Assembly: GCA_947577185.1 (NCBI GenBank)
Contig: CANPUE010000002.1
Span: 62,001 to 126,000 of the forward strand
From: an uncultured Lachnospiraceae bacterium
GTDB lineage: Bacteria; Bacillota; Clostridia; Lachnospirales; Lachnospiraceae
DNA: 64,000 nucleotides
Direction: 5' to 3'
Shown: positions 1 through 64,000 of the stretch, one piece after another
Layout: each line of letters opens with the position of its first letter
Numbering within the stretch: position 1 is the first letter of the stretch
Notes under the pieces: generated by a model
What the model saw: only the letters and a program-made list of their open reading frames with translations
What the model was told of the DNA's origin: nothing
The model's database searches: none
Made by a program: the position numbers and the translations under genes

Positions 1-738
1 GATGAAATCTGCGTCATTTTCCCGTATGATCTTTCTGACCACATAGGTCAAATAGAACAATGCCATGCAGCAGACCGTGATCCACAATGGCATGGAGATT
101 CTGTCGTATACCTGATCGCTCAGGATCACCCGCACCCACACATAGCAGCATGCCAGCGATAAGAAACAAGCCGGATATTCGGAGCCGATATAACGGCTGC
201 AAAGCGTCCGCAGACAGATACTGCAGGTCACTGTCATCGGCAGGAAAAACTGTATCACAATCTCCCATATACTGACCGATGCAGTCATTACTACAACCCC
301 CGCGAAACAACTCACAAACATACCATCCACCGCCGCGAAAATAAGCAGCCGTGCCGCGTAAATCTGTCTGAGAGAATAATATGCCGTTTCCTCCACTTCT
401 ATCATGTTGGCACTGCGGTTCTTCCACAGTTCCGGCATCAGGAAGATCACGAACAGAGTCGCCGCCACACAGAGCATTCTCTGTACCCATCTGCTGTCTC
501 CCGTTTCCCGGATGGTCAGCGCCGCAAAAAGCAGAGACAAAAACTGTAACATCCACCATCTTTTCCGGATAAAACGAATCTGCTGGCACATAAACTCCAG
601 AAAGTCAGTCTCATGCCTGACAGCATTCTCATAAAAGCTTTTCTTTGCCATGACAATTGTGTCTTTTACTTTTGACTCGTCTGGTCTGGAAAAACATTCC
701 TTCCCATATGCAGTCAGCTCCTTTTCTATCTGATTCAA
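1..738 (-). CDS. Multi-pass membrane protein downstream of the sigma factor, possible anti-sigma factor (partial)
   Basis: The frame is open from a TTG at 738 to the window edge: 246 codons without a stop, so the C-terminus lies outside. The TTG overlaps the sigma-factor stop codon (TTTGA) and has AGGAGG seven bases upstream, which decides the start; an internal ATG at 651 has no such site. The first ~60 residues are soluble and charged. About five hydrophobic segments follow, including LSLLFAALTI, AATLFVIFLM and ITVCCMALFYLTYVV. Translational coupling to an ECF sigma gene is the usual arrangement of a cognate membrane anti-sigma factor, but no zinc-finger anti-sigma motif is visible in the soluble part, so the role is inferred from position only. 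A 191-codon frame overlapping it is a shadow. Confidence 0.7.
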   Translation of the reverse strand, partial: MNQIEKELTAYGKECFSRPDESKVKDTIVMAKKSFYENAVRHETDFLEFMCQQIRFIRKRWWMLQFLSLLFAALTIRETGDSRWVQRMLCVAATLFVIFLMPELWKNRSANMIEVEETAYYSLRQIYAARLLIFAAVDGMFVSCFAGVVVMTASVSIWEIVIQFFLPMTVTCSICLRTLCSRYIGSEYPACFLSLACCYVWVRVILSDQVYDRISMPLWITVCCMALFYLTYVVRKIIRENDADFI

Positions 739-1274
739 ACCGATCCCTCCTGTTCCAGCTCCGCCCGCAGCAATTCTTTCGCCCTCTTCATACGGTATTT
801 CACGAGAGGAAGCCCGATCTGTAAAATACCGGCCGTTTCCCGCAGGCTCAATTCATGAAAATAGTGCAGGACGACCGCCTCGCGCAGTTCATCCGGCAGT
901 TTCTTTAACGCACTCTCTAAATAAAGCTTTTGGTCGAACTGTTCCATCTCATCCTTCCCGGCTTCTTCCGTTCTTTTTTGCTCCCCCTCGTCCTCCAGGA
1001 AAAGATATTCCCGCCTCTTCCTTCCCCAGTCGATGCAGAGATTTCTGGCTATGGTGTACAGATAATTCAGACTCCTGCCATTGTGCCTGTAGGAGGCCAG
1101 TGCGGCAAAAAAACGGACAAACGTCTCCTGCGTCAGATCCTGTGCCGTGTCTCTGTCCGGGCAGTGATACTGACAATACTGCAGAATCTTCGCATAATAC
1201 TTCCGCACGAAGAGATCCATCGCCTCTTCATCGCCGTTTTTCATTTTCCACACCAAAAGAAAATCCTGCTGCAT
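735..1274 (-). CDS. ECF-type RNA polymerase sigma factor
   Basis: A 179-residue sigma-70 family protein of ECF size. Region 2 (about residues 10-75) contains the DxAQDLTQETFVRF core-binding helix, and region 4 (about 115-170) carries the LSLRETAGIL helix-turn-helix. There is no region 3 domain. GGAAGGAGG lies just before the ATG. The gene overlaps the start of the downstream membrane protein by four bases, so the two are coupled. It should direct RNA polymerase to a small stress or envelope regulon; the signal cannot be read from sequence. A cre-like palindrome sits in its leader. Confidence 0.92.
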   Translation of the reverse strand: MQQDFLLVWKMKNGDEEAMDLFVRKYYAKILQYCQYHCPDRDTAQDLTQETFVRFFAALASYRHNGRSLNYLYTIARNLCIDWGRKRREYLFLEDEGEQKRTEEAGKDEMEQFDQKLYLESALKKLPDELREAVVLHYFHELSLRETAGILQIGLPLVKYRMKRAKELLRAELEQEGSV

Positions 1275-1296
1275 GGGAACCTCCTTCCGTCATATT

Positions 1297-1310
1297 TGAA
1301 AGCGCTTTCT
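1297..1310. promoter_or_regulatory. cre-like palindrome upstream of the sigma factor gene
   Basis: TGAAAGCGCTTTCT contains the perfect 12-bp palindrome GAAAGCGCTTTC with the central CG step of LacI/CcpA-family operators. It lies about 23 bp upstream of the sigma-factor ATG, between its likely promoter and the ribosome site, where a bound repressor would block transcription. The match to a catabolite-responsive element is by eye. Confidence 0.5.
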
Positions 1311-1481
1311 AATCAGTATAACGAACCTGAGAATGGATTGGATAGGCTGTATTGATTTTTTTGTGAATTTTTTTAATGAACGCAGTTCTATACAATGAAT
1401 GCTCTCATAGGTTTGCATCTTGTACCTGCGTGGAGATTGCAGACAGGTATAACATAGACATTTGCGATGATGAAGATGTAC

Positions 1482-2042
1482 TCATCGATGAATGAAAATA
1501 CAGATTAAAAACGTGATCCCTCTCCCTGTATTGGGGAAGTCGGCGCTGAACGCGGCATCCGCGGCGAACAGCACAAGGAAGGCAAGACTGACCGCCAACC
1601 GTATCTTTTCCGGTATTTTCCCATAGACAGCCGTATATACCGGCAGGAGCACAGACATCAGAAAAACGCCGCCGACACCGAACATCAGACAGCTCAACAG
1701 ACAGATATGACCGTTCAGGTTAAGGAACATACCACTGTAATCCCACCACCTGACGCCCCACATTTTCAGGAGGAAGTATCCGGCAGCGTATTCTAACACG
1801 GCGCAGACACTCAGCGAAACAAAAAACACAGGCAAAGGTCTCTTACGCTGCCTGTACAGTAAGAAATATAAAAATAACGCCCCTGCTCCGTAGACAGGCA
1901 GCCAGGGGCCTGTTAAAATACCACGGTTTACAAACTGTTTCTCACAGACGAGATAAATGCACACTTCCCAGATCCACCCAAAAAAAGAAACCAGAAAGAA
2001 CAGCAGTACGAAATAATCAAAAGAATACATTTTATTTTTCAT
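1482..2042 (-). CDS. CmpB-like putative ABC transporter permease (PF06541 type)
   Basis: A 186-residue hydrophobic protein with about five membrane segments. It has the features of the CmpB/DUF1113 family: the N-terminal SFFGWIWEV motif, then NRGILTGPWLPVYG, then WDYSGMFLNLNGHICL. The family is annotated as a type IV ABC-transporter permease on weak grounds and no ATPase partner is adjacent. It is a single gene between the sigma-factor unit and an ABC exporter operon. The function is not established. Confidence 0.75.
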   Translation of the reverse strand: MKNKMYSFDYFVLLFFLVSFFGWIWEVCIYLVCEKQFVNRGILTGPWLPVYGAGALFLYFLLYRQRKRPLPVFFVSLSVCAVLEYAAGYFLLKMWGVRWWDYSGMFLNLNGHICLLSCLMFGVGGVFLMSVLLPVYTAVYGKIPEKIRLAVSLAFLVLFAADAAFSADFPNTGRGITFLICIFIHR

Positions 2043-2090
2043 ATCTGCTATTCTGTCCGGTTTTTTATGGTTTATACAAATCTTTCGCCG

Positions 2091-4028
2091 CTACGCCAGT
2101 TCACTCAATCCTGTGTACAGATTATAGTATCTGCCGTGCATTGCGAGCAGATCGTCATGATCGCCGCGTTCGATGATCTCCCCGTTTTCTAATACCATAA
2201 TCGCATTCGCGTTTCTTACGGTGGAAAGTCTATGTGCAATAACAAGTGTTGTTCTATGTGCCATCAATCTGTCCATGCCGTGCTCGATATGTTTCTCCGT
2301 CCGCGTATCTACGGAGCTTGTCGCCTCATCGAGAATCAGAATCGGCGCTTTGGAAATGGACGCCCTTGCAATGTTCAGAAGCTGTCTCTGCCCCTGGCTC
2401 AAATTGGCGCCGTCGCCCTCTAACATCGTGTCATAACCATGTTCAAGCCTCATGATAAAGGAATGGGCGCTTGCCATCCTAGCCGCCTCCTCCACTTCCG
2501 CATCCGTGGCATCCAAACGGCCATAACGGATGTTTTCTCTGACTGTCCCGGTAAAAAGATGGGTGTCCTGGAGCACCATCGCGATGTTCTTTCGCAGATC
2601 GTCCCGTCTGATATCCCTGATATCGATACCGTCTATCAGGATGCGTCCCGATCCAATATCATAAAAACGATTAATCAGATTGGTGATAGTCGTCTTTCCC
2701 GCACCCGTGGAGCCGACGAAGGCGATCTTCTGCCCCGGTTTGGCGTACAGTGATACATCTTTTAAGATCGTCTTTTCCGGTACATAACCAAAGGTAACGT
2801 GTTCTACTGTCACCGCACCTTTCATTTCCATTCCATCCATCTTACTATAACGACCGTTATCGCCGCTTACCTGATAGAAGAACTTTCCGTCCCGTTCTAC
2901 GACCGCCACAGCGTCCGCTTCATCCTGCGTCTCCGGTTCTCTGTCCATCACGTCAAACACACGCTCTGCGCCGGCCAGCGCGGAAAAGATGGTATTCACC
3001 TGCATGGAAATCTCGTTGATCGGGCGGCTGAACTGTCTGGAATAATTGACAAAAATGGTAAGTCCGCCGAGATCAAATCCCCTGAGCACGCACAAAATAC
3101 CGCCGATGCAGGCCGTCAGTGAATAACTGACCTGGCTTAAATTCCCCATGACAGGCCCCATGATGCCGCCAAAAAACTGCGCGTTGATCTGTTTACGGCA
3201 AAGGTCTTCATTTAGATATGTAAATTCTTCTTCCGCGATGTCCTCGTGGCAGAATACTTTGACGACCTTCTGACCCGTGACAGTTTCCTCGATATAACCG
3301 TTTAACGTGCCGAGCGCAGCCTGCTGCTGCTTGTAATATTTGCGGCTTCTGTGAGCCACAGCTCTTCCCGCCCGAATCATGAGCGGTGCCATAACAATTG
3401 TTATTATTGTCAGGTAGATATTGGTATAGACCATGAGGATAACAGTTCCTACGATGTTGATCGCCCCGGAGATCAGCTGATTGACCGTATTATTTAACAT
3501 CTCCCCCACAGCATCGACGTCATTGGTAAAGCGGCTCATGACATCGCCGTGATTCGTCGTGTCATAAAATCTGACCGGCAGTTTCTCAATCTTGCAAAAA
3601 AGATCGTCACGCAGTTTTTTCAGCGCATTCTGGGAAACCGCGATCATGATCCTCGACTGCAGATACTGCGCAATGATCCCGACCGCAAAAATGCACCCCA
3701 TCAATACCAGCGACCGCATCAGGGTTTCCCGGCTTCCCTCCGGAGAAACAAGATTGTTGATGACCGGACGCAACAGATAAGAACCCGCCAGACTGGACAC
3801 CGTGTAGGCGATGATGCAAACAACACAGACCGCAAGTTTCCACTTCTCATTTCCGATATAAGAAAAGAGCCTGCCGATCGTCTTTCCAATATTCTGCGGT
3901 TTGGATGTCCCCATCGGACCTCCCCGCCGCGGTCCTGGCCCCGGTCCGGGTCCTCTGCGTCCGGGCGGCATATCCGCCTCATTCCTTCTGTATTTTTTCT
4001 CCAGACGCTCTATTCTTGACTGGTCCAT
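2091..4028 (-). CDS. ABC exporter subunit, canonical half of a heterodimer
   Basis: A 645-residue half-transporter. A charged Gly/Pro-rich cytoplasmic N-terminus (GPGPGP, about residues 25-35) precedes six membrane helices (about 60-350) and a nucleotide-binding domain (about 405-640). Walker A is GSTGAGKTT, the signature is LSQGQRQ, and Walker B is LILDEATSS with the catalytic Glu present. LSQGQ plus an intact Glu matches the TM288/LmrD type of subunit. It starts one base from the end of the upstream subunit and pairs with it. The likely role is multidrug or lipid-like substrate export under the adjacent MarR regulator. Confidence 0.93.
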   Translation of the reverse strand: MDQSRIERLEKKYRRNEADMPPGRRGPGPGPGPRRGGPMGTSKPQNIGKTIGRLFSYIGNEKWKLAVCVVCIIAYTVSSLAGSYLLRPVINNLVSPEGSRETLMRSLVLMGCIFAVGIIAQYLQSRIMIAVSQNALKKLRDDLFCKIEKLPVRFYDTTNHGDVMSRFTNDVDAVGEMLNNTVNQLISGAINIVGTVILMVYTNIYLTIITIVMAPLMIRAGRAVAHRSRKYYKQQQAALGTLNGYIEETVTGQKVVKVFCHEDIAEEEFTYLNEDLCRKQINAQFFGGIMGPVMGNLSQVSYSLTACIGGILCVLRGFDLGGLTIFVNYSRQFSRPINEISMQVNTIFSALAGAERVFDVMDREPETQDEADAVAVVERDGKFFYQVSGDNGRYSKMDGMEMKGAVTVEHVTFGYVPEKTILKDVSLYAKPGQKIAFVGSTGAGKTTITNLINRFYDIGSGRILIDGIDIRDIRRDDLRKNIAMVLQDTHLFTGTVRENIRYGRLDATDAEVEEAARMASAHSFIMRLEHGYDTMLEGDGANLSQGQRQLLNIARASISKAPILILDEATSSVDTRTEKHIEHGMDRLMAHRTTLVIAHRLSTVRNANAIMVLENGEIIERGDHDDLLAMHGRYYNLYTGLSELA

Positions 4029-5767
4029 CAGGCGCTCACCTCCTTCTCTCTGTCCATCTGAGAATCATAAATCTCACGATAAGCCTGATTGGAAGCAAGC
4101 AGCTGTTCGTGCGTACCGCTTCCGCTGATCTTGCCCTCTTCCATCACCAGAATCAGATCCGCATCCATCACGGAACTGATACGCTGTGCAATGATCAGCT
4201 TCGTTGTCCGGCGCAGTGTCGTATGGAAGCACTCTCTGATCTTTGCCTCCGTCGCCGTGTCTACCGCACTCGTGCTGTCATCCAGAATCAGGATCTTAGG
4301 TCTTTTCAACAGGGCTCTTGCAATACAGAGCCTCTGCTTTTGCCCGCCGGATACGTTGACGCCGCCCTGTCCGAGTTCCGTCTCATATCCATCCGGGAAA
4401 CTGTTTACAAAGGCATCCGCCTGCGCGTATGCCGCCGCTTCCCTGATCTTAGCGGTCGATGCATTTTCATCTCCCCATTGCAGATTTTCCAGGATCGTGC
4501 CGGAAAAAAGGACATTTTTCTGTAAGACCATACTCACGCCGTTACGCAGATGACGCAGGGAATATTCTTTCACATTGATGCCATCGACCAATATCTCTCC
4601 CTCGTCCGCATCATACAGACGCGGGATCATCTGTACGAGCGTCGTCTTTCCGGAGCCGGTGGAACCGATGATCCCCACCGTCTGGCCCGGCTCAACCTGA
4701 AACGAAATGTCGTCCAGCACTTTTTCCTGACTGTTTTTATAATAGCGGAAGGAGACATGCCGAAACTCGATCCTTCCCTCCTCCACTGTCTTTTCTTTCT
4801 GTAGCGCCGCGTCGTCCGTGAGGTCGATCTCTGTATCGAGCACTTCTCCGATCCGCTTCGAGGACGCCACGGCTCTGGAACTCTGCAAAAGTACCATCGC
4901 CAGCATCATCAGCGACATTAAGATCTGCGTCACATAAGTCGTAAAGGCCGTCAGGTCTCCGACCGGCATCGTACCGCCGAGAATCTGATTGCCGCCAAAC
5001 CATACGACCGCCATGACCGTCAGATTCATGGCAAGTGTCATGATCGGCATCTGAATGATCACTACTTTAAAGGCATTCAGGCTCGAATCTTTCAGATCCC
5101 CATTCGCCTGCGCAAAACGCTTTTCCTCATAATCTCCGCGGACGAAAGATTTGATGACCCGCACATTGGTCAGGGTCTCCTGAATATTGGAGTTTAATTT
5201 GTCCAGTTTCTTCTGCATCAGCTCAAAACGGGGAAACGCGATTCTGATGATCGTTCCGATTGCCGCCGCCAGAAGCGGCGCCACGATCAGGATGATCACC
5301 GCCAGGGAAGCATTCATCATAAATGCCATGATCACGGCGCCAATCAGCATCCCCGGCGCCCGCAGCATCATCCGCAGTCCCATCATAATCACGTTCTGAA
5401 GCTGCGTAATATCGTTTGTCAGCCGCGTAATCAGCGAGCCCGTGCTGAAACTGTCTATGTTTGCAAAGGAAAATTTCTGTACCTTCTGAAACAGGTCCTT
5501 CCGCAGATCCCTTCCAAAGTGCATGGCAGCCTTAGCCGCAAAATAAGCGCCCCCCATGCCTCCGATCATCATGATGAAGGCTGTGACTACCATCATGACC
5601 CCTTTGTAGATAATATAGGGAACATCATGCCCGGCCGCACCGACATTGATAATATCTGCCATCATAGCCGGAAGCAGAACCTCCCCGACTACCTCCGCAA
5701 TCATCATAAGCGGCCCTAAGATAAAGGCGGACAGATAAGGCCTTACGTATTTCCAGTAACGTTTCAT
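4028..5767 (-). CDS. ABC exporter subunit, degenerate-site half of a heterodimer
   Basis: A 579-residue half-transporter with six membrane helices and a C-terminal nucleotide-binding domain. Walker A is GSTGSGKTT and the signature is VSGGQKQR. Walker B reads LILDDSTSA, so Asp replaces the catalytic Glu. That is the hallmark of the TM287/LmrC subunit of asymmetric exporters, where one ATP site is hydrolytically weak. Its start codon overlaps the MarR stop (ATGA) and its end abuts the second subunit, giving a MarR-ABC-ABC operon. Confidence 0.93.
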   Translation of the reverse strand: MKRYWKYVRPYLSAFILGPLMMIAEVVGEVLLPAMMADIINVGAAGHDVPYIIYKGVMMVVTAFIMMIGGMGGAYFAAKAAMHFGRDLRKDLFQKVQKFSFANIDSFSTGSLITRLTNDITQLQNVIMMGLRMMLRAPGMLIGAVIMAFMMNASLAVIILIVAPLLAAAIGTIIRIAFPRFELMQKKLDKLNSNIQETLTNVRVIKSFVRGDYEEKRFAQANGDLKDSSLNAFKVVIIQMPIMTLAMNLTVMAVVWFGGNQILGGTMPVGDLTAFTTYVTQILMSLMMLAMVLLQSSRAVASSKRIGEVLDTEIDLTDDAALQKEKTVEEGRIEFRHVSFRYYKNSQEKVLDDISFQVEPGQTVGIIGSTGSGKTTLVQMIPRLYDADEGEILVDGINVKEYSLRHLRNGVSMVLQKNVLFSGTILENLQWGDENASTAKIREAAAYAQADAFVNSFPDGYETELGQGGVNVSGGQKQRLCIARALLKRPKILILDDSTSAVDTATEAKIRECFHTTLRRTTKLIIAQRISSVMDADLILVMEEGKISGSGTHEQLLASNQAYREIYDSQMDREKEVSA

Positions 5768-6246
5768 TGCGATAAATCCTCTCCTTTCTCCTCCTGCAAT
5801 ATCTGATTCAGATTATCGTAAGCTCTTTGCATCAGCCGATTGAACTGCTCGATCTCTTCCGGCGCAAAGCCTGCGAACATTCTCCGCTCCACCTCGTCAA
5901 ACATGCGGATGCTGCTGCAGATAATCCGGCCGCCCCGCTCCGTGATCTTCACCTGATTGCTCCGGTGGTCCTCCGCGTTTGTCTCCCGCTCTATATAACC
6001 GCATTTTTCCAGTTTGCCCAAAGAGACCGCGACCGCGGCGGGAGAAATCTCCAGAATCGAAGCCAGCTCGCTCTGTGAGCAGTTCGGATTCTTTCCCAGC
6101 ATCATCAAAAGTCTGTGCTGGCTGCGGTAAACAGCCTCATCCAGTGTCTTTAGTTTTTTTCCGATACAGCGCCGCAGCAGACCATCGGTACGGCGGAAAC
6201 AATCTGCGGCAGCGTGACAGGGAGATGCAGCGCGTTGTTTTTGCAT
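5764..6246 (-). CDS. MarR-family transcriptional regulator
   Basis: A 160-residue winged-helix protein. The recognition region (about residues 55-100) includes CSQSELASILEISPAAVAVSLGKLE, followed by the wing segment with DHRSNQVKITERG, both typical of MarR. AAAGGAG precedes the ATG. It is the first gene of the operon and overlaps the exporter gene by four bases. It most likely represses its own operon from the GTTAA repeats upstream and is released by an exported compound. Confidence 0.92.
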   Translation of the reverse strand: MQKQRAASPCHAAADCFRRTDGLLRRCIGKKLKTLDEAVYRSQHRLLMMLGKNPNCSQSELASILEISPAAVAVSLGKLEKCGYIERETNAEDHRSNQVKITERGGRIICSSIRMFDEVERRMFAGFAPEEIEQFNRLMQRAYDNLNQILQEEKGEDLSQ

Positions 6247-6308
6247 AAAATCAGGGCTCCTTTCAGGGAATGCTCGTCAGATACTCACGATCATAGAATC
6301 AGCATTTC

Positions 6309-6352
6309 GTTAACTACATAATTATTAACATATTAACTATTAACCTGTTAAC
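6309..6352 (-). promoter_or_regulatory. GTTAA repeat cluster, candidate MarR operator
   Basis: On the minus strand this stretch reads as five GTTAA(C/T) units. Four are spaced 7-9 bp apart and the outer two are GTTAAC palindromes. It lies 60-105 bp upstream of the MarR start in an AT-rich promoter region, and repeated half-sites of this kind suit a MarR dimer. Confidence 0.45.
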
Positions 6353-6404
6353 TATTTTAAGCGGGTATTTTTATTTTGTCAACCCTGAAATTCCCGTTCT
6401 GTAT

Positions 6405-6447
6405 CTGAAAAAAAAGAAAACGGCCCAGTTCGTAAGCTGTGCCGTTT
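6405..6447 (-). terminator. Terminator of the PadR-DUF4097-PspC unit
   Basis: ACGGC-C-CAG pairs with CTG-T-GCCGT around an 8-base loop. On the minus strand the stem is followed by TTTTCTTTTTTTT. It lies about 90 bp after the PspC stop codon and would stop minus-strand transcripts from that operon. Confidence 0.75.
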
Positions 6448-6468
6448 CCTGAAATTACAAAATTGCAT

Positions 6469-6510
6469 TTCTATAGTTTACACTTCTATAGTTACATTTC
6501 TATAGTTACA
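6469..6510. repeat. Three tandem copies of a 13-14 bp AT-rich unit
   Basis: TCTATAGTT(T)ACA occurs at about 6470-6482, 6485-6496 and 6499-6510, with a decayed fourth unit up to the PspC stop codon, whose last bases (CTACAGTTC) resemble the unit. It lies between the stop codon and the terminator. No function is evident. Confidence 0.6.
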
Positions 6511-6536
6511 TTTTTATATCTTCCATTTGTACCTTT

Positions 6537-6734
6537 CTACAGTTCTTCCGGTATCACGATGGAAGCGATCAGATAAATGAGCGCCCCCGTTCCGCATCCT
6601 GCAAAGGAACATACCAGCCAGATCAGCCTGACGATCGTGGGATCAATGTTCAGGTATTCTCCCAGGCCTCCGCAGACTCCGCAGATCATCCGGTTCGTTC
6701 TTGAACGTGTCAGTTTTCTGTAATCGTTATTCAT
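6537..6734 (-). CDS. PspC-domain membrane protein
   Basis: A 65-residue protein starting MNNDYRKLTRS. The PspC signature is clear: NRMICGVCGGLGEYLNIDP, then one membrane helix ending in IYLIASIVIPEE. AGAGGAGGG before the ATG at 6734 fixes the start; a longer frame upstream only overlaps the neighbouring gene. PspC-domain proteins are linked to envelope stress. It is the fourth gene of a PadR-DUF1700-DUF4097-PspC cluster. Confidence 0.88.
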   Translation of the reverse strand: MNNDYRKLTRSRTNRMICGVCGGLGEYLNIDPTIVRLIWLVCSFAGCGTGALIYLIASIVIPEEL

Positions 6735-6759
6735 GCTGTTCCCTCCTCTATTCCTTTTA

Positions 6760-7863
6760 TTACCATTGTGTGAAGCTAATATCCACGCTTCCGACCGAGC
6801 AGGCGATTTCCATCCACTGTCCGGCACGGTTGTTGATACTCCTTTCTGTGGCAGGGCCGCTATACTTACTGTCTCCGATGCGGATGCTTCCCATATCACA
6901 TTCCAGTTCATAATTATAGTCCATCTCTGTACCCCGCAGCGTCAGATCGATACTCCCCACCTCACACTCTGCATTCACTTTCGAGGCACTCCCGGTTATC
7001 TCGATGCCTCCGGCTCCGGTCTCTAAATCTAACTCCGCCACTTCAAGGTCATCGACACGTACACCTCCCGCATCGCTTTCTACGGAGCACTTTGCTGCCG
7101 TTATTTGGCCGATCTCGGCCGTACCGGCGCCAACGTTGATTTCAATGTCATCCGCAGACAGTTCCGTCAGAGTCATCTTCCCGGCTTCGGCGGTAATATC
7201 GATCTGCTCCGCCGCCAGCGCAATGTCACACGCCATGCTTCCGGCACCTACCGCAATGTCAATTTCCTTTAAATACCCCATGCCATCCGGCAGATACAGA
7301 TAGATCGTTCCGTTTTTGGCTGCGTCAAATACATCATTCCACGCGTGTACGCTTTTTTCAAACTGCAGTTTAAATACGCCGTTTTTGAGACCATATTCCA
7401 GTGTCCTGGCTTCCGAATCGTTTTTTACCCAGACAAATTCATCGTCCGATTCTTCGATCACCAGATTGACGCCGCCAAGGTCAATGTCAAGTTCTGTGAT
7501 ATTGGATGCCCAACAGTCTGTCTGGACAGCGCCTTTATCTTCCACCGGTTCCTTCACGGATTCTTTCACTGATTCCTTCACCGATTCTTTCACCGGTTCA
7601 AACGTCTCTGTCTTCGTATCATCCCAATCCGTATCCTCTGCATCTTCCCAGACCGAACGCCAGATTTCCGGCAGATCGTCCCAGTTTGCCGACCAGATTC
7701 CGTTCCAGCCTATATTAAGCAGTCTCTCTTTGCCCGCATTTCTGATCCCGCATGCCTCCAGCTGAGCAAAACCGCCTGCCACACCGAAGATCCCCCAGAA
7801 AGCAGTTCCAAAAATAAATAACACCAGTGCGGATAATAAACATACCTTCGTAAATTTTCTCAT
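6760..7863 (-). CDS. DUF4097-family envelope protein
   Basis: A 367-residue protein. One N-terminal membrane or signal helix (about residues 8-32) precedes an acidic Trp-rich segment, a short tandem repeat (KESV three times, then KEPV, near residue 95) and a DUF4097 beta-helix-like region of repeating VGAGSM / EAGKM / VGAGT / DAGGV turns. The repeat is encoded by four near-identical 12-bp units and could change length by slippage. Its start overlaps the DUF1700 stop. DUF4097 proteins usually accompany PadR and DUF1700 genes; the molecular role is unknown. Confidence 0.85.
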   Translation of the reverse strand: MRKFTKVCLLSALVLFIFGTAFWGIFGVAGGFAQLEACGIRNAGKERLLNIGWNGIWSANWDDLPEIWRSVWEDAEDTDWDDTKTETFEPVKESVKESVKESVKEPVEDKGAVQTDCWASNITELDIDLGGVNLVIEESDDEFVWVKNDSEARTLEYGLKNGVFKLQFEKSVHAWNDVFDAAKNGTIYLYLPDGMGYLKEIDIAVGAGSMACDIALAAEQIDITAEAGKMTLTELSADDIEINVGAGTAEIGQITAAKCSVESDAGGVRVDDLEVAELDLETGAGGIEITGSASKVNAECEVGSIDLTLRGTEMDYNYELECDMGSIRIGDSKYSGPATERSINNRAGQWMEIACSVGSVDISFTQW

Positions 7864-8678
7864 GCCCTAACGCCTCCTCTATGCAAAATACTGTGAACTG
7901 TTTTAGCGATTCCTCTGACGATTGCCGGGATCAGCGTACCGCAGATCAACACAACAAGCCAAAGGAAAGCCAACCCGAGTGCAATACAGATCATACCGCC
8001 GCCCATCATGCACAATCCTCCAAGCGGCAGGCCAAACATCAGGCCGATCCCGTATACAAAAACACCGATTCCCACGACAATTAACACAACAGCTGCTATT
8101 CCAAGTCCAAATACACAGCCGATCAGTCCGCCGAAGACACCGAGCACGGCCCCCAAAAGTCCGCCGCCCACGCCAAGCAGGACCGGAGCCGCAAAAATGC
8201 ACAACAGAATGATCAGTGCGATCGCGCCTCCCGACAGTTTCCGTTTATCCTGCCTTTCTGCTGCATTTCCCTGTCCTGCGCCATTCGTATAGGTGTTTTG
8301 ATAACTTCCGTTATTATTTGAACCGCGATATGGATTACCGTCGCTGTTCCACTGACCGTATCCGTAAGCATTGCTTCTGTACGGATTTTCTCCCGCGCCG
8401 GTCTGACCGGGATTCAACACCTCATTATTTTTTCTGGTCTCATACCCGGAAAATCCCTTCTCCGTAAACTCTCCCATATTCCCGCCATCGGATAATCCGG
8501 CTCTGATCGTTCTCGCCAGCTGCTCCGGCGAACCAAGCGAGGCGATCACGCTCTGCTCGTTCTCTGCTCCTGCATCGTCGAAATAGTCATTATAATACTG
8601 GATTGCTTCCTCCCGTTCTGCCGGAGAGACATCTGTCAGCAATGCCGCCAGCTTTCTCATAAAATCTGCTCTGCTCAT
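7860..8678 (-). CDS. DUF1700/HAAS-domain membrane protein
   Basis: A 272-residue protein. The N-terminal ~70 residues form the HAAS helical domain (ADFMRKLAALLTDVSPAER, EEAIQYYNDYFDDAG). A low-complexity Asn/Gly/Tyr-rich linker (about 95-140) and several very hydrophobic Gly-rich helices follow (about 155-265). It overlaps the PadR gene by four bases and the DUF4097 gene by four bases, so three genes are translationally chained. In PadR cassettes the HAAS protein is thought to link regulator and envelope. Confidence 0.88.
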   Translation of the reverse strand: MSRADFMRKLAALLTDVSPAEREEAIQYYNDYFDDAGAENEQSVIASLGSPEQLARTIRAGLSDGGNMGEFTEKGFSGYETRKNNEVLNPGQTGAGENPYRSNAYGYGQWNSDGNPYRGSNNNGSYQNTYTNGAGQGNAAERQDKRKLSGGAIALIILLCIFAAPVLLGVGGGLLGAVLGVFGGLIGCVFGLGIAAVVLIVVGIGVFVYGIGLMFGLPLGGLCMMGGGMICIALGLAFLWLVVLICGTLIPAIVRGIAKTVHSILHRGGVRA

Positions 8679-8998
8679 TTTTTCAATCCTCCCTCAAAAA
8701 TAGTGTTCAACTTCGCAGAATAGCGATACCATTCACTGATGTACAGATTGAGCTGCGCCCGCCCTTTTTCCGTCACATTATAATAACGTCTGTTACGTCC
8801 CGCACACTCCATATCGTACACCTCAAGACATTCATCTTTTTGCAGCCTGCGAAGCACCGGATATAATGTAGATTCGGAAATTTCAATGACCTGACGGACT
8901 TCCTGTGTTATTTTATATCCGTATGTGCCCTCCGTCTCACTCGATACAACAGCAAGAACAATCGCATCGAGCAGTGCGGCGCCCGTATTGAAAACCAT
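8675..8998 (-). CDS. PadR-family transcriptional regulator
   Basis: A 107-residue winged-helix regulator: MVFNTGAALLDAIVLAVV, then GYKITQEV, SESTLYPVLRRLQKDECLEVY and RRYYNVTEKGRAQL. The start at 8998 is chosen because AGGAGG lies seven bases upstream; a slightly longer frame lacks such a site. It is the first gene of the envelope cassette and probably autoregulates from the AT-rich palindromes upstream. Confidence 0.92.
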   Translation of the reverse strand: MVFNTGAALLDAIVLAVVSSETEGTYGYKITQEVRQVIEISESTLYPVLRRLQKDECLEVYDMECAGRNRRYYNVTEKGRAQLNLYISEWYRYSAKLNTIFEGGLKK

Positions 8999-9082
8999 AC
9001 GATATCCTCCTCTCCCTTTTCTTACATACTTCATAAGCAATCCCGCTTTCAGATTTGAATTGTTACTGATTATGTTTCCTTT

Positions 9083-9159
9083 ATAATATTATGATTTCTT
9101 ATAATATTATATAATGTATAATATTATTGTTATAGATACTATACGATATATAATATTAT
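9083..9159. promoter_or_regulatory. Array of four ATAATATTAT palindromes upstream of the PadR gene
   Basis: The perfect 10-bp palindrome ATAATATTAT occurs at 9083, 9101, 9118 and 9150, with spacings of 18, 17 and 32 bp. It fills the region between the PadR gene and the divergent DUF3592 gene. It could be an operator array controlling both directions, though AT-rich promoter sequence raises chance matches. Confidence 0.45.
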
Positions 9160-9277
9160 TTGTCAATATATATTATAAAAAATGTAACGAAAAAGAAGGC
9201 TTTATCAGCTTGTCATATTTTGTTGTTTATATTAATATAAAAATATGAAACATTTTATTTTATAAGGAGGTATTTCT

Positions 9278-9742
9278 ATGGATTCAAGTGTTCAAATGGT
9301 TGCATGGATTATTTCGGCTTTGATTGCCGCTTTGATGGGTGGACTTACTTTTATGAATTTCCGTAATTTTAAGCAAAGAAGCAATCTGCTTAACCGTGCA
9401 AGTGAGATGACGGGCAGCGTCGGCGGAAAAATCAGCGATGTGGTACAGGTTTACCGCAGAAACAGATCGTTTCGCTGGAAAAATGAATATCCTGTAATAA
9501 CCTATTCAGTGGGAGACCGGGATTATACAGTAAAGCTGGAATACGCGGAAAAAAGAGCCGGACATTATAACCTGGGAGAGCGCTGTCGTATCTGCTATGT
9601 CCCAACGGATCCTTCCTGCTGTATCGTAGAAGAGTTTCGCAAATCGCTTCAGAGTGCCCGTAAGAGATCACTGGTCGGGATGGTGATACTCGGACTCTTC
9701 TTTCTCAATATTGTATTTTCTCTGATCACCGGACTGGTGTAA
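9278..9742 (+). CDS. DUF3592-like membrane protein
   Basis: A 154-residue protein with a membrane helix near each end (about residues 7-28 and 132-152) and a beta-rich middle with YPVITYSVGDRDYTVK and GERCRICYVPTDP, as in DUF3592 proteins. AAGGAGG lies seven bases before the ATG. It is transcribed away from the PadR cassette from a shared AT-rich promoter region and ends at a bidirectional terminator. The role is unknown. Confidence 0.75.
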   Translation: MDSSVQMVAWIISALIAALMGGLTFMNFRNFKQRSNLLNRASEMTGSVGGKISDVVQVYRRNRSFRWKNEYPVITYSVGDRDYTVKLEYAEKRAGHYNLGERCRICYVPTDPSCCIVEEFRKSLQSARKRSLVGMVILGLFFLNIVFSLITGLV

Positions 9743-9747
9743 CCATC

Positions 9748-9800
9748 AAAAAAGACCCGTTGTCAGAGCATGGAAATCATGCGCTGACGGCGGGTCTTTT
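9748..9800. terminator. Bidirectional terminator
   Basis: AAAAGACCCG pairs with CGGGTCTTTT, and the interior TGTCAG-GCATG pairs with CATGC-CTGACG. Flanking A and T runs allow termination of the plus-strand DUF3592 gene and of the minus-strand mannan operon. Confidence 0.88.
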
Positions 9801-9810
9801 GTCACTCTGT

Positions 9811-10833
9811 CTATCTCTTCCCGATCTCCCTGTCGCTTTCCGAAAGACGACTGTGCGCTTTGATATAAGCCGTGATCTCGTCTAACTTCGTGAACGCAAG
9901 ACCGACATAGCTGTCTGCACAGCCGTAGTACAATGCGATCCTGCCGCTCTCCGAATCATGGATCGTTGCACACGGGAAGCATACATTGGGAACGAATCCT
10001 CTCTCCTCATACCACGCTTCCGGTGTCAGCAGGAAGTTTTCACACCGATACAGCACTTTGGACGGATTGTCGATGTCGAGGATCGCACCGCCGATGCTGT
10101 ACACGAAGCCGTTGCAGGTGCCGGTCACGCCATGATAGAACAACAGCCAGCCTTCGGTCGTCTCGATCGGAGCCGCGCCGCCGCCGATCTTCACGTTCTC
10201 CCACCAGGAGGAACTGCTGCCCATCACGTGTCTGTGTCTCCCCCAATAAACCATATCCGGGCTCTCGCTCAAAAAGATATCGCCAAAAGGCGTATGACCG
10301 GAGTCGGAAGGACGGCTGAGCATCATGAACTTTCCGTTGATCTTTCTGGGAAAAAGCACCGCATTCCTGTTAAACGGAATGAACGGATTTTCAATTCTCA
10401 CGAACGATTTAAAATCTGTCGTCTTTGCTATGCCGATCGAAGCGCCGTAAAAATCCTGACACCAGATGATATAGTATGTATCTTCCACCTTCACCAGACG
10501 CGGATCATAGGCATATCTGGGCATGAAATCGTTTCCGTCTTCATCTTTAAACGGGATCTTATTCTTATCAAACTCCCAATGAACCGCGTCTTTGCTGCGG
10601 CCCAGATAGATGTATGGAATACCATTTGTCTGTTCCCCTCTGAACACACCGATAAATTCATCGCCGTAAGGCATTACCGCGCTGTTAAAGATTCTGGCAA
10701 CACCTTCCACCGGGTTTCTGCCGATAATCGGATTTTCACTGTATCTCCAGATCGGCGCGCCGCTTAAACCTTCCGGTTTCTCCTGCCAAGGCACATTTTT
10801 TACGACAGGACTGATCATCTTAATTTCGCTCAT
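9811..10833 (-). CDS. GH130_2 beta-1,4-mannooligosaccharide phosphorylase
   Basis: A 340-residue five-bladed propeller enzyme of family GH130, of the size of the Ruminococcus albus RaMP2 type. It should phosphorolyse beta-1,4-mannooligosaccharides to mannose 1-phosphate. The general-acid Asp is expected in RYAYDPRLV (Asp110); phosphate-site Arg/His residues fit SRPSDSGH and FYHGVTG. There is no signal peptide, so it is cytosolic. It is the last gene of the epimerase-GH130_1-GH130_2 operon. The subfamily call rests on length, motifs and the neighbouring GH130_1. Confidence 0.88.
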   Translation of the reverse strand: MSEIKMISPVVKNVPWQEKPEGLSGAPIWRYSENPIIGRNPVEGVARIFNSAVMPYGDEFIGVFRGEQTNGIPYIYLGRSKDAVHWEFDKNKIPFKDEDGNDFMPRYAYDPRLVKVEDTYYIIWCQDFYGASIGIAKTTDFKSFVRIENPFIPFNRNAVLFPRKINGKFMMLSRPSDSGHTPFGDIFLSESPDMVYWGRHRHVMGSSSSWWENVKIGGGAAPIETTEGWLLFYHGVTGTCNGFVYSIGGAILDIDNPSKVLYRCENFLLTPEAWYEERGFVPNVCFPCATIHDSESGRIALYYGCADSYVGLAFTKLDEITAYIKAHSRLSESDREIGKR

Positions 10834-10852
10834 ACACTTTCTCCTTCTTGTT

Positions 10853-12028
10853 TTATTGCTGATTTTGCAAAAATTTCAGGTTTTCTCTGATCAGATCACA
10901 TCTTTGTGCCACACACTCTACGGAGCGCAGCGGGTCTTTCGGTGTGTGAAATACATAATCGATCAGTTTCTCCACAGTTGTCACGGCCACATGCATTCTC
11001 GTATCGCTGGAAGCATAATAAATGTATACCGTCCCGTCATCGGCTGCGATCGCTCCGTTGGTAAATACAACGTTGGAAACATCTCCGACGCGTTCGCCCT
11101 CCCTCGGTCCGATCAGCATGCCGGAAGGTTCTGCAATCACTTTGGAGGGATCCTTTAAATCCGTGGCAAACGCATAGATCACGTAGCGCAGGCCGGCCGC
11201 CGTATTTCTGACGCCATGTGCGATATGGATCCACCCTTTTTCGGTCTTAATGGGAACCGCGCCCGCACCGTTTTTGGCTTCCGTGATCGTATGGTATCTG
11301 CGAATGCTTGTCATCTTCTCCTCATCGATGACCGCATGGGTAATATCATCGCAAAGACCGAAGCCGATACCACCGCCGGAACCGGTCTCGATGAAATCAT
11401 CCATCGGCCTTGTATAGAACGCATATCTGCCGTCTACAAATTCCGGATGCAGCACTACATTTCTCTGCTGCGGGGAATGCAGTGTCTTTAAATTGGGAAG
11501 TCTCTCCCAGTTTATCAGGTCTTTCGTTCTGACAATGCCTGCTGCCGCAACCGCCGCTGACAGGTCACTTACCGACGTATCCCTGCTTTCTGAACAGAAA
11601 ACACCATAGATATAACCGTCCTCATGCTGTGTGAGACGCATGTCGTACACATTGGTCTCCCCCGGGCAGGTATCCGGCAGCAAAATCGGATACTCCCGGA
11701 AGCGGAAACCGTCTACCCCGTTGTCACTCTCCGCCACGCCAAAAAAGGACTTCCTGTCGTTTCCCTCAATGCGGGCAACCAGACAGTACTTTCCGTTTAA
11801 CAGGATCGCGCCGGAATTCATGACCGCATTGACACCGAGCCGTTCCATGAAAAAGGGATTCGTCTCCGGATTCAGATCATACTTCCAGGTCAGCGGAATA
11901 TGTTCCCTTGTCAAAACCGGATATTCATACCTGTCATAGATCCCATTGTAAAAATCCGATCGAATATTCTTTCTCGCAGCCAGTTTCTCATATTTCGCCA
12001 GTTCTTCATAATATCTGCTGTGCAGCAT
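10853..12028 (-). CDS. GH130_1 4-O-beta-D-mannosyl-D-glucose phosphorylase
   Basis: A 391-residue cytosolic enzyme closely resembling characterised mannosylglucose phosphorylases. Matching stretches include [35 protein letters not shown] (catalytic Asp129), [25 protein letters not shown] and [13 protein letters not shown]. It splits mannosyl-beta-1,4-glucose with phosphate into mannose 1-phosphate and glucose. It sits directly after the 2-epimerase that makes its substrate from mannobiose and before GH130_2. Confidence 0.94.
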
Positions 12029-12046
12029 CTTTGTGATTCTCCTTCC

Positions 12047-13231
12047 TTAATTTATAGTCCACCTTATGCCTTCCTGCCTTTTTATGACCTCAATGCACAT
12101 TCTGCCGTTATGGTACGGACATTTCCACGGTTCGACGATCGGTTTGCCGCTCACCGCTTCTCCCTGCTGTGTGACATCCCAGAACCACTCGGAACCGGGT
12201 CTTTTGTCGATCATATGTGCTTTGACAAATTCCCACACAGCCTGCGCCGCTTCCAGATATTCTTTTCTTTCCGGCAGAAGCTGGCATCCGTTTAAGAAGC
12301 CGACGATGGTTTCGGCCTGCACCCACCAGATGCGGTTCGTATCCACCACGCCCTTTTCACACTCATTGGCAAGAGAGTTCCCGTCAAACGCCGTCTCATA
12401 AATCTCGTTTGTCAGCTCCAATATGATCGGCAGCATCTTCTCCTGATAGTTCTCTTCTCCCAGGATCTCCACACCCCTGCCCAGCAGCCACGCCGTTTCG
12501 ATATCATGACCGTAGGAGTGCAGATCGAGGATCGAGTTCATTTCTCTGTCAAAAAAGACTTCCTGACGGCGGCGCACGGGATTATAAACCTTATCCGCAA
12601 ACGTATCGAGTATCCACTCCAGTCTTTTTTTCACTTCCGCGTCCCTGTTTACGCGGTAAAGTTCTGTGTAGGCTTCAAACACATGCAAAAGGGTATTCAT
12701 CGTCTTATCTGCGATCACGCCGTTTTCGGAGAGTTTGTCATTCCGGATCTCCACAAAATTCCTGTCAAACGCCTCTTGATAGCCGATCTCGTCCATGCAG
12801 CGGTTCTCGATGAGATGAAACAGTTCCATCGCCAGTTCCAGTGCACTCTCATCGCCGGAAGCGTCGTAATAAGATGCGAGCGCATAGATCGAAAATGCCT
12901 GATTATAAGTATGCTTGGTCGTATCTTTCGGCGTTCCGTCATAGTTCACCGACCAGTAGACGCCGCCCTTTTGCCTGTCAACACAATAGTCCCTCATGAA
13001 CACATAACCATGTCTTGCTTCTTCCAGAAGGCTTTCCTCTTTCAAAAGCAGATAAGCATTTGCAAAAAACCATGTAATACGGCTGTTTAAAATACAGCCT
13101 TTGACTGCCTTCTTATCAACATTCAGCGCGAAGTCCATGAAACCGTAATACCCGCCAGCCTCATCGTCCCGAAGCTTCTTCCAGAACGGGATAATGCAGT
13201 CCGTCAGATGCGCTCGTATTTCCTCAACCAT
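12047..13231 (-). CDS. Cellobiose/mannobiose 2-epimerase
   Basis: A 394-residue (alpha/alpha)6-barrel protein of the AGE family. Conserved segments include RITWFFANAYLL, HTYNQAFSIYALASYY, LDLHSYGHDIETAWLL and the C-terminal WKCPYHNGRMCIEV, which carry the histidines used for C2 epimerisation. It converts beta-1,4-mannobiose to mannosylglucose. It is the first gene of the mannan operon, and the pairing with GH130_1 makes mannobiose rather than cellobiose the likely physiological substrate. Confidence 0.93.
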   Translation of the reverse strand: MVEEIRAHLTDCIIPFWKKLRDDEAGGYYGFMDFALNVDKKAVKGCILNSRITWFFANAYLLLKEESLLEEARHGYVFMRDYCVDRQKGGVYWSVNYDGTPKDTTKHTYNQAFSIYALASYYDASGDESALELAMELFHLIENRCMDEIGYQEAFDRNFVEIRNDKLSENGVIADKTMNTLLHVFEAYTELYRVNRDAEVKKRLEWILDTFADKVYNPVRRRQEVFFDREMNSILDLHSYGHDIETAWLLGRGVEILGEENYQEKMLPIILELTNEIYETAFDGNSLANECEKGVVDTNRIWWVQAETIVGFLNGCQLLPERKEYLEAAQAVWEFVKAHMIDKRPGSEWFWDVTQQGEAVSGKPIVEPWKCPYHNGRMCIEVIKRQEGIRWTIN

Positions 13232-13260
13232 TTCCGCCGCCCCTTTCTTTTTTGTTTTTA

Positions 13261-13286
13261 TTAAATTAATTATTAAGTTAATTTAA
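13261..13286. promoter_or_regulatory. Inverted repeat upstream of the mannan operon, candidate operator
   Basis: TTAAATTAA and TTAATTTAA are perfect inverted arms separated by eight bases, 30 bp upstream of the epimerase start in the region shared with the divergent AraC gene. The position suits an operator for the AraC or LacI regulator, but low complexity weakens the case. Confidence 0.4.
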
Positions 13287-13517
13287 TTATATATCACTTT
13301 ATATTTTAATCATCAACCATTTTTGTTCATTATATATTATTCTTGTTATCATTGATTTTTTCGCTTATTTCAACAACTTTATGTCCCGTTATTTATGCAA
13401 TATGCCGATAATTAGTCTGAGACAATTGCCCGTTCTTGCGTCATTTTCTTTATTATTGTAAAATATAAAGTAAAAATTAAGCACATTGCCTTTACAATCT
13501 GATGACAGGAGGCTCTT

Positions 13518-14423
13518 ATGGACTTTACATCTTCTCTGCTCGAAGCGCTCGCAGACAGACCATCCCTGCCGGAAGGCGTCTCTCCTCTGCTGTTTGCCGG
13601 ACGTCCTTATTCCCGGTTAAAAGAAACCGAGGAGAATCTTCTGACGATCCTCTCGGGCGGAACGATTGAAACGGAGACAGGCGCTCCCTATTCTTTTTCT
13701 TTTCACCCGTTCGAATGCCGGATGCTTTTGTATACCCGGCACGGCGGCGGCACACTGCGGCTGGGCGGCAGGACGCATTCTTTAAAGGAGGGAACGCTTC
13801 TTTACCAAAACTGTGCGGGCGCTCCTTTTCAGATCGCGGTTTCCGCTCCTGTCTGGCACTACAGCGTCTTTTTCATCAGAGGAACGCTTCTGCCTTATTA
13901 TGAATCGCTCGTTCCATTTGAAAACGCTCTGCTTCTCCCGCTCTCACCCTGCTCCCCCATCCTGACCGGACTGGAAAAGCTGTTGCAGACTAAGGAAAGC
14001 ATCACGCTTGGCGATAAACTGACCGAAGCTTCTATTTTATATGACATAATGACCCGGCTATGGATAGAGGGATTTGCTTTGGAAGCCCGGATGGAAACCT
14101 GTCCTTCCTGGCTGTTGGAGATCAAACAGTCTCTCGATGTCTTTTTCATGCATCCGTTCAGACTCGATGATCTGGAGAAGCGGTATCACATCAGCAAATA
14201 CCGCATTTGCAGAGAATTTTCGGCGGCCTTTGGAATGCCGCCGTTGAAATATGTCAATAAACGCCGGATCGAAGCGGCCAGAAATCTGCTGTTATCAAGT
14301 GATAAGCACATTCATGAGATTGCCTCGGAAACCGGCTTTGAAAATACGAACCATTTTATTCATCTGTTTAAGAAAGAAACAGGATTGACTCCTTTGGTCT
14401 ATCGAAACAAGGGGGAGTCTTAG
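13518..14423 (+). CDS. AraC-family regulator of the mannan operon
   Basis: A 301-residue protein. The N-terminal cupin-like sensing domain (about 1-170) includes MLLYTRHGGGTLRLGG. Two C-terminal helix-turn-helix motifs (about 195-298) include LDDLEKRYHISKYRICREF and IHEIASETGFENTNHFIHLFKKETGLTP. CAGGAGG precedes the ATG. It is divergent from the epimerase-GH130 operon over 286 bp, so it is probably its activator with a manno-oligosaccharide signal. Confidence 0.92.
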   Translation: MDFTSSLLEALADRPSLPEGVSPLLFAGRPYSRLKETEENLLTILSGGTIETETGAPYSFSFHPFECRMLLYTRHGGGTLRLGGRTHSLKEGTLLYQNCAGAPFQIAVSAPVWHYSVFFIRGTLLPYYESLVPFENALLLPLSPCSPILTGLEKLLQTKESITLGDKLTEASILYDIMTRLWIEGFALEARMETCPSWLLEIKQSLDVFFMHPFRLDDLEKRYHISKYRICREFSAAFGMPPLKYVNKRRIEAARNLLLSSDKHIHEIASETGFENTNHFIHLFKKETGLTPLVYRNKGES

Positions 14424-14435
14424 GCGTCTGCTCCA

Positions 14436-15464
14436 TTATTCGCACGGTGCCACGCTGTCCTTATATTCAATATGGCCTTCTACCACCACAACACCCTGCG
14501 TATAATGCCTGCCCGAAATCTTCCGGATCATGTTGCCCACGGTCTTCTGCGCCATTTCATGCATATCCACCTCATAACTGGTGATCCTGACATCGCACAG
14601 ACCCGGCGGCTGGTAATTATCGTAACCAACCACCGAAATATCCTCCGGCACACGATAACCTTTTTCTTTTAATTTTACGATCAGATGGGCCGCCGCTACA
14701 TCACAGTTGCATACAAAGGCTGTCGGCAGGTTCTCCGGGAGTCTGATCTCAAAATCGCCGTCCGCCCGTCCTGTCCGTGCGTCCCTGTCATCGATCACCC
14801 ACTCCCGCTTTACTTCCATTCCGTGCTCTAATAAAGATTTCGCATAGCCAAAATATCTGTCCGTGATACTGTCCGTATATAAAAGATTCCCCACGAAACC
14901 GATCTTTGTATGGCCCATCCGGAACAGATAATTGGTCATTTTATACATACCGAAATAGCTGTTGGATACAACCGCGTCACAGGTTCCGTTTTTATCATAA
15001 AAATCAAGATACAGAAAGGGAATCGAAGCGTACCGGTGCAGGCGCTCCAGATAATCATCATTTAAAATGCCAAGCAATACCAGGCCGTCCGCCCGCTTCT
15101 CCTGCAAAAGCCTGGGCATCACGCAGTTTTGTTCATCCTCCGGCTCGAGCACTTCCAGAAGCGTAAAGCAACCCTTCTGTACCGCTGCTTTTGCGACTTC
15201 CTGATATAATTTCCAGTAAAAGGAATCATATTGATCCAAAAACCTCCCGGAAATCACAACACCGATATTGTAACTCAGTTCCGCCTTCGCCCGCTCTTGG
15301 TATCTGGCGGAATTCGTCTGATATCCCATCTCCTGCGCCTGCTTCTTGATCTTCATGCGCAGTTCTTCGCTGACTCCCTTTTGGTCAGATAACGCCTTGG
15401 ATACCGTAACGGTACTGACCCCAATTACTTTGGCGATGTCCGCCATCTTCACTGCTTTCGCCAT
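14436..15464 (-). CDS. LacI-family transcriptional regulator
   Basis: A 342-residue regulator. The N-terminal helix-turn-helix is VKMADIAKVIGVSTVTVSKALSD, and a periplasmic-binding-protein-like sugar domain follows (about 60-335) with YNIGVVISG and DGLVLLGI. The ATG at 15464 has AGAGG upstream; a start 12 codons earlier has none. It lies between the AraC gene and a chemoreceptor gene inside the mannan locus, so a manno-oligosaccharide is the likely effector. Confidence 0.9.
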   Translation of the reverse strand: MAKAVKMADIAKVIGVSTVTVSKALSDQKGVSEELRMKIKKQAQEMGYQTNSARYQERAKAELSYNIGVVISGRFLDQYDSFYWKLYQEVAKAAVQKGCFTLLEVLEPEDEQNCVMPRLLQEKRADGLVLLGILNDDYLERLHRYASIPFLYLDFYDKNGTCDAVVSNSYFGMYKMTNYLFRMGHTKIGFVGNLLYTDSITDRYFGYAKSLLEHGMEVKREWVIDDRDARTGRADGDFEIRLPENLPTAFVCNCDVAAAHLIVKLKEKGYRVPEDISVVGYDNYQPPGLCDVRITSYEVDMHEMAQKTVGNMIRKISGRHYTQGVVVVEGHIEYKDSVAPCE

Positions 15465-15511
15465 CTTGCATCCTCTGTCTGTCGTCCACTGATTCATCAT
15501 TTAACCTAATG

Positions 15512-15553
15512 ACGAAGTGATTTTTTTTACGAAGTGACTTTTTAACGAAGTAA
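15512..15553. repeat. Direct repeats upstream of the LacI-family gene
   Basis: ACGAAGT(G/A)A occurs at 15512, 15529 and 15545, separated by T-rich spacers, with weaker copies (GAAAGAATA, AAAGTAATT) to about 15588. The 16-17 bp period and location 50-125 bp upstream of the regulator start suggest an autoregulatory site. Confidence 0.5.
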
Positions 15554-15627
15554 TTTTTATGAAAGAATACTTTTATTATAAAGTAATTTTTCCGTTTGTC
15601 AACGTCTGCATCAGATGGCTGCGCAGA

Positions 15628-17595
15628 TCACGACCGCAGAGAAAAGCTGGCCGTCAGCTGTTTCAGGATTGCCGCCTGCTCGGAAAGTTCTTCACTGACC
15701 GCCGCGCTCTCCTGCGCCGTCGCGGTATTCGACTGCACCACACCGGCAATCTGTCCGATTGATTCCGTCACCTGCCCGATCGCTCCGGTCTGCCGCCTGA
15801 CGGCTTCCGCCACAACTTCCATCTGCTGTGCCGCACGTCCTGCCTGGCCGGCAACATCGATCACTGATTTTGTCACCTTTTCCACCACTTCACTGCCGCC
15901 ATTGACTGCATCAGTCGACTTCTGAATCAGTTCCATCGTAGCTTTTGCTGCCGCATTGGATTTCGCCGCCAGTTCCCGCACCTCATTTGCGACCACCATA
16001 AATCCTTTGCCCGCAGAACCGGCTCTTGCCGCTTCTACAGAAGCGTTCAGGGCAAGTATGTTCGTCTGCTGCGCGATATCGTCAATCGTGTCAATGATGT
16101 TGCTGATCTCATGCGCCGAGGTCAGAATCAGATCCATCGCCTGGTTCAGACTGTCTATGTACTCTCTGCTCTCCTGCATCTCCGTTCCGGCAATGTCGAC
16201 TGCCGTCTTCGCCTGCTGTACAAGGATCGCTGTCTGTTCCGCATCTTTATCCATATCCCCCATGGTCACGGTTAACTGCTCCACTGCACTCGACTGTGCC
16301 ATGGCTCCCTTGGACAATGCGGAACTGCTTGCCGCCATCTGATCGGAATTGCCTGCTACGGAATCGGCCGCTTCCACGATGCCGCCCAGCGCCGTATTCA
16401 GTTTCTCGTCGATAACCTGCAAATAAGAATGCAGATCGTTAAAATCACCGGGATAGCCCCCGTTCAGGTTCGTTTTTGTCAGATCACCGTTTGCAATGGC
16501 ATTCAGCGCTGTACCGATCTCGTTAATCATCGCCCTGAAGTTCTTAATCAGATGCGCTATGGAATCTGATAAGATCTTCACCTCATCCCTGCTGTTTACC
16601 TCCGGCACAGGGCTTTTAAGGTCACCGGCTGACAGCGCCTGCAGACGTTCCGCGCATTTTACGATCGGTTTCGAGATCGAGCGGCTCACTGCCGCGGAGA
16701 TCAGAATCACCACCACACAGATAAGCGCTGAGACAAGAACCTGCCTGTTATTTCCTTCATAGGCAGAACGCATGAATTCATCTTCATCGAGTGTCACGGC
16801 AACGCTCCATCCATCCGTTCCCGGTATGGGCGTATACCCCTGTATGTTATTTGAATGATCTGCCTCATAAGAATAGAAATCAATGCCGCTCTCTCCTGCG
16901 ATCATTTTCCGTTCGATCGCCGCGAGCGTCTGCAGATCGTGGTCCGCCGGATTGGCCGCCGCCTCCAGTATGATATTTTCCCGCTCTGCCGCCGCCTGTT
17001 TATCGCCGCATGCAATCGTATATCCGTCTTTGTCAAGAATATACGATTCCCCCTCTTCTCCGATCTGTATCTCCTCCACAATAGACTGCAAAATATTAGC
17101 ATCGCACTGGAAATAGACAATCCCCTGTATCGCATCCCCGTTCTTAATCGGAGCCGACACCATTAGAAACATATCATCCCCTTCAATATAAGGTGTGGAC
17201 ATATAGGTTTTCCCTGCCACGGCCTCCTGAAAAAAGGGCTGATCTGACACATTCAGGTCATGAAACGCATCATATCCATCGACATCCGTCATTCCCCCGA
17301 ACCGCATATAATAAGCCTCTATTCGTGTCTGCAGGAAATCCTGCTTCTGCGCAGGAGAAGTACTTGCATCCCAGAGTGTCGGATTTGAGGCGATTTCAGA
17401 AATCGTCAGTGTATAAGAAGAGATCATATTCTGTGCCGCTAAAGCCGCCAGTTTCGTCGTCTCTTCCAGATTTTTTTCAATTGCTGACACGGTAGATTCT
17501 CTGGTAACAAAAATACCCTGGAGACTGTTCAGAATGGAAATCCCCATTGTTGTCAGAATCACCATGATCATAATCTTCGTTTGTATTTTTTTCAT
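15628..17595 (-). CDS. Methyl-accepting chemotaxis protein
   Basis: A 655-residue transducer: first membrane helix (about 8-28), an extracytoplasmic dCache-type ligand domain (about 35-280, with YESY-type and [11 protein letters not shown] segments), a second helix (about 290-310), a HAMP domain, and a signalling domain with [20 protein letters not shown] and the methylation helices. The start MKKIQTK is preferred because the frame beyond it is not protein-like. Lying between LacI and GH113 genes, it may sense mannan breakdown products and feed the flagellar system; that link is inferred. Confidence 0.93.
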
Positions 17596-17611
17596 TGTTC
17601 CACATTTAAGT

Positions 17612-17626
17612 CTGAAAGACTTAGAT
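17612..17626 (-). promoter_or_regulatory. Hairpin between the ribosome site and the chemoreceptor start
   Basis: AAGTCT-TTC-AGACTT forms a six-base-pair hairpin on the minus strand between GGAAGGAG (about 17630-17637) and the ATG at 17595. Unfolded, the ribosome site is about 35 nt from the ATG; folding shortens this. It may be a translation-initiation device, or the real ribosome site may be the weak GTGGAA next to the ATG. Confidence 0.4.
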
Positions 17627-17652
17627 TCTCCTTCCCTATATGCAATTTTGGA

Positions 17653-17668
17653 GGGCGGATATCCGCCC
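17653..17668. repeat. Perfect 16-bp GC-rich palindrome
   Basis: GGGCGGATATCCGCCC lies between the GH113 stop and the chemoreceptor start. It could be the stem of a GH113 terminator, but no T run follows on the minus strand, so an operator is an alternative. Confidence 0.5.
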
Positions 17669-17802
17669 CCCACAGAATCTGCCCCTAATTTATTGTACAC
17701 ATACCGGGATGAGATTTCAAGAGGCTCCCTCCGGTTTTCCGGGTATTCTGCACAGGCCGGCGGACCCGGAACCGGACGCCGTAATGTTTACAGCATCAGC
17801 CG

Positions 17803-18735
17803 TCACGGCCTGCCCTGATAAAATTCCCGCACGACTGCTTCCGCCGGTTTGCCGTAAATGGAATATCCGCCGTCTTTTAAGGCCGCGTGTGCCGACTTTA
17901 ATTTCGGACCCCAGTCCCACAGACAGAATCCCTGAACGAAATCACGCTTTCCGGCCGTCTCAAACATCGTTCGATACCATGCGGCCTGTTCTTCCAGGTT
18001 CACAGTCCCGCGGACCCGCCAGTCATTCGGCGTCTGTGCAGAGGTAGTCGTAGACATACACCCCGCCTCGGCAAAGAAAAACGGCTTCTGATATCTTCGA
18101 ACCACTTTCTCAATCCTGTCAAGCTGACTGTTCCAGTCATTGATCGGATAATAACCGCTCGAAGAGATCACATCCACGCAGTCCCACCAGTTCACGCGCC
18201 CTTCCTGATATTTGTCGGTATTATAGGACACCGTCCCCGTATAAACGCCCCGGATATCCCAAATCAGCTTTCTCCATTCCGCCTCTCTATGCTCTGACAT
18301 GACCATCTCACAGCCTGCCAGAAACATCTCACAGCCTGTCTTTTGTGCAAGATACGCATAATGACACTGAAAGTCCGTATAGGAGGAAAACCAGTTTCCC
18401 CATTTCGGTTCACAGGGCACGTCCACGTCAAAAAAACTGATATGCGCCCGCCAGGTACCGTTTTTACAGTTTGCCGTCGGTTTGACCGCCACACGGATTC
18501 CCTTTTCATGAATGTACTCGACCATATTGGTCAATTCTTCATCCGACATGGTAGCCTGCGTCCGATAGTCTATTTTTTCAGACTGCGGCGTCTCCTGTAT
18601 TCCATTGGGCACCAGCATGATAAGGTTCGCCCCTGTTCTTTCGATCAGCAGATCAAGGCTCTCAAAAGCTTCTTTACTACCCAGGCACCCCCTGCCGGCA
18701 AAGGGTGCAAAGGTCACTCCTTTCACATATTGCAT
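17803..18735 (-). CDS. GH113 endo-beta-1,4-mannanase-like glycoside hydrolase
   Basis: A 310-residue TIM-barrel enzyme resembling family GH113. Landmarks are VKGVTFAPFAGRG, GANLIMLVPNGIQ, KPTANCKNGTWR, FLAGCEMVMSEHREAEW (proposed acid/base Glu143) and PFFFAEAGCMST (proposed nucleophile Glu223). No signal peptide is seen, so it should act on imported manno-oligosaccharides, feeding short products to the 2-epimerase and phosphorylases. It is divergent from an AraC regulator. Annotations as a generic 1,4-beta-xylanase are possible, but the mannan context argues against them. Confidence 0.82.
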   Translation of the reverse strand: MQYVKGVTFAPFAGRGCLGSKEAFESLDLLIERTGANLIMLVPNGIQETPQSEKIDYRTQATMSDEELTNMVEYIHEKGIRVAVKPTANCKNGTWRAHISFFDVDVPCEPKWGNWFSSYTDFQCHYAYLAQKTGCEMFLAGCEMVMSEHREAEWRKLIWDIRGVYTGTVSYNTDKYQEGRVNWWDCVDVISSSGYYPINDWNSQLDRIEKVVRRYQKPFFFAEAGCMSTTTSAQTPNDWRVRGTVNLEEQAAWYRTMFETAGKRDFVQGFCLWDWGPKLKSAHAALKDGGYSIYGKPAEAVVREFYQGRP

Positions 18736-18771
18736 AATCTGTTATGTCCTTTCTTCTTTCGGCTTCTATCC

Positions 18772-18787
18772 AATTACTATAGTAATT
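18772..18787. promoter_or_regulatory. 16-bp palindrome in the GH113/AraC divergent promoter
   Basis: AATTACTATAGTAATT is a perfect palindrome. It overlaps the expected -35 position of the AraC gene, whose -10 TATAAT is at 18803-18808, and lies about 40 bp upstream of the GH113 start. It is a candidate operator controlling both genes. Confidence 0.5.
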
Positions 18788-18854
18788 CTCTCTTCCGAAT
18801 GCTATAATGAATCAACCAGAAAATAGTACAAATCTCTGAAAGGAATTTTTTCCC

Positions 18855-19748
18855 ATGAACTTTCTGTATGAGAACTGTGATCTTCTAAATGCGCCTTATG
18901 AAGCCTTTTTGTTTGACACTGCGAAGCTATCCTTTCCGGTGCGCTCACACTGGCACTATTTTACTGAAATGATATATATAATAGAAGGAACCGCTTTTGT
19001 TGAGAGCAATGAACGCGAATTTTATGTCTCCACAGGAGATCTCATGCTCTTTCACGCCCGGGATATCCATGCGATCTACGCCGCCTCCCATAGGGCGCTC
19101 AGATTTCTGGTACTGAAATTTGACTGTAACAGACTTTCTGTCAAAAGCAACTATACGCCGAAATTATCGGATATCCTGCACTATGCCAGGTTATCCGGCC
19201 AGGCAGACGTATTTTTTCCATCCGACAGACTGCATGGTCTGCCGGTACGGGATACGTTCGAGCTATGCATCCGGGAAATCAACCAGAAGGAATACGGTTA
19301 TGATGTGCGCGTTCATGCCCAGCTCTGCTCCCTGTTGGTCGAGATCATCCGCATCTGGCAGAAAGACGGCCTGACGGTCGGAGAGCTTTCTCCCATTCAC
19401 ATCGGGCGCGGTACGTCTGAGCATGATATCGAAACTATCACGGAATATATTGATGCACACTCCCATGAGTCCATAAAAGTGGAAGCGCTTGCGGCGATCT
19501 GCCACATGAGTTATTCCCATTTCGCAAAGTGTTTCAAGGAATTTTACGGGCGTTCCTGCAAAGAGTATATTGAGTTCATACGGATAGAAAAAGGGGAAGA
19601 GCTGCTTCTTTTCACAGACTCTTCCCTCTCCGAAATCAGTCAGGAGAGCGGGTTCTCCGACTGCAGCCACTTTATCCGTACTTTTCGTAAATGGAAGGGC
19701 ACAACCCCTCACCAGTACCGCATACAGCAAAGGAGGAAGTCTTTGTGA
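18855..19748 (+). CDS. AraC-family regulator beside the mannanase gene
   Basis: A 297-residue protein. The N-terminal cupin domain (about 1-160) includes SHWHYFTEMIYIIEGTA and LMLFHARDIHAIYA. The C-terminal double helix-turn-helix (about 195-290) includes VEALAAICHMSYSHFAKCFKEFYG and LSEISQESGFSDCSHFIRTFRKWKG. AAAGGAA precedes the ATG. It is divergent from GH113 and is the likely activator of that gene. Confidence 0.92.
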   Translation: MNFLYENCDLLNAPYEAFLFDTAKLSFPVRSHWHYFTEMIYIIEGTAFVESNEREFYVSTGDLMLFHARDIHAIYAASHRALRFLVLKFDCNRLSVKSNYTPKLSDILHYARLSGQADVFFPSDRLHGLPVRDTFELCIREINQKEYGYDVRVHAQLCSLLVEIIRIWQKDGLTVGELSPIHIGRGTSEHDIETITEYIDAHSHESIKVEALAAICHMSYSHFAKCFKEFYGRSCKEYIEFIRIEKGEELLLFTDSSLSEISQESGFSDCSHFIRTFRKWKGTTPHQYRIQQRRKSL

Positions 19749-19763
19749 CCAAAGCCTTCCTCC
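19732..19763. terminator. Strong hairpin between convergent AraC and ABC genes
   Basis: GGAGGAAG-T-CTTTG pairs with CAAAG-C-CTTCCTCC around a four-base loop and spans the AraC stop codon. It lacks a long T run, so termination in either direction is probable rather than certain. Confidence 0.55.
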
Positions 19764-19782
19764 CATTGTCCGTCCCTGCAGA

Positions 19783-21555
19783 TTACGCAGAAAACTGTGC
19801 CATATAAAGCTGGTAATAGATTCCTTTTTTATGAAGCAGTTCCTTCGCATTTCCCTCTTCTACAATTCTTCCGTCATCCACCACGAAAATGCGGTCCGCT
19901 TTCTGAATCGTGGAGAGTCTGTGGGCAATGACAAAAGAGGTCCTTCCCTTTAGCAGATTCTCGATACCGCTTTGAACTAACAGTTCCGTTTTCGTATCGA
20001 TGCTCGACGTCGCTTCATCAAGTACCAGAATCTTGGGCATCGACACCATCGTCCTTGCAAAAGCAAGCAATTGTTTTTGTCCGATCGAGAGACCGCCGCC
20101 GCGCTCGGAAAGTTCCGTGTCATATCCCTTTTCCAGTTTCATAATAAAATCATGAGCATTGACTGCCTGAGCCGCTGCAATGATCTCCTCATCTGTCGCA
20201 TCTAACTTTCCATAGCGGATATTCTCTTTGATCGTACCGGAAAAGAGAAAGTTGTCCTGTGTCATGATCCCCATCTGCCTGCGCAGACTCTCGATCGAAA
20301 CCTTCTTTACATCCTGTCCGTCGATCAGCACCCTGCCCTGCTGGACATCATAAAAACGGCTGATCAGATTGACAATCGTGGATTTACCGGCGCCCGTCGG
20401 TCCCACCAGCGCGATCGTCTCACCCGGCCTGATCCGGAAGCTCACATCATCGAGCACTTTCACCTGACCGTCATAAGAAAACGTAACATTCTCAAACGTA
20501 ACTTCTCCCATAATCTCCGGCATCTCTTTTACATCCGACCCGTCCGCAATGGCCGGCGGCGTATCGAGTATCTCAAAAATCCGCTCCGCTCCCGCGATAT
20601 TCGTGACAAGCTGGTTATAAAAATTACTGATATTCATAATCGGATGCCAGAACATATTCAGGTAACTGCTGAAAGCGATGAACATTCCCACAGATACTTC
20701 ATCGACGCCAAGGATAACAATCCCCGTAAAGTAGAGCAAAATACAGCCGAGGCCCCAGGAAAAATCAATTACGGAGCCAAACGCATCACTGATGCGCACC
20801 GCATCCAGAAAGGAACTCCTGTGTTCTTTTATGAGTCCGTCAAAAGTATCCCGCGTCTCCTCCTGTGCGTGAAAACTCTGAATGATACGGATCCCCGCCA
20901 TATCCTCATGAATAAATGCGTTCAGATTGGCAGATTTCTTGCGGAAAAGCTGCCAGCGCGGGTGCGCCTTCATCTCGATCCATACCATCGCCACTGCCAT
21001 AAACGGAATCGTCAGCATGGAAGCGAGAGCGAGTTTCGGATTCTTACAGATCATGATCACGACGACCGCGATCACCGTCAGACCATCAGGAATCAGCGTC
21101 GTCACACAGTTAGAGAGCACATCTTTCAAAGAATTGATATCCCCGATGATACGCGAAAGAATCTTTCCGGTCGGCCTGCTGTCAAAAAACTGAAAATCCA
21201 GCTTCTGGATATGGGTGTACAGTTCCTGTCTGATCGTCAGAAGAATTCTGTTACACACCTTCGCCATAATATACATTCTGAGTTTCACCATAAATACAAG
21301 CAGAAGATTCAGTGCAAGCGCAATGAGCAAAAGCCGGTACAGCCCTTTCAGGTCCCCTGCCGCGATATGTCCGTCGATCGCCTGCTCCATGATCAGCGGG
21401 TTGATCAGACTGATCACAACGCCGTATCCCATGATCAAAAGAACGATCACAATCTGCCACTTATAGGCAAATAAATAAGAAAACAGTCTCTTTAAAGTCT
21501 GGAGCTTGCTGCGCTCCACGCTTACTTCGTCATCTTTATATGAATTGACTGCCAT
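19783..21555 (-). CDS. ABC exporter subunit, canonical half of a second heterodimer
   Basis: A 590-residue half-transporter with a soluble N-terminus, six membrane helices (about 30-320) and a nucleotide-binding domain. Walker A is GPTGAGKST, the signature is LSIGQKQ, and Walker B is LVLDEATSS with the catalytic Glu. It follows the degenerate partner by three bases. The pair is built like TM287/288 and the pair at 2091-5767, but the sequences differ enough that this is not a recent duplication. Confidence 0.93.
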   Translation of the reverse strand: MAVNSYKDDEVSVERSKLQTLKRLFSYLFAYKWQIVIVLLIMGYGVVISLINPLIMEQAIDGHIAAGDLKGLYRLLLIALALNLLLVFMVKLRMYIMAKVCNRILLTIRQELYTHIQKLDFQFFDSRPTGKILSRIIGDINSLKDVLSNCVTTLIPDGLTVIAVVVIMICKNPKLALASMLTIPFMAVAMVWIEMKAHPRWQLFRKKSANLNAFIHEDMAGIRIIQSFHAQEETRDTFDGLIKEHRSSFLDAVRISDAFGSVIDFSWGLGCILLYFTGIVILGVDEVSVGMFIAFSSYLNMFWHPIMNISNFYNQLVTNIAGAERIFEILDTPPAIADGSDVKEMPEIMGEVTFENVTFSYDGQVKVLDDVSFRIRPGETIALVGPTGAGKSTIVNLISRFYDVQQGRVLIDGQDVKKVSIESLRRQMGIMTQDNFLFSGTIKENIRYGKLDATDEEIIAAAQAVNAHDFIMKLEKGYDTELSERGGGLSIGQKQLLAFARTMVSMPKILVLDEATSSIDTKTELLVQSGIENLLKGRTSFVIAHRLSTIQKADRIFVVDDGRIVEEGNAKELLHKKGIYYQLYMAQFSA

Positions 21556-21558
21556 AGT

Positions 21559-23292
21559 CTACGCCTCCTTTCTTTCCATAAACTCCCCGTACTGGGCCAG
21601 ATAAGTCTCATAATACAGTCCTTTTTGTCTCAACAGACTCTCGTGCGTTCCGCGCTCCGCGATCGCACCATTTTCCAGTACAAGGATCTCATCTGCACTG
21701 CGAACCGCACTGATCCTGTGCGCAATGATGATCTTGGTCGTATCTTTCAACTCCGACAGCGTTTCCTGAATCATGTGTTCCGTCTCCATATCCAGCGCAG
21801 AGGTGGAATCATCCATGACAAGGATCGGGTCTTTTTTGGAGAGTGCCCGCGCAATGCTGATCCGCTGCTTCTGTCCGCCGGAAAGGCCCACGCCCCGCTC
21901 TCCTATAACCGTATCGTATTTACGCTCCATGCGCTCAATGAATTCACTCGCCTGCGCGTCCGTAGAAGCTTTTTTCACCGCACTGAAATCTGTCGTCATC
22001 TTCTTGCCCAGTTTGATATTCTCATTGATCGTGTCAGAAAATAAAAACACGTCCTGCATGACATAACTGATGCTCGTGCGAAGCTGTTCCAGCGAAAGCG
22101 TTCGGATATCCACATCATCAATACAGATACGGCCATCCGTCGCATCATACATACGTTGTAAAAGCTGCACGATAGAGGTCTTGCCTGCTCCGGTCGCTCC
22201 CATGATCCCGAGTGTCTTCCCCGGTTCCAGCGTAAAGGTAATATCGTGCAGAATCTCATACTGATCCGCTTTGTGGAACGAGACATGATCGAAACTGATC
22301 TTTCCCTTCACGTCTTCCAGGAGCACAGGCGCATCCGCTTCCTTTATCGTTGAAGTCTCCTGATAGATTTTGCGTATCTTCTTATTAGAAGCCACCGCAG
22401 AAGAAAAGCTGTTCGTCAGCCAGCCCAACATTTCCATCGGCCATACAATATTGGTAGAATACTCTACAAACGCAGTCATCTCGCCGAGCGTCATCTCACC
22501 GCCGATGACCAGTCTGCCACCGACCAGAATGGTCAGCAGCGGCAATACCTTGGAGACTACGGAAAAATACGGGTAATACTTCACAAAAACCTTAGACTGC
22601 GTCATGTTCAGATCATAATATTTCCGATTGTGGGACAAAAATTTGGTGATCTCAAACTTCTCTCTGGCAAACGCCTTGACCGTCCGTACACCTGCCAGAT
22701 TTTCCTCCGCCACTGTATTTAATTTTGCATTTTCTTCACTGATGTCTTCATAAATGCCGCCCAGTTTCCGCTCCATAAGAACCGCGGTCGTTCCGCAAAA
22801 AAGCATTGCCGCGGCAGGAATCAACGTGAGCTTCCAGTTGAGCATACACATGGAAACCAGTATGATGCTCGTATGGTATACGACCTCAATGATAAGCATA
22901 CTGACAAATCCCAGCGCATCCCAGATATGGTCAATATCATCCTTCACGCGGGACATCAGTTCCCCGGTATTGGTCCTGTCAAAAAAGTCGGCGCTCAAAG
23001 ACTGGATATGGATAAACAGATCCCGTCTCATCTGTGCGGATATTTTAGAAGCCGTCCTGTCAAACGTATATTCCTTTATATATTGGAACACACAGCGTCC
23101 CACGCCGATCGCCAGAAAGCCAAGCAGTAAATAGCTTAATCTCGTCATGTCACCGCCGACAATAACATCATCTACAACGGACTTCGTCAGCCGGGGCGAC
23201 AACATATCCAGCGTGACCGCGATCAGGAGCGCCGCCACAGCAAACAGATACGGCACCTTATTCTCCCAAATATAGGTTGATATCTTCTTCAT
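21559..23292 (-). CDS. ABC exporter subunit, degenerate-site half of a second heterodimer
   Basis: A 577-residue half-transporter: six membrane helices, Walker A GATGAGKTS, signature LSGGQKQR and Walker B LVMDDSTSA with Asp replacing the catalytic Glu. The ATG at 23292 has AGGAGG at good distance; an eight-codon-longer frame has no such site. It is preceded by a terminator-like hairpin and a small ORF, suggesting conditional read-through. The substrate is unknown; drug or peptide export is usual for the family. Confidence 0.92.
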   Translation of the reverse strand: MKKISTYIWENKVPYLFAVAALLIAVTLDMLSPRLTKSVVDDVIVGGDMTRLSYLLLGFLAIGVGRCVFQYIKEYTFDRTASKISAQMRRDLFIHIQSLSADFFDRTNTGELMSRVKDDIDHIWDALGFVSMLIIEVVYHTSIILVSMCMLNWKLTLIPAAAMLFCGTTAVLMERKLGGIYEDISEENAKLNTVAEENLAGVRTVKAFAREKFEITKFLSHNRKYYDLNMTQSKVFVKYYPYFSVVSKVLPLLTILVGGRLVIGGEMTLGEMTAFVEYSTNIVWPMEMLGWLTNSFSSAVASNKKIRKIYQETSTIKEADAPVLLEDVKGKISFDHVSFHKADQYEILHDITFTLEPGKTLGIMGATGAGKTSIVQLLQRMYDATDGRICIDDVDIRTLSLEQLRTSISYVMQDVFLFSDTINENIKLGKKMTTDFSAVKKASTDAQASEFIERMERKYDTVIGERGVGLSGGQKQRISIARALSKKDPILVMDDSTSALDMETEHMIQETLSELKDTTKIIIAHRISAVRSADEILVLENGAIAERGTHESLLRQKGLYYETYLAQYGEFMERKEA

Positions 23293-23333
23293 TATAACTC
23301 CTCCTTCTGTCCACACCCTTTTATGGACACAAA

Positions 23334-23362
23334 AAAGCCGCGGCAGAAACCACCGCGGCTTT
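23334..23362 (-). terminator. Intrinsic terminator in the leader of the second ABC exporter operon
   Basis: CCGCGGCTTT pairs with AAAGCCGCGG around a nine-base loop and is followed by six T on the minus strand. It lies between the small ORF and the first exporter gene. A second hairpin, GTCTGTA-CGA-TACAGAC, is at 23374-23390. It either ends the small ORF transcript or attenuates the exporter genes. Confidence 0.8.
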
Positions 23363-23417
23363 ACTCACCATCCGTCTGTACGATACAGACCCATTCCCTT
23401 CACTTTTCCTGCTTCGG

Positions 23418-23603
23418 TTATGGGTAACTGAATACGGAGGTAATCTGATGTCCTGGGCATTCCCTGTTCCGATTCCAAATCTCAGCTTCTATTCCTATTC
23501 CTGTTCTTATATTTGCATGATCTGCATTCATTCCAAACTGCACATTGCCTGAAACTTTCCTGCTTTTCCCTGCAGTTGCCACAAATTTAACGATTCCGAA
23601 CAT
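23418..23603 (-). CDS. Small ORF of 61 residues upstream of an ABC exporter, unknown
   Basis: A 61-codon frame beginning MFGIVKFVATAGKSRK. AAAGGAGG lies eight bases before the ATG, and a good promoter (TTGACT-N17-TATCAT) lies 80-110 bp upstream. It has no recognised domain, one cysteine and no membrane segment. It precedes an intrinsic terminator and the exporter genes, so it may be a leader ORF for attenuation, a small substrate or modulator of the exporter, or a chance frame. Confidence 0.45.
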   Translation of the reverse strand: MFGIVKFVATAGKSRKVSGNVQFGMNADHANIRTGIGIEAEIWNRNRECPGHQITSVFSYP

Positions 23604-23639
23604 CTCATTTACCTCCTTTCCCGATTCGTAAACATTCCT

Positions 23640-23667
23640 GATTCATGATTCGATCAAATGATGAATC
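23640..23667. promoter_or_regulatory. Inverted repeat near the start of the exporter leader, candidate operator
   Basis: GATTCATGAT and ATGATGAATC are inverted with one mismatch around an eight-base centre. It lies just downstream of the -10 element at 23685-23690, where a TetR- or MarR-type repressor would block transcription. Confidence 0.45.
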
Positions 23668-23684
23668 TCGATAACGTAATTGCT

Positions 23685-23713
23685 ATGATAAAGGATTCTC
23701 CCGTAAAAGTCAA
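23685..23713 (-). promoter_or_regulatory. Promoter of the small ORF and second ABC exporter
   Basis: On the minus strand TTGACT (23708-23713) and TATCAT (23685-23690) are separated by 17 bp, a near-consensus housekeeping promoter reading toward the small ORF and exporter genes. Confidence 0.7.
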
Positions 23714-24074
23714 CCAGTGTTTTTCATTTTTTTGCATTTATTTTCCTATTGACTAAGTAGGTATTATATTGTCGCTAAAAGACCTGATTGACCAACTTAT
23801 CCACAGCTTTTCTGACGATTTCGTAGGAAAAGTATTTAAAAAAGGCAAGAAATCCCCAATTTCCACAGAGTTATCCACATATGACATATATGTCGTTCAT
23901 TTATGACCCGCTTTCCTTTGTCTGACAATTCTCTTTTTTTCAGCAAATTATGGGAAGCATTGCATGGACTCATCCTCATATGATACACTGGTAAAAACAG
24001 ACACAGGCTCTTTGTACGCAAAGTACCGGAGCACACAGACGCCCGCTGTCTTCACAGTAGAAAGGATTGTTTAC

Positions 24075-24926
24075 ATGATCAAAATAGGTTCCCACGTCAG
24101 CATGAGCGGAAAAGAAATGCTGCTTGCTTCCGCCAAAGAGGCCGTCTCCTACGGCGCCAATACTTTTATGGTTTATACCGGAGCTCCCCAGAACACCAGA
24201 CGGAAAGAAATCTCCGAGCTGCGCATTGATGACGCCTGGAATTATATGAGAGAACACGATCTGGAAGAGTTCGTGGTTCATGCACCCTACATCATCAACC
24301 TGGCCAATACCATCAATGCCGAAACATACCGGCTGGCCGTCGACTTTCTGTCATTGGAAATCGAGCGTACACGTGCCATGGGAAGCAATGTTCTGATCCT
24401 GCACCCCGGTTCCCACGTAGGCGCCGGCACAAAAGCAGGTATTGACCAGATCACTCAAGGCCTGAATGAAGTTCTGGATGAGCATTCCTGCTATATCGCC
24501 CTGGAGACAATGGCTGGAAAAGGCTCGGAAATCGGCCGCTGTTTTGAGGAACTGGCCGCGATCTATGACGGCGTAACCCGCAATGACAAACTGCGGGTGT
24601 GCTTGGATCTGTGTCACCTGAATGATGCCGGATACGATGTGAAAAATGATTTTGACGGCGTGATTGACCGGTTTGATAAACTGATTGGAAAAGAAAATGC
24701 CGCCGTGATTCACATAAACGACAGCAAGAATGAACCTGGTGCAGGCAAAGACCGCCACGCCAATATTGGTCAGGGCACGATCGGGCTGGAGGCAATCCGC
24801 CGCGTTGTGCACCACCCCGATTTCATGGCACTGCCTAAGATTCTGGAGACCCCCTACATACCTTCTTCTGAAAACCCGGACAAAAAAATCCCCCCTTATC
24901 GGGAGGAAATTGATCTGCTGCGCTAA
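24075..24926 (+). CDS. nfo: Endonuclease IV, deoxyribonuclease
   Basis: A 283-residue AP endonuclease, the usual family length. The metal-ligand series is visible in order: [70 protein letters not shown] and KILETPY. It cuts DNA 5' of abasic sites in base-excision repair. The start [10 protein letters not shown] at 24075 has GAAAGG upstream; a longer frame is not conserved-looking. It ends four bases into the convergent helicase gene. Confidence 0.96.
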
Positions 24927-27400
24927 AGCCATTCGTTCCAGAACCGTTCCACTCTGCCCGCGGTCTGCGAAATAGAGATCACTTCATAGTGACTCCATTC
25001 CCGCGGGAAGAGTCTTTGGTAAGCCGGATTTAGAAAACGCTCGTCTAAAAGCACGACAATGCCCACGTCATCCGCCGTGCGGATGACACGGCCTGCTGCC
25101 TGCAGTACTTTATTCATGCCCGGATATCTGTAGGCATAATCAAAGCCGTTCTCCCCCCAGCCGTCGAAATATTGTTTCAAGATCTCCCGCTCATTGCATA
25201 CCTGAGGCAGTCCGGTCCCGACAATAATCGCCCCAATCAGACTGTCGCTCTTCAGATCGATCCCCTCGCTGAAAATACCGCCCAGGACGCAAAAACCGAT
25301 GAGATTTTTCTCTTCCTCAACCTCGATGTCCATCTGAATAACATCCGAGAGCTCACAGGCCGCATTCCCCATAAAACGTCCAAGGAACGCCTCTCTGGAG
25401 CGTTCGCTCATATGATCTTCCTGAACGATGCATTCCGTCTCTTCATCCGCAAAATATTCCATAAAGCTGTCATAGACCTGTTTCAAAAAGGCATGTGAGG
25501 GGAAAAACACCATATAGTTGCCATGCCTGTTTTTGATGATTTCATGGATATAAGATGCGATATTATAATATTCCGTCTCACCGCGCCGCGTGTACTTACT
25601 CGTCACATCATTTCCGATATACAGTCCTCTTTTTTCCGGCAGAAATACCGATTGGGCGTAGACTTCATAATCGCCCTCCTGTGCGCCGAGCAGCGTCTTA
25701 TAATACTGGATCGGCAAAAGAGTAGCCGAGAACAAAATCGTGCTGCGCCCTCTCATCATGCATTCCTGCAGGTTCTTTGCCGGATTGACGCAGAGCAGCT
25801 TCAGCATAAAACTTCCATCTGATTCCATCTGGGAATAGGTGACATAGTTTTCATCCAGCAATTCATAAATGAACAAAAAATGCGACACTTCAAAGTAAAA
25901 CTCTAACACCGCTTTCCTAAGCTGGCTGCGCACCGGATCTGTTCCCCGGCTCTCTTCCTGCTCTTCCAGATAATCTTCCATTCCGCTGCTCAGGCGGCCG
26001 AGCGCCATGATAAAAGGACTTATGCTGTCTTCAATTCTATAGTTGACACACTCTTTTTTCAGGGCAAGCAGTTCCTTATTGCACTTCTCAAGCTGCTTTT
26101 CCAGTCTGCCGTCATACCCTTTTACTTCTTTTTTCAATTTCAGAAAATCTTCCTTCCGCAAAACGGCGCTGTACATCTCCCTTCCCCGCTCCACCAGATT
26201 GTGCGCCTCATCGATCAGAAAAATATGCTCCCCCCTGCTTCCTTCTGCAAAAAAACGCCGCAGATAAACATGCGGGTCAAACACATAATTATAATCACAG
26301 ATAACCGCATCAGAAAAAAGGCTCATATCCAGACACATCTCAAACGGACAGACCTGGCAGCGCCTCGCATATTCCTCTATTTTCTCTCTGTGGAAACTGT
26401 TTTCCTCTGACAGCAGCGCATACAGTGCCTCATTGATCCTGTCGTAATGCCCTCTCGCATAAGGACACGCCTCCGGGTTGCATTCCGTCTCTTCCTGAAA
26501 GCAGATCTTATCCTTTGCCGTCAGTATGACTGTCTTAAAGCGCAGTCCTCTCTCCCGCAGGATCTGAAAGGTATCCTCCGCAACCGTTCTCGTGATCGTC
26601 TTCGCTGTCAGATAAAAAATCTTCTCCCCGATGCCTTCCCCGACCGCCTTGACCGCCGGAAATATGGTGGAGACCGTCTTGCCGACACCTGTCGGCGCCT
26701 CAATAAACAGCTTCCGCTTATGGTAGATGGTCCGGTAAACATAAGACGCCAGTTCCTTCTGTCCCTCCCTGTAAGAAAAGGGAAATTGCAGCGCCTTGAT
26801 GGATGCCTGCCGCTCCCTTTGCCAGGCAAAACTAAAATCCGCCCACTTCCGGTACTGCCTCATGACATCCTCAAACCACTCTTCCAATTCTGTCAAAGTA
26901 TATTCATGATGAAAGTAACGTATCTCCTCCGTGTCGAGGTGGCAGTATGTCATTCTGATACGAATGGATCTTAAATGATTTTGCTTCGCAAAAATAAACG
27001 CATAACATTTCGCCTGCGCCAGATGCACCGGTACGGCCTGTCTCATCTTCACAAGATCACGATACGTTCCCTTGATCTCATCGATCGTCACCATCAAATG
27101 CGCAGTCTCGTCGACTGGAAGTGCGCCGTCTACAAGTTCCGGCACGGCGCTCCGATCACCGGCCGCATCTATGATAATGCCGTCTGCCCGTCCTTCGATG
27201 AGAATGTCGTATTCCTCTGTCTGATAACAGTAGCGCAGGCCGACTTCCGCATGATAATTCGAGCCCATGCGTCTCTGAATCATGCGGTGAATGCGTCCGC
27301 CCTCCTGCATGGCGTCTGCCGATGAAGTTTTGCGGTTGTCAATATCTCCGGCACGCAGAATAAATTCCACAAGCCCTCTGACGGAAATGCGAATCTCCAT
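24923..27400 (-). CDS. PD-(D/E)XK nuclease-like plus Rad3/DinG-type helicase fusion
   Basis: An 825-residue protein. The N-terminal ~180 residues look like a RecB/Cas4-type nuclease (EGRADGIII followed by VTIDEIKG, then a QAKCYAFIF helix). From about 215 it is a superfamily 2 XPD/DinG-like helicase: [11 protein letters not shown], Walker [14 protein letters not shown] as [13 protein letters not shown], and C-terminal [10 protein letters not shown] and [12 protein letters not shown]. Cysteines in [12 protein letters not shown] and CQVCPFEMC fit an iron-sulfur cluster. It probably processes branched or damaged DNA. The convergent neighbour is nfo. Confidence 0.87.
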
Positions 27401-27502
27401 AAGTACGGTTTTCCTTTCTCTCTGCCTTGAACAGCCGTCCCCGTCCTTTCATTGCCCTTTCATTCCTGACACAAAAAACCGGCACAAAAACTGCCGCAAA
27501 AA

Positions 27503-27541
27503 ACTCCCTACCAAGATATTACGCTATCTTGCATAGGGAGT
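27503..27541 (-). terminator. Terminator of the HPr-like gene
   Basis: ACTCCCTA pairs with TAGGGAGT and the inner CAAGATA pairs with TATCTTG. Six T follow on the minus strand. It lies just after the HPr-like stop codon and upstream of the helicase gene. Confidence 0.88.
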
Positions 27542-27567
27542 CAATGAAGTATATTTTGTTCCGTTTC

Positions 27568-27798
27568 TTAACAGGCTACTGCAAATTTCTGCAGATAATT
27601 CTCAAAATCAGAATCATAACCGTTGCAGGTCACTGTCAATATCTGATCGAAGTTCAATCCCAAAACGCCAATGATGGATTTGGCATCTACTATGAAACTG
27701 TTATAGGAAATATCCACATCGAACAAACATTTTGTAGCAGCAGCTACGAATCCCTTTACTTCATCCGGCCTTAATTTAATTTTGTGCTGCATCATCAT
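27568..27798 (-). CDS. HPr-like protein lacking the active-site histidine
   Basis: A 76-residue HPr-fold protein. The region that normally holds His15 reads KLRPDEVKGFVAAA with no His, so it cannot carry the PTS phosphate. The regulatory-serine segment is kept as DAKSIIGVLGL. That combination is Crh-like and suggests a role in catabolite regulation rather than sugar transport. The first of three consecutive ATG codons (27798) has AAGGAGG six bases upstream. It is a single gene with its own promoter and terminator. Confidence 0.82.
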   Translation of the reverse strand: MMMQHKIKLRPDEVKGFVAAATKCLFDVDISYNSFIVDAKSIIGVLGLNFDQILTVTCNGYDSDFENYLQKFAVAC

Positions 27799-27898
27799 AA
27801 ACACCCTCCTTGTCATTTTTAATGGATAGCAATTCTGTAGAAATCGTTTTCCCTTTTATTATTAGCTGCTATGACTTCTTTCGATGTCATTTTCTGTT

Positions 27899-27926
27899 AT
27901 TATACTATAATCTTTTCGTTTGTAAA
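27899..27926 (-). promoter_or_regulatory. Promoter of the HPr-like gene
   Basis: On the minus strand TTTACA (27921-27926) and TATAAT (27899-27904) are separated by 16 bp, about 100 bp upstream of the start codon. Confidence 0.7.
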
Positions 27927-28065
27927 GTGAAATTTATTGTTGCTAAAACTCATACAATTCCACCGTTTTTTGCAGTTTTATCATACGCAGACATTTTTAC
28001 AGAACCTCTTTGGTCATTGTGTCCAATCCATTTTTATAACTTTACCCGGCTAAAGCACATTTTTC

Positions 28066-28839
28066 TCACTTTTTTACAAATTCCACCATATATTCTTGGA
28101 ATCTAAGCGGTAACATCTGCTGCTGCAATTTCAGGTTTTTGCGTTCCCTGATCGCAATCGTCTGGCAGAACATCGTAAAAAGTTCCCGATACGCTTCCTC
28201 TTTTTCCGATCTGGGGGCCGATTCCCCGACAGGTTCTTCTAAACCAGATACCAGATACCACTCCCCTCCCGCCGGATGTACTCCATACAGATCTCTCTTT
28301 TCATCGTAAATCACAAAGTTCTCCAAAGGCAGCCTGTCGGCAAAATGAGGCATCAGAAACGAGACCACATTGCACTTGGGCCCGATTTTGGAATACAGGA
28401 TCCCCTGCCTGAGTTCCTCGAATCTGACAAACTCAAGCAGATGATGTATCTCATTGGCCGCATTCCTTGAAAGGCGGAAAAGAAGTTCCACGAACGGATT
28501 CGTCAGGTGCTCCAGTACCCGTCTTCCATATCCGTTTGTGATACCGTCCACCACAGTCTGATAAACAGCCTGTCCCTTCCCGGCATCCTGCGTCGCAAGC
28601 GCCCTGCAGATACTGTAATAGACCTCTGTTCCAAGCCGTTTCTGTATGGTTTCCGCTACCTTCTTAGTCTTCACACAATCCGGGCGGATATACAAATAAG
28701 ATGCAAATAATCTTAAATTTTCTTCTTCACCGATCTGAATATGATTGTGCACATGCCCCTCACGTAAGGCATAGGCATCATAGATGCCGGTGAAAACACC
28801 TTCTAAAGAATCTTCGCAGATCAAATACTTTTCCGTCAT
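28066..28839 (-). CDS. TIGR03915-family putative DNA repair protein
   Basis: A 257-residue protein resembling the TIGR03915 family (DUF4130 domain). Landmarks are YLICEDSLEGVFTGIYDAY, a central HLLEFVRFEELRQGILYSKI and PKCNVVSFLMPHFADRLP. It is the partner of the radical SAM protein encoded 35 bp upstream. The two families occur together across bacteria and are annotated as a putative DNA modification/repair pair. The biochemical role is not established. Confidence 0.88.
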   Translation of the reverse strand: MTEKYLICEDSLEGVFTGIYDAYALREGHVHNHIQIGEEENLRLFASYLYIRPDCVKTKKVAETIQKRLGTEVYYSICRALATQDAGKGQAVYQTVVDGITNGYGRRVLEHLTNPFVELLFRLSRNAANEIHHLLEFVRFEELRQGILYSKIGPKCNVVSFLMPHFADRLPLENFVIYDEKRDLYGVHPAGGEWYLVSGLEEPVGESAPRSEKEEAYRELFTMFCQTIAIRERKNLKLQQQMLPLRFQEYMVEFVKK

Positions 28840-28874
28840 TTTCTCTTTGTTCCTTTCACATAAGCCGCTGCAGG

Positions 28875-30161
28875 TCAGGAAAACAGCGACATCTGCTCAT
28901 ACCGCATCCCATCCGGTGAAAAAGGATATTTTTCTTTCTGGTAAGTCAGGTTCCTCACGATATAGTCTTCCTCCAGTTTCGTCGGATACATCATTCTGCC
29001 GCGGCATGTGATAAAATATAACGCCCGTTTCAAGACGACGCCTATTTTCTTCAAATCCTCAAAGGTTAACGGGCCAAAGCGCCTGGCGGCCACAATCCGT
29101 TTCGCACTTTTGACGCCGACGCCCGGTATTCTGAGCAAAAGCTGGTAATCCGCACGGTTCACCTCCACCGGAAACAGTTCTAGGTGCCTGACCGCCCAAT
29201 CTGCCTTGGGGTCGATCAGCATATTAAAATAAGGCCGCTCCTGCGTCAATAACTCTCCTACCGTAAAATCATAAAACCGCAGGAGAAAATCTGCCTGATA
29301 CAGACGGTGCTCCCGAAGCAGCGGCGGGCCGCCGGGAAGCGCCGGCAGTTCTTTGTCCTCATTCACATTGACAAAGGCAGAATAATACACCCTCTTTAGA
29401 GAAAACTTCTGATACAGGCTCTCTGCAACCGACATGATCTGATAATCACTCTCCGGTATCGCCCCCACGATCATCTGTGTCGACTGGCCCGCCTCACAAA
29501 AACGCGGTGCGTTACGGTATAACACCAGTTCGTCCTTATTCTGTGCAATCCCGTTTTGTATTAACTTCATCGGCTTTAGTATCGTTTTCCGGTGCTTGTT
29601 CGGCGCGAGCTGCTGCAGACCGTCCGCCGTCGCCAGTTCCAGATTCACACTCATACGGTCCGCCAGAAAACCCGCCTTGCTCACCAGCTCCGGAGCAGCC
29701 CCCGGAATCGCCTTTACATGGATATATCCCTGAAAGCGGTGCACGGTGCGCAGTTTATAAAGTGTCTGGCAGATCAGTTCCATCGTATAATCCGGGCTGT
29801 ATAAGATTCCTGAACTAAGAAACAATCCTTCTATATAATTACGCCTGTAAAACTCGATCGTCAGTTCGCAGACCTCGTCCGGCGTAAAAGAAGCCCGCGG
29901 TACGTCATTGGACTTGCGGTTCATACAATATTTGCAGTCAAAAATACATTCGTTTGTAAACAGGATCTTCAAAAGGGAAATACACCTCCCGTCGGCCGCA
30001 AAACTGTGGCACAGCCCTGCCTTTACCGTATTTCCAATCCCTTTGCCGTCCCCCGCGCGGGAGGAACCGCTTGAACTGCAGGATACGTCATATTTGGCCG
30101 CATCCCCGAGAATATTCAGTTTTTCCATTAAAGACATGGATGGGGAAATCCTCAGTTCCAT
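28875..30161 (-). CDS. TIGR03916-family radical SAM putative DNA modification/repair protein
   Basis: A 428-residue protein. The radical SAM cluster motif is CIFDCKYC (Cys72, Cys76, Cys79). A C-terminal helix-hairpin-helix, LLRIPGVGVKSAKRIVAARR (about 330-350), suits DNA binding. It forms a two-gene unit with the TIGR03915 protein. The order of domains, radical SAM then HhH, matches the family. The product of the radical chemistry is unknown. Confidence 0.9.
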   Translation of the reverse strand: MELRISPSMSLMEKLNILGDAAKYDVSCSSSGSSRAGDGKGIGNTVKAGLCHSFAADGRCISLLKILFTNECIFDCKYCMNRKSNDVPRASFTPDEVCELTIEFYRRNYIEGLFLSSGILYSPDYTMELICQTLYKLRTVHRFQGYIHVKAIPGAAPELVSKAGFLADRMSVNLELATADGLQQLAPNKHRKTILKPMKLIQNGIAQNKDELVLYRNAPRFCEAGQSTQMIVGAIPESDYQIMSVAESLYQKFSLKRVYYSAFVNVNEDKELPALPGGPPLLREHRLYQADFLLRFYDFTVGELLTQERPYFNMLIDPKADWAVRHLELFPVEVNRADYQLLLRIPGVGVKSAKRIVAARRFGPLTFEDLKKIGVVLKRALYFITCRGRMMYPTKLEEDYIVRNLTYQKEKYPFSPDGMRYEQMSLFS

Positions 30162-30301
30162 CCTTTACCCCCTGCCGGAACTTTCCTGTCCGGTCTTCTT
30201 TTATTCTGTATTAGAACATGTGTTCTTTTTGTATTCTAGCATACTCCGGCCGGGAGTGCAATAGGTTTTGCAAACATTTGTTCTAATTTATTTTTCACGT
30301 A

Positions 30302-30330
30302 TTGACGGGGTAAAAACAGAATACTATAAT
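30302..30330 (+). promoter_or_regulatory. Promoter of asnA
   Basis: TTGACG (30302-30307), 17 bp, TATAAT (30325-30330): a near-consensus housekeeping promoter about 57 bp upstream of the asnA ATG. Confidence 0.85.
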
Positions 30331-30345
30331 AATGTGAGAAAAAGT

Positions 30346-30375
30346 TCTTAACATAGAAAATCTTAACATAGAAAA
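30346..30375. repeat. 15-bp tandem duplication in the asnA leader
   Basis: TCTTAACATAGAAAA is repeated exactly and without a gap between the promoter and the ribosome site (AGAGG). It extends the untranslated leader and may be a recent slippage duplication. Confidence 0.85.
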
Positions 30376-30386
30376 GAGGTTAACCC

Positions 30387-31397
30387 ATGAATCATCTGAT
30401 TATCCCCAAAGACTATCAGTCTGCCCTGAATCTGCATGATACGCAGATTGGGATCAAAACCGTCAAAGATTTCTTCCAGACACTCCTGGCAGAACGTCTG
30501 AATCTGCTTCGTGTATCCGCCCCGTTGTTCGTCGATCCGGATTCCGGTCTGAACGATAACTTAAACGGCGTGGAACGTCCTGTCGTATTCGGCATCAAAG
30601 AGCAGAACGATGCGCAGGCTGAGATCGTGCATTCCCTTGCCAAATGGAAACGGTTTGCCTTACAGAAATACGGCTTTTCCTACGGAGAGGGGCTATATAC
30701 GGACATGAGCGCCATCCGCCGCGATGAAGTAACCGACAATATCCATTCTATCTATGTGGATCAGTGGGACTGGGAAAAGATTATTTCCAGGCAGGAGCGC
30801 AATCTGGATTTTCTGAAAGAGACCGTACGCACTGTCTACAAAGTGCTGCGCAAGACAGAAAAATATATGGCGATCCGCTACGATTACATAGAAGAGATCC
30901 TGCCGCATGATATTTATTTTATCACAACGCAGGAACTGGAAGACAGATTTCCCGACGCTTCGCCAAAAGAGCGGGAATACTTTATTGCCAAAGAAAAAGG
31001 CGCTGTGTGCCTGATGCAGATCGGCGATCTGTTAAAATCCGGTGAAAAGCACGACGGACGCGCACCCGACTATGACGATTGGGCCCTGAATGCCGATATT
31101 GTCGTCTACTATCCGGTTTTGGATATCGCTCTGGAACTTTCCTCCATGGGCATCCGTGTGGATAAAGAATCCCTGACTGCGCAGCTTGCCAAAGCCGGCT
31201 GTCCGGAAAGAGCAGACCTTCCCTTCCAGAAGGCCGTATTAAATGATGAAGTGCCCCTTACAGTCGGCGGCGGCATCGGACAGTCGCGTATCTGTATGTT
31301 CTTCCTGCGTAAGGCACACATCGGAGAAGTCCAGTCTTCCATGTGGCCGGCAAATGTCGTGGAAGAGGCTGCCAGATACGGAATACCGCTTCTATAG
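30387..31397 (+). CDS. asnA: Aspartate-ammonia ligase (asparagine synthetase A)
   Basis: A 336-residue class II aminoacyl-tRNA-synthetase-like enzyme of the usual AsnA size. Recognisable segments are KTVKDFFQTLLAERLNLLRV, FGIKEQNDAQAEIVHSLAKW, DQWDWEKII and the C-terminal LTVGGGIGQSRICMFFLRKAHIGEVQ. It makes asparagine from aspartate, ammonia and ATP in the cytosol. It is a single gene with a strong promoter. The gltBD genes nearby also deal with ammonia assimilation. Confidence 0.96.
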   Translation: MNHLIIPKDYQSALNLHDTQIGIKTVKDFFQTLLAERLNLLRVSAPLFVDPDSGLNDNLNGVERPVVFGIKEQNDAQAEIVHSLAKWKRFALQKYGFSYGEGLYTDMSAIRRDEVTDNIHSIYVDQWDWEKIISRQERNLDFLKETVRTVYKVLRKTEKYMAIRYDYIEEILPHDIYFITTQELEDRFPDASPKEREYFIAKEKGAVCLMQIGDLLKSGEKHDGRAPDYDDWALNADIVVYYPVLDIALELSSMGIRVDKESLTAQLAKAGCPERADLPFQKAVLNDEVPLTVGGGIGQSRICMFFLRKAHIGEVQSSMWPANVVEEAARYGIPLL

Positions 31398-31399
31398 TC

Positions 31400-31490
31400 T
31401 GCGAAAAACCTGCCGCGCAAGTCTTTTTCTCACGGGAGAATGCCCCAAAAACGGCTGTTCTCCCTGACAGGCGCGACACTCTTTTTCGCA
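31400..31490 (+). terminator. Nested inverted repeats after asnA
   Basis: TGCGAAAAA (31400) pairs with TTTTTCGCA (31482-31490), enclosing GGGAGAA (31434) and TTCTCCC (31458-31464). Downstream T-rich sequence is limited. It is probably the asnA terminator, facing the convergent gene. Confidence 0.45.
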
Positions 31491-31532
31491 TCGGCTGTCT
31501 CCGTCCGGCCGCTTCCGGCATAAAATCCCGCA

Positions 31533-32024
31533 TCATAGAATCTTTTTGGCTTCCTCGTACCTGCTCACAGTCGTTCCCAGCCCTTCACATGCCTTTTCCA
31601 GCGTTACCTGAAAAAAACGCATAACGTTCTCAATATCCGTCACCAGGCGCATTGCCTCACCGCATTTTATTCCTTCTTCCCGGCCTTTCCGTTCATACTG
31701 ATCAAACAATTCACACATGCTTACTTCATCCTCCTCCCTGATTCCCTGTGCTTTGAGCCATTCCTCTACGTCATCGATATCAGTTTCTCCCGAAAGAACC
31801 CTGATCCGTCCGTCAATCAACTCATACTTAGACAAATCTTCGTACTGGTCTCTGAGCCGTTCCCTTCCCTGATAAATCGTCTCCGTCGGCCCCGGCCACA
31901 GGCTCTTTGCATCCGTCAATGCCTGCCCCTGATATAATAGAGCATTGATCGTATCCGCCGCAATATCCGGGAATGCCATAAATTCTTTCTCGACAGTATC
32001 CATTTTTTCTTTGGTTTTGTTCAT
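31533..32024 (-). pseudogene. Rpn-family (PD-(D/E)XK transposase-like) protein with the core deleted
   Basis: A 163-residue frame with a proper start (AGGAGG, ATG at 32024). The first ~70 residues (KEFMAFPDIAADTINALLYQG, RERLRDQYEDLSKYE) match the N-terminus of Rpn recombination-promoting nuclease proteins. The last ~85 (DIDDVEEWLKAQG, CELFDQYERKGREEGI) match their C-terminus. Full-length members are near 300 residues, so the central nuclease core is missing in frame, with the junction near residue 76. It is probably inactive, unless the remainder has a regulatory role. Confidence 0.65.
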
Positions 32025-32420
32025 TGTCCTTTCCTCCTCCTGTCCGCAGAAGAGCAAAGCAGGGCAACGAAGCACCGTCTGTTTCAATAATCACTGCCTG
32101 ATAAAAATCTTCTGCTATTTTCTGTTTGTCCGCCGGTCGCCCCGGCGCAGTGTTTTTGGAAAATAAGCATACGATCATCGGCTAAAACCCGATCATAACA
32201 GATTTTTAATCAGACAGGGAATCTCTTTCCCATAAACAATCAGAACAGATCTATAGATTACATCTCCATATGCTTAATTCGATGACATCAGTATATCATG
32301 AAATGAAGCATCTTTCAATGGTATTTCGATTTTTTATAAGCAGTTACGCCAAAATGTTACGCCAAAACCCCGTGACTGCCAAAACAGCCACAGGGTTTTA
32401 TCCTTACATCACTTTATTGT
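32025..32420. other. Gap between the Rpn remnant and gltD
   Basis: No convincing gene. It contains the upstream region of the Rpn remnant, a 13-bp tandem repeat (GTTACGCCAAAA at 32343 and 32356) and the gltD terminator. Confidence 0.6.
32366..32397 (-). terminator. Terminator of gltBD
   Basis: AACCC-C-GTG-A-CT pairs with AG-C-CAC-A-GGGTT around an eight-base loop, followed by TTTT on the minus strand, 24 bp after the gltD stop codon. Confidence 0.75.
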
Positions 32421-33914
32421 TCACTGCACATACAGATTGGAATACCCCATCAGACTCTCATCCACTTCCCTGGCGCACTCTCTTCCCTGGCGGATGGCTT
32501 TGACGACCAGCGACTGGCCTGTGTGCATGTCTCCCGCCGCAAAGACGTTATTGACGTTTGTCCTGAATCCCCCCTTTTCTGTCTTTACATTGCTTCTCAC
32601 ATCAAGCGCTACCCTGAAGGCATCGGTCACGTATTTCTGGCTTCCGAGAAATCCTGCCGCGATCAGCACGATATCGGCATCCAGCAGTTTTTCGCTTCCG
32701 GGCACTTCCTTCATCTGCATCTGTCCTGTCTGTGTATCCTTTTCCCGGGAAAGTCTGACAACCTTTACTTTTCTGAGACTGCCGTCCTTATCTTTGACAA
32801 ACTCTTTGACCGTGGATTCATAAATGCGCGGGTCGTGTCCGTATACGGCAATCGCTTCTTCCTGTCCGTAATCGGTCTTACAGACTCTGGGCCATTCCGG
32901 CCACGGATTGTTCTCCGCTCTGGTATCGGGCGCTTTTGGCATCATTTCGATCTGCGTCACGGATTTCGCGCCGTGACGGACCGCGGTTCCCACGCAGTCG
33001 TTTCCCGTATCGCCGCCTCCAATAATAACAACCGTTTTGTTTTTGGTGTCCACATACTTTTTGTCCTTAAATCCTGAATCCAGAAGACTCTTCGTATTTC
33101 TGCCCAGAAAATCGACTGCAAAATAGATCCCTTTGGCGTCCCTGCCCGGCACGTCGATGTCTCTCGGATTGGAAGCGCCGCAGGCGAGCACAACGCGGTC
33201 AAACTCTTTTAACAGCTTATCCGCTTTTACCGTTTTCCCGATATCTGAATTTGTCACAAATGTAACGCCCTCTTCTTCCATCACCCTGATCTTGCGCGTA
33301 ATCGTCTGCTTTTCCAGTTTCATATTCGGGATTCCGTACATCAGGAGACCGCCGACTCTGTCAGAACGCTCGAATACGGTAACGGAATGTCCTCTTTTAT
33401 TAAGCTGATCCGCCACGGTAAGGCCGGCCGGGCCGCTTCCGACGACCGCCACGGTCTTTCCGGTTCTGGTCCTGGGCGGCTTTGCGGCCGCATAGCCGCA
33501 GGCATAGGCATTTTCGATGATCGCATACTCGTTTTCTTTTGCAGCAACCGGTTCTCCCGCCAGATTGCAGGTACAGGCCGCTTCGCACAGTGCAGGGCAG
33601 ACTCTCGATGTAAATTCCGGGAAGTTGTTGGTCTTATGCAGGCGGTAATAGGCCTGCTCCCAGTTGCCCGTATAGACAAGGTCATTCCATTCCGGCACAA
33701 GATTGTGCAGCGGACAGCCGGAGGTCATACCGCAAAGTGTCATCCCCGACTGGCAGAAGGGAACGCCGCAGTCCATACAGCGCGCTCCCTGAAGCTGCTG
33801 TTCCTCCAAAGAAAGATGCTCATGAAATTCGTTAAAATTCCTGATGCGCTGTCTGGGACTTACATCCACGGAAACTTTGCGCTCATAATCCATAAATCCA
33901 GTTGGTTTTCCCAT
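32421..33914 (-). CDS. gltD: Glutamate synthase small subunit
   Basis: A 497-residue flavoprotein. N-terminal cysteines for iron-sulfur clusters appear in ARCMDCGVPFCQSG and CGMTSGCPLHN. The FAD-binding motif is VAVVGSGPAGLTVA and the NADPH-binding motif VVIIGGGDTGNDC. The ATG at 33914 (MGKPTGFMDYERK) has AGGAGGAG upstream. With GltB it reduces glutamine plus 2-oxoglutarate to two glutamates. It follows gltB by 66 bp in one operon. Confidence 0.96.
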   Translation of the reverse strand: MGKPTGFMDYERKVSVDVSPRQRIRNFNEFHEHLSLEEQQLQGARCMDCGVPFCQSGMTLCGMTSGCPLHNLVPEWNDLVYTGNWEQAYYRLHKTNNFPEFTSRVCPALCEAACTCNLAGEPVAAKENEYAIIENAYACGYAAAKPPRTRTGKTVAVVGSGPAGLTVADQLNKRGHSVTVFERSDRVGGLLMYGIPNMKLEKQTITRKIRVMEEEGVTFVTNSDIGKTVKADKLLKEFDRVVLACGASNPRDIDVPGRDAKGIYFAVDFLGRNTKSLLDSGFKDKKYVDTKNKTVVIIGGGDTGNDCVGTAVRHGAKSVTQIEMMPKAPDTRAENNPWPEWPRVCKTDYGQEEAIAVYGHDPRIYESTVKEFVKDKDGSLRKVKVVRLSREKDTQTGQMQMKEVPGSEKLLDADIVLIAAGFLGSQKYVTDAFRVALDVRSNVKTEKGGFRTNVNNVFAAGDMHTGQSLVVKAIRQGRECAREVDESLMGYSNLYVQ

Positions 33915-33980
33915 TTTTCTCCTCCTGTTATACCGCTTATGCGGCAAATTCTTCGCGCCTTAATCTGCTTCAATCCGCTT

Positions 33981-36900
33981 CTATTTTGCCGCCTGATTCG
34001 CATAGAAAGCTTCAATCTGCGCCTGTTCCGCGCTTAGACCCTTTTCTTCCATCTGCACGATCAGCTTTAACATACGCTCGTAATCATGCGGAATGATTTT
34101 CTTGAATTTCGGCAGATATTCCCCGAAATTGTCCAAAATTTCTTTTCCCTTGACGGAATCGGTACAGGCGACATGTTCTTTGATCAGTTCTTTTAGTTCC
34201 AACACATCATACTTGGAAGTGATTTCATAGGAAGAAACCATTGTTTTGTTGATTTTCGTATACAGATCGTTGTCTTTATCGAGCACATAGGCGATGCCGC
34301 CGCTCATGCCGGCTGCGAAATTCTTTCCGGTCTTACCGATCACGACCACACGGCCGCCCGTCATATATTCGCATCCGTGCTCACCGACGCCTTCCACAAC
34401 GGCGACTGCGCCGGAGTTGCGCACACAGAAGCGTTCTCCCGCCACACCGTTAATGAATGCCTTGCCGGAAGTCGCACCGTAAAGGGCTACGTTACCGATG
34501 ATAATATTTTCATCCTGCTGAAAGGTCGATGCTTTTGGCGGATAAACAATCAGCTTCCCGCCGGATAAGCCTTTCCCGAAATAATCATTGGAATCCCCGA
34601 CAAGCTCCAATGTCAGTCCTTTCGGGATAAAGGCGCCGAAGCTCTGCCCGCCGGAACCGCTGCACAAAATCCGGTAAGTATCTTCCGTCAGTTTATCGCC
34701 AAACTTTCTCGTGATCTCGGAACCCAGAATCGTACCGAACGTGCGGTCGGTGTTGGTGACCTCAACCGCCAGACGACTCTTTTGTCCCGACGCCATCGCT
34801 CCTGCCAGCTGTTTCAGAAGAACCTTTTCATCGAGCGTGTTTTCCAGTCCAAAATCATATACCTGTCTGGGATCAAAGATCACCTTCTGTCTGCTTCCCG
34901 CATAAGGGTTGGATAAAATCAGGCTGAGGTCAATTTTTCTGTATTTCTCAGGCAGGTTGTCTTTTATTTTCAGCAGATCCGTTCTGCCGACCAGTTCGTC
35001 GACCGTGCGTATCCCCAGCGCCGCCATATATTCCCGCAGTTCCTGTGCGATGAATTTCATGAAATTTTCCACATATTCCGGTCTGCCTTTAAACCGCCTG
35101 CGCAGTTCGGGATTCTGCGTCGCCACGCCGACCGGGCAGGTATCCAGATTGCAGACCCGCATCATGACACAGCCCATAGTTACAAGCGGCGCTGTCGCAA
35201 ATCCAAATTCTTCCGCACCAAGGAGCGCCGCGACCGCGACATCCCTGCCGCTCATCAGTTTGCCGTCCGTCTCGATGCGGACTTTGCTGCGCAGACCGTT
35301 CTGAATCAGCGTCTGATGCGTTTCGGCAAGACCCAGCTCCCACGGAAGGCCCGCATTGTGGATCGAACTGCGGGGCGCCGCTCCGGTGCCGCCGTCATAA
35401 CCGGATACGAGCACAACCTGTGCCCCCGCTTTGGCAACGCCCGCCGCAACCGTGCCGACGCCTGCCTCCGAAACAAGTTTCACGGAAATTCTCGCTCTTT
35501 TATTTGCATTTTTGAGATCATAAATCAGCTGCGCCAGATCTTCTATGGAATAAATATCATGATGCGGCGGGGGAGAAATCAGACTCACACCAGCCGTGGA
35601 ATGTCTCGTCTTCGCGATCCACGGGTAAACTTTGCCGCCCGGAAGGTGTCCGCCTTCGCCTGGTTTGGCCCCCTGCGCCATCTTGATCTGGATTTCCTGT
35701 GCGCTGTTTAAATACTCGCTCGTCACACCAAAACGTCCGCTCGCCACCTGCTTAATCGCAGAGCATCTGTTTGTTCCGTCTGCGCCGACGGTCAGTCTCT
35801 CTTTATCCTCCCCGCCTTCGCCGGAATTGGATTTGCCATGCAGTCTGTTCATGGCGACCGCCATCGTCTCATGCGCCTCTTTCGAGATCGAGCCATAAGA
35901 CATCGCGCCCGTCTTAAACCTTGTGACAATGCTGTCAACTCCTTCTACCTCCTCTATTGGCACGGGTTTCGCGGCATAATGGAAGTCCATCAGACTCCGC
36001 AGTGTCTTCATGCTGTCTTCACTATTGACCGCTTTGGTATATTGTTTGAACATCTCATAATCACCGCGTTTCGTTGACTCCTGCAGCAAATGAATCGTCT
36101 CCGGGTTATATAAATGCTCATCCGCGCCGCTGCGCATCTGGTGGTGTCCGGGGCTGTCCAGCTCCAGATCCGTAGACAGACCGAGTGGGTCAAAAGCCAT
36201 TGAGTGCAGCAGATCCACTTCTTTTTCAATGTCCTGTAAGGTAATACCGCCGACACGGCATACCGTATTGGTGAAATACTTATTGATCACCTCTTTGTCA
36301 ATGCCGATCGCTTCGAAAATCTTTGACCCCTGATAGGACTGTATCGTAGAGATTCCCATCTTGGAAGCGATCTTGACAATGCCGTGCAAAATGGCATCAT
36401 TATAATCATTGACCGCCGCGTAATAGTCCTTATCCAGCATACGGTGATCGATCAGTTCCCTGATGCTCTCCTGTGCCAGATACGGATTGATCGCGGACGC
36501 GCCATATCCGAGCAGCGTTGCGAAATGGTGTACTTCTCTCGGCTCCGCCGACTCCAGTACAATCGCCACGCTGGTTCTTTTCTTCGTACTGACAAGATGC
36601 TGCTGCAAGGCCGATACCGCAAGCAGGGAGGGAATTGCCACACGGTTTTCATCTACGCCCCTGTCGGAAAGAATTAATATATTGACACCACCCCGAAACG
36701 CTCTGTCCACTTCCACGAACAGTCTGTCGATCGCCTTTTCCAGACTCGTATTCTTATAATATGTGATCGGGACGACCTCTACTTTGAATCCCTCAGACTT
36801 CATATTTTTGATTTTCAGCAAATCCGTATTGGTCAGGATCGGATTGTGCACACGGAGCACATTGCAGTTTTCCGGCTTTTCTTCCAGCAGATTACCGTCT

Positions 36901-38531
36901 CTTCCCAGATAGACAGTCGTGGATGTGACCACTTCCTCGCGGATCGCGTCGATCGGCGGATTCGTCACCTGCGCAAAAAGCTGCTTAAAATAGTGAAAAA
37001 GCGGATGGTGCGCCCTGGAGAGCACCGGCAGCGGCGTATCAACCCCCATCGCCGCGATCGCCTCCGAGCCGTTCTTCGCCATCGGCAGGATGCCGTTTCT
37101 CATATCCTCATACGTATACCCGAACGCTTTCTGCATACACTCTCTTTCCTCATCGGTATATTCCGGAACCCTCTGATTCGGAATTTTGAGATCCCGCAGC
37201 GCAACCAGATTGTTATCCAGCCATTCTCCGTAAGGCTGTGCGGAAGCGTATTTTTCTTTCAGTTCGTCATCATCGATCACCCTGCCCTGCATCATATCTA
37301 CCAACAGCATTTTCCCTGGATGCAGCCTTTCCTTCATGACGATCTTCGCCGGGTCAATATCCAGAACGCCTGCCTCAGAGGAAAGGATCAGCGTATCGTC
37401 ATCCGTGATCATATAACGGGACGGGCGCAGACCGTTCCGGTCAAGCACCGCTCCCATCACATCCCCGTCTGAAAAGAGAATCGAGGCCGGTCCGTCCCAC
37501 GGCTCCATCATGGTCGCATAATACTGATAAAAATCTTTTTTCTTCTGCGACATAGTCTTATTATTTTCCCATGGTTCGGGAATCGTGATCATCACCGCCA
37601 GCGGAAGCGGCATGCCGCTCATCACCAGAAATTCCAGTGTGTTATCAAGCATCGCCGAGTCGGAACCGGACGCGCTGACCGCCGGAAGCACTTTGTGCAG
37701 ATGCCCTGCCAGATGTTCCGACTCCATCGTCTCCTCACGCGCCAGCATCTTATCGGCATTGCCGCGGATCGTATTGATTTCACCGTTGTGCACGATAAAT
37801 CTGTTCGGGTGTGCCCTCTCCCAGCTTGGATTCGTATTGGTGGAAAAACGGGAATGTACGATTGCGACCGCCGACTCATAATCCTTATCCTGCAGATCGG
37901 AAAAGAAGGTTCTAAGCTGCCCGACTAAAAACATCCCTTTATAGACAATCGTCCTGCTGGAAAGAGATACCACATACGCCATTTCGGTGGTCTGCTCAAA
38001 GGTCCTGCGCACAATATATAGTTTTCTGTCGAAATCAAGCCCTTTGGCGACGCCTGCCGGTTTTTTCACAAAAGCCTGCATGATACAGGGCATACATTCC
38101 ACCGCCTTATGCCCGAGCACAGACGGATCCGTGGGCACCTTTCTCCAGCCAAGAAACTGCATCCCTTCTTTTTTCACTATGATTTCAAACATCTTCTTTG
38201 CCTGATTTTGCTGTAATTCATCCTGCGGGAAGAAAAAACTCCCGATCCCGTATTCTCTTTCCCCGCCAGGCGAAAAACCAAGTTCTCTGGTCACCTTCAC
38301 CATAAATCTGTGAGGAATCTGTGTAAGAATCCCCACACCGTCGCCCGTCTTGCCCTCGGCGTCTTTCCCTGCCCTGTGTTCCAGATTTTCAACGATCTTC
38401 AAAGCGTTCTCGACCGTCAAACGGCTTTTTTGTCCTTTGATATTGACACAGGCGCCGATGCCGCAGTTGTCATGCTCAAACTCCATTCTATGGAGGGGCG
38501 CCTTAGGATTTGCCATTTTTGCGTCAAACAT
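33981..38531 (-). CDS. gltB: Glutamate synthase large subunit
   Basis: A 1516-residue protein of full family length. The N-terminal amidotransferase domain carries DNCGIGACV (Cys nucleophile near residue 23 before processing). The central FMN domain includes GGKVYPWIAKTRHSTAGVSLISPPPHHDIYSIEDLAQLI, with cluster cysteines in GCVMMRVCNLDTCPVGVA. The C-terminal beta-helix has GGRVVVIGKTGKNFAAGMSGG. AAGGAG lies before the ATG. Its expression may be attenuated by the leader hairpin upstream. Confidence 0.97.
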   Translation of the reverse strand: MFDAKMANPKAPLHRMEFEHDNCGIGACVNIKGQKSRLTVENALKIVENLEHRAGKDAEGKTGDGVGILTQIPHRFMVKVTRELGFSPGGEREYGIGSFFFPQDELQQNQAKKMFEIIVKKEGMQFLGWRKVPTDPSVLGHKAVECMPCIMQAFVKKPAGVAKGLDFDRKLYIVRRTFEQTTEMAYVVSLSSRTIVYKGMFLVGQLRTFFSDLQDKDYESAVAIVHSRFSTNTNPSWERAHPNRFIVHNGEINTIRGNADKMLAREETMESEHLAGHLHKVLPAVSASGSDSAMLDNTLEFLVMSGMPLPLAVMITIPEPWENNKTMSQKKKDFYQYYATMMEPWDGPASILFSDGDVMGAVLDRNGLRPSRYMITDDDTLILSSEAGVLDIDPAKIVMKERLHPGKMLLVDMMQGRVIDDDELKEKYASAQPYGEWLDNNLVALRDLKIPNQRVPEYTDEERECMQKAFGYTYEDMRNGILPMAKNGSEAIAAMGVDTPLPVLSRAHHPLFHYFKQLFAQVTNPPIDAIREEVVTSTTVYLGRDGNLLEEKPENCNVLRVHNPILTNTDLLKIKNMKSEGFKVEVVPITYYKNTSLEKAIDRLFVEVDRAFRGGVNILILSDRGVDENRVAIPSLLAVSALQQHLVSTKKRTSVAIVLESAEPREVHHFATLLGYGASAINPYLAQESIRELIDHRMLDKDYYAAVNDYNDAILHGIVKIASKMGISTIQSYQGSKIFEAIGIDKEVINKYFTNTVCRVGGITLQDIEKEVDLLHSMAFDPLGLSTDLELDSPGHHQMRSGADEHLYNPETIHLLQESTKRGDYEMFKQYTKAVNSEDSMKTLRSLMDFHYAAKPVPIEEVEGVDSIVTRFKTGAMSYGSISKEAHETMAVAMNRLHGKSNSGEGGEDKERLTVGADGTNRCSAIKQVASGRFGVTSEYLNSAQEIQIKMAQGAKPGEGGHLPGGKVYPWIAKTRHSTAGVSLISPPPHHDIYSIEDLAQLIYDLKNANKRARISVKLVSEAGVGTVAAGVAKAGAQVVLVSGYDGGTGAAPRSSIHNAGLPWELGLAETHQTLIQNGLRSKVRIETDGKLMSGRDVAVAALLGAEEFGFATAPLVTMGCVMMRVCNLDTCPVGVATQNPELRRRFKGRPEYVENFMKFIAQELREYMAALGIRTVDELVGRTDLLKIKDNLPEKYRKIDLSLILSNPYAGSRQKVIFDPRQVYDFGLENTLDEKVLLKQLAGAMASGQKSRLAVEVTNTDRTFGTILGSEITRKFGDKLTEDTYRILCSGSGGQSFGAFIPKGLTLELVGDSNDYFGKGLSGGKLIVYPPKASTFQQDENIIIGNVALYGATSGKAFINGVAGERFCVRNSGAVAVVEGVGEHGCEYMTGGRVVVIGKTGKNFAAGMSGGIAYVLDKDNDLYTKINKTMVSSYEITSKYDVLELKELIKEHVACTDSVKGKEILDNFGEYLPKFKKIIPHDYERMLKLIVQMEEKGLSAEQAQIEAFYANQAAK

Positions 38532-38595
38532 GGTTTGGTCTCCTTCCTGTTCCTGTGGTCTTCTGATCCCTATCCTGAAAATGCCGGCATCAAAA

Positions 38596-38640
38596 AAGCC
38601 GCAAAAATACCCTTCGTCAAGAAGCGCACCTTTGCGGCTT
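38596..38640 (-). terminator. Terminator hairpin in the gltB leader, candidate attenuator
   Basis: On the minus strand AAGCCGCAAA pairs with TTTGCGGCTT. A small inner hairpin (CTTC/GAAG) sits in the loop and six T follow. It is downstream of the gltB promoter and 65 bp upstream of the gltB ATG, so gltB transcripts must pass it. It also lies after the aminotransferase stop codon and could simply end that gene. Confidence 0.75.
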
Positions 38641-38665
38641 AAACTTATCTTAAAAATCTTCTCAT

Positions 38666-38694
38666 ACTATACAACACTTTTGAAACTTTGTAAA
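38666..38694 (-). promoter_or_regulatory. Promoter of gltBD
   Basis: On the minus strand TTTACA (38689-38694) and TATAGT (38666-38671) are separated by 17 bp. It lies between the aminotransferase stop and the leader terminator and reads toward gltB. Confidence 0.65.
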
Positions 38695-38731
38695 TAAAGA
38701 ATTTAGAGCAGATTGCCTGATTCCCTGTCAA

Positions 38732-39913
38732 TTATCCGTTTACCGCACAGATACACTCTCCAAGCCGTCTGATTCCTTCTCTGATCGTCCCGCAGTCTGC
38801 GTTGGTATAATTCAGGCGCATGGTATTGGTATCCTTCCTGTCCGTATAAAAAGGATCTCCCGGCACGAAAGCCACTTTCTTCTCCAGCGCACGCGGAAAA
38901 AGAGACATCGCCCGCATTCCTTCCGGAAGTGTGACCCACAAAAACATGCCGCCGTTGGGTCTGGTATATTGCACCCCATCCGGGAAATAGTGTTTCATTG
39001 CATCAATCATGGCCGCCGCCTGCTTTCGATACAGATCCTTTATTTTAGCGATATGCATCTCATAATCATTGTTCTGCAGATAATCCCAGATCAGATACTG
39101 TGCGAATATATTCGTATGCAGATCGCCTGCCTCCTTGGCGATGGAGAGATATTTCAGCAATTCTTTATTCTGCGAAATCAGAAAGCCGACACGCATTCCC
39201 GGCGTGACCGTCTTGGAAAACGTTCCCAGAAGAATGCTGTTCTCCAGTCTTCCCGCACCTATGTAAGGAAGATTTTCCCCATCAAAACGCAGTTCTCCGT
39301 AGGGATCATCTTCGATCAGAACCACGTCACGTCCTCTTAACATCTCATAAATCTGCATCCTGCTCTGTGCCGAATACGTAAGCCCCGTTGGATTCTGGAA
39401 ATTGGGTATCAGATATATGAATTTGACCTTTCTTTGCAGCGCCTCTGCCAGCTGTTCCAAATCCAATCCCTCTTCCGTCAGTTCCACCGCATGAAACTTT
39501 GGCTGACTCATGGCAAAAGCCTGAATCGCCGCCAGATAGGTAGGTTTCTCCACAACAATGCCGTCTTTCTTATTCAGAAAGACCTTACCGATCAGATCGA
39601 GCGCCTGCTGAGACCCCGTCGTGATCAGAACATTGTCCGCACCAATCTGCAGACCGTATTTTTCGCAGTATCTGCGCGCAATCGCTTCCCTGAGCTGCGG
39701 CAGTCCCGCCGTGACAGAATACTGGAACACGCTGCTCCCGTATGTCCTGACTATCCGCTCCATTGACACCAGCATCTCCTCCTGCGGAAAAGAAACCGGA
39801 TTTGGGAGCCCTCCCGCAAAAGAAATGATATCCGGTTCAGAGGCCGCCTTCAGAATCCCCCTCACAAAAGACGGCGGCGTCTCCCTGATCCCATCCGACA
39901 ATAACGATTCCAT
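38732..39913 (-). CDS. PLP-dependent aminotransferase (class I/II)
   Basis: A 393-residue fold-type I enzyme of the 2-aminoadipate/aromatic aminotransferase group. Landmarks are ISFAGGLPNPVSFP, ITTGSQQALDLIGKV, LIPNFQNPTGLTYS, VLIEDDPYGELRF and the PLP lysine in GTFSKTVTPGMRVGF. GGAGG precedes the ATG. It is divergent from a MocR-type regulator over 222 bp, a common pairing in which the regulator senses PLP or the substrate. The amino acid used cannot be told from sequence. Confidence 0.92.
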   Translation of the reverse strand: MESLLSDGIRETPPSFVRGILKAASEPDIISFAGGLPNPVSFPQEEMLVSMERIVRTYGSSVFQYSVTAGLPQLREAIARRYCEKYGLQIGADNVLITTGSQQALDLIGKVFLNKKDGIVVEKPTYLAAIQAFAMSQPKFHAVELTEEGLDLEQLAEALQRKVKFIYLIPNFQNPTGLTYSAQSRMQIYEMLRGRDVVLIEDDPYGELRFDGENLPYIGAGRLENSILLGTFSKTVTPGMRVGFLISQNKELLKYLSIAKEAGDLHTNIFAQYLIWDYLQNNDYEMHIAKIKDLYRKQAAAMIDAMKHYFPDGVQYTRPNGGMFLWVTLPEGMRAMSLFPRALEKKVAFVPGDPFYTDRKDTNTMRLNYTNADCGTIREGIRRLGECICAVNG

Positions 39914-40135
39914 AATCCCCCTCCATTCTTATTCTGCCTGTAAATAAATTCAACCCGTAAATTTGGCACAAACGCCGGACCGCATATATAACCACATGAT
40001 TCCTGACATGTTTTCCGTAACATCTGTTTTTGTTATTATATTCTTGCCCGGAAATGCAGACAATAGTAAAATTGTATGGAAGACAATTTTTCTGATTGGA
40101 AATCAGAATGTAAGATAGAAAGGCGGTATCTGATC

Positions 40136-41527
40136 ATGCCCGTAAATTCCTTCGACAATTATCCGATGAGCTGGAAACCCGATTTTAGCAGACACACAGG
40201 CCCGAAATACCTGTCATTGGTAAAAATGCTGGAAGAAGACATCAAAAACGGCACGCTCAAGGCCGGAACAAAACTGCCGCCGCAGCGCGAACTGGCCGAC
40301 TATCTGGATATCAACCTCAGTACGGTATCGAGAGCCTTCAAGCTCTGTGAGCAAAAAGGTCTGGTCTGTTCTTCGGTCGGAAGCGGCACCTTCGTCTCCT
40401 CCGATGCCACGGCACAGACTTTATTATTATGCGAAGAAAGAGACAGGCATGTAATTGAAATGGGGGCAATCGTGCCTTTTACATCGTGCAATCATCTTGT
40501 CAGACAATATATGGAAAAACTGTTAAAGAGACAGGACTCCCTGAACCTGCTTTCCTATGGAATCCCGGAGGGAACGAAAAGACACCGCAGCGCGGGCGCT
40601 CTCTGGTTACAAAAATCCGGCTTTACGGCAGACAGTGCGCAAATTCTTCTGGCCGCCGGAGGACAGAATGCCCTGACAGCATCCCTGGGCGCCTGCTTCG
40701 AACGGGGCGATAAGGTCGGCACGGATCCCCTGACTTATCCCGGAGTCAAGTCGGCCGCCAAACTCCTGGGCATCCATCTGATCCCGATACAGACGAGGAA
40801 TTATGAGATGACTGAGGAAGGCATCCGATATGCCAGACAGAATGAAGGGGTCAAAGGTCTTTACATCATTCCTGATTTTCATAATCCTACCGCACACACC
40901 ATGTCGCTGGAGACGCGGCAAATGATCGCAAAATGCGCAGTCGAAATGGACCTTCCCGTCATAGAGGACGGTATCAACAACTTACTGGCCGATGCCCCCC
41001 TGCCGCCTGTCGCCTCCTTTGCGCCGGAGTCGGTCATATACCTGTCAAGCCTCTCCAAAACCGTATCCGCCGGACTGCGGACAGCATTCCTCCACACCCC
41101 CAGGCGATACCGCCAAAAACTGATAGCGGCCCTGTACGCCATGAATATTTCCGTTTCACCTCTTTTGGCCACAACTGCCGCCGGTTTGATCGAAGAGGAA
41201 ATTGCCGGCCAGATCCTGTCCGAACGCAGACAAAAAATCCGGGAACGGAATCTCATCGTCGATGAGATTTTAAAAGATACCCAAGTATCCGGTACGGCCG
41301 CCAGTCCACTGCGCTATATCCATCTGCCGGAATCCTTTACCGGAAAAGAGTTTGAAACATACGCGGAAAAAGCCGGGGTACAGGTCTATGGGGCGGAACG
41401 TTTCTGTGTGGGAAACAAACCGGCTCCAAACGCTGTCCGGATCGCCGTGACAACCCCTCAGTCAACAGAGGAACTGGCGGAAGGGGTTAAAAGATTACAT
41501 AAGTTATTAATCAAAAAACGGTCATAA
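40136..41527 (+). CDS. MocR-type GntR/aminotransferase transcriptional regulator
   Basis: A 463-residue two-domain protein. The N-terminal GntR winged helix (about 20-90) includes LPPQRELADYLDINLSTVSRAFKL, and an aminotransferase-like domain (about 110-460) has IIPDFHNPTAHTMS and the PLP lysine in SSLSKTVSAGLRTAF. The ATG at 40136 has AAAGGCGG upstream; an ATG 20 codons earlier lacks one. It is divergent from the aminotransferase gene and most likely controls it. It overlaps the convergent CPBP gene by six bases. Confidence 0.92.
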   Translation: MPVNSFDNYPMSWKPDFSRHTGPKYLSLVKMLEEDIKNGTLKAGTKLPPQRELADYLDINLSTVSRAFKLCEQKGLVCSSVGSGTFVSSDATAQTLLLCEERDRHVIEMGAIVPFTSCNHLVRQYMEKLLKRQDSLNLLSYGIPEGTKRHRSAGALWLQKSGFTADSAQILLAAGGQNALTASLGACFERGDKVGTDPLTYPGVKSAAKLLGIHLIPIQTRNYEMTEEGIRYARQNEGVKGLYIIPDFHNPTAHTMSLETRQMIAKCAVEMDLPVIEDGINNLLADAPLPPVASFAPESVIYLSSLSKTVSAGLRTAFLHTPRRYRQKLIAALYAMNISVSPLLATTAAGLIEEEIAGQILSERRQKIRERNLIVDEILKDTQVSGTAASPLRYIHLPESFTGKEFETYAEKAGVQVYGAERFCVGNKPAPNAVRIAVTTPQSTEELAEGVKRLHKLLIKKRS

Positions 41528-42328
41528 TGTTTTTTTCATCCGCAAAAGAACCGCTCCTGTAATAATAACACACGCAATCCCAAAAAAGGGCCGCATTATG
41601 AACCAGTACAGAGATTCGCTCCCTGTTATCGTATAGATGGCGGTATTTGCCGCCGCATGAAAAAGAACCGCGAAGAAAAATAAGCCAAATGTTTCATACG
41701 TATAAGCAATCAGACATCCAAGGAAAAACCCGTAAAGTCCCTGTATGAGGTTGCCATGATACACACCAAACAGCAGGGAAGATAAAATAACAGCCTGTTT
41801 TATTGTAAAATGCCTTTTCATCCTGTTATAAATAACACCCCGGAATACAATTTCCTCTGCGAGCGGGGTAAGGATCCCATACAGGAAAAGGCCCACGGGA
41901 AACCATACGCTATATTGGTTCCCGGACACCTCCGCATAGGTTTCGGATTTCTCCAGCAGGTGCAGCTGACTGAATAAAATATTAACTGCTATCGAACTTG
42001 TCAGTGCAAGCAATATAGTAACAACTGTTTTTCTCCAGATGTTCTTTCGTCCTCCCCCTTCCAGTTCGCGCAAAAAGGCGGGAAGCAGAGGCACAATACC
42101 AAACAGCATGGCGACACCTCCCAGAACCGCACCGACAGTCGCCTCCTGCTGTGTCAGAAAAGTCTGCACCGGGCCGTCTGACTTGATGCGAATCAGGGTG
42201 ACTATCTGGGTCAATATAACTGCCGCACACAGATAGACCACATAATAGACAAGAAACGGCACAATCACGTCCCCCCTCCCTCCGCTTTTGACCTCCCGCA
42301 CGATAGTTTCCTTTTCTCTTTCTTTCAT
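41522..42328 (-). CDS. CPBP-family intramembrane metalloprotease
   Basis: A 268-residue protein with about eight membrane segments. The CPBP (Abi) motifs are present in order: EEIVFRGVIYNRM, FGVYHGNLIQG and FHAAANT. The family includes CAAX-type and glutamic intramembrane peptidases. Its start overlaps the HAD gene stop by four bases. The substrate is unknown; roles in peptide maturation or bacteriocin immunity are known for relatives. Confidence 0.9.
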   Translation of the reverse strand: MKEREKETIVREVKSGGRGDVIVPFLVYYVVYLCAAVILTQIVTLIRIKSDGPVQTFLTQQEATVGAVLGGVAMLFGIVPLLPAFLRELEGGGRKNIWRKTVVTILLALTSSIAVNILFSQLHLLEKSETYAEVSGNQYSVWFPVGLFLYGILTPLAEEIVFRGVIYNRMKRHFTIKQAVILSSLLFGVYHGNLIQGLYGFFLGCLIAYTYETFGLFFFAVLFHAAANTAIYTITGSESLYWFIMRPFFGIACVIITGAVLLRMKKTL

Positions 42329-42999
42329 TTCAGCAACAACTCCTCCAGCTCCGCAACGGAATCTACTATGTAATCTGCCCCGGCTTCCTCCAGTTCGCCC
42401 GGCGCGGCATAACCGAACGATACCCCCACGCTCACCAGCCCGAAACTCCTGGCTCCCAATATGTCGAACTTCCTGTCACCTGTCATGACGATTCCGTCAT
42501 GCACATTTTTCGGGTCCTGACATAATTGTCGCAAGACTTCTTCTAACACTTCTTCCTTCTTTGTTCTGGTATGGTTCAGCTCACTTCCCACAATTACATC
42601 AAAATATTCCGAAATATCAAAGTATTGCAGTATCTTTTCCACATAGACTGTAGGTTTACTGGAAGCAACTGCCAGCCTTTTTCCGACTGATTTCAGATGG
42701 GAAAGCATCTCTTTTATGCCCGGATAGATTTGATTTTCAAATAGACCAATACGGTCAAAACGTTCCCTGTACGCGGCGGCGGCTTCTAACGCCTGCTGTC
42801 CGTCAATCCCATAAAACTCATGAAAGCTCTCCAATAGCGGCGGCCCGATAAAAGGTACTAATTGATCTAAATCCGGTTCCTCAATGCCAAACTTCTGCAG
42901 GGCGTATTGAACACAACGTGTGATCCCCAGTTTCGGATCTGTCAGCGTGCCGTCCAGATCAAATAATAACGTGTGGAATTTTTTCTTATCCTCTGTCAT
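42325..42999 (-). CDS. HAD-superfamily hydrolase, phosphoglycolate-phosphatase-like
   Basis: A 224-residue HAD phosphatase. The nucleophile motif is LLFDLDGTLTD, motif II is LAVASSKPT, and the late motif is IVMTGDRKFDILGA; the helical cap lies between motifs I and II. It resembles phosphoglycolate or pyrophosphate phosphatases. The ATG at 42999 is chosen because the frame beyond it is not family-like; GAAAGGA lies upstream. It is coupled to the CPBP protease gene. Confidence 0.9.
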   Translation of the reverse strand: MTEDKKKFHTLLFDLDGTLTDPKLGITRCVQYALQKFGIEEPDLDQLVPFIGPPLLESFHEFYGIDGQQALEAAAAYRERFDRIGLFENQIYPGIKEMLSHLKSVGKRLAVASSKPTVYVEKILQYFDISEYFDVIVGSELNHTRTKKEEVLEEVLRQLCQDPKNVHDGIVMTGDRKFDILGARSFGLVSVGVSFGYAAPGELEEAGADYIVDSVAELEELLLK

Positions 43000-43306
43000 A
43001 GCGCATGATTCCTTTCTGTCTTTCCCGTGGGTTGTGAAATTCTTCGCAATTAAGGATCTTCCGATCCGACTTTTGATTGACCAGCAAAATGTGCTTACCA
43101 GTATCATACTACATCACCTTAAATAGTCAATCTCCCGTGCCGGATTTCTTTTCTCACCCGCCGCCGGACAGCCGGCGCAGACACGACAAACAGCCGCATC
43201 CCGGAAAGGATGCGGCCGCTTATGGTAACTCGACATACCTGGCAATAAACTCTTAATGTTATTTTTCGTATACTTACCTGACCAGAGTTTGTCACGAAAG
43301 AATCTG
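43000..43306. other. Gap between the HAD gene and flagellin
   Basis: No convincing gene. It contains the HAD-gene promoter side and the flagellin terminator hairpin at 43193-43216. Confidence 0.55.
43193..43216 (-). terminator. Flagellin terminator hairpin
   Basis: GCCGCATCC pairs perfectly with GGATGCGGC around a six-base loop, about 90 bp after the flagellin stop. The following minus-strand sequence, TGTTTGTC, is only moderately T-rich. Confidence 0.65.
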
Positions 43307-44359
43307 TTAGCCAAGTAAGGACAGTGCCAGCTGATTGGACTGATTTGCCTGTGACAGCATAGAGGTACCAGCCTGCTGTAAGATGTTGTTGTTAGAGTAC
43401 TTAACCATCTCTGTAGCGATATCCGTATCACGGATTTCAGCTTCTGCAGATGTGGTGTTCTCAGCGATGTTGTTCAGGTTGTTGATCGTGTGCTCTAATC
43501 TGTTCTGGATCGCACCAAGATCAGATCTCTGCTGGGAAACAACTGACAATGCGCCTTTAACAAATGCATTCAGAGAGTTGAACGCCTGCGATGTAGCAAC
43601 CGTGTCAGGATCGCCTGCTTTCAGGTTCATCATTGTAGCGATTACCTTATTTGCAATCGCAGTTGTCATTGCGATCTTGTTGTACTTACCGCCTGCACCT
43701 GAAGCAAATGTTGACCATGTAGCTACGTTGCTGCTGCCAACACTGCCAACCATCTGGCCATTCCCATTGTTTGCATAAGTAGTAGAGCCGATCGTAACCG
43801 AACCTGCTCTCAGGTTGTTGTAAGATACGCCTGTGTAAAGTTTGTTGTCGATGCCCGCTGCAAGACCATACATACTCATGTTGGCAATACTGATGCTGAT
43901 ATGCTGACCAGCTTCTGCACCAACCTGGATACCTTTGATGAATGTACCGTCAAGAAGGCTCATCTCGTTGAATGTCGTTGTGCTCTGTACACGGTCGATT
44001 TCACTCATCAACTGAGCAACTTCGGACTGGATCGCGGAACGGTCTGTTGTTGTAAGAGTTCCTGTTTCACCCTTTACAGCCAGCTCGTTCATTCTCTGTA
44101 ACATATCCTCAACTTCGTTCAATGCACCTTCTGCTGTCTGTACTGCACTGATACCGTCCTGAGCGTTAGCGGAAGCCTGATTCAGACCTCTGATCTGACG
44201 TCTCATCTTCTCGGAAATTGCCAACCCTGCTGCATCATCTGCTGCGCGGTTGATTTTATATCCGGAAGATAATTTCTCTGTTGACTTTGCCTGTGCGCTT
44301 GTTGTCAAACCAAGCATTCTGTTCGCGTTCATCGCCGTAATGTTGTGTTGTACTACCAT
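43307..44359 (-). CDS. fliC: Flagellin
   Basis: A 350-residue flagellin. The conserved D0/D1 N-terminus (about 1-140) includes NITAMNANRMLGLTT, SSGYKINRAADDAAGLAISEKM and SEIDRVQSTTTFNEMSLLDG. The D1/D0 C-terminus (about 265-350) includes DLGAIQNRLEHTINNLNNIAENTTSAEAEIRDTDIA and ends in NQLALSLLG. The central variable part is short. AAGGAGG precedes the ATG. It lies downstream of csrA, with no sigma-28 promoter visible between the two genes; the nearest is inside the invertible segment. The leader contains a CsrA-site-like hairpin. Confidence 0.97.
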   Translation of the reverse strand: MVVQHNITAMNANRMLGLTTSAQAKSTEKLSSGYKINRAADDAAGLAISEKMRRQIRGLNQASANAQDGISAVQTAEGALNEVEDMLQRMNELAVKGETGTLTTTDRSAIQSEVAQLMSEIDRVQSTTTFNEMSLLDGTFIKGIQVGAEAGQHISISIANMSMYGLAAGIDNKLYTGVSYNNLRAGSVTIGSTTYANNGNGQMVGSVGSSNVATWSTFASGAGGKYNKIAMTTAIANKVIATMMNLKAGDPDTVATSQAFNSLNAFVKGALSVVSQQRSDLGAIQNRLEHTINNLNNIAENTTSAEAEIRDTDIATEMVKYSNNNILQQAGTSMLSQANQSNQLALSLLG

Positions 44360-44368
44360 AAAATACTA

Positions 44369-44405
44369 CCTCCTTGTTTTTGTCCGCCGCAACTCCGTTT
44401 GCGGC
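44369..44405 (-). promoter_or_regulatory. Candidate CsrA-binding hairpin next to the flagellin ribosome site
   Basis: GCCGCAA pairs perfectly with TTGCGGC around the loop ACGGAG (44386-44405), which presents GGA as CsrA sites do. The flagellin ribosome site AAGGAGG (44369-44375), also with a GGA, lies 10 bases downstream. Two GGA elements bridging the ribosome site is the pattern of CsrA repression of B. subtilis hag. Confidence 0.65.
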
Positions 44406-44512
44406 AATGATTTTTTCTATCTTGTTTCTGCTGCCTGTGAATCTGCGCAGCAAACTCTATAATAAACCCAAAGCCCCCAGGACAGCTCCGGGCTATTACC
44501 TGTATCATTCCG

Positions 44513-44794
44513 CTATTTCACAATGTTTTGCTCATGTTTTGCAGAATCATTTACCACCGCCTTCTTTTTCTGATACTTTTCCGGCGCTTTTGGCACTTCA
44601 TAGTAGTGCGGGAGTTTTTCTTTTGCTGACGGGTCAGTCGTATTCCGCTCAATCACCTTATTGCGCACAACATTTACATCTTTGGGCACATCCAGCATGA
44701 TACGGATATGATTTTTACTGCCTCCGAGAAATACGATCTTAATATTTTCCCCGATCATCAGATAATCTTCCGGGCACACCGTCAGCCTCAGCAT
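44513..44794 (-). CDS. csrA: CsrA-family regulator with a C-terminal extension
   Basis: A 93-residue protein. The first ~55 residues are CsrA-like: MLRLTVCPEDYLMIGENIKI, then HIRIMLDVPKDVNVVRNKVIE. The RNA-contact Arg of the second site is kept (VVRNK), but position 6, usually Arg, is Val. A Lys-rich tail of about 40 residues makes it longer than the usual 60-75. GGGAGG precedes the ATG at 44794. It is cotranscribed with flagellin and probably represses flagellin translation. Its upstream region is cut by the left recombination site. Confidence 0.88.
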   Translation of the reverse strand: MLRLTVCPEDYLMIGENIKIVFLGGSKNHIRIMLDVPKDVNVVRNKVIERNTTDPSAKEKLPHYYEVPKAPEKYQKKKAVVNDSAKHEQNIVK

Positions 44795-44818
44795 AATGAA
44801 ACCTCCCTGAAATCTGTC

Positions 44819-44849
44819 ATGCAACATTTTGTATGAAAATGTTGCATTT
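44819..44849 (+). repeat. Left 31-bp inverted repeat (recombination site L)
   Basis: Arms ATGCAACATTTT and AAAATGTTGCAT flank the asymmetric spacer GTATG (44831-44835), followed by TT. The reverse complement, including the spacer, is exactly repeated at 45585-45615. The site lies 25 bp upstream of the csrA start codon. Confidence 0.95.
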
Positions 44850-44909
44850 GAATTTATTTATTATCTGGAGTAGATTATCACATAAAAACAATGTAAAGGA
44901 GAAAACAGC

Positions 44910-45491
44910 ATGAGCGCGACAGAACCAATCAGAAGCATGGAAGTATTGAAACAATTTGAAGCATATTATGTGGATATCAAGCCGGATCCCCGTAATTACA
45001 CTATGGTCATTGCAGGCTTAAACACAGCTTTTAGAATCGGAGACCTGCTGAAATTGAGATGGAAGGATGTGTTTGATGAAAATACAAGGCATTGCCGCAA
45101 ACATATCTATGTCATTGAACAAAAGACAGGCAAGGAAAGAATCGTGGCCATTAACAAACTACAGCAACAGGTATTCGAGCAGTATCATGAGATTATACGG
45201 CCGCTCCGGCCGGAGGAATATCTTTTTACAAGCAAAAAAGAAAAAGGACTGCCGCTCTCCCGTTATCAGGCGTACCGCATTATCAAGGAAGCAGCCCACT
45301 ATATAGGACTTGAGGAGCATATCGGCTGTCATTCCCTCAGAAAAACATTTGGCTACCATGCGTGGAAACAGGGAACACAGCCTGCAATGCTGATGGATCT
45401 CTATAATCATTCCTCTTATCAGATTACAAAACGCTATCTGGGAATCGATCAGGATGAACAGGACAATGTATACCTTCGAGTCCAGCTCTGA
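44910..45491 (+). CDS. Tyrosine recombinase (DNA invertase, FimB/XerD-like)
   Basis: A 193-residue protein consisting of only the catalytic domain, the size of FimB/FimE. The active-site set is complete: Arg42 (AFRIGDLLKLRW), Lys72 (EQKTGK), His141-x-x-Arg144 (CHSLRKTFGYH), His167 (LYNHSS) and Tyr176 (TKRYLGI). AAAGGAG precedes the ATG. It lies between the inverted repeats, whose arms and short spacer fit tyrosine-recombinase core sites. It should invert its own segment. Confidence 0.93.
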   Translation: MSATEPIRSMEVLKQFEAYYVDIKPDPRNYTMVIAGLNTAFRIGDLLKLRWKDVFDENTRHCRKHIYVIEQKTGKERIVAINKLQQQVFEQYHEIIRPLRPEEYLFTSKKEKGLPLSRYQAYRIIKEAAHYIGLEEHIGCHSLRKTFGYHAWKQGTQPAMLMDLYNHSSYQITKRYLGIDQDEQDNVYLRVQL

Positions 45492-45540
45492 ATGCCCTGA
45501 TGAAAAGGTAAAATTTTTTTGTAAAAATATTATTTAGCTC

Positions 45541-45567
45541 TAAAGTTTTATGATCCCCGGCCGATAT
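45541..45567 (+). promoter_or_regulatory. Sigma-28 (SigD/FliA) flagellar promoter
   Basis: TAAAGTTT, 11 bp, GCCGATAT: an essentially perfect match to the flagellar sigma consensus of Gram-positive bacteria. It reads to the right and is 17 bp from the right recombination site. No flagellar gene lies downstream in this orientation; the first gene is thiT. Confidence 0.92.
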
Positions 45568-45584
45568 ATAAAGTGTACTCATAG

Positions 45585-45615
45585 AAATGCAACATTTTCA
45601 TACAAAATGTTGCAT
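45585..45615 (-). repeat. Right 31-bp inverted repeat (recombination site R)
   Basis: Exact reverse complement of the left site, with spacer CATAC at 45599-45603. The palindromic arms followed by six T (45615-45620) also form an intrinsic-terminator shape for plus-strand transcripts; the left site lacks the T run on its outer side. Confidence 0.95.
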
Positions 45616-45661
45616 TTTTTAGTATATCCGATTCTGAAAAATTTATCATAAAGATACCGTA

Positions 45662-45690
45662 TTGACAAATCCATTCCAAAGCCCTATAGT
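45662..45690 (+). promoter_or_regulatory. Promoter of thiT
   Basis: TTGACA (45662-45667), 17 bp, TATAGT (45685-45690): near-consensus housekeeping promoter upstream of the TPP riboswitch. Confidence 0.88.
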
Positions 45691-45739
45691 AAGTTATAAC
45701 GTTAACGTACAACTACATACAGCAGTCAATCAAACAACT

Positions 45740-45826
45740 CGCTAGGGGAGCACATCGCTGAGATTGAGAGAAACATCTCTCTAACCCTCACTACTTGAAC
45801 CGGGTAATACCGGCGTAAGGAAGCAT
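45740..45826 (+). ncRNA. TPP riboswitch (THI element)
   Basis: The aptamer consensus is clear: AGGGGAGC, GCTGAGAT, a variable stem, AACCCTCACTACTTGAACC, GGGTAATACCGGCGTAAGGAAG. It binds thiamine pyrophosphate in the thiT mRNA leader and represses the gene when the cofactor is plentiful. Confidence 0.95.
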
Positions 45827-45846
45827 GTTTTAACATGATGTCGTTC

Positions 45847-45869
45847 CCTCCTTGCGCACTTAAAGGAGG
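45847..45869 (+). promoter_or_regulatory. Riboswitch expression platform sequestering the thiT ribosome site
   Basis: CCTCCTT (45847-45853) can pair with the ribosome site AAGGAGG (45863-45869). The aptamer end GCGTAAGGAAG can instead pair with CTCCTTGCGC, freeing the site. No terminator is present, so control looks translational. Confidence 0.75.
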
Positions 45870-45876
45870 TATTTTT

Positions 45877-46581
45877 ATGTCACAGTTTTTTATGAAAGAG
45901 GACGGATACTATTCTCTGACCACGGCAGGCACTGTTGTCCTCTGCCTCATCATCGCCGCTTTGGTCATTCTCACAGCATTTTTGAAAATTCAGGACAAAA
46001 AGAAAAGTTCTGAAGAAAAAGAGAAAAGCGGGCAAACGGGATTTTCTTCAAAGCAGCTTGTCTTCTCAGCCGCCGCCCTTGCCCTTGGTTTTGTCACTTC
46101 CTATATCAAAATCATCCACATGCCATGGGGCGGCTCCGTAACGCTCTGTTCCATGCTGTTTGTTACTCTGATCGGTTACTGGTATGGCCCCAGGGTCGGC
46201 CTGACCGCCGGTTTTGCCTATGGTATCCTGCAGTTTGTTCAGGGGGGAGGCTCTTTCATTCTCTCTCCGCTCCAGGTCTGCATGGACTACATTCTTGCGT
46301 TCGCCGCGCTCGGTTTGTCCGGCTTTTTCCACAACAAGATAAACGGATTAATAAAAGGATATCTTTTCGCAGTCTTCATCAGAGGCCTCTTCCACACAAT
46401 TGGAGGATACCTGTACTGGATGGATTACATGCCTGACTCCTTCCCGCAGTCACTCGGATTCATTTATCCCTTCGCCTACAATTATGCGTACCTTCTGGCT
46501 GAAGCATTGATAACAGTTATTATCTTATTGCTCCCACCCGTAAAAAACGCCATGTTCCGCGTAAAATCCATGACTGCCTGA
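45877..46581 (+). CDS. thiT: Thiamine transporter ThiT (ECF S component)
   Basis: A 234-residue protein with six or seven membrane helices. The ThiT substrate region is visible: MPWGGSVTLCSMLFV, GYWYGPRVGLTAGFAYGILQF and RGLFHTIGGYLYWMDYMP. An extra N-terminal helix and a Lys-rich linker precede the core. It binds thiamine and works with a general ECF module encoded elsewhere. The ATG at 45877 has AAGGAGG upstream, under direct control of the TPP riboswitch. Confidence 0.93.
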   Translation: MSQFFMKEDGYYSLTTAGTVVLCLIIAALVILTAFLKIQDKKKSSEEKEKSGQTGFSSKQLVFSAAALALGFVTSYIKIIHMPWGGSVTLCSMLFVTLIGYWYGPRVGLTAGFAYGILQFVQGGGSFILSPLQVCMDYILAFAALGLSGFFHNKINGLIKGYLFAVFIRGLFHTIGGYLYWMDYMPDSFPQSLGFIYPFAYNYAYLLAEALITVIILLLPPVKNAMFRVKSMTA

Positions 46582-46612
46582 TACAATTCAGACGCTTCTA
46601 CATGCGGCGATG

Positions 46613-46670
46613 TTTGAGCTGCGCTCCGCGCGCTCAAACTCGCGGTTGAAAAATCTTTGATTTTTCAACC
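46613..46670. terminator. Two hairpins between convergent thiT and PTS genes
   Basis: TTTGAGC/GCTCAAA (46613-46638) is followed by GGTTGAAAAATC-TTT-GATTTTTCAACC (46644-46670). The second includes the PTS stop codon and offers A/T runs for termination in both directions. Confidence 0.7.
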
Positions 46671-48437
46671 TATCCACAACACCGCATCCCCCGCCGTAAT
46701 CTCGCTCTCCTTCGTGACATGGATCTTTCTGGTATCCATTGCGTTCGTTATTATAACAGGTGTTGTTATCTTATACCCTTTTTCCCGGATCCCTTTCATA
46801 TCAAATTCCAGCATTGGCTGTCCTAATCTCAGATTTTCTTCCTGTTTAACCAGCGGTTTAAAATATTCTCCGTCCAGCTGTACCGTATCCATGCCGATAT
46901 GAATCAGGAGCTCAACGCCTTCCTGCGTCGTCAGTCCGATCGCATGTCCGGTGGGAAAAAATGTTGTGACCTTACAATCCGCAGGCGCATAGACAATGCC
47001 GTCGTATGGTTCTATGGCGATGCCTTCTCCAAGCACACCGCTCGCAAAAACCTCGTCCCCCACTTCGTTCAGTGGTATTGCCTTTCCGTTTAAGGGACTG
47101 AAAATTGCTTTTTTATACTCCGGCAGGCTTTCCGGGTTCGGAAACGGTTTGATCGAAAAAGGTTCCTTCTCTTCTCTCACTTCTTTGCAGGTAAACAATA
47201 CCAGGAGCATAGTCAGCAAAAAAGCAATGAAAGCGGCCAGCGCAATATCACATAATTTTTCAGTATCAATTGTTATGAAACTGATTTCTTTTACCCAGTC
47301 AAGCATACTGAATTGTTCCCACACATAACCGCATACATGCAGATAAGCGGACACCGCACCGCCTGCCGAGGCACCGATACAGCTAATAACAAACGGAAGT
47401 TTACGCGGCAGTGTTACTCCGTAAATTCCCGGCTCCGCTACCCCAAACACGCATGAAATAGCAGATGGTATTGAAATCTGTCGAAATTTTGTGTCCTTTA
47501 TTTTAATTGACAGGGCAGCCACTGCACCCGCCTGCGCGAAGGACGCGATCAGTGCCATAGCGGGAAATCTGCTCCATAGCCCTCTGCCCAATCCAAATAA
47601 AATGAATACCTGCCACAATCCCCCTGCAAAAGCGCCTTCCGCTACCGGTCCCGCAGCCTTTATCCAATCAAATGTTATTTGAATCAATTCCATCATTCCG
47701 GTAAAAACGACTGTTGTAAACAAATACAGTAATGGAACAGTAACAACCGTTACACCAGGCGGTGCCAAAACCGGACGCACCACATCCGGCAAAATTTTAT
47801 TCCAAAGGCGTTCTATGTGCGAAGCCGCCCAGATAAATAAAATAACGGGGAGCACGCTATAGGAAAAAGCATTCATCTGACGGACTGCCAGATAAACATA
47901 ACAGGCGCCGATCAGCATACCGGTAAACTGATTCATCCGGAATTTTCTGGCTGTTGTAAAAGCAATGAATACCGGAAGAAAATAAAACAGGCTTTCCGAG
48001 ATTACCTCCAGGATCTGATAACATCCGTTTTCCTCATGGAACCATCCCAAAAACCTGCCTGCAAAGAGCAGTCCTTTCAAAATCCCGATCGCACAAAGTA
48101 ACGGCATGATCGGCGCAAATGCAGCGGTCAGCGTGTCAATGCAGACTGTGAAAATGTCTCTTTTCTTTTTTGGGATTTCCGGTACGACAATTCCGGCCTG
48201 TTCGATCACGCTTTGATAGACTTTCGGTGCATGACTGCCGATCAATACCTGATATTGTCCGCTTTTTTGCAGGACTGTAATGACACCCTGCATTGTTTTG
48301 AGACTCTTGGTATCTGCCTTCCCTTCGTCTTTCAGGCAGAAACGCAGTTTTGCGGCACAGTGCGTGAGACTGTCGATATTTTCTTTTCCGCCCACACAGT
48401 CTATAATACGTCCTGCCAGCTCGTCATATTTCCCCAT
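46665..48437 (-). CDS. PTS beta-glucoside-type permease, EIIBCA
   Basis: A 590-residue permease. IIB (about 1-85) has the phospho-Cys in LTHCAAKLRF. IIC (about 100-450) has about ten membrane segments and the GVAEPGIYGVTLP motif. IIA of the Crr type (about 470-590) has the phospho-His in ELLIHIGMDTV. The B-C-A order is that of the beta-glucoside (Bgl) subfamily. It imports and phosphorylates a sugar, probably a beta-glucoside. It is divergent from a LysR regulator; no phospho-glycosidase is adjacent. Confidence 0.9.
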   Translation of the reverse strand: MGKYDELAGRIIDCVGGKENIDSLTHCAAKLRFCLKDEGKADTKSLKTMQGVITVLQKSGQYQVLIGSHAPKVYQSVIEQAGIVVPEIPKKKRDIFTVCIDTLTAAFAPIMPLLCAIGILKGLLFAGRFLGWFHEENGCYQILEVISESLFYFLPVFIAFTTARKFRMNQFTGMLIGACYVYLAVRQMNAFSYSVLPVILFIWAASHIERLWNKILPDVVRPVLAPPGVTVVTVPLLYLFTTVVFTGMMELIQITFDWIKAAGPVAEGAFAGGLWQVFILFGLGRGLWSRFPAMALIASFAQAGAVAALSIKIKDTKFRQISIPSAISCVFGVAEPGIYGVTLPRKLPFVISCIGASAGGAVSAYLHVCGYVWEQFSMLDWVKEISFITIDTEKLCDIALAAFIAFLLTMLLVLFTCKEVREEKEPFSIKPFPNPESLPEYKKAIFSPLNGKAIPLNEVGDEVFASGVLGEGIAIEPYDGIVYAPADCKVTTFFPTGHAIGLTTQEGVELLIHIGMDTVQLDGEYFKPLVKQEENLRLGQPMLEFDMKGIREKGYKITTPVIITNAMDTRKIHVTKESEITAGDAVLWIG

Positions 48438-48594
48438 CGGAACCGCCCCCTTACCTGCTATTCCATTCTTTACAGGTTTAATATAAACAACTACAGGAAA
48501 ATTTATGCAAAAGTTGACAATTCCGTCCAGGGCTCCTATGATGAAAGCAGGGAATATTTCTATTTAGATCGCAGTCGGAAAGGATGAAATACAC

Positions 48595-49416
48595 ATGGAC
48601 ACGCAGACGCTGCAGACTTTTATTTCACTTGCGGAATACAGAAACTTTACAAAGACAGCCGATTCTCTTTTTATTGCACAGTCGACTGTCACAAACCGCA
48701 TTGCAGAACTGGAACGTGAAGTCGGGAAGCAGCTTTTTGCCAGAAATAAAAGAAAAGTGACGCTCACAAAAGAGGGCGAACTTTTTCTGCCCTATGCCAA
48801 AAGGATCATAGATCTCTCTGAAACCGGAATCCGAAGCATCCATTCCATGAAAAAATATGAGGATACCTTTCGGATCGGGTCGACGAACACGATTTATGAA
48901 TGTCATCTGTTTCCGATCATCACCGAGTACATGGCATCCCACCCGCAAAATGCCATTAAAATCACGATCGGCCATTCCGCTGATCTATTACAGGGCGTAC
49001 AGGATAATCTTCTGGATGTAGCGTATTCCTATCTTCCTTTTTATCATAATGATTATACCTGTGAAGTATTTGCGACAGACAGTCTTGTTTTAGTGACCGG
49101 CTGTCAGAACGAACAGTATAACGGCGGCATTTCTCAGAAAGATCTGGTACACACCAACTATCTGTATTGTAATTTTGCCCTGCAGGAAGTCGGATTGTTC
49201 ATCCGGGAACTCTTTCCGCCGCATTATGAGTTTGGCTTTGAAATCGACAACTGTCCGAAACTGATCCCGTATCTGCTATCAGGTGACGGCATCAGTTTCG
49301 TGCCCGACGGTCTGGCGGCGCCTTATATCAGGCAAAAGCAGCTCAGATATATCAGCCTGTTAGATTTTGAAGCGCCCAGGATTAACTGTTACAGGGTTGC
49401 GCGGAGAAAATCATAG
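48595..49416 (+). CDS. LysR-family transcriptional regulator
   Basis: A 273-residue protein. The N-terminal winged helix (about 1-60) is MDTQTLQTFISLAEYRNFTKTADSLF and AQSTVTNRIAELEREVG. The effector domain (about 90-270) is slightly shorter than usual. AAAGGATG lies upstream. It is divergent from the PTS gene over 157 bp and may control it, although PTS genes of this type are more often controlled by antiterminators. Confidence 0.9.
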   Translation: MDTQTLQTFISLAEYRNFTKTADSLFIAQSTVTNRIAELEREVGKQLFARNKRKVTLTKEGELFLPYAKRIIDLSETGIRSIHSMKKYEDTFRIGSTNTIYECHLFPIITEYMASHPQNAIKITIGHSADLLQGVQDNLLDVAYSYLPFYHNDYTCEVFATDSLVLVTGCQNEQYNGGISQKDLVHTNYLYCNFALQEVGLFIRELFPPHYEFGFEIDNCPKLIPYLLSGDGISFVPDGLAAPYIRQKQLRYISLLDFEAPRINCYRVARRKS

Positions 49417-49749
49417 AAAATCCCAATAAACCGGTCAATGCCGGGAACGCCCCTGATACCGCACTCGATAAGATATGGTTTCATTCGCCCTCATCACAGC
49501 GTTGGCAACCTGAAAAACAGTTCACAATAATACCGCCTGTAATGTACTGATGGTGCTTCTCGGTTTTACGTTCCCTCTCATTCCGTTCCTGTTCTCAATC
49601 ATTTTTGATACCTCGTTCTTTCTGCGAGGTGTTGATGATTTCTTTCAATAAAAAAGACAGCTGATTGTCTGTTAAGATCATCGCTGTCTAAAGGTGCGCA
49701 AAATTCAATTTTCATATCCTTTGCCTGCTTTGCTCCGAAAAACTGAAAT
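49417..49749. other. Gap after the LysR gene
   Basis: No intact gene. Short broken frames in both directions could be the remains of a gene, but I cannot identify it. It ends with the terminator of the VOC gene. Confidence 0.5.
49648..49689 (-). terminator. Terminator of the VOC-family gene
   Basis: AGACAGC (49655-49661) pairs with GCTGTCT (49683-49689), with AAAAAA before it, giving a T run on the minus strand. It lies 61 bp after the VOC stop codon. Confidence 0.7.
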
Positions 49750-50172
49750 TCATCGCTCTGTCTGCTCTGTCATGATTCCCCAACGAATTCCAAACTTATC
49801 AACAAAAACAACCCGGCAAGAACTGTATGGCGTTGCTTCCAGCTCATATATTGTCTTACTTCCTTCTTTCATAATTTCATATGCTCTTTGTACTTCTTCT
49901 TTTGTATCATACATAATCGTGAGAAAATTTGAATAGCACGTTTGGAATTCAATATCTACATGGTCACTCATAATGATTCGCTGATTGTCCAATATAAGTT
50001 CCGAATGGTATATATATTCTTTTTGATTTTCTTTAAGTAAGGGATTATATGCAGGATCATTTGCTTCTCCATATGTAATCATACAACTAATCTTTCCTTT
50101 CAATGCCTTTTGATACATTTGAATTGCCTCCCGACAATTCCCTCCAAAATTTAGTGTAGGCACAATCTGCAT
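49750..50172 (-). CDS. VOC/PhnB-like glyoxalase-fold protein
   Basis: A 140-residue protein of the PhnB/YjdN branch of the VOC superfamily: MQIVPTLNFGGNCREAIQMYQKALKG, then SELILDNQRIIMSDH and the C-terminal FVDKFGIRWGIM. The usual metal-ligand positions are only partly clear, so enzymatic activity is uncertain. The ATG at 50172 has AAAGGGG upstream; a longer frame does not. It is the first gene of an AT-richer stretch. Confidence 0.85.
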   Translation of the reverse strand: MQIVPTLNFGGNCREAIQMYQKALKGKISCMITYGEANDPAYNPLLKENQKEYIYHSELILDNQRIIMSDHVDIEFQTCYSNFLTIMYDTKEEVQRAYEIMKEGSKTIYELEATPYSSCRVVFVDKFGIRWGIMTEQTER

Positions 50173-50295
50173 TTTTGTTCCCCTTTCCCTAACCGTCACC
50201 AGACAATTCCTTATTTTCCCCGATCGTGGCAGATCTCTCTACTGAATATATCGACTGATCCACACAATCAGTTTATGCCCCGGCTCTGACTCAAT

Positions 50296-50400
50296 CTAAT
50301 AACCATACCGTTCTCTCAGCCTGCAGTGACAATAAAATCTGACGGGGTGCTTTGCATCCCATGCTTCATCTAACTGCCTGCATTCGTCCAAAATCTTCAT
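50296..50400 (-). CDS. Small ORF coupled to the ABC ATPase, possible truncated gene
   Basis: A 34-codon frame starting in the TAATG overlap with the ATPase stop codon, with AGAGG eight bases upstream. It encodes MKILDECRQLDEAWDAKHPV and ends after ERYGY. The same frame continues beyond the TAG for 18 further protein-like codons (to about 50242), so it may be a ~53-residue protein interrupted by a stop. No homologue is recognised. Confidence 0.35.
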   Translation of the reverse strand: MKILDECRQLDEAWDAKHPVRFYCHCRLRERYGY

Positions 50401-51035
50401 TACCGATTCCTCTCTTTCAAATGTCCTCTTCTAATTTCCAGTACCACATCTGCCTGTTTTGCTACCTCTCCGGAGTGCGTCACTACTACAACACATTTCC
50501 CAAATATATGTGCGCTTTCTTTCAAAACCGCTGTGATTTCCCCGGCGGTATCTTCGTCTAAGTTCCCGGTCGGCTCGTCCGCAAGAATCACCGGGGCGTC
50601 AGACGCCAATGCCCGCGCAATCGCTGCACGCTGCTGTTGACCGCCGGACAATTTCAGTACATTGCGCGATATTTCATCTTGTTTGAGTCCCAGGCGATCC
50701 AAAACAGACAGTGCGTCTTGTTTCGCTGTCAGCTGTACATTCTCAATCGGCGTCATGTAGTCAATCAGATTGTAGCTTTGGAAAATCAGGGAAATGTGGT
50801 TTCTGCGGTGATATTCCAATCCTTTTGCCGTGATGTTCTCTCCGTTAAACAGGACTTCGCCTTTGGTTGGGGTATCAAGTCCTCCCAGGAGGGACAGCAG
50901 CGTTGTCTTGCCCGATCCGGACGAACCAAGAACAGCGTACAATTTTCCCCCCTCCAGCTCTGCGCTTATGTTTGATAAAATAAATTTTCCCTTTTCGTAG
51001 GAATAGAAAATATTCTGCAGTTTCAATGTTGTCAT
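50400..51035 (-). CDS. ABC transporter ATP-binding protein (LolD/MacB type)
   Basis: A 211-residue ATPase. Walker A is GSSGSGKTTLLSLLGG, the Q-loop is FQSYNLIDYMTPIENV, the signature is LSGGQQQR and Walker B is VILADEPTGNLDE, as in LolD/FtsE-type ATPases. It partners the FtsX-like permease encoded 13 bp upstream. Together they resemble antimicrobial-peptide or lipoprotein-type mechanotransmitter transporters. The gene is downstream of a two-component system that probably controls it. Confidence 0.93.
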   Translation of the reverse strand: MTTLKLQNIFYSYEKGKFILSNISAELEGGKLYAVLGSSGSGKTTLLSLLGGLDTPTKGEVLFNGENITAKGLEYHRRNHISLIFQSYNLIDYMTPIENVQLTAKQDALSVLDRLGLKQDEISRNVLKLSGGQQQRAAIARALASDAPVILADEPTGNLDEDTAGEITAVLKESAHIFGKCVVVVTHSGEVAKQADVVLEIRRGHLKERNR

Positions 51036-51048
51036 AATTGTTCCTCCT

Positions 51049-52479
51049 TTAACGCATTTGAGACAGAATTTCCCGCGGCTTCAGACGCATAACTGTGATA
51101 GACGATATGCTCACAACCACTATAATAATTACAAAACCAATCAAATAGATCATGGCAAGACTATCCAGACCTACGGAAACTTGAATACCGTTTTCTGTGG
51201 GCAAAGTCTTTTGGATAGGGATATCTGCGTCCGCCTCAACAGCGGCAGCGAAACTGCTGTTATCTTCCTGCTCTGCCTGTACGCGCTGTTCCAACAGATG
51301 ATTACCGATTTGTCCTGCAGCGACATTGCCTGTAAAATGGGAAAGTCCAAAGGCAAAGACAGCGATCAGCAGCACTTCTGTTAAGTGTTGTCCAATGATA
51401 GCCGATTTCCGAATACCCATGGACAGGAACACTCCGATCTCATGGATACGGGTTTTTGTCCAAAGGGTCAGGATCAAAGCGAGTATGACAGCACTGACAA
51501 CGATAATGACTGCCAACAGGATAACAACCAGTTCATTCAATGCCGCCAGCGGCGCGGCTGCTTTTTCGTAAACTTCATTGTCTGGCTCAATTGTAAAAGC
51601 ATTCCAGTCAATAACGGGCAGATTTTTTACAGCCGACACTGCCTGTTCCATGTTCTGCGGGTCGTCGATTGTGACATCGACAGCCGAAAATCCATAATTA
51701 ATTTTGTCGTCATTCACCTTAATTGCTGTCTGCAAATCAACAAAAATACAATTTTGGATTTTGTCAAAGATGGTAACAGTTTCCCCAGGCTGTTCTGTCA
51801 CATTTGGGGTAAACAGTCCGATAATCTGCACACGCATTTCTTCCCCGGTAAAATCATCATCTTCTGGGTTGTAAATGTGGGTTGTGATATAGTCCCCAAT
51901 GTGTAACTCATTTCTTTCTGCCAAATCCCCACTGATGATCGCCACAGATCGATCTTCGGAAGTAATATGCTGTCCCTCTGTCAGCGTCAGCGTGCCGGTG
52001 GTGAACAGGTCATCGGTTTCTGTACAACAGACACCAAATACTTTTGTTCTGTGCTGCAGCTCCTGTGCAGCAGAAACTGTTCCGGGAAACAAAGAAAGGT
52101 TGTCAAAGCGGACAAGACTGCCATATCTTGCGCCGGAATATTTCACACCGGGAACGCTGTTGATGGCGGCGATGTCCTCCGGCGTAAGCTGTACGGTAGA
52201 ATAAAGGAGAAAGCTGTTAGAGGTCTTTCCTGTTGCTTCGTCAAATTCGTTGTCCTTAATGATTTCTTTGACCACATAGGGGCTGTTTTCCCAATCTACA
52301 TGAATGTTAAATCTGCCTCCCAGCCTCTGCCTGAGATTAAGCTGCGCCGCCTCCGACGCTTTCCAAATAGAGATCCCCGTTAAAACAAAGGTTGCCATAA
52401 TTAACAGTATGGCGGACAGGAGAATGGTTTTCCCCCGTTTTCGTGTGACGTATAAAAACGCCCTTTTAAATATACTCAT
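51049..52479 (-). CDS. FtsX-like ABC transporter permease
   Basis: A 476-residue permease of the MacB/FtsX type. One N-terminal membrane helix (about 17-40) precedes a large extracytoplasmic domain (about 45-330) and three C-terminal helices (about 335-360, 385-410 and 440-465). The FtsX core has LILTLWTKTRIHEIGVFLSMGIRKSAI. The ATG at 52479 has GGAGG upstream. The promoter region in front shares a direct-repeat element with the response-regulator promoter. Confidence 0.9.
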   Translation of the reverse strand: MSIFKRAFLYVTRKRGKTILLSAILLIMATFVLTGISIWKASEAAQLNLRQRLGGRFNIHVDWENSPYVVKEIIKDNEFDEATGKTSNSFLLYSTVQLTPEDIAAINSVPGVKYSGARYGSLVRFDNLSLFPGTVSAAQELQHRTKVFGVCCTETDDLFTTGTLTLTEGQHITSEDRSVAIISGDLAERNELHIGDYITTHIYNPEDDDFTGEEMRVQIIGLFTPNVTEQPGETVTIFDKIQNCIFVDLQTAIKVNDDKINYGFSAVDVTIDDPQNMEQAVSAVKNLPVIDWNAFTIEPDNEVYEKAAAPLAALNELVVILLAVIIVVSAVILALILTLWTKTRIHEIGVFLSMGIRKSAIIGQHLTEVLLIAVFAFGLSHFTGNVAAGQIGNHLLEQRVQAEQEDNSSFAAAVEADADIPIQKTLPTENGIQVSVGLDSLAMIYLIGFVIIIVVVSISSITVMRLKPREILSQMR

Positions 52480-52535
52480 TTTATTGTACCTCCATTGATA
52501 AGCTGTTCTTCTGAACACTCCCATAGAATAGCTCT

Positions 52536-52557
52536 CCAATGTGGAATGAGTATGAAA
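52536..52557 (-). promoter_or_regulatory. Candidate response-regulator operator upstream of the permease
   Basis: On the minus strand this 22-mer reads TTTCATA-N4-TTCCACA plus TTGG, matching 18 of 22 positions of the element upstream of the response regulator at 54419-54440. The 11-bp direct repeat TTYCAYA suits an OmpR/VanR-type dimer. Confidence 0.55.
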
Positions 52558-52585
52558 TGAATATGGAATTTGAGCAGGCAGGAAA

Positions 52586-52606
52586 AACTTCCCAATACGG
52601 GGAGTT
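52586..52606 (-). terminator. Terminator of the histidine kinase gene
   Basis: AACT-C-CCC pairs with GGG-A-AGTT around a five-base loop and is followed by TTTTT on the minus strand, shortly after the kinase stop. The transporter genes therefore have their own promoter. Confidence 0.7.
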
Positions 52607-52615
52607 CATTCGTGC

Positions 52616-53725
52616 TTAAAATTGCAATGTGAAACACATTCCCGGCGGATTTTTCACAGGAACAAAAGAATAGGAAATATTGATTGATGTCAAGAGCGCG
52701 TCCACAATATAAAGCCCTAACCCATTACCGCCGCTTTCACGGTTTCTGGAAAAGTCAGGGCGATAGAAAGGCTCAAACAGTCGGGGAATTTCGCTTCTTT
52801 GGATAGGGACACACTCATTTTCAATCCTAAGGCTGCGCCCGTCCATAAAGACGGTAACAGTCTTTCCTGCTTCTGTATAGGCGACGGCATTCGCAAGAAC
52901 GTTAGATACTGCTTTACTGAATGAACCGGTCGGAAGCTTCACGATAAAAGTCTCTGGTAAATCAAGGGAAAAAGCGATGTCATGTGCTGCTGCGATTAGC
53001 TGATATGGCTCACAGAGTTCTCCCAGCATTTCAGACAGATCAACAGTCGTTGGCTGTTCCGCAATGCCATTCAGTTTAGAGGTTTCCAAAATTTCATGTA
53101 TCATCCTGGAAAGCCGTTCAACCATATCTTTGCACTCCGGTAAATATGCGGCATAATCCTGATACTTTCCCACACCTAAAATCATGTTTTCAAGGATCGC
53201 ATTCAGAGCCGTCACAGGAGTTTTTAATTCATGGGACGCAGCCCGAAGAAAGTCCGCTTTTGCCCGTTCCATTTCCCTAACCCGTTCTTTTTCCTGTTCC
53301 AAATGCGCAATAGTGGATAAGAGATTAGAATACAGGTCATTGACGTTCTGTGCCAGCAGTCCGATTTCATCTTTTGAAGGAACAGCGCAGGCTGCCGCCC
53401 GGTCTAATTTCATCATCCGTTCAGCAGAGGCAGAAATTCTCTCAATGGGGGCAGCAATCGCTTTGGAAAATAAGAGAGAACAGATAACAGAAATTACAAG
53501 GCTGCAAATAAGTGAAAACGGCAAAGCTTTTTGTATCGCCTGGATGACTATTTTTTCCTCCCGAATATTGACTGTGATTTCCTCCGCAATACGATCAGTT
53601 ACAGAAATCACCATGCCCATTTTGGCGGCAGGCAGATAAATCAGAATGTGGGCGATCACGATAACAAATACCATTACTGCCAACGTGTAAAAAAAGGTTT
53701 TGTGAAATAGTTTGAGTCTTTTCAT
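52616..53725 (-). CDS. Sensor histidine kinase
   Basis: A 369-residue kinase. Two membrane helices (about 12-35 and 70-90) enclose a short extracytoplasmic loop. A HAMP-like region and coiled coil lead to the H-box ASHELKTPVTAL (His165), then the ATPase domain with N-box NVLANAVAYTEAG and G-box GGNGLGLYIVDAL. The small sensor loop resembles VanS/BceS-like kinases that work with transporters. It overlaps the response-regulator gene by four bases. Confidence 0.93.
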   Translation of the reverse strand: MKRLKLFHKTFFYTLAVMVFVIVIAHILIYLPAAKMGMVISVTDRIAEEITVNIREEKIVIQAIQKALPFSLICSLVISVICSLLFSKAIAAPIERISASAERMMKLDRAAACAVPSKDEIGLLAQNVNDLYSNLLSTIAHLEQEKERVREMERAKADFLRAASHELKTPVTALNAILENMILGVGKYQDYAAYLPECKDMVERLSRMIHEILETSKLNGIAEQPTTVDLSEMLGELCEPYQLIAAAHDIAFSLDLPETFIVKLPTGSFSKAVSNVLANAVAYTEAGKTVTVFMDGRSLRIENECVPIQRSEIPRLFEPFYRPDFSRNRESGGNGLGLYIVDALLTSINISYSFVPVKNPPGMCFTLQF

Positions 53726-54387
53726 GCCTGTTCCTCGTATTTATAACCAATTCCTTTGACCGTCACAATACAGTCAAGTCGTAGTTTCTTACGCAGATTT
53801 TTGATGTAGGTATCAATCGTTCTGTCAATGATCGGGGCGTCAATCCCCCATAAATCATCAAGAATCTGTGAGCGCGTCAATACCAGCCCTTTATGTTCAA
53901 TAAGCATTCGCAGTAAGTCAGTTTCTTTTGGTGTGATATCAATTTTTCCGTTAGGGTCTTTTGCCGTATAGCCGGAAAAATCAACGGTTACGTCACCGAA
54001 AGTTACTGTGTTGGACAGGATGCCTTTCCCGCTTCTTCGCAAAAGTGCGGTAATGCGTCTGCCAAGCAAAACCATGGAAAACGGCTTTGTAATATAGTCA
54101 TCTGCCTGTTCGTCAAAACTTGTTACCTGTGTATATTCATCTGCAACAGCCGTGAGCATGAGTACTGGGACTACGCTTTTCTTCCGTATTTCATGGAGTA
54201 CGGCAAGTCCCGTAATTTTAGGAAGCATGATATCTAAAACAACAAGATCAATATTTCCCTGACCGAAAATCTGTAATGCCTCCGCCCCGTCATAGGCGGG
54301 AACCATTTTATGTCCTGCCGGTTTTAAGTATTCACATATGGCTTCGTTCGTCTGTTTATTATCTTCTACGATAAGTAATGCCGCCAT
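53722..54387 (-). CDS. OmpR/VanR-type response regulator
   Basis: A 221-residue regulator. The receiver domain has the acidic pair in IVEDN, the phospho-Asp52 in VVLDIMLP, LTA and the switch Lys in ITKPF. The C-terminal winged helix has TPKETDLLRMLIEHKGLVLTR and DRTIDTYIKNLRKKL. The ATG at 54387 has AAGGAGG upstream. It is the first gene of the two-component operon and probably controls itself and the transporter through the TTYCAYA repeats. Confidence 0.94.
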   Translation of the reverse strand: MAALLIVEDNKQTNEAICEYLKPAGHKMVPAYDGAEALQIFGQGNIDLVVLDIMLPKITGLAVLHEIRKKSVVPVLMLTAVADEYTQVTSFDEQADDYITKPFSMVLLGRRITALLRRSGKGILSNTVTFGDVTVDFSGYTAKDPNGKIDITPKETDLLRMLIEHKGLVLTRSQILDDLWGIDAPIIDRTIDTYIKNLRKKLRLDCIVTVKGIGYKYEEQA

Positions 54388-54418
54388 AAATTCACCTCCT
54401 TGTTTTAAGTTTACCATG

Positions 54419-54440
54419 CCAATGTGAAACAATTATGAAA
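54419..54440 (-). promoter_or_regulatory. Candidate autoregulatory operator of the response regulator
   Basis: On the minus strand TTTCATA-N4-TTTCACA plus TTGG lies about 32 bp upstream of the response-regulator ATG. The near-copy in front of the permease gene supports a shared regulator. Confidence 0.55.
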
Positions 54441-55511
54441 TCATTCATTCCCCTCCCATTTTTTACTCCGGTTTTTTTTGTTTTCCGCTTTCTTTTGCTT
54501 ATTAAATTTTGAGATATTCTTATTTCGCTGCTGCTTTTGCCGCAAAAATGCAGCCTTGTGATCCGAATATTTTGCTTCTGCTTTCAGTTTGATATAGCTC
54601 TCCCAGCGTTCACGGGATAAATGGCCGTCTGCAATCGCCTCCCTGATCGCACAGCCCGGTTCACTCTGATGTTTGCAGTCACTGAACCTGCATTTCCCCA
54701 GGTATCGCTCGACGTCGGAAAATGCTTCGTCCAGTCCGTTGGAAACATCCCACATCCCCAGTTCACGCATACCCGGCGTATCAATGATCATTGCTCCGTT
54801 TCTCAGCATAATCAACTGCCGGTAGGTTGTGGTATGCCGTCCTTTACTGTCATCCTCACGGATTTCATTAACATCCATGATCTCTTCGCCTGCAAGTGCA
54901 TTCACGAGACTTGATTTGCCAATTCCGGATGAGCCGAGAAACACGATTGTTTTCCCGGGTGCCATATACGAGGCAAGACTGTCAAGACCGGCCCCGGTTT
55001 TTGAGCTTACTGCATGGACAGACACACCTTCTGCCAGGCTTTCTGCTATTCGAATATATGATATAGGCTCCTCCATGAGGTCTGCTTTTGTCAATACTAC
55101 AACCGGAATCGCTCCTGAGTGCCATGCCAGAGTCAGGTATCGTTCCAGACGCCTGATGTTGAAATCCTGATTCAATGACTGCATGATAAACACATAATCA
55201 AAATTTGATGCAACAGCCTGTTCGCCGCGCCCCGGCGCAGGATCTCTGCGGGAAAAAAATGTCCTTCGGGGCAATGTCCTGATAATCCGGCTGTCACCAT
55301 TGGGATTATAGTCGATCAGGACAAAATCTCCGGTGGTCGGAAACGCTTCCAGTCCGCCGAAATATTCTTTCGTTTTCAGCTTCCCGTATGTTTCTCCATA
55401 CTCACAGACCAGCGCATACCGCTCTTTATGAACAGCCGTGATTCTTGCCGGGATCCCCTGCGCATTCTCCGGCATCCTATCTGGCAGAAAGCCATATTTT
55501 CTCAAATCCAT
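54441..55511 (-). CDS. rsgA: RsgA-type ribosome small-subunit GTPase
   Basis: A 356-residue circularly permuted GTPase: OB-like N-terminus, G4 as VVLTKADL, G1 as GSSGIGKSSLVNAL, G3 as DTPGM, then a zinc site (CRFSDCKHQSEPGC). A Lys/Asn-rich tail of about 30 residues extends beyond the usual end. RsgA releases 30S maturation factors. The ATG at 55511 is preferred: GGAGG is nine bases away, while the earlier ATG touches it. The long attenuator-like leader and accessory neighbours suggest this may be a specialised paralogue. Confidence 0.93.
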   Translation of the reverse strand: MDLRKYGFLPDRMPENAQGIPARITAVHKERYALVCEYGETYGKLKTKEYFGGLEAFPTTGDFVLIDYNPNGDSRIIRTLPRRTFFSRRDPAPGRGEQAVASNFDYVFIMQSLNQDFNIRRLERYLTLAWHSGAIPVVVLTKADLMEEPISYIRIAESLAEGVSVHAVSSKTGAGLDSLASYMAPGKTIVFLGSSGIGKSSLVNALAGEEIMDVNEIREDDSKGRHTTTYRQLIMLRNGAMIIDTPGMRELGMWDVSNGLDEAFSDVERYLGKCRFSDCKHQSEPGCAIREAIADGHLSRERWESYIKLKAEAKYSDHKAAFLRQKQQRNKNISKFNKQKKAENKKNRSKKWEGNE

Positions 55512-55512
55512 T

Positions 55513-55566
55513 CTAAACATCCTCCGTAATCATTTTTGTTACTCTGATAATCTGAAATTCTCTCAC
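55513..55566 (-). CDS. Possible 17-residue leader peptide before rsgA
   Basis: A GTG start with GGAGG six bases upstream encodes MREFQIIRVTKMITEDV. Its TAG stop is one base from the rsgA ATG, so it could couple translation. Too short to judge by content. Confidence 0.3.
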   Translation of the reverse strand: MREFQIIRVTKMITEDV

Positions 55567-55620
55567 GAAATTCCTCCATGTCCTTTCTAAAATCAGCACC
55601 TGAAAATGGGCGCAAAAATA

Positions 55621-55664
55621 CCGCAGAAAGCAATCCTTATCGTATCGTCGGGTACTTCCTGCGG
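55621..55664 (-). terminator. Terminator-like hairpin in the rsgA leader (second)
   Basis: CCGCAG pairs with CTGCGG, extendable with one mismatch to ten base pairs, and is followed by TATTTTT on the minus strand. It lies between the promoter and the rsgA start, so it could act as an attenuator. Confidence 0.6.
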
Positions 55665-55675
55665 CTGATTATGGG

Positions 55676-55703
55676 TATAAAAATAACACACCCCCTGAGT
55701 GTG
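55676..55703 (-). terminator. Terminator-like hairpin in the rsgA leader (first)
   Basis: CACAC pairs with GTGTG around a seven-base loop, followed by TTATTTTTA on the minus strand. The stem is short, so termination would be partial. Confidence 0.4.
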
Positions 55704-55803
55704 CTGCAACCGAAAGTCATAGTATTCACGAAAGGCTACTTAAAAACGGTACAACAACAAAGAGGTCATTCGCCCCGGTAATTGTCTGTACCACATATTC
55801 AGT

Positions 55804-55836
55804 TTACATCTCAATTACCTCACAAAAAACAGTCAT
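55804..55836 (-). CDS. Possible 10-residue leader peptide in the rsgA leader
   Basis: AAAGGAG lies nine bases before an ATG encoding MTVFCEVIEM and a TAA stop, about 40 bp after the promoter. After the TAA the same frame stays open for 25 codons. Short, well-initiated ORFs ahead of terminators occur in leaders of ribosome-targeting-drug resistance genes. Confidence 0.4.
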   Translation of the reverse strand: MTVFCEVIEM

Positions 55837-55874
55837 ATTATATTTCTCCTTTCTTATCTGCATAATTTTTTCTG

Positions 55875-55903
55875 ATTATAGCATACTCGGCGGCAAAATT
55901 CAA
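55875..55903 (-). promoter_or_regulatory. Promoter of the rsgA transcript
   Basis: On the minus strand TTGAAT (55898-55903) and TGC-TATAAT (55875-55880) are separated by 17 bp, a good promoter with an extended -10, about 365 bp upstream of rsgA. Confidence 0.7.
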
Positions 55904-55947
55904 TCACTGTTTTGTGACTGCTCTGACACCTCTCCGACGCAAAACAT

Positions 55948-55992
55948 CCCCGCATGAAATCAATCGCATTCGCCTGTTGATCTCATACGGGG
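55948..55992 (-). terminator. Terminator of the 56049-56483 gene
   Basis: CCCCG-ATGA-ATCA pairs with TGAT-TCAT-CGGGG with single-base mismatches between the blocks. ATGTTTTG follows on the minus strand. Confidence 0.6.
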
Positions 55993-56048
55993 ACGCAGCC
56001 TTCTGATTCATGACAGAAAATTCCTGCCCTATGCGGTCCGTCCTGTTC

Positions 56049-56483
56049 CTACGCAGTCATAAACATCTCATATGCCTGAATCGCTCTCTGCATCTGCGTG
56101 GAATTGGAAACTTCGTTTTCCTGGATGACCTGTCTCTGTTCTCTGGCAGTCCTCTCTGTTTCCGCTTTGGTTTCTGACACGTCTTCTTTGGACGGGAAAG
56201 CGGTGACAGGTTTTGCAGGCTCGGACTCTGCCCCATACTTCATAATGCGTGCCGCACGGTTCTGCCCCTGACGCATCTGTTTATCGAGCATCGCCTCAAA
56301 ATCAACCGTCTGTCCTTTTTTCAGGGGATTTTGGTTCTCCTGCTCCTGCACCTTTGAATAATCGACTTTTTTCTCTAATACGTCATCTGAAATTCTGGAC
56401 AGTTTATCCATACTGTTCGCACTGACTGTATTGGGATTATAGACATAATTAGGATAAACATTACCGATACCGCCGATTCTCAT
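56049..56483 (-). CDS. Hypothetical protein, Lachnospiraceae-like
   Basis: A 144-residue soluble, Gln/Glu/Asn-rich protein with no membrane segment. It begins MRIGGIGNVYPNYVYNPNTV and ends in RAIQAYEMFMTA; the middle has NPLKKGQTVDFEAMLDKQM. The ends look ordered and the centre (about 90-120) is probably disordered. I do not recognise a domain. The start at 56483 has GGAG upstream. It is a single gene with its own terminator. A link to the cell surface or flagellum is possible but not shown. Confidence 0.65.
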   Translation of the reverse strand: MRIGGIGNVYPNYVYNPNTVSANSMDKLSRISDDVLEKKVDYSKVQEQENQNPLKKGQTVDFEAMLDKQMRQGQNRAARIMKYGAESEPAKPVTAFPSKEDVSETKAETERTAREQRQVIQENEVSNSTQMQRAIQAYEMFMTA

Positions 56484-56675
56484 GAGCACCACTCCATTTC
56501 ATTTTATTCTTTTCGCTTATTTTATTCTGTTTCTTTCACTCTGCTTATAGTATAATCCGCCGCGCCGGGAAATGCAAGCACAATCAGGCGCTTTCATCAC
56601 TGTTCGCTGTCTGTGGGAACTGTCACAGATTCCATGTAACAGGTTATGTACCCCATGTAAGTCCTGCACCGGGCG

Positions 56676-57266
56676 TCAGTCAATATCTTTCGCATCCACG
56701 TCAAGCGCTCCCAGATCCTGTATGACCTCCCGTGAGGTGCGTGATATTCTGGAAACGATCCAGATATCGGAGATGCCGTCATAGATCAGGAAGATGCCGA
56801 TGAACATAACAAGCGTATCCACTGCCGCAAACGGATTAAAGATCAGCAGAGCGCCAAAACCGATCGTTACCAGACCGAGCAAAAGCGCCACCCACCATTT
56901 ATCATATTTGCTCTGGCACAGACTGACCGCCTGCTGCAGATTGTTGATGCCGTGAATGACGATGATGATTCCAACCAGGATCGGTATCATGGCAATGATT
57001 TTCTCCGGCTGGAATAAGATCCATCCGCCGATCACCGTAATGATAATGCCCAGAATCAGATTGATCTGGGAAAACAGCGTGCCGTCCCTGCCGAATATAA
57101 AGGCGGCCAGTCTGGTCAGTCCGCTGATGAGCAGCACGATACCGATCGCCATGCACGCCACCTGCACGGACATCCCCGGCCATACGACCAGGACTACGCC
57201 GAGCACGATGCAGAATGCCGCTGATATAAGGACATTCGCCTTAATTTTTTTCAAGATACGCTCCAT
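56676..57266 (-). CDS. HdeD/DUF308-family membrane protein
   Basis: A 196-residue protein with six membrane helices in repeated pairs, typical of the HdeD/DUF308 family: VLISAAFCIVLGVVLVVWPG, IGIVLLISGLTRLAAFIFG, LILGIIITVIGGWILFQPEK and MFIGIFLIYDGISDIWIV. E. coli HdeD is linked to acid resistance, but family members vary. The ATG at 57266 has GGAGG upstream and the gene overlaps the VanZ-like gene by 26 bp. Confidence 0.86.
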   Translation of the reverse strand: MERILKKIKANVLISAAFCIVLGVVLVVWPGMSVQVACMAIGIVLLISGLTRLAAFIFGRDGTLFSQINLILGIIITVIGGWILFQPEKIIAMIPILVGIIIVIHGINNLQQAVSLCQSKYDKWWVALLLGLVTIGFGALLIFNPFAAVDTLVMFIGIFLIYDGISDIWIVSRISRTSREVIQDLGALDVDAKDID

Positions 57267-57759
57267 ACTCTTTTTCCTCCATTGTCTCCTTTTTTTCAAA
57301 TTGATCGAAACCGGGAAAGATCTGCCTGCATTTCCGGTAGATGAGATACCCCATGACAGCGCCGAAGCAGTTTAAGATAATGTCGTCCACATCAAACGCT
57401 CCGAAGGCACTGAAAAGCTGGAATACTTCGATCCCGATCACCATGACCAGAATATTGGCAAAAACGTCTATCATCCTCGTTTTCTTCACCCGTATCATCG
57501 GGAATAAAATGCCAAACGGGACAAAGACAAGGATGTTTCCCGCCAGATTTTCAAAACTATTGAGTTGATCCGCATATTTAATATACATTTTTATTGTCTT
57601 AAAGGGAATGAAATTGGCGGTTCCCAGACCTTCCAGAATCACATCCCTGCGCCATGTCTGCGCGATGGCGTGAAGCTGTTCATACGGGTATTTGAAAATG
57701 ATGACTTTGATCACGATCAGAATATAAACAGCAAAGAAGAATTTTATCCATTTCCGCAC
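57241..57759 (-). CDS. VanZ-like family membrane protein
   Basis: A 172-residue protein with about four membrane helices. VanZ-domain features are FIPFKTIKMY, NLAGNILVFVPFGILFPMI, VMVIGIEVFQLFSAFGAFDVDDIILNCFGAVMGYLIY. VanZ itself gives low-level teicoplanin resistance, but most chromosomal members have no proven role. It is one base after the dehydrogenase gene and overlaps the DUF308 gene. Confidence 0.88.
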   Translation of the reverse strand: MRKWIKFFFAVYILIVIKVIIFKYPYEQLHAIAQTWRRDVILEGLGTANFIPFKTIKMYIKYADQLNSFENLAGNILVFVPFGILFPMIRVKKTRMIDVFANILVMVIGIEVFQLFSAFGAFDVDDIILNCFGAVMGYLIYRKCRQIFPGFDQFEKKETMEEKEYGAYLEKN

Positions 57760-58743
57760 TTATGCGACCTCCCATGGGTTCTCTTTTCCTTCTGCAAAAT
57801 ATTTACAGCCAAGCAGAGAGTCACGCACTACGGTTTCCACACAGTCATCCGTATAAAAAGCCATATGATGGGATACGGTCACATTGGGAAAACTTCGCAG
57901 GATTGCCAGCTCTCTATTATCTAATATATCCGATTTGTGGTCATAATAGTATAGTCCGAACTCATTTTCTACAACATCCAGACCTGCCGCCCCTATTTTG
58001 CCGGATTCTATGGCGCCGATCAGCGCCTGCGAATCGATGAGCGCACCCCTTGCGGTATTAATGATCGTCACACCGTCCTTCATTCCGGCAATACTTTTTT
58101 CATTGATCAGATGATAATTTTCCTCCGTCAACGGGGTGTGCAGCGTGATCACATCCGCCTGTGCGAAAAGCTGCTCTAACGGGACATACGCCGCATATTG
58201 TCTGACTTCTTCCTGTTCATACAGGTCATAGGCGATCAGCTTACAGCCAAAACCGGACAGACTGCGGAGCACAGTCTTTCCGATCCTTCCCGTCCCGATG
58301 ACTCCTACAGTCAAATCTTTCAGTTCCCGGCCCTGGATCCCGGACAGAGAATAGTCCTGTATATTGGTGCGCTCCATGATCCGTTTCATCTTGCGGATCG
58401 ACATTAAAATCAGCATCACGGTATAATCCGCCACGCCGTTGGGGCCATAAGGCGCATTTCCCACCCTGATTCCAAATTCCCGTGCCGCGTCCAGATCAAT
58501 ATGATCATAACCGATCGTTCTGGTCGTCAGGTATCTCACGCCGTTCTTATGAAAGGCCTCCATCAGTTCCCGTGTTATCCTGGACGTGATGATATCCACA
58601 CATTCACTGCCCTGCGCCAGACAGATATTATGAAGGTCCGGCGCATCGGCACAAAGGACAAGCTCGATGCCCAGTTCTTTTCCATAACGTTCAAACAACT
58701 CTTTTTCATCAAATTCCCTGCAATTATATACTGTGACTCTCAT
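57760..58743 (-). CDS. D-lactate-dehydrogenase-like 2-hydroxyacid dehydrogenase
   Basis: A 327-residue NAD-dependent D-2-hydroxyacid dehydrogenase. The catalytic domain has TTRTIGYDHIDLDAAREFG, the dinucleotide motif is GVIGTGRIGKTVLRSL, the catalytic Arg is in INTARGALID, and the His is in VTVSHHMAFYTD. It should reduce pyruvate to D-lactate. The RVGNAPYGPNGVADYTVMLIL stretch also resembles VanH, but no D-Ala-D-Lac ligase is nearby, so fermentation is more likely. ATG at 58743 is preferred over a TTG two codons earlier. Confidence 0.9.
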   Translation of the reverse strand: MRVTVYNCREFDEKELFERYGKELGIELVLCADAPDLHNICLAQGSECVDIITSRITRELMEAFHKNGVRYLTTRTIGYDHIDLDAAREFGIRVGNAPYGPNGVADYTVMLILMSIRKMKRIMERTNIQDYSLSGIQGRELKDLTVGVIGTGRIGKTVLRSLSGFGCKLIAYDLYEQEEVRQYAAYVPLEQLFAQADVITLHTPLTEENYHLINEKSIAGMKDGVTIINTARGALIDSQALIGAIESGKIGAAGLDVVENEFGLYYYDHKSDILDNRELAILRSFPNVTVSHHMAFYTDDCVETVVRDSLLGCKYFAEGKENPWEVA

Positions 58744-58772
58744 AGTCAATCAACCCTCTTTCTATCCTCTGC

Positions 58773-59999
58773 TCAGCCTCTGTCCGTCTCTTTTTTCGCC
58801 TGCTCCTGCAGTTCTCTCTGATATGCGTCTTTGATCTCTTCCTCATATTCGTTTACAATCTCTCTGTCTTCTTTCCTGAGGCGTCTGAAACTGTTAAATC
58901 CGGCCACCAATATCTTTATGCTCTCTTTGGTCGTATCAAAGGCGCCTTCCTCGGCCAGATTGATCAGGATGATCCCGACAGGCAGCACCAGAATCATACC
59001 GATGACCCCGGAAAAGTGATAACCGATGTAGAGCAGAAACAGGGTCGGAATCGGTTCAAATCCGATCGAATCTCCCATGATTTTGGGCTGTATCACCTGA
59101 CGCACAAGCTGCCCGACGCACCAGATGATCAGGAGGCCGATCGCCCTTTTGTACTCTCCGCTCAATATTTCAACGACTGCCCACGGCAGCATGATGGTTC
59201 CCGTGCCGAAAACAGGCAGGATATCCAACAGCGCAATGCCGAAAGCGATCAGGAAGGCATATTTAATTCCCAGAATAAAAAGTCCCACAAAGACGATGAT
59301 ATAAACCCATACTTCTATTTTAAACTGTGCCTTGAAATAGCCGCCGACGGCATTGCGGAAACTCCTGCGGATCAGATCAAGGCGGTAGGAAAACGCCTCC
59401 GGCATATATTTTTCCATAAAATCTGCGACGTACGCCTTATCGGAAACAAAAAAGTACGCAGACAACAGCGTCATGATCACCGCCATAAAGATATCGGGAA
59501 GCTGTTTGGCGAAATTTCCCACTGCCGTAAAAGTAGGGCTTCCGATACTTCCGATAAAATCTGAGAAGTAGTCGCCCAACTGGCTTCCGACACTGTTGAG
59601 CCGCTCCTGCACGTCTTTGGGAAAGCGTGCGTAGATCCCGTCGAGATTGTTCCCGATCATTTCAAATTCGGCTTCTATCTGTTCCCACAGTACGGGCAGT
59701 TCCCGGATGAAACTGGCCGTCTCTCTGATCAGCTTCACTCCGACACCATATACTAACAAAACCACACCTGCCAAAACTGCAACGATCACCAGCGCGGAGA
59801 TTGCCTTTCGCTTAATCTTCAGCTTCTTTTCCAGAAACCGGATAAGCGGCGATGCAATCAGCGAAATGACCCATCCAATGATGAACGGCATAAAAAGCAC
59901 GATCAGCCTGGGCAGTAAAAAGAGGCACAGCACAGCTATGACCAATGCAGTCAAGAGATTCAGGATTGCTTTGATATAAGTGATTCCTTCCCGTTTCAT
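58773..59999 (-). CDS. AI-2E-family membrane protein (YtvI-like)
   Basis: A 408-residue protein with about seven or eight membrane helices. N-terminal helices include LLTALVIAVLCLFLLPRLIVL, and the C-terminal core has LDILPVFGTGTIMLPWAVVEI and IQPKIMGDSIGFEPIPTLFLLYIGY, typical of the AI-2E/PerM family. A charged cytoplasmic tail ends the protein. Members include transporters and, in spore-formers, YtvI. The substrate is unknown. Confidence 0.88.
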   Translation of the reverse strand: MKREGITYIKAILNLLTALVIAVLCLFLLPRLIVLFMPFIIGWVISLIASPLIRFLEKKLKIKRKAISALVIVAVLAGVVLLVYGVGVKLIRETASFIRELPVLWEQIEAEFEMIGNNLDGIYARFPKDVQERLNSVGSQLGDYFSDFIGSIGSPTFTAVGNFAKQLPDIFMAVIMTLLSAYFFVSDKAYVADFMEKYMPEAFSYRLDLIRRSFRNAVGGYFKAQFKIEVWVYIIVFVGLFILGIKYAFLIAFGIALLDILPVFGTGTIMLPWAVVEILSGEYKRAIGLLIIWCVGQLVRQVIQPKIMGDSIGFEPIPTLFLLYIGYHFSGVIGMILVLPVGIILINLAEEGAFDTTKESIKILVAGFNSFRRLRKEDREIVNEYEEEIKDAYQRELQEQAKKETDRG

Positions 60000-60021
60000 A
60001 TGTTATCTTTCCCCCGGTCTT

Positions 60022-60603
60022 TCACAACATTTCATCCAACAGCGCATAAATCTCCTCGCGTCCCTGTCTGGAAAGCGCGGAATACGGTATCACTGTCGTA
60101 CCCTCCACAGTCTGCAGGGTATCACAGATCAGCCTGACCTGTTTCGCCGTCTGGCTGCGGTTGATCTTATCCGCCTTTGTCGCGATAATAATTGGCTGAT
60201 ACCCGCGCTCTAAGATCCATTCATACATAATACGGTCGTTTTCTGACGGCGCATGCCGGATATCGATCAGTAAGAAGACTGCCCGGATTTTTTTTGACTG
60301 ATGCAGATAGTCCTCGATCAGCTTCCCCCACTGTGCTTTCACCCTCTCATTGGCTGTCGCATAGCCATAGCCGGGCAGATCCACGAAATACATCTGTTGA
60401 TTGACATTATAATAATTGATCGTCTGTGTCTTACCGGGTTTGGAACTCGTCCTTGCAAGCGACTTCCGGTTCATCAACCCGTTGATCAGGGAAGATTTAC
60501 CGACGTTGCTTTTGCCGGCAAATGCAAATTCGATCAGTTCATTCTCCGGCAATGTGCTCGTGATCCCGCATACACGCTCTAATTCCGCACTCTTGATGAC
60601 CAT
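60022..60603 (-). CDS. engB: Ribosome biogenesis GTP-binding protein EngB (YihA/YsxC)
   Basis: A 193-residue TRAFAC GTPase of the usual length: G1 as GKSNVGKSSLINGL, G2 in TSSKPGKTQTINYY, G3 as DLPGYGYA, G4 as IATKADKI and G5 as PYSALS. It is needed for 50S subunit assembly. It starts eight bases after the Lon stop, continuing the ClpX-Lon-EngB order common in Firmicutes. Confidence 0.96.
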   Translation of the reverse strand: MVIKSAELERVCGITSTLPENELIEFAFAGKSNVGKSSLINGLMNRKSLARTSSKPGKTQTINYYNVNQQMYFVDLPGYGYATANERVKAQWGKLIEDYLHQSKKIRAVFLLIDIRHAPSENDRIMYEWILERGYQPIIIATKADKINRSQTAKQVRLICDTLQTVEGTTVIPYSALSRQGREEIYALLDEML

Positions 60604-60610
60604 GAAGGCG

Positions 60611-62929
60611 CTACGCTCCTTTCTTTTTCACAAAAGCATATTCAATGACTTCCTCCATTGTTTCTACATAATGGATCGTTAGTCCGTTCTTAATTTCTGC
60701 TGAAATTTCTTCCATATCTTTTTTGTTTTTTCCGGGAACAAGCACCGTCTCGATTCCTGCCATTTTGGCGGCCAGAAGTTTTTCTTTCAGCCCGCCGATC
60801 GGCAGTACCCTGCCGCGCAGCGTGATCTCCCCGGTCATGGCCACTTTCGCGCAGACCGGTATCTCTGTTACCGCAGACAAAATGGCTGTTGCCATTGTAA
60901 TACCGGCTGAGGGGCCGTCCTTTGGCACAGCGCCTTCCGGAATATGCAGGTGAAAATCATTCTTTTTAAAGATCTCCTGCGCCACCTTATATTTCGCACT
61001 GACAGAACGCACATAGCTCATGGCGATCATAGCAGATTCTTTCATCACATCTCCCATTTGACCTGTCAGGTCAATTTCGCCTTTGCCCGGCATCCTGTTC
61101 ACTTCGATCTGCAGGGTATCTCCGCCGACACTCGTCCATGCCAGTCCGCGCACGATTCCGACTTCGTCTTTCTCGTTCGCCCTGTTCCTGTCATATCTGG
61201 ACTTTCCAAGATAATGCGCCAGATTGGCCGAAGTTACCCGGACCCTGCTCTTCTTTTTCTGCAGGATCTCCCGCGCCGATTTGCGGCACACTTCACCGAT
61301 CTTGCGCTCTAAGCCGCGGACGCCTGCTTCTCTCGTATATGACGCGATCATCTCTTTTAAGGCCCCGTCCGTGATCTGCAAAATGTCGGCCGAAAGTCCG
61401 TTTTTGCCTAGCTGCTTCTGCAGCAGATGCTCTTTGGCGATATGGAACTTTTCATTCACCGTATAACTGTTGATCTCTATGAGTTCCATTCGGTCTAAAA
61501 GCGGTTTCGGTATTGTCTCCGTAGAATTGGCGGTCGCGATAAAGAGAACCTCCGACAAATCGATCGGAATCTCGACATAATGATCGCGGAATCGGCTGTT
61601 CTGCTCACTGTCCAGCACTTCGAGCAAAGCGGAAGATGTATCTCCCTTATAGTCGCTGCTCACCTTGTCGATCTCATCCAGCAGCATCAGAGGATTCTTT
61701 ACGCCTGCCTGCCGCAGTCCCGTGACAATCCTGCCCGGCATTGCTCCGACATAGGTTTTGCGGTGTCCTCTGATCTCCGCCTCGTCTCTGACGCCGCCCA
61801 GACAGATGCGCACATATTTTTTATGTAAGGCCTCCGCGATACTCTTTGCAATCGAGGTCTTACCGGTTCCTGGCGGCCCCACGAGACAGATAATCGGACT
61901 TTCGCCTTTCTTTGTCATGATGCGTACCGCCAGAAACTCCAAAATACGCTCCTTCACCTTCTCAAGCCCATAGTGCTGTTCTTCCAGAATCTCCTGCGCC
62001 CTGTCAAGATCCGCACTGTCACGGGACGCCTTGTCCCACGGCAGTTCCAGCAGCGTTTCAATATATGCGCGCTCCACGGCGCTCTCTGCGCTGCTGCCCG
62101 CCACGCTGCGGAATCTGGCGATCTCTTTTCTGATCTTATCCTTTACTTCTTTCCCTGCCCGCAGCTTTTCGAGTCCTTCCTCGAACTGTCTGATATCCGA
62201 AAAAGTTTCATCTTCTCCGAGTTCCTTGCGGATATAGCGCAGCTGCTCACGCAGGACATATTCCTTCTGTGTCTGGTCTATGTTTTTCCTGACCTGTACC
62301 ACCAGTTTATTTTTAATCTGTACTACTTCCACTTCATTGGCCAGAAATGCGGTCAGTACGAAAAATCTTTCCCTGAGACCGACTGCACTCAACACCTGCT
62401 GTTTTTTCTGGAATGAAAGAGGGATGTTAATCGTAATCTGATCCATCAGCTTCCCAAGATCTGTACTTTCCTCGACCTGCCTGCCGATGTTTGCGCCGAT
62501 TTTGGGAAAGCACACCGTATACTGCGCGAACTCTTCTTTCACAGTCCGCAGCATCGCCTCTTTCTCTGCCTCATCCAAGGTTTCTTCCGCTTCGCTCAGT
62601 ATATTGACTGTTGAAGTCAAAAATGAGGTTTCCTTCTGAAAAGAGACAAGCTCTGCTCTGAAACGGCCTTCGACCAGCACCCTTATCATATGATCCGGCA
62701 GCTTTGTTACCTGCTTGACCGTGACGATCGTGCCGATCGCATAAACCTGCTCTAAATCCGGATCTTTCACATCCGGATCTTTCTGGGTCACTACAAAAAG
62801 TTCCTGATCCCCCATCATTGCCGCTTCCACTGCAAGGACTGACTTTTCTCTGCTCAGATCAAAATGGATCACCATATCCGGCAAAATTGTCAGTCCCCGC
62901 AGCGTTACTGTCGGCATTCCTTCACTCAT
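60611..62929 (-). CDS. lon: ATP-dependent protease La
   Basis: A 772-residue LonA. The N-terminal substrate domain (about 8-195) begins VTLRGLTILPDMVIHFD. The AAA+ domain (about 315-560) has Walker A GPPGTGKTS and Walker B LMLLDEIDKV. The C-terminal protease domain has the catalytic Ser in PKDGPSAGITMA and Lys in IGGLKEKLLAAKMAG. It degrades misfolded and regulatory proteins in the cytosol. It follows clpX by 73 bp. Confidence 0.97.
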   Translation of the reverse strand: MSEGMPTVTLRGLTILPDMVIHFDLSREKSVLAVEAAMMGDQELFVVTQKDPDVKDPDLEQVYAIGTIVTVKQVTKLPDHMIRVLVEGRFRAELVSFQKETSFLTSTVNILSEAEETLDEAEKEAMLRTVKEEFAQYTVCFPKIGANIGRQVEESTDLGKLMDQITINIPLSFQKKQQVLSAVGLRERFFVLTAFLANEVEVVQIKNKLVVQVRKNIDQTQKEYVLREQLRYIRKELGEDETFSDIRQFEEGLEKLRAGKEVKDKIRKEIARFRSVAGSSAESAVERAYIETLLELPWDKASRDSADLDRAQEILEEQHYGLEKVKERILEFLAVRIMTKKGESPIICLVGPPGTGKTSIAKSIAEALHKKYVRICLGGVRDEAEIRGHRKTYVGAMPGRIVTGLRQAGVKNPLMLLDEIDKVSSDYKGDTSSALLEVLDSEQNSRFRDHYVEIPIDLSEVLFIATANSTETIPKPLLDRMELIEINSYTVNEKFHIAKEHLLQKQLGKNGLSADILQITDGALKEMIASYTREAGVRGLERKIGEVCRKSAREILQKKKSRVRVTSANLAHYLGKSRYDRNRANEKDEVGIVRGLAWTSVGGDTLQIEVNRMPGKGEIDLTGQMGDVMKESAMIAMSYVRSVSAKYKVAQEIFKKNDFHLHIPEGAVPKDGPSAGITMATAILSAVTEIPVCAKVAMTGEITLRGRVLPIGGLKEKLLAAKMAGIETVLVPGKNKKDMEEISAEIKNGLTIHYVETMEEVIEYAFVKKKGA

Positions 62930-62963
62930 TCTGTATCACGCTCTTTCCTTCATCATGTAAACA

Positions 62964-62994
62964 AAACGCCGCCCCAAAATATGTGACGACGTTT
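62964..62994 (-). terminator. Weak hairpin between clpX and lon
   Basis: AAACG-T-CG pairs with CG-G-CGTTT on the minus strand and is followed by TTGTTT. It may end part of the clpX transcripts. Confidence 0.35.
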
Positions 62995-63002
62995 CACCAT
63001 TC

Positions 63003-64000
63003 TTACTTTGCCTGCAGCAGGCGGTTTCGATAATGAACAATGGGCGGCTCTTTCCCTTCCACCGCATCTTTCGTAACCACACATTCTGCAATATTATCAT
63101 CTGATGGAATTTCATACATAATATCCATCATCACATTTTCCATAATGGAACGGAGCCCTCTTGCACCGGTCTTTCTCGCATAAGCCAGATCTGCGATCGC
63201 TTCGACCGCCTCATCATCCACTTTCAGCGACACCTCGTCAAACTCGAACAGTTTACGATACTGTTTGATCAATGCATTTCTGGGTTCTTTCAGGATCCTG
63301 ATCAGCGCGGCTTTATCCAAGCCTTCCAGGGTAACCGTGATCGGCACACGTCCGATGAACTCAGGGATCAGTCCGAATTTCATCAGATCCTGCGGCGCCA
63401 CTTCCTTTAAGATTGCTCCGATATCCTTACTGCTCTTCTCTATGATCTTTGCATTAAAGCCGATCGAATTTCTGTCCAGTCTCTCCTCCACGATCTTCTC
63501 AAGGCCGTCAAATGCTCCGCCGCAGATGAACAGGATATTGGATGTATCAATCTGAATCAGCTCCTGATGCGGATGTTTTCTCCCGCCCTGCGGGGGAACG
63601 CTGGCGACTGTTCCCTCTATGATCTTCAACAGTGCCTGCTGGACGCCCTCACCGGAAACATCTCTGGTGATTGAAACATTCTCACTCTTTTTCGTTATCT
63701 TGTCGATCTCATCGATATAGATGATTCCGTACTGCGCGCGTTCAATATCATAATCGGCTGACTGAATCAGCTTCAGCAGAATGTTCTCTACATCCTCACC
63801 GACATATCCCGCCTCCGTGAGCGTCGTCGCATCTGCGATCGCAAACGGTACATTGATAATTTTGGCAAGGGTCTGCGCAAGGTAGGTCTTGCCGGAGCCG
63901 GTAGGTCCTATCATGATAATATTACTCTTCTGCAGTTCCACGCCGTCCTCATCCGGCGGAGCCATGACTCTTTTATAATGATTATAGACAGAAACCGCCA
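63003..64000 (-). CDS. clpX: ATP-dependent Clp protease ATP-binding subunit ClpX (partial)
   Basis: The C-terminal 332 codons; the N-terminal zinc domain lies outside the window. The frame is open through the edge ([19 protein letters not shown]). Walker A is [14 protein letters not shown], Walker B is [10 protein letters not shown], sensor-1 lies in ILFICGGAF, and the C-terminal small domain has [23 protein letters not shown]. It unfolds substrates for ClpP. The frame continues upstream of the internal Met at 63965. Confidence 0.97.

Follow-up and report, generated by a model that had tools for sequence, protein, structure and literature searches.

A probable flagellin phase-variation switch that carries its own tyrosine recombinase in Lachnospiraceae

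Why should a gene for a small tyrosine recombinase be enclosed between two perfect inverted repeats and placed directly beside a csrA homologue and a flagellin gene? The arrangement lies in a contig segment of 64,000 nucleotides from an uncultured Lachnospiraceae bacterium, here called the window, and the initial annotation had read it as an invertible segment that travels with its own invertase and controls the neighbouring csrA-flagellin genes. Our analysis of the window and its relatives leads us to a similar answer: the locus is very probably a flagellin phase-variation switch that is flipped by its own tyrosine recombinase and carries a sigma-28 promoter. The features on which the argument depends are the following (positions in the window).

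43307-44359, minus strand: flagellin of the module (350 aa), encoded second in the putatively controlled operon
44386-44405, minus strand: flagellin-leader GGA hairpin GCCGCAA-ACGGAG-TTGCGGC, a putative CsrA-type site of the module class
44513-44794, minus strand: csrA paralogue (CsrA2; 93 aa), leading the putatively controlled operon
44819-44849, no strand: csrA-proximal recombination site, with palindromic arms flanking an asymmetric 7-nt centre TGTATGA (44830-44836)
44910-45491, plus strand: tyrosine recombinase, presumed invertase, 193 aa, catalytic domain only
45541-45567, plus strand: sigma-28 (FliA) promoter motif TAAA-N15-GCCGATAT, within the segment and facing away from csrA
45585-45615, no strand: distal recombination site, perfect inverted copy of the csrA-proximal site
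45734-45838, plus strand: TPP riboswitch before thiT (45880-46581), a neighbour outside the switch

The two 31-bp sites are separated by 735 nt and show an inverted identity of 100%, while the longest inverted repeat in eight mononucleotide shuffles of the surrounding 2.5 kb reached 10-12 nt, against 31 nt in the real sequence. The description of the sites as perfect inverted copies is therefore borne out by identity and shuffle control, as is the asymmetry of their spacer (GTATG/CATAC); the distance of 25 bp formerly given between the left site and the start of csrA is corrected to 24 nt, counted to the start codon (44794). A search with the site pattern across the 2.49-Mb, 67%-complete assembly returned two matches only, 44819-44849 and 45585-45615, and the reversed control pattern returned none across the same assembly.

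Relatives were collected from 77 genomes of the genus, the window's own included, and from named genomes. The recombinase was matched at E values up to 1e-30 in 40 of the genus genomes, and module recombinases were present in 38/77, with two genomes (G079 and G081) holding only 44%-identical paralogues. With the best 80 of 140 named-genome loci added, 159 locus rows collapsed to 119 distinct recombinase genes, 92 of which are csrA-linked, window included. The other 27, with no csrA found alongside, stand outside the orientation counts given below; a sigma-28 motif accompanies three of them.

The recombinase belongs to the tyrosine recombinases by its Pfam profile (PF00589, E 3.1e-24, above the cut-off, matching residues 28-179) and by its catalytic R-K-H-R-H-Y set. 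In an alignment that covered 89 of the 92 csrA-linked loci, R42, K72, H141, R144 and H167 were invariant (89/89) and Y176 was kept in 88 of 89, a pattern of conservation that upholds the complete active site claimed for this protein at the outset; the predicted structure has low confidence around Y176. The absence of an arm-binding domain was also read correctly, but the reading was incomplete: the protein consists of the catalytic domain only, in the Pfam match as in the structural model, which leaves it without the usual core-binding domain as well. A likeness to FimB and FimE had also been proposed, and it stands in size and way of working, since the E. coli enzymes are single-domain tyrosine recombinases of ~200 aa that act on an invertible promoter, fimS, as is proposed here; they lie outside the fimS segment, however, unlike the recombinase of the window. 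The likeness does not extend to subfamily membership, given scores of 41.9 bits against a cut-off of 222 for PRK09871 and 36.2 against 221 for PRK09870, two profiles that we take to be the FimB/FimE models (the model table itself speaks of a tyrosine-type DNA invertase). A sequence search against solved structures gave matches to XerC-like 4a8e and XerA 5hxy, which we take as real; the pentatricopeptide proteins in the top rows of that search were judged to be chance matches because no stretch passes on its own.

A tyrosine recombinase between repeats, matched best among the PHROGs by an integrase family, might alternatively mark a small mobile element that is driven by an integrase and for which the two sites serve as attachment ends. 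We regard this as extremely improbable, because recombination between inverted sites would invert the segment, not excise it, and because 92 of the 119 distinct recombinase genes adjoin a csrA located outside the segment; moreover, no relative of the recombinase was found in viral contigs at the sensitivity of the search. We also give very little credence to inversion of the segment by another recombinase acting in trans: the assembly does hold further recombinases, at 25-35% identity to the module enzyme, but each module retains its own recombinase between its own pair of sites. The reading that we prefer is that this enzyme, whose catalysis we infer, would recombine the two inverted sites and thereby flip the ~0.8-kb segment together with its own gene and one sigma-28 promoter.

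The promoter motif, missed by the initial annotation, follows the stop codon of the recombinase and precedes the right site. It reads TAAA-N15-GCCGATA, where the sigma-28 consensus is quoted as TAAA-N15-CCGATAT (PMC3720852), and the genome encodes a FliA (271 bits). With 24 nt between the left site and the start of csrA, the promoter of this gene would be expected inside the segment, and a sigma-70 scan of the segment interior in the direction of csrA found no site, one weak match overlapping the csrA start. Because the sigma-28 motif faces away from csrA and flagellin, we read the window as OFF; flipping the segment would bring the promoter to a position immediately before the two genes. The inverted repeats thus flank a promoter, recognised by motif only, that faces the gene in one orientation, as in an inverton, and, as in a Hin-type arrangement, the invertase and the flagellin promoter motif both lie within the segment. 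The same layout recurs among relatives. In the 250 nt next to the 3' end of the recombinase, an outward sigma-28 motif occurs in 73/92 distinct csrA-linked loci and an inward one in none (0/92), against a background rate of 0.0022 per 250 nt. On the 5' side of the recombinase the motif points outward in 2/92 and inward in 0/92. Both of these loci belong to a variant, L166 being OFF and L177 ON, whose promoter stands on the 5' side of the recombinase and whose sites have different arms; the two recombinases are 86% identical.

Strand exchange between two sites makes a demand on their centres, and this demand can be followed across loci. Well-centred site pairs were obtained from 64 of the 92 csrA-linked loci (28/92 gave none; L049, L145, L192 and L177 were struck from the set by hand). 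The 7-nt centre was asymmetric in all 64 loci and identical between both sites of a locus in 63/64 measured pairs, even though 35 different centres occurred and mean agreement across loci was only 3.0 of 7. A match within loci combined with variety between loci corresponds to the requirement of strand exchange across an overlap, and centres that are matched yet locus-specific would not be expected of operators. Genomes with several modules conform to this pattern: all sites were readable in 9 of the 11 listed, and the centres differed between modules in 9/9, by at least 1 base and in some cases by exactly one. Such differences should hinder recombination between modules of one genome.

Sequences outside the sites are asymmetric as well. 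Of the 9 nt that border the distal site on its outer side, at least 5 are T in 60/64 loci, against 5/64 for the proximal site, and in the window a T-run (45615-45620) adjoins the distal site. Because the T-run is conserved outside the distal site, the distal palindrome suggests an intrinsic terminator of an outward transcript. In the OFF state of the window, the promoter would read outward through the distal site, where palindrome and T-run probably terminate the transcript; we infer this termination, since a terminator scan of the window listed the left site and not the right one. In the ON state, the promoter would read through the proximal site into csrA2 and flagellin, and thus yield a second flagellin and, with it, a CsrA paralogue devoted to it.

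If the segment inverts, relatives should include both states. The window's assembly shows a single orientation. Orientation classified by the position of promoter and csrA, with a looser motif scan, gave 73 OFF, 5 ON (L140, L137, L171, L180 and L177) and 14 unclassified loci of 92; a sigma-28 motif went undetected by the scan in 14/92. The search for the opposite orientation in related genomes that had been proposed as a check has thus returned it, and the occurrence of both orientations among relatives, which typifies invertons, is a direct observation. Five csrA-linked records are not titled as metagenome-assembled genomes, four of them OFF (L126, which is the same gene as L038, L148, L162 and L170) and one unclassified (L161); in L148, no flagellin adjoins csrA. 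Cultured commensals with the module include Eubacterium sp. 14-2 and strains 0.1xD8-71 and 1xD8-48, and Roseburia faecis M72 carries switch and csrA, although no flagellin was found next to them. The ON locus L177 has a 59-aa csrA call and lacks the flagellin. On the recombinase tree the ON state requires five changes, and the ON loci scatter no more than they do with shuffled labels; the tree therefore shows recurrence and nothing beyond.

The T-run provides a fixed mark for the flanks. In four of the five ON loci (L137, L171, L180 and L140), it stays on the side away from csrA and lies at the 5' end of the recombinase, mirroring the OFF loci, and the comparison shows for these four that the segment is reversed and not its surroundings. 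L171 and L180, with 5 T on their csrA side too, show this less clearly, and in the proximal site of L140 the outer half is degraded. This last locus belongs to the window's genus, and its recombinase is 85% identical to those of the OFF relatives L055 and L056. A comparison of the flanks of the five ON loci with those of OFF loci revealed no convincing case of one genomic location occupied in both orientations: tblastx matches were weak for L137, L180 and L177 (the best, L180 to L114, at 95 bits; for L137, 31% over 87 aa with L051, an OFF relative, in the flank of L051 away from csrA), and the flanks of L140 and L171 matched no other locus.

These observations also bear on the reading that the palindromes are operators or terminators only and that the recombinase is a stranded relic, with no inversion taking place. 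Each site is itself a hairpin when folded, orientation is strongly skewed to OFF among relatives (73:5), and in L065 (genome G022) the recombinase is split into two frames, all of which would suit a relic. We nevertheless find this reading highly unlikely, since asymmetric centres that match in inverted register within loci and differ between them, five ON loci and conserved catalytic residues all speak against it; L065, whose sites still match at 26 of 27, is possibly a locked OFF copy. An invertible segment with its own invertase, controlling csrA and flagellin, is instead supported by the two orientations, the flank mark and the matching centres taken together.

What, then, would the switch control? 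The csrA of the window carries a CsrA domain (Pfam CsrA, 57.4 bits against a cut-off of 27) with R44, which is kept in 92/92 CsrA2 proteins, but the two NCBIfam equivalog models for CsrA score it below threshold, at 32.3 (cut-off 73) and 24.6 (cut-off 70.1). R6 and N55, the residues that mark a CsrA with FliW as partner, are present in 22/22 canonical CsrA proteins and neither occurs in CsrA2 (0/92 for either, in an alignment that is loose around position 55). Sequence comparison thus identifies the window csrA as a separate paralogue, distinct from canonical CsrA; the same genome also holds a canonical fliW-csrA pair, with fliW adjoining the canonical csrA. Since N55 is missing, and since an N55D change makes B. 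subtilis CsrA deficient in FliW binding (PMC6529632), CsrA2 may, by analogy, escape FliW. The paralogue accompanies the recombinase: a CsrA match in the diverged E-value band occurs in 38/38 module genomes and, once G100 is set aside, in 0/39 others. Six weaker CsrA matches above the cut-off were also recorded (G028, G030, G099, G022, G078 and G035), two of the six in genomes without a module. The second CsrA of G100 was considered as a CsrA2 without recombinase and rejected, because its neighbour, within a second flagellar locus, is a FliW-like ORF. This second fliW-csrA-like pair (L199:4448-5267), with FliW recognised by eye, is an observation in its own right.

The genome of the window encodes another, core flagellin with a sigma-28 motif upstream, near which the assembly-wide pattern search found no copy of the recombination site. 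By gene content, the controlled genes are a second flagellin and a CsrA paralogue, not the sole flagellin of the cell. The two flagellins of this genome are identical at 344 of 350 positions, and switching would therefore hardly change the antigen here; the 12 other genomes compared have module and core flagellins that agree over only 26-68% of the middle region. The two genes (window 43307-44359 and L197:10232-11284) differ at 1 position in the first 560 nt and at 30 in the last 493 nt, an uneven divergence that suggests recent gene conversion.

Leaders of the flagellin genes offer candidate targets for CsrA2. They were available for 88 of the 92 csrA-linked loci, and folding revealed a GGA hairpin in 86/88; a stem of at least 4 pairs occurs in 83/88, against 3% in mononucleotide shuffles. 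The closing pair of the hairpin is A-T in 82/88 module leaders and C-G in 17/18 core leaders, the latter taken from 18 flagellin starts in 22 core regions. As module leaders possess a separate class of hairpin, CsrA2 is taken to control its own flagellin, most likely at the level of translation and through this module-specific GGA hairpin. The main alternative role keeps the same switch but has CsrA2, when ON, repress translation of the core flagellin in the manner of FljA, which would swap one flagellin for the other as with FljA/FliC in Salmonella. Core leaders do hold GGA hairpins and a GGA that overlaps the Shine-Dalgarno sequence, both possible targets of repression, a CsrA2 with R44 but without N55 may act free of FliW, and in the 12 genomes the two flagellins diverge in their middle regions. 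Against this, the A-T-closed hairpin of the module leaders better fits binding of CsrA2 to its own message, R6 has been lost, the alignment at position 55 is loose, and both flagellins of the window genome are nearly identical. We consider FljA-like repression possible but doubtful.

Distant paralogues of the recombinase deserve separate mention. Copies of ~45% identity with inverted repeats of their own precede NeuB-family genes (L061:6756-7577, L109:4004-4825 and L060:2718-6119; in L060 a TPP enzyme comes first, then the NeuB-family protein) and might switch nonulosonic-acid glycans of the surface or the flagellum. Two csrA-less relatives (L133 and L150) lie just downstream of genes, to the right of the recombinase, that are presumably atpD-atpC-like, as named from their translations; no site pair was found in a search of these two loci.

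Lachnospiraceae flagellins are prominent antibody targets in Crohn's disease. Gut flagellins have been described to act on TLR5, and Crohn's disease to raise antibodies to them. If a heritable, mostly OFF switch governs flagellin in about half of the genus genomes examined (38/77), the presence of a flagellin gene in a metagenome would not amount to its production. More tentatively, a convergent, tyrosine-recombinase counterpart of Salmonella phase variation may be widespread in Lachnospiraceae, in which each spare flagellin is accompanied by a FliW-independent CsrA paralogue that silences translation of the resident flagellin, and in which modules insulated by their overlaps multiply into combinatorial repertoires held mostly OFF in the gut; we hold this broader scenario with low confidence.

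On comparative evidence the switch appears to be real and widespread, a new variation on known flagellin phase switching. No description of the module was found in the literature that we searched, although a 2019 inverton survey may list some such inversions; the main text of PMC5903667 does not contain the terms csrA, Roseburia, Eubacterium or Lachnospir-. The RecV-dependent Cdi4 switch of C. difficile shares a tyrosine recombinase, inverted repeats and flagellar phase variation with the module (PMC5386303). It differs in that RecV inverts the cwpV switch as well and in that the flagellar switch, 154 bp long, takes effect once transcription of the early flagellar operon has been initiated (PMC5386303). 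The Hag-FliW-CsrA system of B. subtilis resembles the proposed role of CsrA2 in that CsrA acts on the flagellin leader at the Shine-Dalgarno sequence (PMC6529632), whereas CsrA2 is a second, diverged copy that lacks N55 and R6, with fliW beside the canonical csrA.

The hin/fljBA switch of Salmonella has a flagellin promoter inside a flipped segment that also holds hin, and the fljBA operon likewise pairs a second flagellin with a regulator (PMC9368917); its segment measures 966 bp (PMC5903667). The recombinase is a serine enzyme in Salmonella and a tyrosine enzyme (PF00589), not a serine invertase, here, and the regulator is FljA there and a paralogue of the RNA-binding CsrA family here, with csrA ahead of the flagellin. 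The nearest system that we found in print is that of the csrA-tldR-fliC loci, which share the csrA-flagellin link, an invertible FliA-dependent promoter and an occurrence in gut commensals (PMC13418256). These loci are described with a serine Hin beside a ~120-bp inverted stretch and with an RNA-guided TldR (PMC13418256), whereas the window has a tyrosine recombinase within a ~0.8-kb segment. The same regulatory logic would thus have been assembled from unrelated parts, a tyrosine recombinase and CsrA in one case and a serine recombinase and FljA in the other.
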